NCBI GenBank assembly: GCA_017415515.1
Contig: JAFQGI010000037.1
Coordinates: forward strand, 1 to 43,501
Source of the DNA: Clostridia bacterium
Lineage (GTDB): Bacteria; Bacillota; Clostridia; Oscillospirales; Acutalibacteraceae
Direction of reading: 5' to 3'
DNA: 43,501 nt
Part shown: piece by piece, positions 1 through 43,501 of the stretch
Position numbering within the stretch: the first letter of the stretch is position 1
How the letters are laid out: each line of letters begins with the position of its first letter
Notes under the pieces: model-generated
The model's input: the letters and a program-made list of their open reading frames with translations, nothing else
Databases searched by the model: none
Told to the model about the DNA's origin: nothing
Position numbers and translations under genes: made by a program

Positions 1-16
1 AGGAGCAGTACCTCTC

Positions 17-130
17 GGCCCCCCTTGTCAGGGGGGCTGTCTGTGGCTGTGCCACAGACTGGGGGGTAGTCGAATAAACACTACCCCTCCGCCTCGCATT
101 CGCTCGGCACCTCCCCTGACAAGGGGAGGC
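17..130. repeat. Family A palindromic repeat, copy A1
   Basis: The unit opens with a palindrome of the CCCCCTTGTCAGGGGG type and closes with its inverted partner CCTCCCCTGACAAGGGGAGG. Between them are a CTGTGGC/GCCACAG hairpin and the CGCATTCGCTCGGC block that recurs in other copies of this family in the window. No coding sequence is credible here. It lies downstream of yidD and occupies the edge of the window. Confidence 0.75.
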
Positions 131-154
131 AAGACAAGGTTAGCACGTAACCTC

Positions 155-412
155 TTACTTTTTCTTTCTCTTAAACAGATGCTCCGGCACGGGGTCGTAG
201 CCGCCGTGACAGAGGGGGTTGCAACGAAGCACCCGCCAAACAGCCAACCCCAGACCCACGATGGCGCCGTAACGTTGCAGCGCCTCCACCGCATAGGCGG
301 AGCAGGTGGGCACAAAGCGGCAGTTGCCCCGATGGTTGCGGGGCACGCTCTTTTGATACAGCCGCACCAGGCCGATGAGCCAGGTGCTGGGCAACAACCA
401 ACGCCACTTCAT
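155..412 (-). CDS. yidD: Membrane protein insertion efficiency factor YidD
   Basis: This 85-residue protein belongs to the YidD family, small membrane-associated proteins that assist the YidC insertase. The family signature is visible: RFVPTCSAYAVEAL in the middle, followed by RCNPLCHGGYDPVP near the C-terminus. An N-terminal segment resembles the amphipathic, membrane-binding helix. Its ATG overlaps the rnpA stop codon (ATGA), so it is translationally coupled in the classical rpmH-rnpA-yidD order. The partner yidC would be expected just beyond the left edge. The C-terminus ends in a basic KRKKK tail. Identification is firm. Confidence 0.96.
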   Translation of the reverse strand: MKWRWLLPSTWLIGLVRLYQKSVPRNHRGNCRFVPTCSAYAVEALQRYGAIVGLGLAVWRVLRCNPLCHGGYDPVPEHLFKRKKK

Positions 413-744
413 TCCGCCATCACGCCCAACTGTTTGAGATGCCGTTCGATGACGGGGGTGAGCTGGGTGCTTTTCATCTCCGGGGTGCGGGTGCGGGCCA
501 CGAATACGATGTCATAGCCCCCAATCTGAGAAATCAGCGGGCGTAAACCCTCGCGGATGACACGGCGGGCACGGCTGCGCTTGACGGCACAGCCCACCTT
601 TTTGCCGGTGGTGATGCCCACGCGGGGATAACCCAAGCGATTGGGACGCACATAGGTCACCAACCCCGTATGCACCTGCGATTTGCCGCGGTAATACAGG
701 GTACGGAAATCCTTGTTTTCACATAGCGTTACCCAAGTAGCCAT
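409..744 (-). CDS. rnpA: Ribonuclease P protein component
   Basis: This is the 111-residue protein subunit of RNase P, which helps the catalytic RNA remove 5' leaders from pre-tRNAs. The RnpA signature is present as KKVGCAVKRSRARRVIREG, with the basic RNR-like helix that contacts RNA, and the RVGITTGKKVG strand precedes it. The open frame extends 63 codons further upstream. I place the start at the ATG of MATWVTLCENKDFRTLY because a purine-rich site (AAAGAGGA) lies just before it and family members begin near this point. A long structured leader separates it from rpmH. Its stop overlaps the yidD start. Confidence 0.96.
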   Translation of the reverse strand: MATWVTLCENKDFRTLYYRGKSQVHTGLVTYVRPNRLGYPRVGITTGKKVGCAVKRSRARRVIREGLRPLISQIGGYDIVFVARTRTPEMKSTQLTPVIERHLKQLGVMAE

Positions 745-804
745 AGACAATCCTCTTTGCCAAAGTTTTGCACCCTTAGGGTGGTGAAATAAATCCGTAA
801 TCCG

Positions 805-940
805 CCTCAAAGCGAATGCTTTGAGGTCGAAGATTTTAGAATGAGGGGATTTGTGCTCAATCAAGGCAAAAGCGGAACAAATACTGTATGTATTTGTGAG
901 CATTTTAACGCAGATTGAGTGCAAAGACACCATTCTAAAA
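805..940 (-). other. Structured leader upstream of rnpA (nested hairpins)
   Basis: In the 266-bp rpmH-rnpA gap there are two separate structures. One is a perfect 9-bp hairpin (CCTCAAAGC, loop GAAT, GCTTTGAGG; 805-826). The other is a nested imperfect palindrome from 834 to 940. Its outer arms are TTTTAGAATG and CATTCTAAAA. Inner arms around CTCAATC/GATTGAG lie at 850-862 and 913-925. A perfect 8-bp core, ACAAATAC/GTATTTGT, sits at 877-897. It could be an RNA leader of rnpA or a small MITE-like insertion. I recognise no known riboswitch or leader class. Confidence 0.6.
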
Positions 941-972
941 CGGTTTCGGGTTTATTGAGTCACCCTCATCAC

Positions 973-1001
973 AATAAAAAAAGCCACGATCGTATCGTGG
1001 C
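973..1001 (-). terminator. Rho-independent terminator after rpmH
   Basis: Read on the minus strand there is a perfect 8-bp stem GCCACGAT/ATCGTGGC with a 3-base loop, followed directly by TTTTTTT. It lies 10 bases after the rpmH stop codon, so it separates or attenuates transcription between rpmH and rnpA. Confidence 0.85.
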
Positions 1002-1010
1002 CTCTTTTTC

Positions 1011-1145
1011 TTAGTGGGTCAGACGAGCTCTGCCCTTTGCTCTTCTGCGAGCCAGAACCTTGCGGCCGTTGGCAGTAGCCATTCTCTTACGGAAACCATG
1101 CTCCATCTTGCGATGACGCTTTTTGGGCTGATAAGTACGGAACAT
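1011..1145 (-). CDS. rpmH: Large ribosomal subunit protein bL34
   Basis: This is a 44-residue, very basic ribosomal protein. Translation gives [20 protein letters not shown] at the start and ends in [12 protein letters not shown]. The family motifs are all present: [14 protein letters not shown], [22 protein letters not shown]. The length is exactly the usual 44 residues. The gene is the first of the leftward rpmH-rnpA-yidD group and faces away from dnaA, as in most Firmicutes. A strong sigma-A-type promoter lies about 80 bases upstream and a terminator follows the stop. Confidence 0.98.
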
Positions 1146-1224
1146 ACCTTTGCTCCCCCTTTCAATCAATCAAAGTGGTGCTGTAAAAGTGCGCAAACAC
1201 ACGTATACAGCCTAACAATGTGAT

Positions 1225-1254
1225 ATTATATACCAACTTGTCCGCAAAAGTCAA
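1225..1254 (-). promoter_or_regulatory. Promoter of rpmH
   Basis: On the minus strand TTGACT (1249-1254) and TATAAT (1225-1230) are separated by 18 bases. This is a near-consensus sigma-A promoter pointing at rpmH. Confidence 0.8.
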
Positions 1255-1334
1255 GTGAAAATTCCCAGAGAATGCGGATTTTTCCATGTTTTTTTCGCGT
1301 CTTGTGGTAAAGTTTTCCACCAAACACAAGATAT

Positions 1335-1343
1335 TGTGTATAA
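1335..1343 (-). promoter_or_regulatory. DnaA box TTATACACA
   Basis: The plus strand reads TGTGTATAA, the reverse complement of TTATACACA, which fits the TTATNCACA DnaA-box consensus exactly. It sits about 400 bases upstream of the dnaA start in the divergent gap. Confidence 0.65.
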
Positions 1344-1617
1344 TTGGGAATGAGGAATGAGAAATGAGGAATGACCTGAGTGGGGTGTGGAAGAAAAGGG
1401 CGAAGAAAACGGCAATGGCGTCACAATCGGTGGACGCGATCCCGGATTGCCGTGTCAAAACCGTCCTCATTTTACTCTGTCAAGACTTCACCACCCCATC
1501 TGTATGAAAAACGGCGGGTTTTTGCCCTCAAAAACGCCCCAAATCGGCGTTTTTGGGATAGAGGTAGACGTTGTATTAGAAAATTCAAAAAAATTTGCCA
1601 AAATAGGCTAAAAAACA

Positions 1618-1646
1618 TTGAAAAAATATCTTCTATATGTTACAAT
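1618..1646 (+). promoter_or_regulatory. Promoter of dnaA
   Basis: TTGAAA (1618-1623) and TACAAT (1641-1646) are separated by exactly 17 bases, about 90 bases before the dnaA start codon. A TTTTTCACA box lies between promoter and start (1691-1699), a plausible site for DnaA autoregulation. Confidence 0.75.
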
Positions 1647-1734
1647 ATTTATATATGGGGGAATAGCCCCTTTTACAGAATTTTCCTGTTTTTTTCACAT
1701 CGAAAAGAGCGATAAAGTAAGGAGAAATAACGCT

Positions 1735-3066
1735 ATGGATACGGTCAATCAGATATGGGATCAGGTGCTGGAATACATCCGGCCTAAGCTGAGCCAGATC
1801 GCCTTTGACATTTACATCAAATGCATGGAGCCCAAAAACATTGAGGACGGCGAGATGGTGGTGACGGTACGCACCGACTTTCTCAAAACCAACATTGTCG
1901 AGCTGTACAGCGAAATGCTGTTAGAGGCGTTGCGTGTCACCCTGGGCATCCCCCTGGGCCTGCGGATCGTATCGCTGGAAACCAACGTCGATGACCCCGG
2001 CACGGTGGCCGCCCTGCCCATTCAGGGCAACGGTTTCCCCACCACTCTGGCCGACGAGGAATTCACCTTTGAAAATTTCGTGGTGGGCAAGCAGAACAAC
2101 TTTGCCTATGCCGCCTGTCAGGCGGTGGCGGAGAAGCCTGCCACCCTCTACAACCCCTTGTTCATCCACGGCGGCTCCGGCTTGGGTAAGACCCACCTGC
2201 TGTGCGCCATCTGCAAAGAATTGCAGAAAAAGAATCCCCGTGCCCGCATTCTCTACACCAAGGGCGAGACCATGACCAACGAGCTGATCGAGGCCATCCA
2301 CAACGGCACCACCGCCGAATTCCGCGCCAAATACCGTCAGGTGGACGTGCTGCTGGTGGACGACATCCAGTTTATCGGCGGCAAGGCCGCCACCCAGGAG
2401 GAGTTTTTCCACACCTTCGACCATCTCCATTCCAACGGCAAGCAGATCGTGCTGACCAGCGACCGTCCCCCCCGGGAGATCGCCACCTTGGAGGAGCGGT
2501 TGCAGAGCCGTTTCGTGATGGGTCTGACGGCGGATATTCAGCCCCCCGATTTGGAGACCCGCGTGGCCATCATCCGCCGCAAGGCGCAGATGCTGGATCT
2601 GCCCATCCCCGACGACGTGGCCATGTACATCGCCAACCAGTTAAAGAGCAACGTCCGTCAGCTGGAGGGTGTGGTGAAGCGGATGAAAGCCCAATATCTG
2701 CTGGGCGGCGAGCAGCCCGGCATTATGGCGGCGCAAAACGCCATCCGTGACATCCGCAACGACAACCAGCCGGTGCCCATCACGGTGGAGCGCATCATCA
2801 CCGAGGTGGCCCGCACCATGAACGTCAACCCCGAGGACATCCGCTCCAACAAGCAATCCTCCCCCATCAGTAAGGCCCGGCAGATGGCGGCCTACGTGGT
2901 GCGCACCATCACCAACCTGCCCATGAAATCCATCGGCGAAGAATTCGGCGGCCGTGACCACACCACCATCGTCTATGCCATCCAACAGGTGGAAAAGAAG
3001 ATGGACCGTGACCCCGCCTTCCGCAACATGGTAAACGATATTATCAAAAACATCAGCGATTCTTGA
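1735..3066 (+). CDS. dnaA: Chromosomal replication initiator protein DnaA
   Basis: DnaA (443 residues) is the AAA+ ATPase that binds DnaA boxes at oriC, melts the origin and loads the replicative helicase. Domain I is at the N-terminus. The AAA+ domain starts near residue 110, with Walker A GGSGLGKTH (about 145-153) and Walker B LLVDDIQF (about 206-213). Domain IV ends in the DNA-binding signature FGGRDHTTIVYAI near residue 403. The frame is open upstream, but the ATG at 1735 has AAGGAG ten bases before it and matches family length. The linker domain II is short. It is the first gene of the rightward replication cluster. Confidence 0.98.
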   Translation: MDTVNQIWDQVLEYIRPKLSQIAFDIYIKCMEPKNIEDGEMVVTVRTDFLKTNIVELYSEMLLEALRVTLGIPLGLRIVSLETNVDDPGTVAALPIQGNGFPTTLADEEFTFENFVVGKQNNFAYAACQAVAEKPATLYNPLFIHGGSGLGKTHLLCAICKELQKKNPRARILYTKGETMTNELIEAIHNGTTAEFRAKYRQVDVLLVDDIQFIGGKAATQEEFFHTFDHLHSNGKQIVLTSDRPPREIATLEERLQSRFVMGLTADIQPPDLETRVAIIRRKAQMLDLPIPDDVAMYIANQLKSNVRQLEGVVKRMKAQYLLGGEQPGIMAAQNAIRDIRNDNQPVPITVERIITEVARTMNVNPEDIRSNKQSSPISKARQMAAYVVRTITNLPMKSIGEEFGGRDHTTIVYAIQQVEKKMDRDPAFRNMVNDIIKNISDS

Positions 3067-3586
3067 GGCGGCTTTTAGTAAGTACGCATTCCAATTTTCG
3101 TTGCCGCCTCTCGAATATGGCTGACGCCATATTCCCAAATTTCAGCTTTTTTGAATCGGCAACGCTCGTAGAAGGATGACATCCTCTGCATTCTACCACG
3201 CAACCGGGTTTGACATAGCGAGTGCGTGAACGCAGATTGCCGACAACGTGGCTAACATTTCACACAAAAAAAACCTCGGTTGCCTGATGGTACACCGTCA
3301 GGCAGCCTGCCTTTATTAATTAAATACCTTATTTATATAGCCCCTCACAGAAGATTTTAACCATTTTTTCACATTCCACTCACCGTCTTTCACAGACGGG
3401 TGGAAAAGGAAAAATACCCCGCACATTTTCCCCATCCTTGCACCGGAAGGTGTGAAAGATTCAGAGCCTATAAACGGCTTGATTGCAAGCTGTGACACAA
3501 TCTTTCACACATTCACAGCCCCTACTGCAACTACTGAAAAATAGTATTTATTATCTTGTATATTCTGAATTAAAGGTGGTTTTCGT
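3067..3586. other. dnaA-dnaN intergenic region, possible second half of oriC
   Basis: This 520-bp gap has no credible gene. It holds a GAATATGGC/GCCATATTC hairpin (3113-3134, family C) and a strong hairpin GCCTGA...TCAGGC at 3282-3303 that may end dnaA transcription. An AT-rich stretch at about 3310-3350 could unwind. Several boxes contain TTTCACA: TTTTTCACA at 3365-3373, and TCTTTCACA-type copies near 3385, 3450 (reverse) and 3500. The same TTTTTCACA nonamer occurs in the dnaA leader. This resembles the bipartite origin of Bacillus, but origin function is inferred. Confidence 0.55.
3365..3373 (+). promoter_or_regulatory. DnaA-box-like TTTTTCACA
   Basis: TTTTTCACA fits the relaxed consensus TTWTNCACA. 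The identical nonamer followed by T also occurs at 1691-1699 in the dnaA leader, so the two copies flank dnaA. Confidence 0.45.
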
Positions 3587-4690
3587 ATGAACATTCTCTG
3601 CAACAAAGTGGAACTGATTGAAGCGGTGGGTAACGTACAGCGTGCCGTTTCCACCAAGGCCAGCCTGCCGGCGCTGGAGGGTATCCTTCTGCGGGCACAG
3701 GGCAGCACCCTGTATCTGGCCGGCTTTGATATGGAGTTGGGTATCTCCACCACCATCCCCGCCCAGGTGAACCGCCCCGGTGAGATCGTGCTGTCGGCCC
3801 GTATGTTCAGCGACATCGTGCGCAAGATGCCCGGCGACACCATCTCCATCCAGATCGATGAGAAATACAACACCATCATTCGCGGTGACGTGACCGAATT
3901 CGCCATCGTGGGTATGTCGGCGGCGGATTATCCCGACATCCCCAACGTGGAGGACGGTGCGGCGGTGAATCTGTCCCAGGCGGTGCTCAAAAGCATGATC
4001 CGTCAGACCATCTTTGCGGTGGCCGCCCCCAACGACCCCCGCCCCATCTATACCGGCACCCTGTTTGAGATGCTGCCGGATGAATTGCGTTTGGTGAGCG
4101 TGGACGGCTATCGTCTGGCCATGCGCAGTGAGCCCATGAAGAACGAGGAGGAGATGTCCTTTGTCGTTCCCGGCAAGACCCTGCAGGAGATCCTCAAGCT
4201 CTTAAAGGACGAGGAAAAGCCCTGCTCTCTGATCGTGGGTCGCCGCCACATCATCTTCGAGATCGACGGCTATGCGGTGATCTCCCGTCTGTTGGACGGC
4301 GAATTCATGGCCTACGATAAGATCATTACCCCCGACGTGTCCACCACCGTGGTGGTGAACACCCGTTCCTTCATCGACACGGTGGATCGCGTTTCCCTGG
4401 TGATCAACGACCGCCTGAAGAGCCCGCTGGTGTGCGAATTCCGCGACGGCTCCATCGGCGTGAGCTGTACCACCCCCTTGGGCAGCGCCAACGATGCCAT
4501 TGATGCCAGCATCGACGGCAACGAGGAGGAAATGGGCTTTAATTCCCGCTTCCTGCTGGATGCGCTGAAAAACAGCGAGACCGACGAGGTGAAGGTGCAG
4601 CTCAACGGTGCCCTGAAGCCCATGAAGATCCTGCCCTGTGAGGGCAACGGCTTCTTATTCTTAGTACTGCCTGTGAGGTTGAAAAAATGA
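3587..4690 (+). CDS. dnaN: DNA polymerase III beta subunit (sliding clamp)
   Basis: The 367-residue protein is the ring-shaped clamp that tethers DNA polymerase III to DNA. It shows the usual three-domain clamp pattern. The N-terminus [21 protein letters not shown] is followed by typical blocks such as LPALEGILL, and the C-terminus is the conserved [22 protein letters not shown]. The length is typical. GGTGGT precedes the ATG. The stop codon overlaps the next start (ATGA), so the S4-domain gene downstream is translationally coupled. It is the second gene of the dnaA-dnaN-yaaA-recF order. Confidence 0.98.
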
Positions 4691-4911
4691 GAAAACTGAC
4701 CTTCCATTTAGAAGAGGAATATATCCGTCTGGACGATTTGTTGAAGCTCAACGGTTGCGTGGACACCGGCGGCCAGGCGAAAATGCTGATCCAAGGCGGC
4801 GGCGTCAAGCTGAACGGCGAGGTCTGCACCATGCGCGGCAAGAAACTCCGCGGCGGCGAGATTGTCTACGTGCGGGAATGCGACGAGGAGATCACCGTTG
4901 CGGGTCACTGA
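4687..4911 (+). CDS. yaaA: S4-domain RNA-binding protein YaaA (RlbA-like)
   Basis: This 74-residue protein is a single S4 RNA-binding domain of the YaaA/RlbA type. It shows the S4 pattern [20 protein letters not shown], followed by GGVKLNGEV and [12 protein letters not shown]. The exact role of this family is not well settled; a function in ribosome or large-subunit biogenesis has been suggested. It always travels between dnaN and recF in Firmicutes, as here. It overlaps dnaN by four bases and its 3' end overlaps the recF start. Confidence 0.93.
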
Positions 4912-5989
4912 GCTTTCCTTTGAGGGCTTTCGCAATCTGCACCCCGGACGGTGGAACCCCGACGGGGGTGTTAATATCCTCTACGGCGACAACGCCCAGG
5001 GCAAGACCAATCTGTTGGAAGCCTGTTGGCTGTTCACCGGCGGCCGCAGCTTTCGCGGGGCGAAGGATAGCGAATTGGTGCAGTTCGGCGCCGATTATGC
5101 CAAGCTGGGAATGACCTTTGAGGCAGGCGGTCGGGAGCAAGAGGCGACCATCACCATCCGCCAACGGAGAAGCGTGACCCTCAATGGCGTTTCCCTGCCC
5201 TCGTCGGCGAAATTAGCCGGCACCTTCTGCGGCGTGGTGTTTTCGCCCGCCCATCTGTCCTTAATCAAGGACGGTCCCGAGGGGCGGCGGCGGTTTATCG
5301 ACAGCGCCTATTGCCAATTAAAGCCCGCCTACGTGGGGGCGCTGACCGACTATCAGAAGGCGCTGACCCAGCGCAACGCTTTTTTGAAGCAAAGTAAGGA
5401 GCTCGGCAGATGCGACAGCGAGCTGTTGGATCTGTGGGACCACACTTTGGCGGCTTCTGCCGCACGGCTGACGGCGGCAAGACAGCGGTATATCCACCGC
5501 TTGCAGCCCATCGCCGCCGAGATCTACAACGGTCTTTCTTCCGGTCGGGAGGATTTTGCCATCGGATGGGACAGCCCCATCGCCGAGGCCATCCTCCCCG
5601 AAATGGCGGCCCAATGGCTGGATGCCCTGCGTCAGGCACGGCGTGCCGATCTGGCGGTGGGCTTTTCCACCGCAGGCCCTCACCGCGAGGATCTCACCGT
5701 CACCATCCAAGGTCAGGCGGCGAAGGCTTACGGCTCTCAGGGTCAGCAACGTTCGGCGGTGCTGGCGCTGAAATTGGCGGAGGCCACCCTGCTCCAAGAG
5801 GTGACGGGCGAAAAACCGGTGGCGTTTCTCGATGACGTGATGAGCGAATTGGACACCTCCCGCCAGGACTATATTCTCAACCACATTGAGGGATGGCAGG
5901 TGTTCATCACCTGTTGTGAGCCCTCCACCGCCCTGAAAAATACCGCCGCAAAGGTGTTTTCTGTTAAACAAGGCGTAATAAACGAGTAA
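4898..5989 (+). CDS. recF: DNA replication and repair protein RecF
   Basis: RecF (363 residues) is an SMC-like ATPase that helps load RecA on gapped DNA. Walker A is GDNAQGKTN near residue 32, the ABC signature is [18 protein letters not shown], and Walker B is [13 protein letters not shown] choose the TTG at 4898. It gives the canonical N-terminus [14 protein letters not shown] and has GAGGAG seven bases upstream, whereas an upstream ATG at 4862 would add 12 residues with no family match. The first 14 bases lie inside yaaA. A family A repeat follows the stop codon. Confidence 0.96.
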
Positions 5990-6033
5990 GATATTACAGA
6001 TAGTTAATATAATAAGCCAGAATTAGGCTTTTT

Positions 6034-6274
6034 AGGCTTCCCCTTGAGGGGAAGCTGGCACGGCGTCAGCCGTGACTGATGAGGTGTAGCCATCCGCAGG
6101 ATGGCGTTAATGAGGTCTGTATATTTCTTGTTTTTGTCTCCTTTTTAGGAGAAGGGCGACAGCCATTCTCAAGGGGTGGCAACGAAAACTATGATCCGTA
6201 CAATCTTAGAGCCACCCCAGACCACCTCATCCGACCTCGCTTCGCTCGGCCACCTTCCCCTCAAGGGGAAGGCT
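6034..6274. repeat. Family A repeat A2 with a nested 70-bp unit
   Basis: This fills most of the 326-bp recF-remB gap. It starts with GGCTTCCCCTTGAGGGGAAG, then the hairpin CACGGCGTCAGCCGTG, TGATGAGGTG and GCCATCCGCAGGATGGC. It ends with CACCTCATCCGACCTCGC and CCTTCCCCTCAAGGGGAAGG. The two ends are inverted versions of one another. Inside, 6149-6218 is a 70-bp insert that recurs with the same length at 32955-33024. I see no gene in it. Confidence 0.8.
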
Positions 6275-6315
6275 TGACAAGTTTCTACAAATCCTTTTGT
6301 AAGGAATGAACATCT

Positions 6316-6579
6316 ATGTATCTACACCTCGGACAAGAGGTGGTGGTGCGGCACAGCGACATCATCGGTGTGTTCGACATGGACAACACCACCATATCCC
6401 CCCACACCCGCGACTTTCTCCGCAAGGCGGAGAATGACGGTCGGGTCACCTACGTAAGCATGGAGCTGCCCAAATCCTTTACGGTGTGCGCACCCAAAGG
6501 CGGCAAGGCAGATCAAGTGTATATTTCCCAGATTGCCCCCTCTACTTTGCGTAAGCGCGCAAAGCAGATTTCAGTTTAG
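6316..6579 (+). CDS. remB: RemB/YaaB-type regulator (DUF370)
   Basis: An 87-residue protein of the DUF370 family, which includes the Bacillus biofilm-matrix regulators RemA and RemB. The family pattern is plain: [20 protein letters not shown], then DMDNTTIS and [11 protein letters not shown]. RemA forms oligomeric rings that bind DNA; a similar role here is inferred from family membership. Its location between recF and gyrB is the conserved position of yaaB in Bacillus. An AAGGAATG site precedes the start. It is followed by gyrB after only 13 bases, so the two are probably co-transcribed. Confidence 0.9.
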
Positions 6580-6592
6580 GAGGAATACCATT

Positions 6593-8551
6593 ATGAACGA
6601 AAACGAACTGTTGCAGCCTCAGGTGGAATCCACGGAAGTGGAAGAGGTCTCTTACAACGAGAGCGACATCCAGGTGTTGGAGGGCTTAGAGGCCGTCCGT
6701 AAGCGTCCCGGTATGTACATAGGCTCCACCGGACCCCGTGGTCTGCACCATCTGGTGTACGAGATCGTGGACAACTCCATCGACGAGGCGTTGGCCGGCT
6801 ATTGCTCCCACATTGAGGTGGACATTGAGCCCGGCGACATCATCTCGGTGCGGGATAACGGCCGTGGTATCCCCGTGGGTATCAACGAAAAGTTAGGTCT
6901 GCCCGCCGTGACGGTGGTGCTGACCGTGCTCCACGCCGGCGGTAAGTTCGGCGGCGGCGGCTACAAGGTGGCCGGCGGTCTGCACGGCGTGGGCTCCTCC
7001 GTGGTGAACGCCCTGTCCGAGTGGTTGGAGGTGGAGGTCAGCCGTGAGGGGCACGTCCATCATCAGCGTTTCGAGAAGGGTCACACCGTCACTGAACTGA
7101 AGGTCATCGGCGACACCGAGGAGACCGGCACCCTGGTGCGGTTTAAGGCGGATCCCGAGATCTTCACCGAAACCACCGAATACGACTACGACACCCTGCA
7201 AAAGCGTCTGCGGGAGCAGGCCTTCCTGAATGCGGGTCTGTCCATCACCTTCACCGATCGCCGCGACCCCGACAACATCCGAAGCGAGAATTATTGCTAT
7301 GAGGGCGGTATTTCCTCCTTCGTGGAGTATCTGAACAAGGTGCGCGGCTACACCCCCTTGCACGAGAACGTGATCCACCTGACCCTGTCCAGCGGCGGCT
7401 CCACCGCCGAGGTGGCGTTCCAGTACAACGACAGCTACAACGAGAACATCGTCTCCTTCGCCAACAATATGAACACCATCGACGGCGGTACCCACGAGGT
7501 GGCGTTTAAGACCGCCATCACCCGTATCTTCAACGATTACGCGGTGCGGTATAAGATGTTCAAGGACGACAAGTTCCGCCTCAAGGGCGACGACGTCCGC
7601 GAGGGCATCATGGCGGTGGTGAGCGTCAAGCTGGAGGATGCTCAGTTTGAGAGCCAGACCAAGGCGAAATTGGGCAACACCGCCATCGGTACGCTGGTGA
7701 ATCAGCTCTTAACCGATAAGCTGACCGCCTATCTGGACGAAAATCCCGCGGTGGCCAAGGTGATCTTGGAAAAATCCATCAACTCCGCCAAGGTGCGTGA
7801 GGCGGCGCAGAAAGCCCGCGACAACGCCCGCAACAGCAAAAAGCTCAGCTCTTTTCGTATGCCGGACAAGCTGGCGGATTGCATCTGGCGTGACCCTGAG
7901 CGCACCGAGATCTACATCGTTGAGGGAGATTCCGCAGGCGGCTCCGCCAAGCAGGGCCGTGACCGCAACTATCAGGCCATCCTCTCCCTGTGGGGCAAGA
8001 TGCTGAACGTGGAAAAGGCCCGCATCGACAAGGTGTACACCAACGAAAAGCTGGTGCCCGTGGTGGCGGCGCTGGGCTGCGGCATCGGTCAGGACTTTGA
8101 CATTTCCAAGCTGCGCTATGGCAAGGTCATCATTATGGCGGATGCCGACGTGGACGGCTCCCACATCTGCACCCTGCTGCTGACCTTCTTCTTCCGCTAT
8201 ATGCGTCCCCTCATCGACGAGGGTCACGTCTATATCGCTCAGCCCCCCCTCTATCGCGTGTCTAAGGCGAAAAAGACCTATTACGCCTTCTCGGATGAAG
8301 AGAGAGACGCCTTTATCGCCGAATTGGGCGGCAGCGCCGACATTCAGCGGTATAAGGGTCTTGGTGAGATGGATCCCGAGCAGCTGTTCGAGACCACCAT
8401 GGATCCTGCCACCCGCACCCTGCTGAAGGTGCATTTGGAGGATGCCCAGCAGGCGGACGAGACCTTCTCCATCCTCATGGGTGACAAGGTGGAGCCTCGC
8501 CGCGACTTTATCGAGAAGAACGCCCAGTACGTTGAGAATTTGGATATTTGA
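6593..8551 (+). CDS. gyrB: DNA gyrase subunit B
   Basis: GyrB (652 residues) supplies the ATPase and part of the DNA-cleavage core of gyrase, which introduces negative supercoils. The GHKL ATPase motifs are [13 protein letters not shown] and DNGRGIPVG, with a lid [15 protein letters not shown]. The TOPRIM domain has [15 protein letters not shown] and DADVDGSHI for Mg2+ binding. The C-terminus [20 protein letters not shown] is typical of the short Gram-positive type. The ATG at 6593 has TAGGAGGAAT upstream. The stop is followed at one base by the next gene, suggesting coupling. Confidence 0.98.
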
Positions 8552-8552
8552 T

Positions 8553-9719
8553 ATGGATAATAGAGAGATTGTAGGGGCGGGCGTCCCCGACCGCCCGTCT
8601 AACGATAGCACCCCACTTCCACCCACATGTGAAGCCCCAAAATGGTATGTGGACCTGAATCGGGACGAGTTTGTGGCCTTTCGGATGCTGACTGCCCGCA
8701 TTTTGGGGCCGTTGCGTCAGCGGATTCCCACCCTCATCGTGTCCATCTTTTGCTTTTTTCTGCTGGGCGGCTTCGCCGTCTATGAGTGGATGGCAAGGGT
8801 GACCCCCTATCCCGACCCCGTGTTGGTGGTGGGTGCCTTGTTGGTGCTGATTCCCTCGCTGATTCTCTGCGTGTACGTGCCGAATCGGCTGAGATCGCAG
8901 GCCGCCAAGCAATACGACCGCAGTGTGCAGGCGGGCATGGATTTTTGCGGTGAATTGGTGATCTATCCCGATTGCATCGAAAAGGAAAGCGGCACCGTCA
9001 CCGCCAGCGTGCGGCTGGACGAGCGGGCGCTGTTTATCGAAACCGCCGACATGATGGTGATCACCGCCGTGGGCAGTCCCGCCATTGTGCTGCCGGCTCG
9101 TTGCCTCACCGAGGGGATGGCCCGTGCCATCCGTCAGGCGGCTGAGCGCATCCCCGCCCGCAACCACCGCTTTATCGCTCGGGTGATTCCCCAAGGTGAG
9201 GCGGTGACCCCCTGTGCGCCGAAGGCAAAACCCGAAGAATTGTGGGTGAGCACCTTCACCTACACCGCCGAGGAATACGCCGTGGTGCTCAAAGGCATTA
9301 TCCAGCAGCATTTTTGGCGGATGGCGCCGCTGTTGGCGGCGGTGTCCATGATGGCGGCATTGGCTTTTGGCTATGACGGCAAAAATTTGATTCCCTGCAT
9401 CGGCTATTTCGTGGCGTTCATCGCCCTGCTGGTGGTGTTTAATTTGGTGTTGCCTCTGCGTCGGGTTAAGATGCAGGCAGAGTCCCTCTCTGCCCACGAC
9501 CTCACCATGCAGGTGCGGCTGGACACCATGATGGTGCACCAAAAGCTGCCCAAGGGCGGTCAAAACTGGGTGCTGTGGTGCGACGTGGATCACGTGTATG
9601 AGCGGGAGGAGTTTGTGGAGATCGTCCACAACAAAAAGGCTTCCCTGTTCATCCCCAAGCGCTGTATCCCCGATTTGGATGCCTTCGACGCCGTCATTAA
9701 GCGGTGTCGAGGGGAATAA
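8553..9719 (+). CDS. Membrane protein with two YcxB-like halves
   Basis: This 388-residue protein has two similar halves. Each contains a pair of membrane segments (about 57-79 and 88-108, then about 253-302) followed by a soluble beta-rich segment of the YcxB type. The second soluble segment reads LDTMMVHQKLPKGGQNWVLW and ends in FIPKRC. YcxB-like proteins are poorly characterised; no function is claimed. Residues 7-16 are encoded by a family B repeat (8571-8599), so the first 25 residues probably are not conserved. It starts one base after the gyrB stop and splits gyrB from gyrA, an unusual position. Confidence 0.75.
   Translation: MDNREIVGAGVPDRPSNDSTPLPPTCEAPKWYVDLNRDEFVAFRMLTARILGPLRQRIPTLIVSIFCFFLLGGFAVYEWMARVTPYPDPVLVVGALLVLIPSLILCVYVPNRLRSQAAKQYDRSVQAGMDFCGELVIYPDCIEKESGTVTASVRLDERALFIETADMMVITAVGSPAIVLPARCLTEGMARAIRQAAERIPARNHRFIARVIPQGEAVTPCAPKAKPEELWVSTFTYTAEEYAVVLKGIIQQHFWRMAPLLAAVSMMAALAFGYDGKNLIPCIGYFVAFIALLVVFNLVLPLRRVKMQAESLSAHDLTMQVRLDTMMVHQKLPKGGQNWVLWCDVDHVYEREEFVEIVHNKKASLFIPKRCIPDLDAFDAVIKRCRGE
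8571..8599 (+). repeat. Family B repeat B1, inside a coding region
   Basis: GTAGGGGCGGGCGTCC followed by CCGACCGCCCGTC. It matches, in inverted orientation, the copy at 22536-22563 inside queT. It is read as codons 7-16 of the YcxB-like protein. Confidence 0.75.
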
Positions 9720-9780
9720 TAAGTATAAAATAAGTTAGTTTATACGAATAGTATAAGAAAAAAGGCAAAATAGGGTAAAA

Positions 9781-10002
9781 GGCTTCCCCTTGAGGTAATT
9801 CCCCCGTCAAGCGGGGGAAATGTCACCGCAGGTGACAAAAGGGGGCCGCTTCGCGGCGAGCGAGAAGCTGTCAGCCGACAGGCTGACTGATGAGGTGTAG
9901 CCGCGATAGCGGCGTTATTGAGGTGTGTACAAAACAAATGCGCTCCGCGAACACCTCATCCACCGCCGTACGGCGGTCCCCCTTCCCCTCGAGGGGAAGG
10001 CA
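9781..10002. repeat. Family A repeat A3 with nested insert
   Basis: This fills the 335-bp gap before gyrA. Left end GGCTTCCCCTTGAGG is interrupted after a few bases by an extra palindromic unit (TTCCCCCGTC...GCGGGGGAA, then GTCACCGCAGGTGAC). It continues with the hairpin GTCAGCCGACAGGCTGAC, TGATGAGGTG and CCGCGATAGCGG, and closes with CCTTCCCCTCGAGGGGAAGG. No gene is visible in it. Confidence 0.75.
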
Positions 10003-10054
10003 TAATCCTATTCCACTTTGATAGAAACAACACGTGAAAGGTCAGGTGAGCAAT

Positions 10055-12568
10055 ATGGAGGAGCAACTGGTCCCCCAGGCGAAACTGATAGAAGTAGATT
10101 TGGATAAGGAGATGCGCAAACGGTTTCTGGAATATTCCGTTTCCGTTTTGGTGGCCCGCGCCCTGCCGGACGTGCGTGACGGTTTAAAGCCGGTGCACCG
10201 CCGCATTCTCTATACGATGCACGAGGACGGCTTCACCCCGGATAAGGCACACCGTAAGTGCGCCACCACCGTCGGTGACGTGCTGGGTCACTACCATCCC
10301 CACGGTGACGCGTCGGTGTACGACGCCCTGGTGCGTATGGCACAGGATTTCTCGCTGCGCTATCCCCTCATTGACGGTCACGGTAACTTCGGTTCGATCG
10401 ACGGCGACCCCGCCGCCGCCTACCGTTATACCGAGGCCAGAATGAGCAAGATGAGCCTGGATATGCTGGCGGACATCGACAAGGAGACGGTGGATTTCGT
10501 CCCCAACTTTGACGATACCACCAAGGAGCCTGTGGTGCTGCCCAGCCGCTTCCCCAACCTGCTGCTCAACGGCTCTTCCGGTATCGCTGTCGGTATGGCC
10601 ACCAACATTCCCCCTCACAACCTGTGTGAGGTGGTGGACGCCATCTGCTATCTGATCGACAACCCCGATGCGGAGCTGCCGGATCTGATGGAATACATTA
10701 AGGGTCCCGACTTCCCCACCGGCGGCATCATTATGGGTCGCGCGGGCATCCGCGCCGCCTACGCCACCGGCCGCGGCCGTATGACCGTCCGTGCCCGCGC
10801 GGAGATCGAGGAGGAGCACAACCGCAACCGCATTGTCATCTCCGAGATCCCCTATATGGTGAATAAGAAGAATTTGGTCGCCAGTATCATCGAGCTGGCG
10901 GACGAAAAGCGCGTGGAAGGCATCGCCGACGTGGTGGACCACTCCTCTATGGAGGGTATGCGTGTGGTCATCGAACTCAAGCGTGACGCCGTGCCCCAGG
11001 TGGTGCTCAACCAGCTGTACGCCTACACCCAGATGCAGGTGACCTTCGGCGCCATTATGCTGGCGCTGGTCGATGGTGTACCTCGCGTATTGACGCTGAA
11101 AGAGATGTTGGAGCAGTACGTCAAATTCCAGATGGAGGTCATCACCCGCCGTACCATCTTCGATCTGCGCAAGGCTAAGGATCGCGCCCACATTTTCGAG
11201 GCGCTGAAAACCGCCAGCGACTTTATCGACGAGGTCATCGCCCTCATCCGTGCTTCTAAGGATAAAAACACCGCCAAAGAGCGCTTAATGGAGCGCTTCT
11301 CCTTTGACGAGGTGCAGGCGGATGCCATTGTCAAGATGCAACTGGGTCAGTTGAGCGGTCTGGAGCGTCAGAAGATTGAGGACGAGCTGGGCGCATTGCT
11401 GATGAAGATTGCGGAATACGAGGGTATCCTCGCCGACGAGAACAAGGTGAAGGCCATCGTCAAGGACGAGTGCCTGAAAATGCGCGATAAATACGGCGAC
11501 GAGCGCCGCACCGAGATCTCTATCGTCTCCGGTGAGGTGGACATTGAGGACCTCATTCCCGAGGAGCAGTGCGTGCTCACCCTCACCAATATGGGCTATA
11601 TCAAGCGCCAAGCTGTGGACGTCTACTCCGCCCAGCGCCGCGGCGGTCGCGGTATCACCGGTATGACCACCCGCGACGAGGACGTGACCAAGCAGATGTT
11701 CATCTGCTCCAGCCACGATTACGTGATGTTCTTCACCAGTCTGGGTCGCGTGTATCGCCTGAAATGCTTTGAGGTGCCGGAGGGCAGCCGCCAGTCCAAG
11801 GGCATGAACATCGTTAACCTCCTGCCTCTGCTGCCGGATGAGAAGATCTCCGCCATGATCCGCTTGGAGGATCAGACCGAGGGTCAGTATCTGTGCATGA
11901 TCACCCGCAACGGTATTATTAAGCGTACCCGCCTGGATGCCTACGCCAACGTGCGTAAGAGCGGTCTGATCGCCATTGATCTGGACGAGGGGGACGAGCT
12001 GGTGCGTGTGCTGACCACCGACGGCACCCGCCAGCTGCTGGTGGCCACCAAAAAGGGTATGGCCATCCGCTTTGACGAGAACGATGCCCGCGTCATTGGG
12101 CGTACCGCCCGCGGCGTGAAGGCGCTGAACCTCGCTGACGGCGACGCCGTGGTGGGTATGGAGCCTGTGGACGACGAGCACCTGCTGCTCACCGTCACCG
12201 AGACGGGTTACGGCCGACTGAGCCGCTTTGATTCCTACCGCTGCCAGAGCCGTGGCGGTAAGGGTCTGACCAACTACCACACCGAGAAATACGGCGACGT
12301 GGTGGGCATTATGACGGTGGACGCCGAGGGGGAGGATCTGATCCTCATTTCCAGCGGCGGCATCATCATCCGTATGGCGATGAATGAGATTCGCCTGTGC
12401 AGCCGTACCTCTAAGGGTGTGCGCGTGATGCGTGTGCCGGAGGGCACCGCCATCGTGTCCATCGCCAAGGCGGAACACGACGAGACCGAGGTCAACTCTC
12501 ACGCCGAGGAGACCGAGGGCGCCGACGAAGGCGCCGAGGAAGCCGAAATCACCTCCGCTGAGGAATAA
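10055..12568 (+). CDS. gyrA: DNA gyrase subunit A
   Basis: GyrA (837 residues) carries the DNA-breaking tyrosine of gyrase. The active site is AAYRYTEAR with Tyr125. The quinolone-determining region reads [15 protein letters not shown], with Ala86 at the position that is Ser83 in E. coli. The C-terminal DNA-wrapping domain includes the GyrA box [11 protein letters not shown], which distinguishes it from ParC. An acidic tail, rich in Glu, follows. The frame is open to a GTG at 10034, but I choose the ATG at 10055, preceded by AGGTGAG. A strong terminator follows the stop. Confidence 0.97.
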
Positions 12569-12590
12569 TTTGTAGCAGAAATATATGGAA

Positions 12591-12626
12591 AACTGACCGA
12601 GCAGTTTTGTTCGGTCAGTTTTTGGT
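12591..12626 (+). terminator. Terminator after gyrA
   Basis: Perfect 10-bp stem AACTGACCGA (12591-12600) and TCGGTCAGTT (12611-12620) followed by TTT. It ends the gyrA transcript 22 bases after the stop codon. Confidence 0.85.
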
Positions 12627-12676
12627 AGAATACGATGTGGGATAGGGTGTCTATCCAACCTTATATGTCATTTTGC

Positions 12677-12703
12677 GGGACGTCGTAAACGCCGTCCCCT
12701 ACA
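12677..12703 (-). repeat. Family B repeat B2
   Basis: Minus strand begins GTAGGGGACGGCGTTT and continues to GACGTCCC. It is a diverged copy of the GTAGGGGCGGGCGTCC unit found at 8571 and 22536. Confidence 0.55.
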
Positions 12704-12729
12704 ACACCGATCCGACCACACGTTTTGTA

Positions 12730-13125
12730 CCGATTCCACCCTAAAAATTAAGTACAGTTCACCTCAAATTTCCACCTGCGAACAAACGGTCGAAAATCCT
12801 CGAAAACCGCGTAAAATCAAGGGTTTGCGGCGATTTTTCAGTGGAAAAGACCGTGGAAAATGTGAAAGTTTCACACCCTTTTTTGTCAAAATTTAGGGGT
12901 GAAAGGGGTGAAATTCCCCCAATTTCCCCTTTCGTGGGGTAAAATCACGGTGGAAAAGTGGACGATTTGGTGGAAAACCCATAAAATGGGGCAGTTTTCC
13001 CCAAAAAGTGGGAAATCGTGATTTTTTAATGCTTTTTATGCAAATTTTTTATAAAAATACACCTGTTTTGCAGGGTAAAATCGAGTGATTTTTCGCTTTT
13101 GGCAAAAGGAATAAAGAGGAGCGAA
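12730..13125. other. AT-rich island rich in GTGGAAAA between gyrA and mnmG
   Basis: About 400 bases without a credible gene. GTGGAAAA, the reverse complement of TTTTCCAC, occurs at 12841, 12853, 12950 and 12970. TGTGAAAGTTTCACA is a near-palindrome at 12861-12875, and GGGGTGAAAGGGGTGAAA follows. The last 100 bases are strongly AT-rich with T runs. TTTTCCAC also occurs once in the rpmH-dnaA gap at 1313. The motifs resemble degenerate DnaA boxes lacking the final A. It may be a replication-related region or the relic of a rearrangement; I cannot decide from sequence alone. Confidence 0.5.
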
Positions 13126-13150
13126 AGGCTTCCCCTCGAGGGGAAGGCTT
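13125..13150. repeat. Family A solo palindrome A4
   Basis: AAGGCTTCCCCTCGAGGGGA with its symmetrical completion. Only the terminal palindrome of family A is present. It is followed by the ATTCCTCATTCTTCATTACT heptamer array before mnmG. Confidence 0.7.
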
Positions 13151-13226
13151 AATCAGTCTGTACAGTTTTCATCAATTCCTCATTCTTCATTACTCATTCC
13201 TAATTTTTACAAAAGGAGGGATACCC

Positions 13227-15095
13227 ATGTTATTTTTCGATACGGCCTATGACGTAGCGGTCATCGGCGCGGGACACGCCGGCATCGAGGCGGGTCTGGC
13301 GGCGGCGCGGCTGGGTTGCAAGACCGCCGTGTTCACCATCAATATGGACTGGGTGGGCAATATGCCCTGCAATCCCTCCATCGGCGGCACCGCCAAGGGT
13401 CACCTGGTGCGTGAAATCGACGCGTTGGGCGGCGAAATGGGAAAAGCGGCGGACGCCACCTTCCTGCAAAGCCGTATGCTCAACCGCGGCAAGGGTCCCG
13501 CGGTGCATTCGCTCCGCGCCCAGATCGACCGCCGCGACTATTCCGCCTATATGAAGGCGGTGTTGGAAAAAACCGACAACCTCGACCTGCGGCAGGGCGA
13601 AATCACCGCCATCGAGAGGGGAGAGGACGGCAATTTCCTGCTCACCACCCGTTTGGAGGCACAATATTCCGCCAAAGCGGTGATTCTCGCCACCGGCACC
13701 TTCCTGCGGGGTCGCATTTTCGTGGGTGACGTGTCCTATGAGGGTGGGCCTGACGGCATGTTTGCCGCCACCGCCCTGACGGATAGCCTGCTGAAGCTGG
13801 GGATTGCCACCCGCCGCTTCAAGACGGGTACGCCTGCCCGCGTCAACCGCCGCAGCATTGATTTTACCAACTTGGAGCAGCAGGACGGCGAAAATCCTGT
13901 GGTTCCCTTCTCCTTCGAGACCACCGAGCCCCTGCACAACACCCTGCCCTGCCACATTACGTGGACGGGCGAGGCCACCAAGCAGGTGATTTTGGAAAAT
14001 TTACACCGCTCCCCCCTCTACGGCGGCAAGATCGAGGGCGTTGGACCTCGCTATTGCCCCAGTTTTGAGGATAAGGTGGTGCGGTTTGCCGATAAGGAGC
14101 GGCATCAGGTGTTTATCGAGCCCTGCGGCAAAAACACCGACGAAATGTACCTGCAAGGGCTTAGTTCCAGCCTCCCCGTGGACGTGCAGATGCAGTTTCT
14201 GCGCACCATCCCCGGATTGGAGCAGGTGCAGGTGATGCGCCCTGCCTACGCCATCGAGTACGATTGCATCGACCCCTTGCAGTTGGGCATGACCTTAGAG
14301 TTTATCGACATTCCCGGTCTGTACGGCGCAGGCCAGTTCAACGGCTCCTCCGGCTATGAAGAAGCCGCCGCCCAAGGCTTGGTGGCGGGTGTCAACGCCG
14401 CCTTGAAGATTCAGGGCAAAGAGCCGATGATCCTCGACCGCGCGTCCAGTTACATCGGCACGCTGATCGACGACCTCACCACCAAGGGTTGCACCGACCC
14501 CTATCGGATGATGACCAGCCGCAGCGAGTACCGCCTCGTCCTGCGGCAGGATAACGCCGACCGCCGTCTGACCCCCATCGGTAGGCGGGTTGGTCTGGTG
14601 GACGATGAGAGATGGGCGCACTTTGAAGCCCGTCAGGCGGCCATGGCGGAGGAACGCCGCCGCTTGGAAAGTGTGGGCGTGGCTCCCTCGGAACAACTCA
14701 ACGCCATCCTCGCCGCCTGCGGCACCACTCCTGTCACCGACGGTGCGAAAATGATTGACCTGCTCAAACGTCCTCAGCTCAGCTACGCCGCGCTGGCGCC
14801 CATCGACCCCACCCGACCCGCCATCGACCCGGTGGTGGCGGAGCAGCTGGAGGTGGAGCTGAAATACGAGGGCTATATCCGCCGCGAGCAGGCGCAGATC
14901 GAGGAAATGCGCCGCTTGGAGAGTCGATTGCTCTCGCCGGACACCCCCTATGACACCATTCACGGCCTGCGGAAAGAGGCACAGGAGAAATTGTCCCGCG
15001 TTCGCCCCCGCAGCATCGGTCAGGCCGCCCGCATCAGCGGCGTCAGCCCCGCCGACGTGTCGGTTTTAATTGTATGGAGCCAAGGTAACCACTGA
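13227..15095 (+). CDS. mnmG: tRNA uridine-34 carboxymethylaminomethyl modification enzyme MnmG
   Basis: MnmG (GidA, 622 residues) works with MnmE to install the carboxymethylaminomethyl group on wobble U34 of certain tRNAs, using FAD and methylene-tetrahydrofolate. The FAD-binding Rossmann motif [17 protein letters not shown] is at residues 12-28. The family signatures [20 protein letters not shown] and [21 protein letters not shown] are present. The C-terminal helical MnmE- and tRNA-binding region ends in [20 protein letters not shown] precedes the ATG. In most Firmicutes mnmE lies directly upstream. Here it is about 16 kb away on the opposite strand (31478-32845). Confidence 0.98.
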
Positions 15096-15120
15096 AAAAA
15101 TCTTTGATACCCTTCTCATC

Positions 15121-15245
15121 GGCTATCTTTTCGCCATCTTCGCCGTAAATGCGCGGCAATACATCCAGTATTGCCTGTGCTTTTCGCCTTCGCTGACGAA
15201 AAGCTATCTCGCTGATAATGGCATCACGCTTTTATCAGCGGTTAC
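15121..15245 (+). repeat. 125-bp structured repeat D1 in the rsmG leader
   Basis: It begins GGCTATCTTTTCGCC and ends CAGCGGTTAC, occupying most of the mnmG-rsmG gap. A second copy of exactly the same length lies at 21262-21386. Internal hairpins are GGCAATAC/GTATTGCC (8 bp) and CGCTGATAA/TTATCAGCG (9 bp). It ends about 35 bases before the rsmG start codon. It could be a leader RNA or a mobile repeat. Confidence 0.65.
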
Positions 15246-15279
15246 AGGGTACTACATCCCAATAGAAAAGGGGAAATTT

Positions 15280-16017
15280 ATGACCGAAATGTACGATAAA
15301 GACCTGTTTGCGCGGGTAGCCGCCCCCTATGGGGTTGAGGTGACCGCCGAATTGTGTGAAAAACTGGATATTTATGCCCGCTTGCTGGTGGAATGGAACG
15401 AGAAAATGAACCTCACCGCCATCACTGACCCCGTGGGTATTGCGGTGAAGCACTTTGCCGACAGCCTGACGGCGGCGCCGTTGCTCCCGAAGGGGGCATT
15501 TTCCCTCATCGACGTGGGTACGGGTGCAGGATTTCCCGGTGTGCCGCTGGCGCTGTACCGCCCGGATTGCAAACTGACCTTGCTGGACAGCCTGAATAAG
15601 CGCCTGACCTTCCTGGAAACCGTCTGCCGTGAGGTGGATTTGCCGGTCACCCTCATCCACGCCCGCGCGGAGGAGGGGGGACAGCGCCCCGACCTGCGGG
15701 AGAAGTACGACGTGGCCTGTGCCCGTGCGGTGGCGGCTCTGCCGACGCTGAGTGAGTATTGCCTGCCTTTTGTCAAGGTGGGTGGCCGCTTTTTGGCGCT
15801 GAAAGGCCCCGATGCCGACCGTGAGTTGGAGGATGCCCGCCGCGGAGTGGGCGTGCTGGGCGGTAAGGTAGCGTCGGTGGACGCCCTGATCCTGCCCAGC
15901 GAGCCGATTTTGGGGATCGAGCCCATGGAACGCCGTCTGGTGTGCATTGAGAAAATCAAGCGTACACCTCCCACCTATCCCCGCCATGGGTCGAAAATCA
16001 AGAAAAACCCCCTGTAA
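15280..16017 (+). CDS. rsmG: 16S rRNA (guanine-527-N7)-methyltransferase RsmG
   Basis: RsmG (GidB, 245 residues) methylates G527 of 16S rRNA using S-adenosylmethionine. The SAM-binding motif is LIDVGTGAGFPGVPLAL near residue 81. The preceding WNEKMNLTAITD block and the later CARAVAALPTLSEYCLPFVK and FLALKGP blocks are family hallmarks. The frame is open further upstream through repeat D1, but family members begin near this ATG, which has AAGGGGAAA upstream. It keeps its conserved place between mnmG and noc. A strong terminator follows. Confidence 0.97.
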   Translation: MTEMYDKDLFARVAAPYGVEVTAELCEKLDIYARLLVEWNEKMNLTAITDPVGIAVKHFADSLTAAPLLPKGAFSLIDVGTGAGFPGVPLALYRPDCKLTLLDSLNKRLTFLETVCREVDLPVTLIHARAEEGGQRPDLREKYDVACARAVAALPTLSEYCLPFVKVGGRFLALKGPDADRELEDARRGVGVLGGKVASVDALILPSEPILGIEPMERRLVCIEKIKRTPPTYPRHGSKIKKNPL

Positions 16018-16043
16018 CAGCCTTTTCCCGACAACCGAATGCG

Positions 16044-16104
16044 ACAGCCTTTGCCGCTTGCTTATGGTATGCTTGTACCACAGAGCGGCAAAGGCTGTTT
16101 TTGT
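16044..16104 (+). terminator. Terminator after rsmG
   Basis: Perfect 15-bp arms ACAGCCTTTGCCGCT (16044-16058) and AGCGGCAAAGGCTGT (16084-16098), followed by TTTTTGTTT. The loop contains a smaller TGGTA/TACCA hairpin. Confidence 0.88.
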
Positions 16105-16114
16105 TTATATACTT

Positions 16115-16187
16115 ATATGTTGTGATTATAGGTACTGAACACTATATATTGTGGTTTTAACGTGTAAAAATCAATATATTGTGGTTA
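16115..16187 (+). repeat. Three iteron-like repeats upstream of parS
   Basis: ATATGTTGTGATTA (16115-16128), ATATATTGTGGTTT (16144-16157) and ATATATTGTGGTTA (16174-16187) form an array with starts 29 and 30 bases apart. They lie between the rsmG terminator and the first parS. The spacing near three helical turns would place bound protein on one face. Confidence 0.5.
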
Positions 16188-16241
16188 TTTGCACAAACCT
16201 ATCAAAGCTCCCTCGTGGAGGGCGGTTACTATGCAGTCCGG

Positions 16242-16257
16242 TGTTTCACGTGAAACA
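16242..16257. promoter_or_regulatory. parS site 1 (perfect)
   Basis: TGTTTCACGTGAAACA is an exact match to the bacterial parS palindrome bound by ParB/Spo0J. It lies 125 bases before the noc-like gene. Confidence 0.95.
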
Positions 16258-16274
16258 CCGGGCGATCGCAGTAG

Positions 16275-16333
16275 GTACAGACCGTAAATTTTAAGGCGCC
16301 CTGGCAAATATGGCTGCGCCATATTCCCACACC
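16275..16333. repeat. Family C repeat C2
   Basis: GTACAGACCG, then AAGGCGCCCTGGC, then the hairpin AATATGGCTGCGCCATATT and CCCACACC. The same layout recurs at 17936-17994. Confidence 0.65.
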
Positions 16334-16381
16334 TGTGCCTCGTAGTGTAAGATAGATACTGTTTAGAAAAGGAGAATCCCT

Positions 16382-17197
16382 ATGAAAAAACGGCAAAAAA
16401 GCGACAAATATCCCGAGCAAGGGACGGTTTTGCTGATTCCCATTGCGGACATTTGCCCCAATCCCAGCCAGCCGCGGCGGGATTTTCCGCTGGACAGCCT
16501 GATGGAGCTGGCGCAGAGCATCAGCGAAAACGGCATTCTGCAACCCCTCACCGTGTCGTTGGAGGAAGGGGTTCCGGTGCTGGTGGCGGGGGAGCGGCGG
16601 CTACGCGCCGCCAAGATCGCGGGGTTGCGGGAGGTGCCTTGCCTGCCGGTGCAGGCCGCCGCCCATCGGCGGCAGGTGCTCACCCTCATCGAAAACCTCC
16701 AACGGCAGGATATGAACTGCTTTGAGACCGCCGAAGGCATCCGCCATCTGATTGAGAGTTACGAGCTGACCCAGTGCGAAGCCGCCCACCAACTGGGGAT
16801 GAGCCAGTCGGCGGTGGCGAATAAGCTGCGTCTGCTCCGCTTGCCGGAGGATGAGCGCCGCCTGCTGATCGAGGGCGGTTTTGGGGAACGCCACGCCAGA
16901 GCCCTGCTGCGGCTGTCGGATCGCACCCGCCGCTTGCAGGTGTTGGAGCGGATGGCGCGGGATAAGCTCACCGTGGCCCAAACCGAGCGGCTGGTGGAGG
17001 ATATGCTGGCGGGGCGGGTGCGCCGCCGCCCGGACAAGCCGTTGATACGGGACGTGCGGGTGTTCTTCAACACCGTCAACCACGCCCTAAGCGTGATGCG
17101 TCGCGGCGGCATTCCCGCCGAAAGCACCCAACGTGAGGAGGGGGATTACATAGAGTACGTGGTACGTATCCCCAAACAGGCGGCAAAAACACGATAA
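16382..17197 (+). CDS. noc: ParB-family protein, probable nucleoid occlusion protein Noc
   Basis: This 271-residue ParB/Noc-family protein has the CTP-binding motif GERRLRAAKIAG, the IENLQRQDMN block and a helix-turn-helix region around QCEAAHQLGMSQSAVANKLR. The C-terminal RDVRVFFNTVNHAL and YIEYVVRIPK resemble the dimerisation end of Noc rather than Spo0J. It sits after rsmG and before soj/spo0J, the usual noc position. Bacillus Noc has an N-terminal amphipathic membrane-targeting helix. Here the N-terminus is MKKRQKSDKYPEQGT, charged and without that helix, so its mode of action may differ. No Noc-binding site was found by eye. Confidence 0.85.
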   Translation: MKKRQKSDKYPEQGTVLLIPIADICPNPSQPRRDFPLDSLMELAQSISENGILQPLTVSLEEGVPVLVAGERRLRAAKIAGLREVPCLPVQAAAHRRQVLTLIENLQRQDMNCFETAEGIRHLIESYELTQCEAAHQLGMSQSAVANKLRLLRLPEDERRLLIEGGFGERHARALLRLSDRTRRLQVLERMARDKLTVAQTERLVEDMLAGRVRRRPDKPLIRDVRVFFNTVNHALSVMRRGGIPAESTQREEGDYIEYVVRIPKQAAKTR

Positions 17198-17201
17198 TCG
17201 C

Positions 17202-17230
17202 TTGCTAAACACCTCTGTTTGTGGTATACT
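17202..17230 (+). promoter_or_regulatory. Promoter of the Lgt-like gene
   Basis: TTGCTA (17202-17207), 17 bases, TATACT (17225-17230). Transcription would start near 17237, leaving a leader of only about 14 bases and excluding the upstream GTG at 17221 as the start. Confidence 0.7.
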
Positions 17231-17250
17231 GTGCAAACGAGGTGGACGAT

Positions 17251-17949
17251 ATGTATCTATATTTGTTTGGTATAGAATCATTAAGAATGTACGATTTGAT
17301 TGGTGTGGCAGGGTATGCCATACTGATTGCATTTTATATTTTTCATCGAAATGCGTATTTTGTGTCGATCCCGACAGAAACAAAGCCAAATTCGTCCCAT
17401 TGGCCGTTGGTATTACTTTTGACGGTGCAGGTGGTCGCGTATACCTTTGCCGGGGAGCGAATAGGGCCGTTGGTTGGACGATCCACCGAGTTTTTCGGAT
17501 ATGTGACCATATCCGCTGTGGGTATGGTGTTGACGGCGTTGGTGCTGGGGTTTTCGCCCTTGCGGTGGCTGGATCGCACCGTGCCGCTGCATCTGACACT
17601 GGCGGCAACGCTGAAAATGAGTTGCTTTTGCGGTGGTTGTTGCTATGGACAGCCTTGGGCGTATGGATGGTTTAATCATCGCAATGGGCAAACGGAATTT
17701 CCGATACAGTTGGTGGAGTCGATGGCCTACGTATTGTTACTTTTCTTGCTTCGCCGTTATCGTGGTCGGGAAGGACAGCGGTTTGCCCTGTTTTTGGCGG
17801 GATATGCCGCCGTCCGCTTTGTTGTGCAGTTCTTCCGCGCCGACGTGGCGGTGTTTACCCCATTCCATTGGATGAGCGCGGTGTTTTTCGGCATCGGCGC
17901 GGTGATGTGGGTGGTGTGCCGGGCGCTTGAACTTCGTACAGACCGCTAA
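17251..17949 (+). CDS. Lgt-like (prolipoprotein diacylglyceryl transferase family) membrane protein
   Basis: A 232-residue multi-pass membrane protein related to Lgt, the enzyme that transfers diacylglycerol to lipobox cysteines. Lgt-like blocks are SCFCGGCCYG (124-133), FPIQLVES (150-157) and VRFVVQFFRAD (188-198). It departs from true Lgt. The GR of the GRIG motif is LK here, and the HP before xQLxE is FP. I therefore doubt ordinary Lgt activity. It has its own promoter and sits between noc and soj with no obvious relation to segregation. Its last codons (ALELRTDR) fall within a 28-base repeat that recurs at 18011-18038. Confidence 0.65.
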   Translation: MYLYLFGIESLRMYDLIGVAGYAILIAFYIFHRNAYFVSIPTETKPNSSHWPLVLLLTVQVVAYTFAGERIGPLVGRSTEFFGYVTISAVGMVLTALVLGFSPLRWLDRTVPLHLTLAATLKMSCFCGGCCYGQPWAYGWFNHRNGQTEFPIQLVESMAYVLLLFLLRRYRGREGQRFALFLAGYAAVRFVVQFFRADVAVFTPFHWMSAVFFGIGAVMWVVCRALELRTDR

Positions 17950-18086
17950 TGGTAAGGCGCCCTGGCGAATATGGCTTCGCCATATTCCCACACCAATCCT
18001 CTGTAATTGCGGGCGCTTGAACTTCGTACAGACCGCTAGTTTATGTTGCGCCCTTACGAGAATGTCGCTTTGCTCCATTCTCTCAC
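17936..18086. repeat. Family C repeats C3 and C4 with a 28-bp direct duplication
   Basis: Two units in tandem (17936-17994 and 18026-18086) each start with GTACAGACCGCTA. The first has the hairpin GAATATGGCTTCGCCATATT, the second a GAGAATG...CATTCTC hairpin. A 28-base exact direct repeat beginning GGGCGCTTGAACTTCGTACA occurs at 17921-17948 and 18011-18038; the first copy includes the stop codon of the Lgt-like gene. Confidence 0.7.
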
Positions 18087-18129
18087 AGTTCGATGCCATT
18101 GTGCAGTCTGGGCTACCGCAAAACAGAAA

Positions 18130-18145
18130 TGTTCCACGTGAAACA
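18130..18145. promoter_or_regulatory. parS site 2 (one mismatch)
   Basis: TGTTCCACGTGAAACA differs from the parS consensus at one base. It touches the terminator at 18145-18178. Confidence 0.85.
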
Positions 18146-18178
18146 AAAAAGCCGACAGCAATCGCTGTCGGCTTTTTT
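18145..18178. terminator. Bidirectional terminator
   Basis: Stem GCCGACAGC (18151-18159) and GCTGTCGGC (18164-18172) with A runs on the left and TTTTTT on the right. It can end rightward transcription from the Lgt-like gene and leftward transcription from tRNA-Arg. Confidence 0.85.
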
Positions 18179-18317
18179 AGCACCGGTGGAAGGTGATGCT
18201 TCTATGGTATGGCGGTGGGGAACGATCCCCACTTTACAATCGCCCACGTGTGAATGTAGGTTACGCCATCTTTGCAGCCAACAGATACTCGTTCACACAC
18301 AATGACTGTTGACAGCC

Positions 18318-18392
18318 TGGCACCCCCAGTAGGAATCGAACCTGCAACTGCCCCTTAGGAGGGGGCTGTTATATCCATTTAACTATGAGGGC
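18318..18392 (-). tRNA. tRNA-Arg (anticodon CCT)
   Basis: A 75-base tRNA on the minus strand with encoded CCA. The acceptor stem is GCCCTCA/TGGGGGT with one G-U at each of two positions. The D stem is GTTA/TAAC with GG in the loop. The anticodon stem is GCCCC/GGGGC with loop CTCCTAA, giving CCT, which reads AGG. The T arm GCAGG-TTCGATT-CCTAC has one mismatch. The discriminator is G, usual for arginine. A TATAAT lies just upstream (18401-18406). A TTGACA is also present but is 22 bases further, too far for a standard promoter. Confidence 0.93.
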
Positions 18393-18436
18393 GTGTTCGT
18401 ATTATAGTTTACTCATTTTAGGTGCTTTTGTCAATG

Positions 18437-18452
18437 TGTTCCATGTGAAACA
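18437..18452. promoter_or_regulatory. parS-like site 3 (two mismatches)
   Basis: TGTTCCATGTGAAACA differs from parS at two bases. It lies between the divergent tRNA-Arg and soj genes. Confidence 0.7.
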
Positions 18453-18494
18453 TTAAAATTTCCGTCATTTGCGTGTTTTTACCTCCAAAAACCA

Positions 18495-18523
18495 TTTACA
18501 CCGTCCCATTTCTGTGTTAAAAT
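18495..18523 (+). promoter_or_regulatory. Promoter of soj
   Basis: TTTACA (18495-18500), 17 bases, TAAAAT (18518-18523), about 80 bases before the soj start. Confidence 0.6.
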
Positions 18524-18605
18524 TGGTTTATTATATTAGGTAAATAAATGATTTTTGCCTTTTTTGCGGCAAAAACACAGATTTTCATAGAAACGAGGCG
18601 ACAAT

Positions 18606-19367
18606 ATGGCGAAAATACTGGCGGTCGTCACCCAAAAGGGTGGCGTGGGCAAGACCACCTCGGCGGTGAATATTGCCGCGGCCCTGGGCGAACTGGGCAA
18701 AAAAGTGCTGTTGGTGGACATCGATCCCCAAGGAAACGCCACCAGCGGCGTGGGCATCGACAAACGACAGGTCAAACAATCCACCTATCACCTGCTGGTG
18801 GGGGAGTGTGACGGCGCCGCTGCGGTGCTGAACACCGCCTTTGCCAACCTGTGGGTGATCCCCTCCAGCCTGGATCTGGCGGGCGCGGAGATCGAGATGG
18901 TGGACGTCCCCCATCGGGAAAAGCGGCTGAAAGCCGCTTTGGCTCCTTGCCGCGACCGGTTTGACTACATTCTCATTGACTGCCCCCCTGCGCTGGGGAT
19001 GTTGACCCTCAACGCCTTGGTGGCGGCGGATACCTTCCTCATCCCCGCCCAGCCGGAATATTACGCCTTGGAGGGTCTGTCCCAGCTCATCGCCACCGTG
19101 CGGCAGGTCAAGCGGCTGTATAACCCCACCTTGGAGCTGGAGGGGGTGCTGTTCACCATGTACGATGGGCGCACCCACCTGACCCAACAGGTGGTGGCGG
19201 AGGTGAAGAAATTCTTCCCTCGTCGGGTGTACGCCACCGTCATCCCCAGAACGGTGCGTCTGGCGGAAGCCCCCAGCTACGGCAAGCCCATCAACTATTA
19301 CGATAAAGCAGGCAAAGGCGCCAAGGCCTATATGGAGCTGGCAAAAGAGTTTTTGAGCCAGCAATAA
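18606..19367 (+). CDS. soj: Chromosome-partitioning ATPase ParA (Soj)
   Basis: A 253-residue ParA/MinD-family ATPase. The deviant Walker A motif KGGVGKTTS is at residues 11-19, with LLVDIDPQGNAT following and Walker B ILIDCPPALGMLTLNAL. The C-terminal blocks VIPRTVRLAEAPSYGKP and YDKAGKGAKAY are typical of chromosomal Soj. It works with Spo0J at parS to control DnaA and segregate origins. GAGGCGACAAT precedes the ATG. The spo0J gene follows after 119 bases that contain a truncated family A repeat. Confidence 0.97.
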   Translation: MAKILAVVTQKGGVGKTTSAVNIAAALGELGKKVLLVDIDPQGNATSGVGIDKRQVKQSTYHLLVGECDGAAAVLNTAFANLWVIPSSLDLAGAEIEMVDVPHREKRLKAALAPCRDRFDYILIDCPPALGMLTLNALVAADTFLIPAQPEYYALEGLSQLIATVRQVKRLYNPTLELEGVLFTMYDGRTHLTQQVVAEVKKFFPRRVYATVIPRTVRLAEAPSYGKPINYYDKAGKGAKAYMELAKEFLSQQ

Positions 19368-19378
19368 AGACGGATAAT

Positions 19379-19458
19379 AAGGCTCCCTATTGAGGAAGCC
19401 GGCCCTCCGTCTTTTCGCCTACGGCGAACATCCACCCCCTTTTAGGCAAGGGGGGCAC
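19379..19458. repeat. Family A partial repeat A5
   Basis: AAGGCTCCCTATTGAGGAAG at the left, CGCCTACGGCG hairpin in the middle and CCCCCTTTTAGGCAAGGGGG at the right. It looks like a diverged, shortened copy lying between soj and spo0J. Confidence 0.55.
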
Positions 19459-19486
19459 ATCCTATTTGAAAAGGAGAAAAAACAGT

Positions 19487-20341
19487 ATGGCTAACAAAAT
19501 CGGCGGCCTCGGCCGCGGCTTAGATGCGCTGTTTGCGCAGAATACGCTGGAGGACGGCAACACCACCGTCACCCTGCCCTTGGATGAGATCATCCCCAAT
19601 CGGGAGCAGCCCCGTAAGCAGTTTGATGAGGAGGCGCTGGCGGATCTGTCCGCCTCCATCGCCCAGCACGGCGTGCTGCAACCCCTGTTGGTGCGTCCCA
19701 TGCCGGACGGCAGCTATCAGCTGGTGGCGGGCGAGCGCCGTTGGCGTGCCAGCCGCATGGCGGGTCTGACCGAGGTGCCTGTGGTCATCCGCGACATGGA
19801 TGAGCAGGAGTCTGCCGAGTTGGCGCTGATCGAAAACCTGCAACGGGAAGATCTCAACCCTATGGAGGAGGCCATCGGCTACCGCACCCTGATGGAGAGC
19901 TACGGCATGACCCAGGAGCAGACCGCCCAGGTGGTGAACAAATCCCGCCCTGCGGTGGCAAACGCCCTGCGTTTGCTCCAGTTGCCGGAGGCGGTCGCCG
20001 ATCTGGTGGCTTCCGGCAAGTTAGCCGCCGGTCACGCCCGCACCGTGCTGGCCTTCGAGGGGGAGGAGGCGCAGATCGCCGCCGCCACCGCCGCCGTGGA
20101 CAAGGGTCTGTCCGTCCGCGAGCTGGAAAAGATGGCGAAGGCCGCCAAAGCGAAACCCCGCCAGCCCAAAGAGCCGAAAAAGCACGACAGCTTCTATGAC
20201 GAGGTGGCGCTGTCCCTGAAAGAGGCGCTGGGTCGTCAGGTGAAGGTGGCCGTGGGCGGCAAGGGCGGCACCCTGCAGGTGGAGTTTTTCGACGCCGAAG
20301 ATTTACGCTATCTCGCCAAAAAGTTGGCGGAAGACAACTGA
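19487..20341 (+). CDS. parB: Chromosome-partitioning protein ParB (Spo0J)
   Basis: Spo0J/ParB (284 residues) is the CTP-dependent DNA clamp that loads at parS and spreads. The N-terminal GGLGRGLDALF is the Soj-stimulating motif. The CTP-binding site is GERRWRASRMAGL, followed by ALIENLQREDLNPMEEA. The helix-turn-helix is near MTQEQTAQVVNKSRPAVANALRLL (split across residues 140-165). The C-terminal dimerisation domain is short. I start at the ATG at 19487 with AAGGAG eleven bases upstream. The last 22-base coding block is duplicated just downstream (see findings). Confidence 0.97.
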   Translation: MANKIGGLGRGLDALFAQNTLEDGNTTVTLPLDEIIPNREQPRKQFDEEALADLSASIAQHGVLQPLLVRPMPDGSYQLVAGERRWRASRMAGLTEVPVVIRDMDEQESAELALIENLQREDLNPMEEAIGYRTLMESYGMTQEQTAQVVNKSRPAVANALRLLQLPEAVADLVASGKLAAGHARTVLAFEGEEAQIAAATAAVDKGLSVRELEKMAKAAKAKPRQPKEPKKHDSFYDEVALSLKEALGRQVKVAVGGKGGTLQVEFFDAEDLRYLAKKLAEDN

Positions 20342-20492
20342 TTATCTGCACCCTTTTGGTGTGACTATCTCGCCAAAAAGTTGGCGAATGAGTAATTAGT
20401 AATGAGTAATGAGTAATTAGGGTAGCGGCTACCGATGCGTAGAAATGACGTTCATTCCTCATTCCTCATTTTCTATATACGGAGAGTATACT

Positions 20493-21236
20493 ATGAGCGA
20501 AATTATACAGTCTGAATACAAAATGGCGGTCAAAGTGGCTTCTTTTGACACCGACAGCGCCGATCGGATGCGTCTGTCTGCCGTCCTGCGGTATCAGCAG
20601 GAGGCGGGGGAGCAGCACCTTGGCCCTGCGGGTTTGGGCTGGCGTGACCTGAGCGGTCACGGCATCGCCTTTGTGGCCTCCCGTTGGCACGCGGTGATCC
20701 ACCGCCTGCCCCGCTTGGAGGAGGAGGTCACCCTCACCACCTGGCACCGCGACCGCAAAGGCCCCCGCTTTTTCCGTTGCTACGAGTGGCGGGACGCCGA
20801 GGGGCTCTTGCTCATCGAGAGTGTGATGCAGTTTGCGCTGGTGTCGGTCACCGATCACCGCCTGCTGCGCGGCGACGAGTTTATGGCGCTGGCCCCCTTG
20901 CCGGATGCCCCCCACGGGGTGGGCTGTCCCGACCCTGCCCGCTTCACCCTCACCGAGCCCACCGCCGCCGGCACCTATGAGGTGCGTTGGTCGGACATCG
21001 ACCGCAACGGGCACATGAACAACACCCGCTATGCCGATCTGGCCTGGGATTTTCTGCCGGTGCCGTTCCAAGGATGTGAGCCCCACGACGTGGAGCTGTA
21101 TTTTGCCGGCGAGAGCCGTCAGCGGGATCTGCTCTCGGCGGTGGTGTCCTTGGAGGGCGAGGATACCGTCTGCGTGGCGGCAGACACCGACCGTGGCCGC
21201 ACCTTTGCGGCCAAGATCACGTTTTGTAACCGCTAA
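20493..21236 (+). CDS. Acyl-[acyl-carrier-protein] thioesterase
   Basis: A 247-residue FatA/FatB-type thioesterase with two hot-dog domains. It would release free fatty acids from acyl-ACP in the cytoplasm. The N-terminal domain includes DSADRMRLSAVLRYQQEAGE and the C-terminal one WSDIDRNGHMNNTRYADLAW, where the N-x-H-x-NN pattern carries the catalytic Asn and His. The start ATG has GGAGAG upstream. Bacterial members are common in gut Clostridia. No fatty-acid synthesis genes are nearby. A D-type repeat follows. Confidence 0.9.
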   Translation: MSEIIQSEYKMAVKVASFDTDSADRMRLSAVLRYQQEAGEQHLGPAGLGWRDLSGHGIAFVASRWHAVIHRLPRLEEEVTLTTWHRDRKGPRFFRCYEWRDAEGLLLIESVMQFALVSVTDHRLLRGDEFMALAPLPDAPHGVGCPDPARFTLTEPTAAGTYEVRWSDIDRNGHMNNTRYADLAWDFLPVPFQGCEPHDVELYFAGESRQRDLLSAVVSLEGEDTVCVAADTDRGRTFAAKITFCNR

Positions 21237-21261
21237 TTCCATCCTGTTCGCAATTCTCGGT

Positions 21262-21386
21262 GGCTATTTTTTCGCCAACATCGCCCAAAACGTTCGGCAA
21301 TACATACAGTATCGCCTGTGTTTTTGACCTTTCTTGACAAAAAACGATCTCACCGATCATCACAAACCGATGTAATCAGCGGTTAC
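21262..21386 (+). repeat. 125-bp structured repeat D2
   Basis: Starts GGCTATTTTTTCGCC and ends CAGCGGTTAC, the same length as D1 and aligning without gaps. The central hairpin GGCAATAC/GTATCGCC keeps its shape with one mismatch. The Shine-Dalgarno site of the next gene begins immediately after the repeat. Confidence 0.65.
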
Positions 21387-21399
21387 GGAGGTGCAAACC

Positions 21400-22140
21400 T
21401 TGGACTTTAACGAAGCAGTTGCCCGTGTGCGGGAGGGGGATCTCCCCACCCAGAGCATCGGGGTGCTGAAAGAAAAACCCCTCCATGCCACCCTCAAATG
21501 GTGGCTGGATGACAACCCCGCCCACCACGAGATCCCCCTGCCCTGCGGCAAGGTGGCGGATATTTTCGACGGCACCACCGTCACCGAGGTGCAGACCGGC
21601 AGTTTTTCGCCCCTACGGGGAAAATTGGAGGTTTTGCTGGACGAATATCCCGTTTTGGTGGTGCATCCGTTGGTGCGGCGCAAATATCTCACCTGGATCG
21701 ACCCCGACACAGGGGAAACCTCCCCTGCGCGTAAAAGTCCTCGTATCGGGAGCTTTGCCGATGGCGGCAAAGAGCTGATTTATCTGTTGCCGCTGCTGGA
21801 TCACCCCAACCTGACGGTGCGGCTGGTGCTCATCGACGCGGAGGAACAACGGGTTGCCGACGGCTGGGGCAACGGCGGCAAGCGGGGCAGCCATCGGGCG
21901 GTGCTGCTGCCGCTTTCGGTGGAGGACACCCTGGATTTGCGGTGTTCTGCCGACTATGCCGCCCTCATTCCGACGGGTCTGCCTGCCGCCTTCACTGCCG
22001 CCCGGTTTGGTAAGGCGGCGAAGATGCAAGGCCGCAACCTGAACGGCACGCTGAAGGTGCTGCTTGACCGCGGTGTGCTCAAACGGGAGAAAAAAGAGGG
22101 CAACGCGTGGGTGTATGAGAGAATGAGTAATGAGGAATGA
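21400..22140 (+). CDS. Conserved hypothetical protein, possible PD-(D/E)xK nuclease fold
   Basis: A 246-residue protein of a family I recognise only as conserved in Clostridia. The segment from 44 to 75 (HHEIPLP, VADIF, TEVQTGSF, LRGKL) has the E...D...ExQ...K arrangement of PD-(D/E)xK nucleases. The C-terminal 60 residues look like a winged helix. Function is inferred only. I choose the TTG at 21400 because GGAGGTG ends six bases before it; the upstream GTG at 21391 lies inside that site. The last residues (RMSNEE) are encoded by the AATGAGGAATGAG heptamer repeat. Confidence 0.6.
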   Translation: MDFNEAVARVREGDLPTQSIGVLKEKPLHATLKWWLDDNPAHHEIPLPCGKVADIFDGTTVTEVQTGSFSPLRGKLEVLLDEYPVLVVHPLVRRKYLTWIDPDTGETSPARKSPRIGSFADGGKELIYLLPLLDHPNLTVRLVLIDAEEQRVADGWGNGGKRGSHRAVLLPLSVEDTLDLRCSADYAALIPTGLPAAFTAARFGKAAKMQGRNLNGTLKVLLDRGVLKREKKEGNAWVYERMSNEE

Positions 22141-22167
22141 GGAATGCACCAACCTCGGATAGACACC

Positions 22168-22214
22168 GTAGGGGCGGATATTATCCGCCCGCGGGCGGCA
22201 GGTTGCCGCCCCTA
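22168..22214. repeat. Family B repeat B3
   Basis: GTAGGGGCGGATATTATCCG at the left and GCGGCAGGTTGCCGCCCCTA at the right, forming a compound palindrome. Confidence 0.7.
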
Positions 22215-22235
22215 CGATCACGCACCAACCACATC

Positions 22236-22393
22236 AAGCCTTCCCCTCGAGGGGAAGGGGGACCGCCGAACGGCGGTGGATGAGGTGGTCGCGGTGCGAT
22301 GGGGTTTGTACAGACCTCATTAACGCCGACTGCGTCGGCTACACCTCATCAGTCACGGCTATCGCCGTGCCAGCTTCCCCTCAAGGGGAAGCC
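22236..22393. repeat. Family A repeat A6
   Basis: AAGCCTTCCCCTCGAGGGGA, the hairpin ACCGCCGAACGGCGGT, GGATGAGGTGG, then CACCTCATCAGTCACGGC with hairpin CACGGCTATCGCCGTG, and CTTCCCCTCAAGGGGAAG. Both inverted ends are present. It fills most of the 379-bp gap before queT. Confidence 0.8.
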
Positions 22394-22408
22394 TTACACC
22401 CTTATCTC

Positions 22409-22440
22409 CATTGAGAGCGTCTCAATGTTTTCGTTCTATT
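22409..22440 (+). terminator. Possible terminator before the queT leader
   Basis: Perfect 8-bp stem CATTGAGA/TCTCAATG with loop GCG, followed by TTTTCGTTCTATTTTT. It may insulate the queT leader from upstream transcription. Confidence 0.5.
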
Positions 22441-22468
22441 TTTAATTGTCGGCGCTGCGCGCCGACGA

Positions 22469-22507
22469 GTCAGTTCGTAACCATCCTGACTTTAAACAAA
22501 ACTAAGG
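22469..22507 (+). ncRNA. preQ1-I riboswitch
   Basis: The 5' leader of queT contains stem GTCAG/CTGAC with loop TTCGTAACCATC, then the A-rich tail TTTAAACAAAACTAAGG. This matches the compact class I preQ1 aptamer, and the AACTAAGGAG at its end includes the Shine-Dalgarno site of queT. Ligand binding would therefore hide the ribosome site, a translational switch. A very GC-rich hairpin GTCGGCGC/GCGCCGAC (22448-22466) lies directly upstream. The downstream gene encodes the expected transporter. Confidence 0.85.
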
Positions 22508-22519
22508 AGTGTATACTTA

Positions 22520-23122
22520 ATGAACCACAAGAAAAGCGGGCGGTCGAGGACGCCCGCCCCTACACGCACCAACCCCCATCGTGCAAGCGACAGCATTCGC
22601 TTTCTCACCATCACAGGTGTCATCGCCGGCCTCTACACCGCGCTGACGCTGGTGCTGGCGCCCCTCTCCTTCGGCATCGTGCAGTGCCGTCTGGCGGAGG
22701 CGCTGACCATTTTGGCGGCCTACCATCCCGCCGCCGTTTCTGGGCTGACGGTGGGCTGTGCTCTTTCCAATATGGTGGGGCTTGCCATGGGCGCCAACGT
22801 GGCGGGTGCGCTGGACATCCTCCTCGGCACCCTCGCCACCGGTTTGGCGGCGTGGTTGTCCTACCGCCTGCGGCATATCCGCCCGGGTGGTCTGCCGATT
22901 CTTTCCACCATACCCCCCGTGGTGCTCAACGCCCTCATCATCGGCACTGAGCTGACGGTGGTGCTGGGTCCCGTCAACGCCACCACCTGGTTGATGTGGA
23001 TGGGCTCGGTAGCGGTAGGACAGCTCATCGCCTGCGTGGGCGGCGGTTTGATCCTCGCCTATTCCTTCCAAAAAAGCGGGCTGGATCATCAATTACGCAA
23101 TAATTCATTTACAAATAGATAA
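22520..23122 (+). CDS. queT: Queuosine precursor ECF transporter S component QueT
   Basis: A 200-residue membrane protein of the QueT family, the substrate-binding subunit of an ECF transporter for queuosine precursors such as preQ1. The family block ALTLVLAPLSFGIVQCRLAEAL is followed by GCALSNMVG and a DILLGTLATGLAA block. The preQ1 riboswitch upstream supports the substrate. Residues 6-15 (SGRSRTPAPT) are read from a family B repeat. The conserved part begins near residue 27, so the N-terminus is extended by repeat sequence. The shared ECF energising subunits are not in the window. Confidence 0.88.
   Translation: MNHKKSGRSRTPAPTRTNPHRASDSIRFLTITGVIAGLYTALTLVLAPLSFGIVQCRLAEALTILAAYHPAAVSGLTVGCALSNMVGLAMGANVAGALDILLGTLATGLAAWLSYRLRHIRPGGLPILSTIPPVVLNALIIGTELTVVLGPVNATTWLMWMGSVAVGQLIACVGGGLILAYSFQKSGLDHQLRNNSFTNR
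22536..22563 (-). repeat. Family B repeat B4, inside queT
   Basis: On the minus strand GTAGGGGCGGGCGTCC, then TCGACCGCCCGC. It is nearly identical to B1 (8571-8599) but inverted, and it is translated as codons 6-15 of queT. Confidence 0.75.
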
Positions 23123-23163
23123 TTTTGTAGTATTTTATACTCTTTGTATAGGAGAAATCCCTT

Positions 23164-24099
23164 ATGAAACAGGTTTTCAAGCAATATCGTGCCGTGGCGG
23201 CCATGTTGGCGGCCATCCTGCTGTTGTCGGTGGGACTGACCGTTTTGACCGGCGGTTTTTCGTTCGGCTCGGAGCAAGCCGATGGAAAAACCGTTCTCGC
23301 CACCACCTATCCCATTTACGTGGCGGCGCAGAACGTTCTCGGTGACGACACCTCCGTGACCCTTCATCGGCTGGACGGCGTAGCATCGGGATGCCTTCAC
23401 GATTATCAGCTATCCCCCTCCGATCGCCGCCGCGCCCAAGAGGCGGATCTCATTCTGATGAATGGGGCGGGGGCAGAGATCTTTTTGCACGGCTTGATAG
23501 AAGAGAGCAAGTGTGTGGACACCTCCGCCAACTTGGATTTGCTGTGCGCGGAGCACGATCACGACCACGCCGAGGGCGACCATCACCACGAGGAAGCCTA
23601 CAACGAGCATATTTGGCTCAGCCCTGCCCGCTATGCCAAGCAGGTGGAGGCGGTGCTCAAAGCGCTGTGTATCCTCAACCCCGAGATGACCGCCGTATAT
23701 GAGGGCAACGCCTATACCTATTATCGGAAGATCGACCGCATCGCCTTTGAGGTCGAGACCTATCGCCGTGCATTGAGCGGCAAACCCTGTATCCTCTTCC
23801 ACGATTCTATGAGCTATCTCGCCGCCGATTTGGGGCTGGACGTGAAGCTGACCCTCTCGGTGGAGGGGGAGAGCGGTCTCTCCGCCGCCGACCTGCGGCA
23901 GGTGGAGGCGCTGGCGGCAGAATTCCCCGACCTGCTGCTTTTTTACGATGGCCAGTATCCCCAGCGCTATGACGGTGTGGGTGGCACCGCCGTGGTGCTG
24001 AATACCGCCGTGATTGGGGAAGGCACCGCCGACGATTGGCTAACCGCGATGCAACACAACATGAAGGAAATTCAGAAAGTAACGGGGGTGAGTCCGTGA
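23164..24099 (+). CDS. znuA: Zinc ABC transporter substrate-binding protein ZnuA/AdcA-like
   Basis: A 311-residue cluster A-I metal-binding protein. Likely metal ligands are His in CLHDYQLSPSD, His in NEHIWLSP, His in FHDSMSYLA and Asp in FYDGQYPQR. A His-rich loop (EHDHDHAEGDHHHEE) typical of zinc carriers lies in the middle. The N-terminus has a hydrophobic segment but no lipobox cysteine, so it may be anchored by that helix or secreted. AGGAGAAATCC precedes the ATG. Its stop overlaps the znuC GTG. No Zur box was seen by eye. Confidence 0.9.
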   Translation: MKQVFKQYRAVAAMLAAILLLSVGLTVLTGGFSFGSEQADGKTVLATTYPIYVAAQNVLGDDTSVTLHRLDGVASGCLHDYQLSPSDRRRAQEADLILMNGAGAEIFLHGLIEESKCVDTSANLDLLCAEHDHDHAEGDHHHEEAYNEHIWLSPARYAKQVEAVLKALCILNPEMTAVYEGNAYTYYRKIDRIAFEVETYRRALSGKPCILFHDSMSYLAADLGLDVKLTLSVEGESGLSAADLRQVEALAAEFPDLLLFYDGQYPQRYDGVGGTAVVLNTAVIGEGTADDWLTAMQHNMKEIQKVTGVSP

Positions 24100-24827
24100 G
24101 CCATTGTGGACTCCATTGTTTGAAAATCGAACACATCACCGTCCGCGCCTCGGGTCAGACCCTGGTGGAGGACGTGAGCCTCCACGCCCACTGCGGCGAG
24201 ATCACCGCCGTCATTGGGCGCAACGGCGCAGGAAAATCCACCTTATTTAAGGCTATCCTGGACGAGATCCCCCACGAGGGCGAGGTGGTGTTTACCGGTC
24301 ACAACGGCACCCCCTCCAAGCGGCGCCCCAAGATCGGCTACGTTCCTCAATCCTTGAATATCGACGGCGGCAATCCTGCCGCGGTGCTGGACATTGCGGT
24401 GGCCTATACCTCCCGCTGGCCTGCCTTTTTGCCTGTACCCGGTCGCATTCGAGCCAGATTGAAAAAGCATTTTGCCCGCTTTGATGCCGCTGATCTGCTG
24501 GACAAGCAGGCGGGCCGCCTCTCCGGCGGCGAGTGGCAACGGGTGCTTTTGGCCATCGCCACCTATCCTCATCCCGATATGCTGGTGCTGGACGAGCCGG
24601 TGTCCGGCGTGGACACCGCGGGTCTTTCCCGCTTTTACGAGCTTTTGGAACAACTGCGTAAAGAAGATATGGTGATCCTCATCATCTCCCACGACCTTGC
24701 CTTCGTCCGTGCCCATGCCGATCGGGTGGCGCTGCTGGACGGCAAGGTGCTGGCAAAGGGAGCTCCCGCCGACGTGTTTGCCTCCGATGCCTTTCAAAAG
24801 GCGTTTGTGATGGGAGGTGAGCGGTGA
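24096..24827 (+). CDS. znuC: Zinc ABC transporter ATP-binding protein ZnuC
   Basis: A 243-residue ABC ATPase that powers zinc uptake with ZnuB. Walker A is GRNGAGKST, the signature is LSGGEWQRVLLA, Walker B is MLVLDEPVSGVD and the H-loop is IISHD. I choose the GTG at 24096, which overlaps the znuA stop (GTGA) and has GGGGGTG seven bases upstream. An ATG at 24036 in the same frame would overlap znuA by 64 bases without support. Its stop overlaps the znuB start region, so all three genes are coupled. Confidence 0.93.
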   Translation: MSHCGLHCLKIEHITVRASGQTLVEDVSLHAHCGEITAVIGRNGAGKSTLFKAILDEIPHEGEVVFTGHNGTPSKRRPKIGYVPQSLNIDGGNPAAVLDIAVAYTSRWPAFLPVPGRIRARLKKHFARFDAADLLDKQAGRLSGGEWQRVLLAIATYPHPDMLVLDEPVSGVDTAGLSRFYELLEQLRKEDMVILIISHDLAFVRAHADRVALLDGKVLAKGAPADVFASDAFQKAFVMGGER

Positions 24828-25624
24828 TGTTTGAGTGGCTTGCTTACGATTTTATGCGTACCGCCCTGTGGGCGGTGCTGTTGCTGGTGCCGCTTTTGTC
24901 CTTGCTGGGCACGCTGGTGGTGAACAACAAGATGTCCTTCTTCTCGGACGCTCTCGGTCACTCGGCGCTGACCGGCGTGGCCATCGGCGTTCTTGCCGGG
25001 GTCAGCGAGTATCGGCTGGTGATGGTGGCGTTCGGCGTGGTGTTTGCCCTGTGTATGAACCGCATCCGCCGCAGCCGCTTGGCCTCCACCGACACGGTCA
25101 TCGGCGTGTTCTCCTCGGTGGGCGTGGCGTTGGGTCTGACTTTGTTGTCAGCGCGGGGAAATCTCGCCAACTACCAAAGCCTGCTGGTGGGGGACATCCT
25201 CAGCGTCACCGCCGACGAATTGTGGGTGCTGGCGGGTGCGCTGGCGGCCACCGCCCTGGTGTGGCTGGTGTGCTTCAACGGCTTCTTCGCCGTTTCCATC
25301 AGCCCTTCGGTGGCCAAGAGCAAGGGCTTCCGCTCCGCCCTGTACGACAATCTGTTTGTGGTGCTGGTGGCGGTGGTGGTGATGCTGGCCATTCGCTGGG
25401 TGGGTCTGTTGCTCATCAACGCCATGCTGATCCTGCCTGCCGCCTCCTCCCGTAACGTGGCGCGGAGCATGCGCTCCTACCACCTGCTGAGCCTGATTTT
25501 CGGGCTGTTTTCCGGCGTGCTGGGTCTGTGGCTGTCCTATTACAACGGCGTGGCCACCGGCCCCACCATCATTTTGGTGCTGGCGGCCGTGTTCTTCGGC
25601 ACCTTCCTGTTGCGGAAAAAATAA
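24827..25624 (+). CDS. znuB: Zinc ABC transporter permease ZnuB
   Basis: A 265-residue permease of the ABC-3 family with about eight membrane segments. Typical blocks are SFFSDALGHSALTGVAIG, DTVIGVFSSVGVALGL and RWVGLLLINAMLILPAAS. The ATG at 24827 overlaps the znuC stop and has GGAGGTGAG five bases upstream; the GTG three bases earlier is too close to that site. It is the last gene of the operon, followed by a bidirectional terminator. Confidence 0.93.
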   Translation: MFEWLAYDFMRTALWAVLLLVPLLSLLGTLVVNNKMSFFSDALGHSALTGVAIGVLAGVSEYRLVMVAFGVVFALCMNRIRRSRLASTDTVIGVFSSVGVALGLTLLSARGNLANYQSLLVGDILSVTADELWVLAGALAATALVWLVCFNGFFAVSISPSVAKSKGFRSALYDNLFVVLVAVVVMLAIRWVGLLLINAMLILPAASSRNVARSMRSYHLLSLIFGLFSGVLGLWLSYYNGVATGPTIILVLAAVFFGTFLLRKK

Positions 25625-25634
25625 AGACAAAACG

Positions 25635-25667
25635 AAAAGCCGATGACCGGATGGTCATCGGCTTTTT
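25635..25667. terminator. Bidirectional terminator between znuB and the YfhO-LysM gene
   Basis: Stem GCCGATGACC/GGTCATCGGC (25639-25648, 25653-25662) with loop GGAT, AAAA before and TTTTT after. It serves the two convergent genes. Confidence 0.9.
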
Positions 25668-25682
25668 CTGTTGTTCCGAGGG

Positions 25683-28600
25683 TTATTCTGCGGCGTCCGC
25701 AATGGGGAGCGGCAGCAATAACGTCTGTCCCACGTAGATGTGATTGGCATCTTGAATGCCATTCATGGACAAGAGTATATTTTTCACAGCACCGTAATCC
25801 AAGCCGTGATCCTTGCAAATGGAATAGAGCGAATCACCGGGAGCAACCGTATAAGATATGAATGTGACGCGCTCCTGATCCGGCGTGTCGGGATCATCGG
25901 GTTGTTCAGGGGTCGTGGGCTCCGTGGGCTCTGTGGGTTCGGATGGGTTGGGTATGGTTGTGGGCGGAACTTGTACCTGTTGCATAAGATCGTTTAGCGA
26001 GGACTCCAAACGGCTGGCATCCTCTGCTTGCTTATCCATGCGTTCGGTGATGCTTTCCAGCCGATCGTTTTGTTTGTGAGACACGGCGAAATGCACTGCC
26101 ACCAAGGCTATCGCCACCACCACAATGCCCACAATGCCGAGGAGAACGCCTTTTGGCATCGAAACGGCGGGTGTGGCTGCTTCGGGGGTTTGTGTCGCTT
26201 CGGGGGTGGAAACGATGGGGGCAATCACGGGAGTATCCGTTGTGGGGGCAACCGCTTCCTCGTCGTAGGGTAAGGAGGGGGCGGCGTCCACCGTTTCTTC
26301 GGCAAAGGGTGCGGTGTTCTTCGCCTTGCGGCGGCGGAAGATCCACAGCAACAGCGGGACGATCAGCAGCAGCACGCTGCCGCCGCTGATGAGGGCACCC
26401 ACCTTGCCGCCGGGGGTGACGTATACGAGCTCAATGTCGTGCTCGCCGGCGGAAATTTCCGCCGCCAGGAAGGCGCCGTCGTCGTTGGGCTTCATCTCGT
26501 AGGTGCCGTCCTCTTTTTTGATCTTATCCTCGCCGTGGTCCACCGAGAAGGTTTTGACCGGCTTGCCGTCCACATAGACCTGCCAGCCCTCGTCATAGGG
26601 CAGGGAGAAGAATAGGGTGCCGTCCTGTGCCGCCGTGATCTTACCCTTCAAGGAGTGACCGGTCTGTGCGGTGACGGTCATGCCGCCGGCTTGCAGCAGG
26701 TCCAGATGCTTTTGATAGGCTTCGGTGTCCAGCCGCATCAGATAGATGTTGCCGGTGACCGAGCCGCCGGTGGACAGGCACACGTCCACCGTCTGACCGG
26801 GCTGCATGGTGCCCATGTCGATGATGTAGGGCTCATAGGTGGTGACGCCCCAGTTGTTGAGCACATTGCCCTCGGTGTCGAATTGCTCCACCGAGATGGT
26901 GTCTGCCGCACGGCAGTCCACGTAGGCGTAGTATTGTCCCTTGGTCTCCACCGTGGCGGAATAGGTGGTATAGGTGCCGTTGGTGCGGAAGGAGCCGTCA
27001 TAGAGGGTGCCGCCGTAATCGTCGTAGATCTCCATGGGCACGTAGATGGCGTCCTCCAACCCCGTCAGGGAGGTGAACAGGTCCTGCTGGGTGCCGAAGG
27101 GATCGTAGGGGGTGCCCTCAAAGGTTTTCAGGGCGTCGGTGGCGGTCACGCCGATGGACAGGGCGGTGGTGTTGCGGTAAATGTGGTATTCCACCAGATC
27201 TCCCGTTTCCTCGTCGGTGGCGGACACCGATTCCAAATATTGCAGTTGGGGATGATCCTTGATATAGACGCTGAGCACCACGTAGCGCACACCCAACAGC
27301 GAATCGATGGGGGAAACGTAGCTGTGATAGAGATAGCTGTTGACGCCGTTGATGGCATAGCCCAGCTCGCCCATCAGCACGGTGGTGCAATAGGGGTTGC
27401 TGGAAGCAAAGGTGGTCAGACCGCTGTAATGGTGCAGGGCGGTGTCCACGCAGGTGGTGCGGCCGTTGTTGCTGTCCGCCGCCAGATATTCCATACGCAG
27501 GAAGGCGTCCTCGTCCTTAGCCAAATATTCCACCCGACGCAGAGAGTCGTGGATCACCAAATGCTTGGTGTTGTCGATATAGTGAGCTTGTGCGGTGAAA
27601 TATTCGTTTTCGTTCATGGTTTTCAAGGTGCGGGAAGTGCCAAACAGCATTTCGGCGCACACCACCACCAGCATCAGGCGAGCCACCGCACGTCGGGGGG
27701 CTTTTTTCGCCGCCGCCAACAGCAGCACCAGCGCATACACCGCCAACAGCATCAGGTTGATGTACAGCATCTTGCTGTCGGGGGTCACTTTGGCGGCGTT
27801 GGAGGTGGTGTTGACCGCCGCCAGCTTCTCCCACAGCACCAGATACACCGCCGAGGTCGCCAAACCGACCAAAATCTGACGGCGGGTGACGTGTTGGATG
27901 TGAGACAGGGTGTAGGCTGCCAGCAACAGCACCACAAAAATGGTGAGGAAGGAGAAACGATAGGGCAGATCGTTGGGGGCGTGCAGGCCGTGCCACACCA
28001 GATCCCAACGGGTAATGGTGCAGCTCAGCAGCAGGATCGCCAACAGGGCGCCGTAGCAAATGCGGCGGCGCAGGGGAATCTGCTTTTGTCCAAAATAGAC
28101 GGGCAGCAGCAAGGCCGCCGCCACACCGCAATAGAGGTTGGGCAGGTTGCCGGAGCGGATGGTGGGGGTGGCGCCGTAGAACATCCGTCCGAACAGGTCG
28201 AATATCTCAAAATTGGTGCGGAAATCGCCCAATTCTCCGCCGGCGGCGGAGGTGCGCCCCAACGCCATGGCTACGGGGATCAGCAGGCAGGCGGCAAACC
28301 CCGCACCCCACAGGCTGCCGGCGGCAAAGCGGATGCCGCCCAGCAACGTCTCCTTGAAGGAGCGCTTTTGCCGCAGGGCCCACACCAGCCAATAGAACAC
28401 CAAAAATACGCACAGCATAAAGCCGAGGTAATAATTGACGAACAGCGCCAGCCCCAACAGCAGGGCATAGGGGGTGATTTTGCCGGTTTTCAGCAGGTGC
28501 TCGGCGGCCATCACCACCAGCGGCAGCAGGATAAGGGTGTCCAGCCACATGATGTTCCAGGAATAGGCCAGCATAAAGCCGGAAAGAGTGTACATCACGC

Positions 28601-29300
28601 CCACCGCCACCATCGCCGCGTTGCGACGACCGGTGAGATATTGAGCCATGGCGGTGAAGGCGGCGGCCGCCGCCGTGAATTTCAGCAGGGTGATCACCAA
28701 AATCGCTTCGGTGAGCTGACTTTCCTTAAACAGCACCAACAGCAGATTGAAAGGGCTGGCAAGATAATACGCGAAAGCGGGAAGAAAGCTGGAGCCCATA
28801 CCGATGTGGAAATTGTAGGACAGGTCCAGCTTGCCCTCCACCAGCATATACCGCAGCTCGCTGAGCAGGGGGGCGTATTGGTGGTGCAGGTCCACCATCA
28901 GGATGGACTTGGTGCCCACGGGATACACACCGAGGAAGATATAGCCCAGGCAGAAGATGCCCACCGCCAAGGCGCCGGCCATCAAGGGGCAGAACCATTT
29001 GGTGCGTTTGATGGGGGTGGCGTCACGCAGGGGATGCCAGGCGGCGATCACCGTCACCGCCAAGGCGGACAGCAATCCCGCCCCCAGCAGGGCGTACAGC
29101 CCCTTTTGCAGGTCGGTGGCGTCCTCTCCGGCAGGCATTTGGGGCACGTTCCAGCGGTCAATGGCGTAATAGGCCACCAGCGTCAGCAGCAAAAAGGCGA
29201 TGGTCAGCAGACCCCACCGCACCACGCGCACCGCCACACGGTCGGCCTCTACCTTTTTTCGCACACGAACAAAGGCTTCTGAAAGATTGGGTAGTTTCAC
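25683..29300 (-). CDS. YfhO-family membrane protein fused to a C-terminal LysM domain
   Basis: A 1205-residue protein. The first 1000 residues are a YfhO-type GT-C glycosyltransferase-like membrane protein with many helices. The conserved DLHHQY motif (D137, Q141) follows an early membrane segment, and a large external domain and a final helix (VLLLIVPLLLWIF) precede RRRKAKN. YfhO of Bacillus is implicated in glycosylating lipoteichoic acid. Unusually, an acidic Pro/Thr linker leads to another helix (about 1051-1072), a predicted coiled coil (about 1077-1110), a Pro/Glu/Thr linker and a LysM peptidoglycan-binding domain (YTVAPGDSLYSICKDHGLDY). The GTG start at 29300 has AGGAGG seven bases upstream. 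Confidence 0.85.
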   Translation of the reverse strand: MKLPNLSEAFVRVRKKVEADRVAVRVVRWGLLTIAFLLLTLVAYYAIDRWNVPQMPAGEDATDLQKGLYALLGAGLLSALAVTVIAAWHPLRDATPIKRTKWFCPLMAGALAVGIFCLGYIFLGVYPVGTKSILMVDLHHQYAPLLSELRYMLVEGKLDLSYNFHIGMGSSFLPAFAYYLASPFNLLLVLFKESQLTEAILVITLLKFTAAAAAFTAMAQYLTGRRNAAMVAVGVMYTLSGFMLAYSWNIMWLDTLILLPLVVMAAEHLLKTGKITPYALLLGLALFVNYYLGFMLCVFLVFYWLVWALRQKRSFKETLLGGIRFAAGSLWGAGFAACLLIPVAMALGRTSAAGGELGDFRTNFEIFDLFGRMFYGATPTIRSGNLPNLYCGVAAALLLPVYFGQKQIPLRRRICYGALLAILLLSCTITRWDLVWHGLHAPNDLPYRFSFLTIFVVLLLAAYTLSHIQHVTRRQILVGLATSAVYLVLWEKLAAVNTTSNAAKVTPDSKMLYINLMLLAVYALVLLLAAAKKAPRRAVARLMLVVVCAEMLFGTSRTLKTMNENEYFTAQAHYIDNTKHLVIHDSLRRVEYLAKDEDAFLRMEYLAADSNNGRTTCVDTALHHYSGLTTFASSNPYCTTVLMGELGYAINGVNSYLYHSYVSPIDSLLGVRYVVLSVYIKDHPQLQYLESVSATDEETGDLVEYHIYRNTTALSIGVTATDALKTFEGTPYDPFGTQQDLFTSLTGLEDAIYVPMEIYDDYGGTLYDGSFRTNGTYTTYSATVETKGQYYAYVDCRAADTISVEQFDTEGNVLNNWGVTTYEPYIIDMGTMQPGQTVDVCLSTGGSVTGNIYLMRLDTEAYQKHLDLLQAGGMTVTAQTGHSLKGKITAAQDGTLFFSLPYDEGWQVYVDGKPVKTFSVDHGEDKIKKEDGTYEMKPNDDGAFLAAEISAGEHDIELVYVTPGGKVGALISGGSVLLLIVPLLLWIFRRRKAKNTAPFAEETVDAAPSLPYDEEAVAPTTDTPVIAPIVSTPEATQTPEAATPAVSMPKGVLLGIVGIVVVAIALVAVHFAVSHKQNDRLESITERMDKQAEDASRLESSLNDLMQQVQVPPTTIPNPSEPTEPTEPTTPEQPDDPDTPDQERVTFISYTVAPGDSLYSICKDHGLDYGAVKNILLSMNGIQDANHIYVGQTLLLPLPIADAAE

Positions 29301-29340
29301 GGAGAAACCTCCTCTTATAGAAAAGTATATATACACAATC

Positions 29341-29369
29341 AGTATAGCAAATAATCTTAATAAACGCAA
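29341..29369 (-). promoter_or_regulatory. Promoter of the YfhO-LysM gene
   Basis: Minus strand TTGCGT (29364-29369), 17 bases, TATACT (29341-29346), about 40 bases before the GTG start. Confidence 0.65.
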
Positions 29370-29384
29370 GGAGTAAATTGCCGC

Positions 29385-29418
29385 CAAAAAAGCCGTGGGA
29401 GCATCGGCTCCCACGGCT
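29385..29418 (-). terminator. Terminator after the PTS IIC-like gene
   Basis: Perfect 12-bp arms AGCCGTGGGAGC and GCTCCCACGGCT, with TTTTTT on the minus strand. It separates the PTS-like gene from the YfhO-LysM gene. Confidence 0.88.
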
Positions 29419-29434
29419 TGATCGACAACATGGA

Positions 29435-30493
29435 TCACAGATCCAATTTCAGGTCATTTTCCTTGATCCAGCCTATTTTGCGGAGAATTTCCGCAAACAG
29501 CAGGCTCAAAACGGCGGGAGCGACGATACACACCACCAACACGCCGATCCAGGCCGAAGCGGAGAAATGCATATCCTTTAACACGCCCAAGGGGCCCACC
29601 AAACCGCAGGTGCCCATGCCTGCCGACACGCCGGAGCATTCCAGCTGAAACACCAGGGTGGACAGGGGCCCCGTGATGGCGGAGGCCAAGGTGGCGGGAA
29701 TCCAAACGCGGGGGTTTTTCACGATGTTGCCCATCTGCAACATGGAGGTGCCCAGGCCCTGCGCCACCAGACCGCCCCATTTGTTTTCGCGGAAGGAAAT
29801 GACGGCAAAGCCCACCATCTGGGCGCAGCATCCCGCCGTGGCGGCACCGCCCGCCAAGCCCGAAATGCCGATCATGGCGCAAATCGCCGCCGAGGAGATG
29901 GGCAGGGTGAGGATAACACCCACCACAACCGACACCAGCACGCCGTAGAGCAGGGGTTGCAGCTCGGTGGCGGTGTTGACGAAATAGCCCAGCCAGTACA
30001 TACCGTAGGCGATGGCGGGGCACAGCAGCTTTGCCACCAGCGCACCCGACAGGATGGTGGTGACGGGGGTGACGAGGATGTCCACGGGGGTCTCCTTGGA
30101 CACCAGCTTGCCCAGCTCCACCGCCACAATGCACACCACGAAGGCACCCGCAGGGCCGGCGGTCAGGGGCTTCTCCGCCCCGTTCAGCATAAAGGTGGCG
30201 CCCACGCCGTTGCCCATCATGCCCGCCACGGCGGCGGACAGCATCACCAGGGGCGGCGCTTTCAGGGTGTGGGCGATGGCGATGCCCAGCGCCGCGCCGG
30301 TGCAGGCCTTGGCGTAGCCGGCGATCTCGATCAGCAGATCCCAATGGGTGTATTGTCCCAGGGTCTCAAAGATCGTGCCGATGAGCAGGGTGGCGAACAG
30401 CCCCAGCGCCATGCTGCCCATGGCATCCACGAAATACAGCTTTGCGGAGGGTTTTACGCCCTTGCGGTGACAAAAAGCCTTGATTGTTTGCAT
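29435..30493 (-). CDS. PTS transporter subunit IIC-like membrane protein
   Basis: A 352-residue polytopic membrane protein of the PTS_EIIC_2 type. Features include AGPAGAFVVCIVAVELGKLV, TPVDILVTPVTT, and a long Gly/Ala-rich C-terminal half with GTSMLQMGNIVKNPRVWIP and CGLVGPLG. Members of this family lack separate IIA/IIB genes in many genomes, and none are nearby here, so the substrate and even PTS dependence are unknown. The ATG at 30493 has AAAGGAAG upstream. It is divergently transcribed from the YwaF-like gene. Confidence 0.8.
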   Translation of the reverse strand: MQTIKAFCHRKGVKPSAKLYFVDAMGSMALGLFATLLIGTIFETLGQYTHWDLLIEIAGYAKACTGAALGIAIAHTLKAPPLVMLSAAVAGMMGNGVGATFMLNGAEKPLTAGPAGAFVVCIVAVELGKLVSKETPVDILVTPVTTILSGALVAKLLCPAIAYGMYWLGYFVNTATELQPLLYGVLVSVVVGVILTLPISSAAICAMIGISGLAGGAATAGCCAQMVGFAVISFRENKWGGLVAQGLGTSMLQMGNIVKNPRVWIPATLASAITGPLSTLVFQLECSGVSAGMGTCGLVGPLGVLKDMHFSASAWIGVLVVCIVAPAVLSLLFAEILRKIGWIKENDLKLDL

Positions 30494-30523
30494 ACCATCG
30501 CTTCCTTTGGAAAAATTTCCTTT

Positions 30524-30552
30524 ATTGTAGCACCGCTTGTCGAAAAATGCAA
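30524..30552 (-). promoter_or_regulatory. Promoter of the PTS IIC-like gene
   Basis: Minus strand TTGCAT (30547-30552), 17 bases, TACAAT (30524-30529). Confidence 0.75.
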
Positions 30553-30564
30553 GAGCGGGAAGGC

Positions 30565-30593
30565 TTGTGTCGGACAAAAAGATGTGCTACAAT
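30565..30593 (+). promoter_or_regulatory. Promoter of the YwaF-like gene
   Basis: TTGTGT (30565-30570), 17 bases, TACAAT (30588-30593). Both divergent promoters carry GTGCTACAATA at the -10 region. Confidence 0.75.
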
Positions 30594-30637
30594 AGGACAC
30601 GTGATGCAGACAAAAAGCAAAAAGGAGAGCAAAAGGG

Positions 30638-31438
30638 ATGATCAAGGAATTTTTCGGAATCGGCGGCTATACCCGCACCCCGGAGGGGGCCTATTCTTGG
30701 CAACACCTGACCTTCGTGGGTTTGTTGTTGGCGTTGATGGTGGTGCTGGCGGTGTGGCTGGGCTGTCGCAACCGCCGCTGGAACGTCCGCACCCAAAATC
30801 GGGTGATGATTTGGGCCGCCATCCTCATCGACGGCTTGGAGCTGATCAAGATCGCCCTGTCCTGCTATACGAAGCAGGTGGCAGGCGAGCCTTGGTACGA
30901 GGGAATCCTCTACAATCTGCCGTTGTTCCTGTGCAGCATCCAGCTCATCGTCATTCCGCTGGCGGCCTTCACAAAGGGGCGTTTGCGGGAGATCTCCGCC
31001 GATTTTGTGGCGCTGTTCGGTCTGCTGGGTGCGGTGCTGGGCACCGTGGGGGCGGCGCAAAACTATAACGCCTATCCCGTGCTGGGCTTTGACAACGTGG
31101 TGAGCGGCTTGACCCATACCATCTCCGGTTTTGCGTCGCTGTATGTGATGATTGCGGGGCTGGCCACCTTCAAGCGGTCTAACGTGCCCGGTTGCGTGGG
31201 GCTGCTGTTGGGCTTTTGCGGCGCGGCCTTTGCGGTGAACACCTGGGTGATTCCCCGCAACTATATGTTCCTGACCGGCCACGACGGCACCCCCTATCAG
31301 ATCGTGTACGATCTGGTGGGCGGCAGTCCTCTGTGGTATCCGCTGTCGGTGGTGGGTCTGTTCGTGGTGTATATGGCGGCGTTTTACGCGGTCGCCCGCC
31401 TGCTGCGGATCAAAAAGCGCGTTACCGTTAACACCTAA
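30638..31438 (+). CDS. YwaF/TMEM164-family integral membrane protein
   Basis: A 266-residue protein with about seven membrane segments. The family pattern is visible: the early W-H-L block near residue 21-24, LYNLPLFLCSIQL in the middle, then TVGAAQNYNAYP, SGLTHTISGFASLY and YDLVGGSPLWYPL. Bacterial function is unknown; the animal relative TMEM164 acts on ether phospholipids, which is only a weak hint. The ATG at 30638 follows AAAGGAGAGC. It stands alone between a divergent PTS-like gene and the convergent mnmE. Confidence 0.72.
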   Translation: MIKEFFGIGGYTRTPEGAYSWQHLTFVGLLLALMVVLAVWLGCRNRRWNVRTQNRVMIWAAILIDGLELIKIALSCYTKQVAGEPWYEGILYNLPLFLCSIQLIVIPLAAFTKGRLREISADFVALFGLLGAVLGTVGAAQNYNAYPVLGFDNVVSGLTHTISGFASLYVMIAGLATFKRSNVPGCVGLLLGFCGAAFAVNTWVIPRNYMFLTGHDGTPYQIVYDLVGGSPLWYPLSVVGLFVVYMAAFYAVARLLRIKKRVTVNT

Positions 31439-31439
31439 T

Positions 31440-31475
31440 AAAACAGGCTGTTGCCCGTGGGCAACAGCCTGTTTT
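31440..31475. terminator. Bidirectional terminator between YwaF-like gene and mnmE
   Basis: Perfect 13-bp arms CAGGCTGTTGCCC and GGGCAACAGCCTG with loop GT, AAAA before and TTTT after. Confidence 0.9.
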
Positions 31476-31477
31476 GT

Positions 31478-32845
31478 TTATTTTCCAACACAGAAGCGGG
31501 CGAACACCTGCTCCACCACCGCCTCGGTGGCGCGCTCGCCGGTCAATTCCAGCAGGGCGTTGATGGCACCGTCCACACTCACCGACACCGCGTCGGGGGT
31601 GAAGCCCATAGTCAGCGCCTCCTCTGCCTCTGTGAGGCAGGCGAGGCAGTCGGCGGCGCATTGCCGCTGACGCTCGGTGGAGAGGACGGGCTGGGCGGCA
31701 TCCAACCGCTCAATTCCCGTGACCGCGGCCACCGCCGCTGTCAGCGACTCCACGCCGCTGTGCTCCTTTGCCGATAGGGTCACTACGTGGGGGAAATGGG
31801 CGGAAATCCAATTCGCGTCGATGAGGAGGGGCTTGTCCGCCTTGTTGATGATGGCGATGGCGGCGCGGTTTTTCAAGCGGCTCGTCAGCAGTTTGTCCTC
31901 CTCGGTGAGCTCCTCGCTGCCGTCAAAGACGGCCAGCACCAGCGCCGCCTGCTCCATTCTGGCTTTGGCACGGGTGACGCCCACGCTTTCCACCGTGTCG
32001 GCGGTGTCGCGGATGCCGGCGGTGTCCGCCAGCCGCAGGGTCACGTCCCCCAGCCGCACCGTTTCCTCCACGATGTCGCGGGTGGTGCCCGCAACGTCGG
32101 TGACGATGCTCCGCTCACAACCCGAAAGCAGATTCATCAGGGTGGATTTGCCCACGTTGGGGCGTCCCACGATGGCGGTGTCCACCCCTTCCCGCAGGAT
32201 GCGTCCCGCGTCATAGGTGTCCAGCAGGTTTTGCACCGTGCTCATCGAAGTTTGGATGGTTTTTCTCAATACAGACGGCTCCAAATCGGGGATGTCCTCG
32301 TCGGGATAGTCGATGTAGGCGGCGAACTGCGCCGCCACCCCCAAGAGATCCTCCTTGACCGTGGTAAGACGGCGGAAAATGCCGCCTTCGCGGGCGGCAA
32401 GCGCCGTCTGCGCCGCCAATTTGCCCTCGGCGGCGATGAGATCCATCACGCTTTCCGCACCGGTGAGATCCATCTTGCCGCTGAGGAAGGCTCGGCGGGT
32501 GAATTCCCCCGCCGCCGCAGGCTTCGCACCGGCTTGGAAACAAGCACGGAGCACCCTCTGGAGAATATACCGTCCGCCGTGGCAGGACAATTCCACCACG
32601 TCCTCCCCGGTATAGCTGTGGGGGGCGCGGAACACCAGCGCCACGCAGTCGTCGATGTCCCCGTCGGCGTCAAAGACGTGACCGTAGGCGGCGGTGTAGC
32701 CGCCGAGGGCGGAGAGGGGACGGTTTTTATCCACGGGGCGGAACAATTTGGCGGCAACGGCAACGGCGTCGTCGCCGGAAAGGCGCACCACACCAAGCCC
32801 TGCCGCACCGGCAGGGGTGGATATGGCGGCAATGACGTGGGACAT
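31478..32845 (-). CDS. mnmE: tRNA modification GTPase MnmE
   Basis: MnmE (TrmE, 455 residues) is the GTPase partner of MnmG in U34 modification. The N-terminal tetrahydrofolate-binding domain begins MSHVIAAISTPAGAAGLGVV and includes GGRYILQRVL and GEFTRRAFLSGKMDL. The inserted G domain has G1 GRPNVGKST, G2 TTRD, G3 DTAGI and G4 NKAD. The C-terminus ends FARFCVGK, the catalytic C-x-GK signature. The ATG at 32845 has GGAGGTG five bases upstream; the open frame further upstream is repeat sequence. Confidence 0.98.
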   Translation of the reverse strand: MSHVIAAISTPAGAAGLGVVRLSGDDAVAVAAKLFRPVDKNRPLSALGGYTAAYGHVFDADGDIDDCVALVFRAPHSYTGEDVVELSCHGGRYILQRVLRACFQAGAKPAAAGEFTRRAFLSGKMDLTGAESVMDLIAAEGKLAAQTALAAREGGIFRRLTTVKEDLLGVAAQFAAYIDYPDEDIPDLEPSVLRKTIQTSMSTVQNLLDTYDAGRILREGVDTAIVGRPNVGKSTLMNLLSGCERSIVTDVAGTTRDIVEETVRLGDVTLRLADTAGIRDTADTVESVGVTRAKARMEQAALVLAVFDGSEELTEEDKLLTSRLKNRAAIAIINKADKPLLIDANWISAHFPHVVTLSAKEHSGVESLTAAVAAVTGIERLDAAQPVLSTERQRQCAADCLACLTEAEEALTMGFTPDAVSVSVDGAINALLELTGERATEAVVEQVFARFCVGK

Positions 32846-32884
32846 AAGGCACCTCCGAAAAACAGCGAGGCGAAAGTAGAGAAA

Positions 32885-33081
32885 GGCCCCCTCTTGAGGG
32901 GGCTGGCACGGCGATAGCCGTGACTGGGGGAGTTGCCACCGAGCACAAACTCGGGAGAATGGCGATAGCCATTCTCGAGGAGTGGCAATGTAAGCTCCGA
33001 TCAGCACAACCTAAAAGCCACTCCGAACTCCCTCCGTCTTTTCGCCTGTGGCGAAAATCCACCTCCCTCAAGAGGGAGGCT
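32885..33081. repeat. Family A repeat A7 with nested 70-bp unit
   Basis: GGCCCCCTCTTGAGGGGGCT, the hairpin CACGGCGATAGCCGTG and CTGGGGGAGTTGCC on the left. CTCCCTCCGTC, CGCCTGTGGCG and CCTCCCTCAAGAGGGAGG on the right. The insert 32955-33024 has the same 70-base length and plan as the one inside A2. It fills the mnmE-spoIIP gap. Confidence 0.75.
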
Positions 33082-33136
33082 TTGCTCTATTCACGCTTTC
33101 ATATCATCCTCATTTTACCCAATTTTTTCGCCCTTG

Positions 33137-34216
33137 TCAACCGAGGAGCTCTGCCAACGTCCGTCCCAAAATCTGGGCGGAATACACCGCCTCCTCCACC
33201 GTGTTGCCCTCGGCGCCCACCTCCACCAGCACCCAGCCGGGGGACAGGTGCTGATTGTAGCGGCTGGCGGTGAGGTTTAACGGACGCATCAGATCGGGGC
33301 TCACCGCATCCAGCGCCGCCTGCCAGTGAGAGGACAGGGTGAGATTTTGCTCCCAATGGGGATGGGGGAGGTCGTCGGTGGACACCACCCCGGTGATGAG
33401 CATCATCTGCGCCGCCTTTTTGCCCTCCACCACGGCGGTGGGGCGCACCAGCGCACCCCCGTCCTCGATGGAGTCCCGATGGAGATCCAGCACGATTTGG
33501 ATGGTGGGATATTCTTTCAGATATTTCTCCGCCACCTCTGCCGAACGGTTGTAGGCTCCCGTATAGACGGGGTTGTCGTGGATGGTGGTGTCGTGGATGG
33601 CGGTGATGCCGTAGGCGGCCAGGGTCAGCCGCAACGCCTCCCCCACGGCGCAGACGTTGCGGGTGTGGTCGTCGGTGCGGTGGCGGTCGGCGGCGTTGTA
33701 ATAGTCCGCCTCATAGGTCATATAGCCCTCGGTGGTGTGGGTGTGGAGGATCAGCACCTGGGGCTCTGCGGTTTCGGCCCATTTCACCGCCAAGGACTTG
33801 GACAGCGCCGCCGCAATATCCACGGTGGTGCCGCTTCGGTTTTTGATGGCGATGCCCGCCTCCCGATCCCCGGTGTGTATCGTCTTTTCTATGATTTTGC
33901 CGCCGTCCCCCTTGTTTTCGGGTGCCTCCGTCATGGTGATGGGCGGCAACTCCACCAAGGGCGCCGCCGCAGGCAGGTCGGGGGCGGTGGTGTCACCGCC
34001 CCCCTCAAAGGGGGTGGGACGGGGCTTGGTGTCGGCGGTCATGTCCGCCAGCTTTTCGTCCAGCAGGGTCACGGCGTGGGCGGGCTGGCGCAGTCCCACC
34101 GCCGCCAACGCCAGCCGTTGCCCCAGCCCGTTTCTGCCCAGCAGCGTCACCGCCACCGGCAGGCATAACAGGGCGGCACACCGCCGCCCCCATACTTTCA
34201 CAAAGTTACGTTTCAT
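33137..34216 (-). CDS. spoIIP: Stage II sporulation protein P (SpoIIP) amidase/endopeptidase
   Basis: A 359-residue SpoIIP-family cell-wall hydrolase, which trims septal peptidoglycan during engulfment together with SpoIID and SpoIIM. An N-terminal membrane anchor (ALLCLPVAVTLLG) is followed by a Pro-rich linker. The catalytic domain shows VLILHTHTTEGYM, VLDLHRDSI and SRYNQHLSPGWVLVEVGAEGNT, which contain the metal-binding His and Glu residues. I start at MKRN (34216), preceded by GGGTGAT, rather than at the ATG four codons upstream that lacks a site. It marks the organism as a likely spore-former. Confidence 0.93.
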   Translation of the reverse strand: MKRNFVKVWGRRCAALLCLPVAVTLLGRNGLGQRLALAAVGLRQPAHAVTLLDEKLADMTADTKPRPTPFEGGGDTTAPDLPAAAPLVELPPITMTEAPENKGDGGKIIEKTIHTGDREAGIAIKNRSGTTVDIAAALSKSLAVKWAETAEPQVLILHTHTTEGYMTYEADYYNAADRHRTDDHTRNVCAVGEALRLTLAAYGITAIHDTTIHDNPVYTGAYNRSAEVAEKYLKEYPTIQIVLDLHRDSIEDGGALVRPTAVVEGKKAAQMMLITGVVSTDDLPHPHWEQNLTLSSHWQAALDAVSPDLMRPLNLTASRYNQHLSPGWVLVEVGAEGNTVEEAVYSAQILGRTLAELLG

Positions 34217-34300
34217 ACTATCACCCATAAACTGTATGCGGAGAAATGAGACATTAGAAATGAGGTCTGAGGAATGAGGAATGAGGAATGAGGAATGTTA

Positions 34301-34329
34301 TTGCTAATTGCACCATCCTGTGCTATACT
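34301..34329 (+). promoter_or_regulatory. Promoter of the barnase-barstar pair
   Basis: TTGCTA (34301-34306), 17 bases, TATACT (34324-34329). It lies directly after an AATGAGGAATGAG heptamer array. Confidence 0.7.
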
Positions 34330-34358
34330 GAATCTGCATTCCATATTCGGAGGATATT

Positions 34359-35171
34359 ATGAAAAAACGACTGTTATCCTTATGTTTAATACTGGCCTTG
34401 TGCCTGTCTTTGGCGGCCTGCGGCAACGACACTGCTAAGGACACCGCCCCTCCCGCCACCACGACCACCCAAACGCCCACCACCACGGCGCCCACCGTCT
34501 CGGCGGCGGACAAACAGTTGGTGGATCGCGCTTTCGGGTTGGCACGGGGCGACAAGATCGAAGGTGTCACCCTGACGGGTGTGGTCACAGACAGCCAAGG
34601 CTATGCCGCCGGCTACGGCAACGCCACCTTTGACCTGCAGGTGCAGGGCACGAGCGGTGCCAAGACCATCTATTGCTATCGTGTCAAGCCTGCGGATGCC
34701 TCCTGTCCCGAGGTGGCGGTGGGGGATCGGCTCTCCCTCAGCGGCACCATTCAGAATTATAAAGGCACCATCGAGTTTTATCCCGCCACCTACACCCATT
34801 TGGGTGGCGGCGGCACCACCGCCACCACCACCCGCCCCACGAATAGCGGCTCTGCCACCATTGATGAGGACGGCATCTACGACAGCAAGGAGGATGTGGC
34901 GCTGTATATCCACATCTACGGCAAGCTGCCCAAGAACTACGTGACCAAGAGCCAGTACAATAAGAATGACCGCTACCAATGCGTCGGCGGTGACCGCTTC
35001 TACAACAAAGAGGGGCGTCTGCCCGGCGGCGAGACCTATTACGAGTGCGACATCGACACCTACGGCATCACCTCCCGCGGTGCCAAGCGATTGGTGTGGA
35101 CCAAAAGCGGCATCGTCTATTACACCGGCGACCACTACGAAACCTTTACGAAGCTGTATGGAGAGCGATAA
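34359..35171 (+). CDS. Lipoprotein with OB-fold-like domain and barnase-family ribonuclease domain
   Basis: A 270-residue secreted lipoprotein. The signal peptide ends in the lipobox LSLAAC with Cys21. A Thr/Pro-rich linker (22-48) leads to an OB-fold-like domain (about 66-147) and a Gly/Thr linker (148-165). Residues 170-270 are a barnase-type RNase. Barnase residues are conserved: Lys197 in NYVTKS, the catalytic base Glu229 in YECDID, Arg240 and Arg244 in SRGAKR, and the catalytic acid His259 in GDHYETF. It should act on RNA outside the membrane. GGAGGA precedes the ATG. The barstar gene follows after one base. Confidence 0.9.
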   Translation: MKKRLLSLCLILALCLSLAACGNDTAKDTAPPATTTTQTPTTTAPTVSAADKQLVDRAFGLARGDKIEGVTLTGVVTDSQGYAAGYGNATFDLQVQGTSGAKTIYCYRVKPADASCPEVAVGDRLSLSGTIQNYKGTIEFYPATYTHLGGGGTTATTTRPTNSGSATIDEDGIYDSKEDVALYIHIYGKLPKNYVTKSQYNKNDRYQCVGGDRFYNKEGRLPGGETYYECDIDTYGITSRGAKRLVWTKSGIVYYTGDHYETFTKLYGER

Positions 35172-35172
35172 T

Positions 35173-35427
35173 ATGAAAAACGTGACCATTGACTGCGGCG
35201 GCATCACCACCAAGCAGGAGCTGCACGCGCATATTGCGGAGATGCTTCGTTTTCCCGATTGGTACGGGCACAATCTGGATGCCCTGATGGACTGTCTTAC
35301 GGATTTGGAGGATACCACCGTCACCTTGACGGGGCGGGAGAGCGTTGGCTTTGACGCCGCCGGCTTTTGGGAGACCTTTCGGGATGCCGAACAGGAAAAT
35401 CCCCGCCTCACGGTGATCTGGCAATAA
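35173..35427 (+). CDS. Barstar-family ribonuclease inhibitor
   Basis: An 84-residue barstar-like protein. The inhibitor signature is FPDWYGHNLDALMDCLTDL, in which Asp36 and Asp40 correspond to barstar Asp35 and Asp39, the residues that plug the barnase active site. Barstar Trp38 is Met here. It has no signal peptide, so it should stay in the cytoplasm and protect the producer from unsecreted enzyme. GGAGAG lies eight bases before the ATG. It begins one base after the stop of the ribonuclease gene and ends at a bidirectional terminator. Confidence 0.9.
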   Translation: MKNVTIDCGGITTKQELHAHIAEMLRFPDWYGHNLDALMDCLTDLEDTTVTLTGRESVGFDAAGFWETFRDAEQENPRLTVIWQ

Positions 35428-35463
35428 AAAAAGGCTGTGTGCAACGAGCACACAGCCTTTTCT
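35428..35463. terminator. Bidirectional terminator after barstar
   Basis: Perfect 12-bp arms AAGGCTGTGTGC (35431-35442) and GCACACAGCCTT (35448-35459) with A and T tracts. It serves barstar and the convergent surface-protein gene. Confidence 0.9.
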
Positions 35464-35469
35464 ATTGCA

Positions 35470-37599
35470 TTATTTTTGCACTTTCTTGGTGATGAAATAG
35501 ATGGCCACGCCGCCGCCGATCAGCAGCAGCAGGGCGATGATGGGAAGCACCACAAACAGCACCTTAATATCCGCGGGGGATTTCTTGCCGGACGCAGATT
35601 TGGTGGCTTCATACATCACGGTGTAGTCGGAAAAATGCCGGGTGAGGAAGGTGAGTTCGCCGTCACCGACGGTGGTTTTCATCTTTTCCAGCTTGCCGTC
35701 AGGGGAGAGGTAATAGACGGTGTAATTCTCCGCTTTTTTCCCTTTTTCGGGGGTGAAGGGCACCGTCACGGCGGCCATGCCGCCCAAATCGTGGATTTCC
35801 TCGCCGCCGTTGAGCGACAGACGGATCACCGCCGCCACGTTTTTGTTTTGCAGGGTGTTTTGTTGCTTCACAGTCAAATCGGTGACGCGATATGGCTCTG
35901 CCGTCAGCTCCACCGTGTCCCCTTGTGCCGCCTCGGCGGCGGTGGCGAGGACGGAGGCGTCCAGCGTCACGGTGGCGTGGGGCAGGATCACCTGCACGGT
36001 TTTGTCGCTTTGTGCCGCCTCGGTGAGCAGTTGGGTGGGCAGCGCCACGGTGGTGATGCCCGCATCCTCCACCGCCACGGTGAGGGTTTTGTTGCTGTCG
36101 GGATTCAGCAGATGAGCCACGTCCTCGTATTTCACCTGTGCCTTGCCGTTTTCCTTATGAACGGGCACCTTATGAGAGGGCTGTTTGCCGGTGGTGCCGG
36201 TGGTCTGGGAGGGGGTGGTTTCCGAGGGCTCGGTGGCGGAGGGGGTTTCGGTGGGATCGGTGGGCTCGTCCCCGGAGGGGGGCGCCGGATCGGTGGGGTC
36301 GTTGGCGCCGCTGCGCAACACCTGAATGGTGCAATCACCGGGGTCGAAAGCCCCCTCTAAAATATAGGTCTTGCCGGCGGTGAGGGGAGCGGTGAGAGAA
36401 CCGATATTATCCACATAGGTGGCATAACCGGTGCCTTTGAGGATGGCGGTGCCGCCTGCACCCGCCATATAGAAGCGGTAGCTGCCGCTTTCGGCGGGGG
36501 TGAAGGAACATTCCACACCCAGCGATCCGCCAAAGGTCAGCTTGGTGGTCTTGTTCAGTTCCAGCTTGGGACGGTCCTTGACGGTGATGGTTTTAGACAC
36601 CGCTTGTCCGTTCACCGTGGCGGTGACGGTGACGGTGCCGGCTTTCAGCAGCTCCAGCTCGCGGGTCTGCTTGCTGTCCTCGGTGATAAACCGTGCCACC
36701 GAGGGGTCGCTCACCGTCCACGCGGTGGTGAAGGCCTCGAAATACAGCGGCTTGGTGTAGGGGAACAGTTGCATGTGTCCTCCTACGTAGCCGTACAGGT
36801 CGGTTGTCGTGTGGTCATAGGCGGAGCGCAACTCGGCAGAGGTCATCGCCCCCACCTTTTCCAGATGATAGGTGTCGGTGAACCCCTCTTTATCGGGGGA
36901 ACCCTCCCACATACTGAACGTGATGATGTAGGTCTCGCCTGCTGTCATATCCGCCATATAGCCGTGCATAACGCCAAAGGGGTTGGCGATCATCAGCTGA
37001 TTATCCGGCATATCCAGACTTTCCACGCCGTGCCGCAGCCGCACGTCGATTACGGTGTTGCCTCCGTACAGCACGTACCGTCCCGATTCGGCGGGGGTGA
37101 ATTTGTATTTGAATTCCTCGCCCGGTTTGACGGTGATCTTCAACTCGCCGCTGTTGGGGAAGGGGGTGCAGAGATCCACCTCTTTTTTGGGCTCACCGGG
37201 ATGGATGGAGATGGTATCGGTGATGCCGTCGGGCCATTCGGTTTCCCCCTCCCACACATGCATCCGCACAAGGTATCGCGCCCCGCCTTTAAGGCGATAG
37301 CATTCGTCGTTGGGGTTGGCCTTGCCTTGGATTGTGAGGAGCTCGGGAAAGGCGTCTTTATCCGACTCGTCCTCTTGATGAAAATCCACCCGAATCACGG
37401 AGGTGGATTGGCTGATGGTGTGCGGGCCGCTCTCGGAGGGGATATAGAGGAAGAAGCGTTCTTCCCCCGCTTTCATGGTGACCGTCATTTCCGAGCCGTC
37501 CCAGAGTTCGTATTCCGCCGCCACCGAGAGGGGCAACACCCCCAACAGCAACAGCAGGGCAAATGCCACGGATAAGATGCGATTGGTCGTCTTTTTCAT
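35470..37599 (-). CDS. Secreted surface protein with Ig-like region and C-terminal membrane anchor
   Basis: A 709-residue protein with a signal peptide (1-28, ending SVAA). Three related beta blocks carry a PAESGxY motif: IPSESGPH (53-60), FTPAESGRYVLY (167-178) and FTPAESGSYRFY (366-377). A bacterial Ig-like segment lies near 277-341. A Pro/Thr/Glu-rich linker (433-475) precedes a C-terminal module (500-665, ending HFSDYTVMYE) of a kind common in clostridial surface proteins. A hydrophobic helix (about 678-703) and KKVQK anchor it. There is no LPxTG. Ligand unknown. GGAGGAA precedes the ATG. Confidence 0.8.
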   Translation of the reverse strand: MKKTTNRILSVAFALLLLLGVLPLSVAAEYELWDGSEMTVTMKAGEERFFLYIPSESGPHTISQSTSVIRVDFHQEDESDKDAFPELLTIQGKANPNDECYRLKGGARYLVRMHVWEGETEWPDGITDTISIHPGEPKKEVDLCTPFPNSGELKITVKPGEEFKYKFTPAESGRYVLYGGNTVIDVRLRHGVESLDMPDNQLMIANPFGVMHGYMADMTAGETYIITFSMWEGSPDKEGFTDTYHLEKVGAMTSAELRSAYDHTTTDLYGYVGGHMQLFPYTKPLYFEAFTTAWTVSDPSVARFITEDSKQTRELELLKAGTVTVTATVNGQAVSKTITVKDRPKLELNKTTKLTFGGSLGVECSFTPAESGSYRFYMAGAGGTAILKGTGYATYVDNIGSLTAPLTAGKTYILEGAFDPGDCTIQVLRSGANDPTDPAPPSGDEPTDPTETPSATEPSETTPSQTTGTTGKQPSHKVPVHKENGKAQVKYEDVAHLLNPDSNKTLTVAVEDAGITTVALPTQLLTEAAQSDKTVQVILPHATVTLDASVLATAAEAAQGDTVELTAEPYRVTDLTVKQQNTLQNKNVAAVIRLSLNGGEEIHDLGGMAAVTVPFTPEKGKKAENYTVYYLSPDGKLEKMKTTVGDGELTFLTRHFSDYTVMYEATKSASGKKSPADIKVLFVVLPIIALLLLIGGGVAIYFITKKVQK

Positions 37600-37656
37600 A
37601 ACGATTCCTCCGCTTTCTGTATAATTTATCGTGTTTTATACTATCTGTAATCAAAA

Positions 37657-38385
37657 TCACACCATATTGCCGCTGTTTTCCATCAGCACGGCGATGGCGG
37701 CCAGGGGTGCGGTCTCGCACCGCAGGATGCGGGGACCCAGGGTGGCGATGTTTCCACCGGCTTGCAACACGGCCTCTACCTCGGCGGGGTCAAAGCCCCC
37801 CTCGGGACCGACAACCAACGAAACGGCGGTGTCGGCGGGGGTGACGAAGGTGCCGATGGGTTGTCCGCCACCCTCATAGCACAGCAGAGTTTGTTCCGTC
37901 CTGAAACGAACCAGTGCCTCTTTCCACGAAATCGGCAACGAAACCGTGGGGATGATGCCGCGCCCGCTTTGGCCTGCCGCTTCGGCGGCAATCTTCTGCC
38001 AGCGCGCCTGCTTTTTGGCGGCGTCCTTGCCGTCCAGTTTCACGATGCACCGTGCGGTGGCCACCGGCACGATGGCGGTGACCCCCAGCTCTACCGCTTT
38101 TTGGATGATCAGCTCCATTTTATCCCCTTTGGGCAGACCCATATAGAGGGTCACCGCCAGGGAGGGCTCGCTTACGGAGGGGGTGGCGGCATCCACTGCC
38201 AGGGTAACCCGCTCCTTTTCCACCGCGGTGATGGTGCAGGCATAGTCGGTGCCCTTGCCGTCGCAGAGGGTAAGGGCTTCGCCGGCGGTCATGCGCAGAG
38301 CACCGCCGATGTGGCGGGCATCCGCCCCCTCAATGATGGCTTCGCCCCCCACCTCGGGGGTGTAGTCGATAAAAAATCGGGGCAT
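37657..38385 (-). CDS. rsmE: 16S rRNA (uracil-1498-N3)-methyltransferase RsmE
   Basis: RsmE (242 residues) is a SPOUT-class methyltransferase that methylates U1498 of 16S rRNA. The N-terminal PUA-like domain includes DARHIGGALRMTAGEALTL. The SPOUT knot shows MELIIQKAVELGVTAIVPV, AAEAAGQSGRGIIP, LVVGPEGGFDPAEVE and LGPRILRCETAPLAAI, all family hallmarks. AGGAGGTAA precedes the ATG. In Bacillus it follows prmA directly. Here a small zinc-ribbon gene and a 98-residue gene sit between them. Confidence 0.97.
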   Translation of the reverse strand: MPRFFIDYTPEVGGEAIIEGADARHIGGALRMTAGEALTLCDGKGTDYACTITAVEKERVTLAVDAATPSVSEPSLAVTLYMGLPKGDKMELIIQKAVELGVTAIVPVATARCIVKLDGKDAAKKQARWQKIAAEAAGQSGRGIIPTVSLPISWKEALVRFRTEQTLLCYEGGGQPIGTFVTPADTAVSLVVGPEGGFDPAEVEAVLQAGGNIATLGPRILRCETAPLAAIAVLMENSGNMV

Positions 38386-38439
38386 AGGATTACCTCCTGA
38401 TAGGGATTGTTAAAAAGGTAGAAGAATTCGAACTTTTAT

Positions 38440-38784
38440 TTAAAGCCATACCTCTCTAAACGAATCAGAAGGTTCATAGTCGCTGTATCCCGTACCATCA
38501 CAAACGGGGCAAGTTTTTTTCTCATAATATCCACTTCCATTGCAAACAGAACAGCTAGGATCATCTTTGTTCAGAGCAATGATAATAAGTACAGCAAAGA
38601 TGATAATAAATGCAATTATCATAATCTTGCTTATTTTAGTCCAAGTGTTTTCTAAGGAATCTGGATTCTTCTCTGCCTGTTTTTTGTTATTTCTATACTC
38701 TTTTGTATTAAAACCGCAATTTGGACATTTGCTTGCAAAGTCGCTGATTTCTTTTCCACATTCAGAGCATTTAATTAAAGACAT
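38440..38784 (-). CDS. Small zinc-ribbon membrane protein
   Basis: A 114-residue protein with an N-terminal zinc ribbon (C6xxC9, C20xxC23 in KCSECG...KCPNCG), a charged linker, one membrane helix (about 53-71) and a second Cys pair set, CSVCNGSGYY and CPVCDGTGY (78-100), like the CxxCxGxG repeats of DnaJ. Function unknown. The gene is clearly more AT-rich than its neighbours and uses A/T-ending codons, suggesting recent acquisition. GGAGGCG precedes the ATG. It lies between rsmE and a family A repeat. Confidence 0.75.
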   Translation of the reverse strand: MSLIKCSECGKEISDFASKCPNCGFNTKEYRNNKKQAEKNPDSLENTWTKISKIMIIAFIIIFAVLIIIALNKDDPSCSVCNGSGYYEKKTCPVCDGTGYSDYEPSDSFREVWL

Positions 38785-38828
38785 AAATTCGCCTCCAGTT
38801 ATACTGTTAATAGCCGCCGTAGGCGGCG

Positions 38829-38944
38829 TGCCTCCCTTGTGTAAAGGGAGGTGTCATTTGCTTAGCAAATGACGGAGGGATTGTTATTGAAACACCTCAT
38901 CCGACCTCGCTCATGCTCGGCCACCTTCCCCTCAAGGGGAAGGC
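38829..38944. repeat. Family A repeat A8
   Basis: GCCTCCCTTGTGTAAAGGGA on the left, hairpin CATTTGCTTAGCAAATG, then CACCTCATCCGACCTCGC and CCTTCCCCTCAAGGGGAAGG on the right. The right end supplies the stop codon of the next gene. Confidence 0.75.
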
Positions 38945-39228
38945 TTTTTATATTTCACCACATACGGGATGTGGTGAGGCAATCCCACCTCTTGCTCGGC
39001 GTATTTGGAATCGTCCAACATCAATCCTTGTCGTGGGGCGCGTTGTAAGACCAGGTAATGTAATTCGTGCCATTTGTAGAGATCCCAGTCTGCATAGACG
39101 GGCACATCTTGGGTTGCACAGGCTTGTCGCATCGTTTCTTCGGTGGTGATTTCCGTGCCGTTGGGTAAGGTGTGTAAATATTGTAATGTGAGGTTGGACA
39201 ACGTATACATCTGTTCGGTTATTAACAT
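38932..39228 (-). CDS. Unknown 98-residue protein coupled to prmA
   Basis: A 98-residue protein starting MLITEQMYTLSNLTLQYLHT. I do not recognise it. It is hydrophilic and has no signal or membrane segment, and contains aromatic residues in the middle (ADWDLYKWHELHYLVLQR). The ATG is one base after the prmA stop codon, so translation is probably coupled. The last codons (KPSP) and the TGA stop lie inside the family A repeat, so the natural C-terminus may have been cut or replaced. Real expression is likely but not proven. Confidence 0.6.
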   Translation of the reverse strand: MLITEQMYTLSNLTLQYLHTLPNGTEITTEETMRQACATQDVPVYADWDLYKWHELHYLVLQRAPRQGLMLDDSKYAEQEVGLPHHIPYVVKYKKPSP

Positions 39229-39229
39229 C

Positions 39230-40153
39230 TTACGCCTTTTTGCACACCATACACAGCCAGCCGCCGTGTTCGTGGCGTTCCACCACGGCAAAGCCGCAGT
39301 TGTCCAGCGCCGCCAGCACGTCCTGCTCGCGGGTGTCGATGATACCCGACACAATGTACACGCCGTCCTCCGCCAGCAGGGCGGGGATGGCGGGGGAGAG
39401 CATAATGATGGCGTCCGCCACGATGTTAGCGGCGATGACGGGGAATGTGCCGTCCACGTCGCGGGCAAGGTCGCCCAGTCGAATTTCGTACTTGGGGGCG
39501 GTGAGACCGTTGAGCTCACCGTTCTCGATGGCGGTCTTGACCGCCAGAGCGTCGATGTCGATACCCAGAGCACGACCCGCACCCAGCAGGCAGGCGGCGA
39601 TGGAGAGAATGCCGCTGCCGCAGCCCACGTCCAGAAAATCCACGCCGTCGGTGACGTATTTTTCCAGCGTTTCCAGCACCAATCGGGTGGTGTCGTGGCC
39701 GCCGGTGCCAAAGGCCATGCCGGGGTCAATGGACAGCACGGCGCGGTTATCGGGATTTTCCGCTGTCTCCCAAGAGGGACAAATGAGAATTTTCTCGCCC
39801 ACGGGGAGCGGTTTGAAATACTTCTTCCAGTTGTTGGCCCAGTCCTCCTCGCGGACGTTGTTGGCGTCCACCGCGTGGTCGATGCCCACGGCGGTGTACC
39901 GCTCCCGCAGAAAGGCGATGGCCTCGGCGGGGTTCTCCTCGGGGGAGATGTAGAGGTGGATGAGGGCGGTGTCCCGCTCCTTAGCCAGCAGATCCTCGTC
40001 GATGAGGTCGATGCGGGCGATCTCCCGCGCACCTTGTTCCAAATCGCTGTAATCCTCGATGTAGATGCCGTAGGGCACCACCATATTGGCGATGGCGGCG
40101 GCCTCGTCCACGGCGGCGGCAGGGATGCGAATGCATACTTCGGTCCAATCCAT
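39230..40153 (-). CDS. prmA: Ribosomal protein L11 methyltransferase PrmA
   Basis: PrmA (307 residues) trimethylates lysines of ribosomal protein L11 with S-adenosylmethionine. The N-terminal substrate domain begins MDWTEVCIRIPAAAVDEAAA. The linker has WANNWKKYFKPLPVGEKI, the active site DPGMAFGTGGHDTT, the SAM motif FLDVGCGSGILSIAA and the loop VIAANIVADAII (usual NI.A). The ATG has AAGGAGG upstream. In Bacillus prmA follows dnaJ and precedes rsmE; here it faces away from lepA with no dnaKJ in between. Confidence 0.97.
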   Translation of the reverse strand: MDWTEVCIRIPAAAVDEAAAIANMVVPYGIYIEDYSDLEQGAREIARIDLIDEDLLAKERDTALIHLYISPEENPAEAIAFLRERYTAVGIDHAVDANNVREEDWANNWKKYFKPLPVGEKILICPSWETAENPDNRAVLSIDPGMAFGTGGHDTTRLVLETLEKYVTDGVDFLDVGCGSGILSIAACLLGAGRALGIDIDALAVKTAIENGELNGLTAPKYEIRLGDLARDVDGTFPVIAANIVADAIIMLSPAIPALLAEDGVYIVSGIIDTREQDVLAALDNCGFAVVERHEHGGWLCMVCKKA

Positions 40154-40187
40154 GATGTGTTCCTCCTTGTGATTGGCGGATAAGACG

Positions 40188-40326
40188 AAGGCCCCCTTGC
40201 CTAAAGGGGGCTGTCAGCCGATAGGCTGACTGGGGGATTCCAAACCGCACAGCGGTTTGCCGTGCTCCGCACGGTATCCCTCCGTCACGGCTGACGCCGT
40301 GACACCTCCCGTTAGGCAAGGGAGGC
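40188..40326. repeat. Family A repeat A9
   Basis: AAGGCCCCCTTGCCTAAAGG on the left, hairpin GTCAGCCGATAGGCTGAC, then ACCGCACAGCGGT, CGTGCTCCGCACG and CACGGCTGACGCCGTG, closing with CTCCCGTTAGGCAAGGGAGG. It fills most of the 350-bp gap between divergent prmA and lepA. Confidence 0.8.
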
Positions 40327-40390
40327 GTTGCTTTACTCCACCTTGTTTTTCTATTCTATCATCATTTCTGTCACTTTTCAACGGTTTTAC

Positions 40391-40419
40391 TTGTCAAAGG
40401 GGAAGAAAAATGCTATAAT
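40391..40419 (+). promoter_or_regulatory. Promoter of lepA
   Basis: TTGTCA (40391-40396), 17 bases, TATAAT (40414-40419), with TGC before the -10 (extended -10). A heptamer repeat of the ATTCCTCATTTCTC type lies in the leader. Confidence 0.8.
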
Positions 40420-40503
40420 GACTTAATTTATAGTGAGAAGGTGGGTTTCATTCCTCATTTCTCATTTCTCATTGCTAATTTTCATTGAAAGAGGTGCCAA
40501 CCG

Positions 40504-42312
40504 ATGGCTGACATCAAGAAGCATATTCGCAATTTCTGCATCATCGCCCACATCGACCACGGCAAGTCCACCCTGGCAGACCGCCTGCTGGAAAAGACCA
40601 ACACCGTGGCCCTCCGCGATATGGAGGAGCAGCTGTTAGACAGCATGGATCTGGAGCGTGAGCGCGGCATCACCATTAAGGCTCACGCCGTCACCCTCAA
40701 CTACACCGCCCAGGACGGTGAGGAATACACCTTCAACCTTATCGACACCCCCGGTCACGTGGACTTTAACTACGAGGTGAGCCGTTCCTTAGCCGCCTGC
40801 GAGGGGGCGCTGCTGGTGGTGGACGCCAGTCAGGGCGTGGAGGCGCAGACCCTCGCCAACACCTATCTGGCCGCCGAGCACGGGCTGGAGATTTTGCCCG
40901 TGATCAACAAAATCGACCTGCCTGCCGCCGACCCCGACCGTGTGGCGACGGAAATCGAGGATATCATCGGCATCGACGCCTCCGAGGCGCCCCACATCTC
41001 CGCCAAGGCGGGGCTGAACATCGAAGAGGTGCTGGAAGCCATCGTAAAACTCCCTCCCCCCGAGGGCGACGACGAAAAACCCTTGCAGGCGCTGATCTTC
41101 GACAGCTACTACGATTCTTACCGCGGCGTTATCGTGTATTTCCGCGTGATGGACGGCGTGGTGAAGGCCGGCGACACCATCAAGATGATGGCCTCCGGCG
41201 CCACTTTCGATGTGGTCGAGGTGGGTATCATGCGTCCCGGCCGCTTGGAGCCGGTGAAGGAACTCCGTGCCGGTCAGGTGGGCTATCTCGCCGCTTCGAT
41301 TAAGACCGTAGGTGACGCCCGGGTGGGCGACACCATCACCCACGCCGCTAAACCCGCCGCCGAGCCGCTCCCCGGCTACCGCAAGGTCAACCCCATGGTG
41401 TTCTGCGGCGTGTTTCCCGCCGATGGTGCTCATTATCAAGACCTGCGTGAAGCTTTGGAACGCTTGCAACTCAACGACGCCTCCCTGACCTGGGAGCCGG
41501 AAACCTCGGTGGCTCTCGGCTTTGGCTTCCGTTGCGGCTTCCTGGGATTGCTCCACATGGAGATCATTCAGGAGCGTCTGGAGCGTGAGTACAATCTCGA
41601 TTTGATCACCACCGCCCCCAGCGTTATCTACCGCATCACCCTGTCCGACGGCTCGGTGATCATGGTGGACAACCCCACCAACTACCCCGACCCCACCACC
41701 ATCGCCATGGCGGAGGAGCCGATTGCCGAGGCGCACATTTTCGCCCCCAACGACTATGTGGGCAACATTATGGAGCTGTGTCAGGAGCGCCGCGGTGTGT
41801 TCAAGGACATGAAGTACCTCGACCCCACCCGCGTGGACATTCACTACGAATTGCCCCTCAACGAGATTGTGTACGATTTCTTTGACGCGCTGAAATCCCG
41901 CACCAAGGGCTACGCCAGTTTTGACTATGAGCTGAAAGGCTACGTCAAGAGCGAATTGGTCAAGCTGGACATTATGCTCAACGGCGAGATCGTGGACGCG
42001 CTTTCCTTCATCCTGTTCTCCGGCAATGCCTATGCCCGTGCCCGCAAGATGTGCGAGAAGTTGAAGGATAACATCCCCCGCCAGCTGTTTGAGGTGCCGG
42101 TGCAGGCCGCCATCGGCGGCAAGATAATCGCCCGCGAGACGGTGCGCGCTATGCGTAAGGACGTGCTGGCCAAGTGCTACGGCGGCGATATTACCCGGAA
42201 AAAGAAGCTGCTGGAAAAGCAGAAGGAAGGCAAGAAGCGGATGCGTACTTTTGGTACTGTTTCTGTGCCTTCGGAAGCCTTTATGGCAGTACTCAAGTTA
42301 GACGAGGATTAA
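40504..42312 (+). CDS. lepA: Elongation factor 4 (LepA)
   Basis: LepA (602 residues) is a ribosome-associated translational GTPase. G1 is [10 protein letters not shown]3 is DTPGHVDF and G4 is NKIDLP. Domains IV and the LepA-specific C-terminal domain follow ([41 protein letters not shown]). The length is typical. AGAGGTG precedes the ATG. The final 25 or so codons switch to A/T-ending codons unlike the rest of the gene. It is followed after three bases by hemW, the classical pair. Confidence 0.98.
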
Positions 42313-42315
42313 AAA

Positions 42316-43501
42316 ATGTCTTTAAGACAACGGAAAAATAAGATTCCTTTGGGAATATATGTGCATATTCCTTTTTGCAAGAGTAAGTGCCAATACTGTG
42401 ATTTTTACTCTTTGAGCGAAAAGGATGACCGGCTGATGGATGGCTACCTGGGGGCAGTGTGCGCCCACATCCGGGAGGCCGGCCCCCTTGCGCCGGATTA
42501 TTTGGTGGATACCATCTATTTTGGCGGCGGCACACCCAGCTATTTTGGCGCGGACGGTATGGCTGCCATCCTCACCGCCATCCGCAAGAGCTTTGATGTA
42601 AGCCCGGATGCAGAGATCACCTTTGAGGCAAATCCCGATTCTATTACCGATAAGCTTCTGCGCCGGCTGCGCAGCGAGGGCTTTAACCGGGTGAGCCTGG
42701 GCATCCAGTGTGATGACGATAATACCCTGAAAACCCTGGGACGGGTGCATAATTATGAGCAGGCAGTGGCGGCGGTGAAGCTGATCCGCAAAAGAGGTTT
42801 CCGTAATCTTTCGGTGGACCTGATGTTTGGTCTGCCGGGGCAGACCACAAGCACCTGGCTGAAAACCCTGCGAAATGTGCTTTCCCTGAAGCCGGAGCAT
42901 ATCAGCTGCTACGGCCTGAAGGTGGAGGAAAATACGCCCCTTTATCAATATAAGGATTTTTACAACTTAGCCGATGACGATACCCAGGCGGATATGTATC
43001 TTGGCGCGGTGGAGCTGCTCTCTGAGCAGGGCTACCGGCAGTATGAAATCTCCAACTTCTGCCGCAAGGGTCAGGTTTCCCGGCACAATTTGAAGTATTG
43101 GACCGGTGGCGAATACCTGGGCTTTGGCCCGGATGCCAGCTCTGATTTTGGCGGCCAGCGGTTTACTATGGTCCGGGATGTCCACGCCTATATGGAGGGC
43201 ATCCGTATGGGCGGCCAGGTGCTGAAGGAATGTCAGCAGGTATCCGTCCGGGAGCGAGCGGGTGAATACCTGATGATGCGCCTGCGTACCACCATGGGCA
43301 TTGATCCTAAGGAATACGAAAAGCTTCACACCATGCCCTTTGCGCCCTTGCAGCGGAAATTAGAGCAGTTTGCTAAGCAGGGTCTTGCCGCCTGCACCTA
43401 TGATGGCCGCTGGTACTTGACCCCGGAGGGAATGCTCCTGTCTAACACGATCATTTCCGATCTTCTCATTATTCAGGATGATACAGCGCCTTTGGGTAAC
43501 T
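42316..43501 (+). CDS. hemW: Radical SAM protein HemW (partial at window end)
   Basis: The first 395 codons of a HemW-type radical SAM protein are present and no stop is reached. HemW is related to oxygen-independent coproporphyrinogen oxidase but is thought to act as a haem chaperone. The [4Fe-4S] motif is FCKSKCQYCDFYS. Further blocks are YFGGGTPSYF, FEANPDSI, RVSLGIQ and DLMFGLPGQT. In the usual GPGAHS motif this protein has GPDASS. Family members are about 380 residues, so the stop is probably just beyond the edge. Codon use is more AT-ending than in neighbouring genes (many GAT and CCG codons). Confidence 0.92.
   Translation, partial: MSLRQRKNKIPLGIYVHIPFCKSKCQYCDFYSLSEKDDRLMDGYLGAVCAHIREAGPLAPDYLVDTIYFGGGTPSYFGADGMAAILTAIRKSFDVSPDAEITFEANPDSITDKLLRRLRSEGFNRVSLGIQCDDDNTLKTLGRVHNYEQAVAAVKLIRKRGFRNLSVDLMFGLPGQTTSTWLKTLRNVLSLKPEHISCYGLKVEENTPLYQYKDFYNLADDDTQADMYLGAVELLSEQGYRQYEISNFCRKGQVSRHNLKYWTGGEYLGFGPDASSDFGGQRFTMVRDVHAYMEGIRMGGQVLKECQQVSVRERAGEYLMMRLRTTMGIDPKEYEKLHTMPFAPLQRKLEQFAKQGLAACTYDGRWYLTPEGMLLSNTIISDLLIIQDDTAPLGN

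What the first reader, a model, noticed from the sequence alone, without database searches (positions are those of the whole stretch)
34359..35427. Lipoprotein-tethered OB-fold/barnase with coupled barstar
The ribonuclease carries a lipobox (Cys21), an OB-fold-like domain and a full barnase active site (Lys197, Glu229, Arg240, Arg244, His259). The barstar gene starts one base after its stop. Classical barnase is secreted and soluble; a membrane-anchored version with a nucleic-acid-binding-like domain suggests a surface RNase for RNA scavenging, competition or defence. Catalytic and inhibitor residues are seen; the role is inferred.
Basis: partly seen in the sequence, partly recalled or inferred. 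Interest (0 to 1): 0.75.

Follow-up and report, generated by a model that had tools for sequence, protein, structure and literature searches.

The report
Surface-tethered barnase with extra OB domain
A Clostridia genome encodes an RNA-cutting enzyme (barnase) that is probably fixed to the outside of the cell by a lipid anchor, with its inhibitor gene right behind it; tethered barnases turn out to be common in related bacteria, but this one carries an extra OB-type domain that was otherwise seen in only one sister species.

Summary
Window 34359-35171 encodes 270 residues with a lipobox (Cys21), an OB-type module (about residues 49-147) and a C-terminal barnase (PF00545, E 6e-14) with all catalytic residues. 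A barstar (PF01337, E 2e-19) starts one base after its stop.

Two corrections. First, tethering is not the novelty: of the 80 closest named relatives, mostly Clostridia plus four spirochaetes, 54 have a lipobox, 24 another N-terminal hydrophobic segment; 61 of 77 assessable have barstar directly downstream. Second, the rare part is the OB module: fused to barnase in 2 of 10 genus genomes (same site beside spoIIP, purifying selection) and in no other ORF examined. The module is otherwise a repeat of surface proteins with dockerin, cohesin, LamG or F5/8C domains, and none of 52 copies has a positive net charge, so nucleic-acid binding is not supported. The barnase is also about 10 residues shorter than most relatives.

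Most likely it is a lipid-anchored RNase that cuts RNA outside the cell, barstar protecting the producer's cytoplasm. A delivered antibacterial toxin remains open. New variant of a known kind.

The parts
34301..34329 (+). promoter-like site (TTGCTA-17-TATACT with TG before the second hexamer)
   Evidence: consensus scan, 2 found against 0.9 expected; weak
34349..34353 (+). GGAGG, ribosome-binding-like, 5 bases before the ATG
   Evidence: read from the sequence
34359..35171 (+). lipoprotein OB-barnase gene, 270 residues; lipobox Cys21; Thr/Pro-rich linker about 22-48; OB-type module about 49-147; second linker about 148-168; barnase about 169-268
34503..34799 (+). OB-type module
   Evidence: match of alignment A1 (contains the window row itself); PF01336 E 0.0013 for the module alone
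34887..35156 (+). barnase domain (residues 177-266)
   Evidence: PDB barnase 1bse residues 7-109, E 8.3e-14; PF00545
35160..35165 (+). GGAGAG, ribosome-binding-like for barstar, inside the 3' end of the barnase gene
   Evidence: read from the sequence
35173..35427 (+). barstar gene, 84 residues, no signal peptide seen
   Evidence: PF01337 E 2.2e-19, PDB barstar E 3.3e-7; one-base gap to the barnase stop also in G526
35429..35461 (.). 14-pair hairpin after barstar, terminator-like
   Evidence: fold -23.7 kcal/mol, z -6.69; not listed by the consensus scan

Best explanation
A two-gene unit. The first gene makes a barnase-family RNase that is exported, lipidated at Cys21 and held on the outer face of the cell on flexible linkers, with an OB-type surface module between anchor and enzyme. 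The enzyme cuts RNA at or near the cell surface (for example RNA from lysed neighbours), for nutrient recovery or protection. Barstar stays in the cytoplasm, is made at the same time by coupled translation, and blocks barnase that folds before export. Shown by sequence: lipobox, domain make-up, catalytic residues, gene coupling, conservation in a second species under purifying selection. Inferred: lipidation, surface display, RNase activity, barstar binding, RNA outside the cell as target, and the OB module as a generic display or binding module.
For: Domains and coupling. Orthologue in G526 at the same site with the same one-base gap; NG86 dN/dS 0.36 whole protein, 0.32 barnase, 0.35 barstar. 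Tethering is the rule in the clade: 54 of 80 lipobox and 24 of 80 other N-terminal hydrophobic segment, against 27 lipobox calls in 1463 other ORFs. Seven active-site positions identical in 81 of 81 relatives. 14 of 77 assessable relatives have no barstar match in the DNA held, yet keep the active site, which fits an enzyme that works outside. The architecture has no recognised delivery domain.
Against: No experiment and no structure model. The barnase is about 10 residues short and has two changes (R69E, D93S) that the orthologue does not share, so activity of this copy is not certain. 61 of 77 relatives do have barstar directly downstream, as expected of a toxin-immunity pair too. A tethered enzyme reaches only RNA near the producer.
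Confidence: 0.5

Rival explanations
1. Antibacterial toxin-immunity pair: the tethered barnase reaches neighbouring cells by contact, shedding or vesicles and cuts RNA inside them; barstar is immunity against kin.
For: Toxin-then-immunity gene order; barstar directly downstream in 61 of 77 relatives; barnase domains are shared with phage Mu F-like proteins in the same bacterial family, a known toxin carrier (PMC5576092 passages; PMC3482391 passages); patchy presence, 2 of 10 genus genomes; lipoprotein nuclease toxins exist in myxobacteria (PMC5562445).
Against: No delivery domain found; an anchor to the producer's own membrane; 14 of 77 relatives with no barstar match in the DNA held; in the tree the phage-type barnases form a separate group.
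Confidence: 0.3
2. The OB module binds RNA and feeds it to the barnase.
For: PF01336 is annotated as a nucleic-acid-binding OB family; the window's module has net charge -1, near the top of the range of -15 to 0, and its barnase core is +4.
Against: Median module charge -7 and 0 of 52 positive; partner domains dockerin, cohesin, LamG, F5/8C, no nuclease in 9 proteins; the orthologue's module is -5; OB is the fastest-changing part, dN/dS 0.44.
Confidence: 0.12
3. The gene is decaying: the shortened barnase with R69E and D93S is no longer active and only the surface module matters.
For: Short K27 to G52 segment, R69E, D93S.
Against: Open frame, catalytic residues kept, dN/dS 0.32 for the barnase and 0.35 for barstar, shortened segment shared with the orthologue.
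Confidence: 0.08

Closest known systems
Barnase-barstar of Bacillus (PF00545, PF01337)
   Same: Catalytic residues, domain family, inhibitor family
   Different: Lipobox and OB module; shorter K27-G52 segment; the Bacillus enzyme is secreted and soluble (recalled)
RNase Sa (PDB 1ay7, with barstar)
   Same: Matches residues 211-265, E 2.9e-4; the same PDB entry holds barstar, so a shorter family member can be bound by barstar
   Different: Soluble Streptomyces enzyme (recalled); no tether or OB module
Barnase toxins of polymorphic toxin systems (PMC3482391, passages)
   Same: Barnase with Imm-Barstar; simple barnase-barstar pairs are mentioned as an incipient toxin-immunity order
   Different: Listed secretion routes are T2SS, T6SS, T7SS, TcdB/TcaC, MuF, PVC; a lipobox is mentioned in the passages seen only for Amoebophilus effectors and Imm65
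MuF phage toxins (PMC5576092, two passages)
   Same: A barnase at the C-terminus and a barstar downstream occur in MuF-like proteins of the same bacterial family
   Different: N-terminal phage head-type part, no lipobox seen; separate group in the tree
SitA lipoprotein toxins of myxobacteria (PMC5562445, abstract and section 8)
   Same: Lipoprotein nuclease with a cognate immunity gene
   Different: Other nuclease families, delivered by outer membrane exchange; homology not tested here

Membership tests
Barnase (PF00545) | Family match above the curated cut-off | tested here: met
   52.7 bits against 24
Barnase (PF00545) | Catalytic residues K27, E73, R83, R87, H102 | tested here: met
   identical in the window and 81 of 81 relatives (numbering recalled)
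Barnase (PF00545) | Complete segment between K27 and G52 (helices 2 and 3, recalled) | tested here: not met
   11 residues against 21-23 in 70 of 73 measured loci; RNase Sa shows that the family tolerates shorter forms (recalled)
Barnase (PF00545) | RNase activity | not testable with these tools
   needs an assay
Barstar (PF01337) | Family match above the curated cut-off and the Y-G-x-N-L-D-A-L-x-D motif | tested here: met
   69.7 bits against 23.4; motif YGHNLDALMD
Barstar (PF01337) | Inhibits the partner RNase | not testable with these tools
   needs binding or inhibition assay
Bacterial lipoprotein | Signal peptide ending in a lipobox with Cys | tested here: met
   LAAC, Cys21; by a home-made rule in relatives
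Bacterial lipoprotein | Lipid actually attached | not testable with these tools
   needs globomycin or labelling test
OB-fold domain (PF01336) | Match above the curated cut-off | tested here: not met
   window protein 16.1 bits against 27; homologous modules reach 33-51 bits in 3 of 9 proteins, so membership rests on homology
OB-fold domain (PF01336) | OB fold in a structural model | not tested
   structure prediction switched off; profile comparison with five housekeeping OB domains not significant
Polymorphic toxin system | C-terminal toxin domain with an adjacent immunity gene | tested here: met
   barnase then barstar
Polymorphic toxin system | Recognised delivery or trafficking domain | tested here: not met
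   none in Pfam or NCBIfam above cut-off; a lipobox only
MuF phage toxin | Phage Mu F-like N-terminal part | tested here: not met
   absent from the window protein, weakly present in L191 (24.6 bits, cut-off 29.6)

The most novel reading that the evidence does not exclude
Membrane-tethered barnases with cytoplasmic barstar are a widespread surface RNase system of Clostridia (and some Treponema) that acts on RNA outside the cell, and in this genus the tether has taken up an OB surface module that gives the enzyme a new binding target.
Probability: 0.3. Interest if true: 0.55.

Novelty: new variant of a known kind. Interest (0 to 1): 0.36.

Why it matters
Barnase is a textbook secreted RNase whose natural job is still not settled (recalled). 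A large clade in which most of the closest members keep an N-terminal anchor and all keep the active site points to work at the cell's own surface and makes that question testable. The minority without a barstar match nearby lets the role of the inhibitor be tested by comparison. The OB-barnase itself is a small, lineage-specific variant.

Tried and rejected
Chance or wrong frame: rejected by family matches, a second species and dN/dS. Misassembly as the cause of the short barnase: unlikely, since G526 shares most of the shortening. Phage or plasmid origin: no match in 50,697 phage records; four records with barnase-only matches among 72,556 plasmid records; three scans of viral contigs gave no relative. 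Anti-phage defence family: no PADLOC match. OB-barnase fusions elsewhere: none in the 80 named relatives kept out of 577 or more; in 398 family and 391 class genomes (samples overlap) only the window's genome gave a match over both domains (G526 is not among the matches, so was probably not in that sample); in 123 loci rescanned, both domains in one ORF only in the window's own two loci. Profile comparison of the OB module with five very unlike housekeeping OB domains: probability 3%, not significant. PDB search with the OB profile: nothing significant. YN00 dN/dS failed for three of four comparisons, so NG86 is given. My lipobox caller is a home-made rule; by eye it misses some of the 24 other cases (e.g. 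L073, L074, L102) and does not separate membrane helices from cleaved signals. Paper searches listed no paper on lipobox barnases by title or start of abstract; only open-licence PMC papers are held and most were seen as listings.

One search looked only directly downstream (16 of 77 without). One search looked at the same 16 over all DNA held: one (L077) has a clear barstar just upstream of the barnase, one (L074) a weak match upstream (E 0.017), 14 have none.

Full report
What is there. Window 34359-35171 (+) encodes 270 residues: a signal peptide with lipobox LAAC (Cys21), a Thr/Pro-rich linker, an OB-type module at about 49-147, a second linker, and a C-terminal barnase (PF00545, residues 197-266, E 6.2e-14; PDB barnase over residues 177-266, E 8.3e-14). 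Barstar follows one base after the stop at 35173-35427 (PF01337 E 2.2e-19; PDB barstar E 3.3e-7). Both genes have GGAG-type ribosome-binding sequences, and a 14-pair hairpin follows at 35429-35461 (z -6.69; not listed by the consensus scan). Upstream and divergent lies spoIIP; downstream and converging lies a 709-residue protein without a Pfam family above cut-off. The genome, 1.5 Mb and 68% complete, has one barnase and one barstar match.

Is it kept? Ten genomes of the genus were searched, the window's included. One other (G526, locus L152) has an orthologue, 68% identical over residues 33-269, with lipobox, OB module, barnase, the same one-base gap and a barstar, next to spoIIP and a homologue of the 709-residue protein. 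In the other eight, the DNA held beside spoIIP (up to 1.5 kb a side) has no OB, barnase or barstar match; most of these genomes are incomplete. NG86 dN/dS between window and G526 is 0.36 for the whole protein (269 codons), 0.44 for OB, 0.32 for barnase and 0.35 for barstar, against 0.23 for spoIIP. G526 also has a second barnase-barstar pair of the phage Mu F-like type.

How unusual is a tethered barnase? They are labelled mostly as Clostridia or other Bacillota, four as Treponema or Spirochaetaceae. By my rule 54 of 80 have a lipobox, 24 another N-terminal hydrophobic segment and 2 neither, both with frames that start at the edge of the DNA held; the same rule of 1463 other ORFs (its printed 55 includes L152). 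Barstar lies directly downstream in 61; 3 are at contig ends; 16 have none there. Of these 16, one has a clear barstar just upstream, one a weak match upstream, and 14 none in the DNA held; all 16 keep the catalytic residues. The DNA downstream was also read by eye for 13 of the 16. In a tree of 108 barnase rows the phage-type barnases of the same bacterial family (19 rows) separate from the tethered clade (89 rows, with the window) at SH-aLRT 100; window and L152 are sisters at 93; 52 of 103 inner branches are weak.

What is unusual is the OB module. It occurs in 0 of the 80 named relatives. Searches with the OB-barnase alignment covered 398 genomes of the family and 391 of the class (overlapping samples); only the window's genome gave a match over both domains. 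Rescanning 123 fetched loci found both domains in one ORF only in the window's own loci. The module itself is common: 21 of 394 genomes of the order hold it, as repeats in surface proteins and lipoproteins, some built as lipobox, Thr-rich linker, OB, other domain (L047, L065). Families found in 9 such proteins include dockerin, cohesin, LamG and F5/8C, and no nuclease. The window's genome has three further matches, in open frames of 797 to 1014 residues. Membership of the OB families rests on PF01336: 16 of 16 modules match and 3 of 9 proteins pass the cut-off, though the window's copy does not, a profile comparison with housekeeping OB domains was not significant, and no PDB chain matched significantly. 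Net charge is 0 or negative in 52 of 52 modules, median -7; the window's is -1 and L152's -5. This speaks against nucleic-acid binding as the module's general role.

The enzyme. K27, N58, E60, E73, R83, R87 and H102 are identical in 81 of 81 relatives and in the window (barnase numbering recalled). The window has 11 residues between K27 and the Gly-Gly motif and L152 has 13; 70 of the 73 measured loci have 21-23 and three have 14-19 (7 of 80 not measured). In barnase this segment forms the second and third helices (recalled). The window also has E at R69 and S at D93; L152 has the usual R and D. As two species share the shortening, it is not an assembly error, and RNase Sa, a shorter family member, is bound by barstar in PDB 1ay7. 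Whether this copy is active must be measured. Its core charge is +4, against a median of -2 for the 80, 22 of which are positive.

How it most likely works. Inferred: export, lipidation, display on linkers, cutting of RNA outside the cell; barstar, made by coupled translation, protects the cytoplasm. For a delivered toxin speak the gene order, the frequent barstar, the patchy presence and the use of barnase by phage-head proteins; against it the anchor, the lack of a recognised delivery domain and the relatives without a barstar match. I put 0.5 on the extracellular enzyme and 0.3 on the toxin.

Known or new. Barnase and barstar are known, also as toxin and immunity protein of polymorphic toxin systems (PMC3482391, passages); lipoprotein nuclease toxins are known from myxobacteria (PMC5562445, abstract, section 8). 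No listed paper described lipobox barnases (searches; mostly listings). It is a new domain combination within a known kind.

Noticed in passing
L073, L080, L084, L089, L091, L092, L093, L094, L096, L108, L116, L118, L136, L145: Tethered barnases with a full catalytic set but no barstar match in the DNA held; a partner elsewhere in the genome or another inhibitor was not looked for.
   Followed up: partly
L077:3115-3393 and L074:3382-3810: Barstar (L077) and a weak barstar-like protein (L074, E 0.017) lie upstream of the barnase instead of downstream; L077 also has S at D93 and a changed R69.
   Followed up: no
L191:437-1552 (G526): A second barnase-barstar pair in the sister species, with a phage Mu F-like N-terminal part; similar pairs in many genomes of the family (L012-L030).
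   Followed up: partly
L187, L188 (G000 contigs 38 and 30): Large surface proteins of the window's own genome that carry OB-type modules with dockerin and, in L187, cohesin domains.
   Followed up: partly
window 35470-37599 (-): 709-residue secreted protein with a C-terminal membrane segment converging on barstar; a homologue sits at the same place in G526; no Pfam family above cut-off.
   Followed up: no
L072, L078, L088, L148: Treponema/Spirochaetaceae assemblies hold tethered barnases inside the Bacillota part of the tree; transfer between phyla or binning errors are both possible.
   Followed up: no
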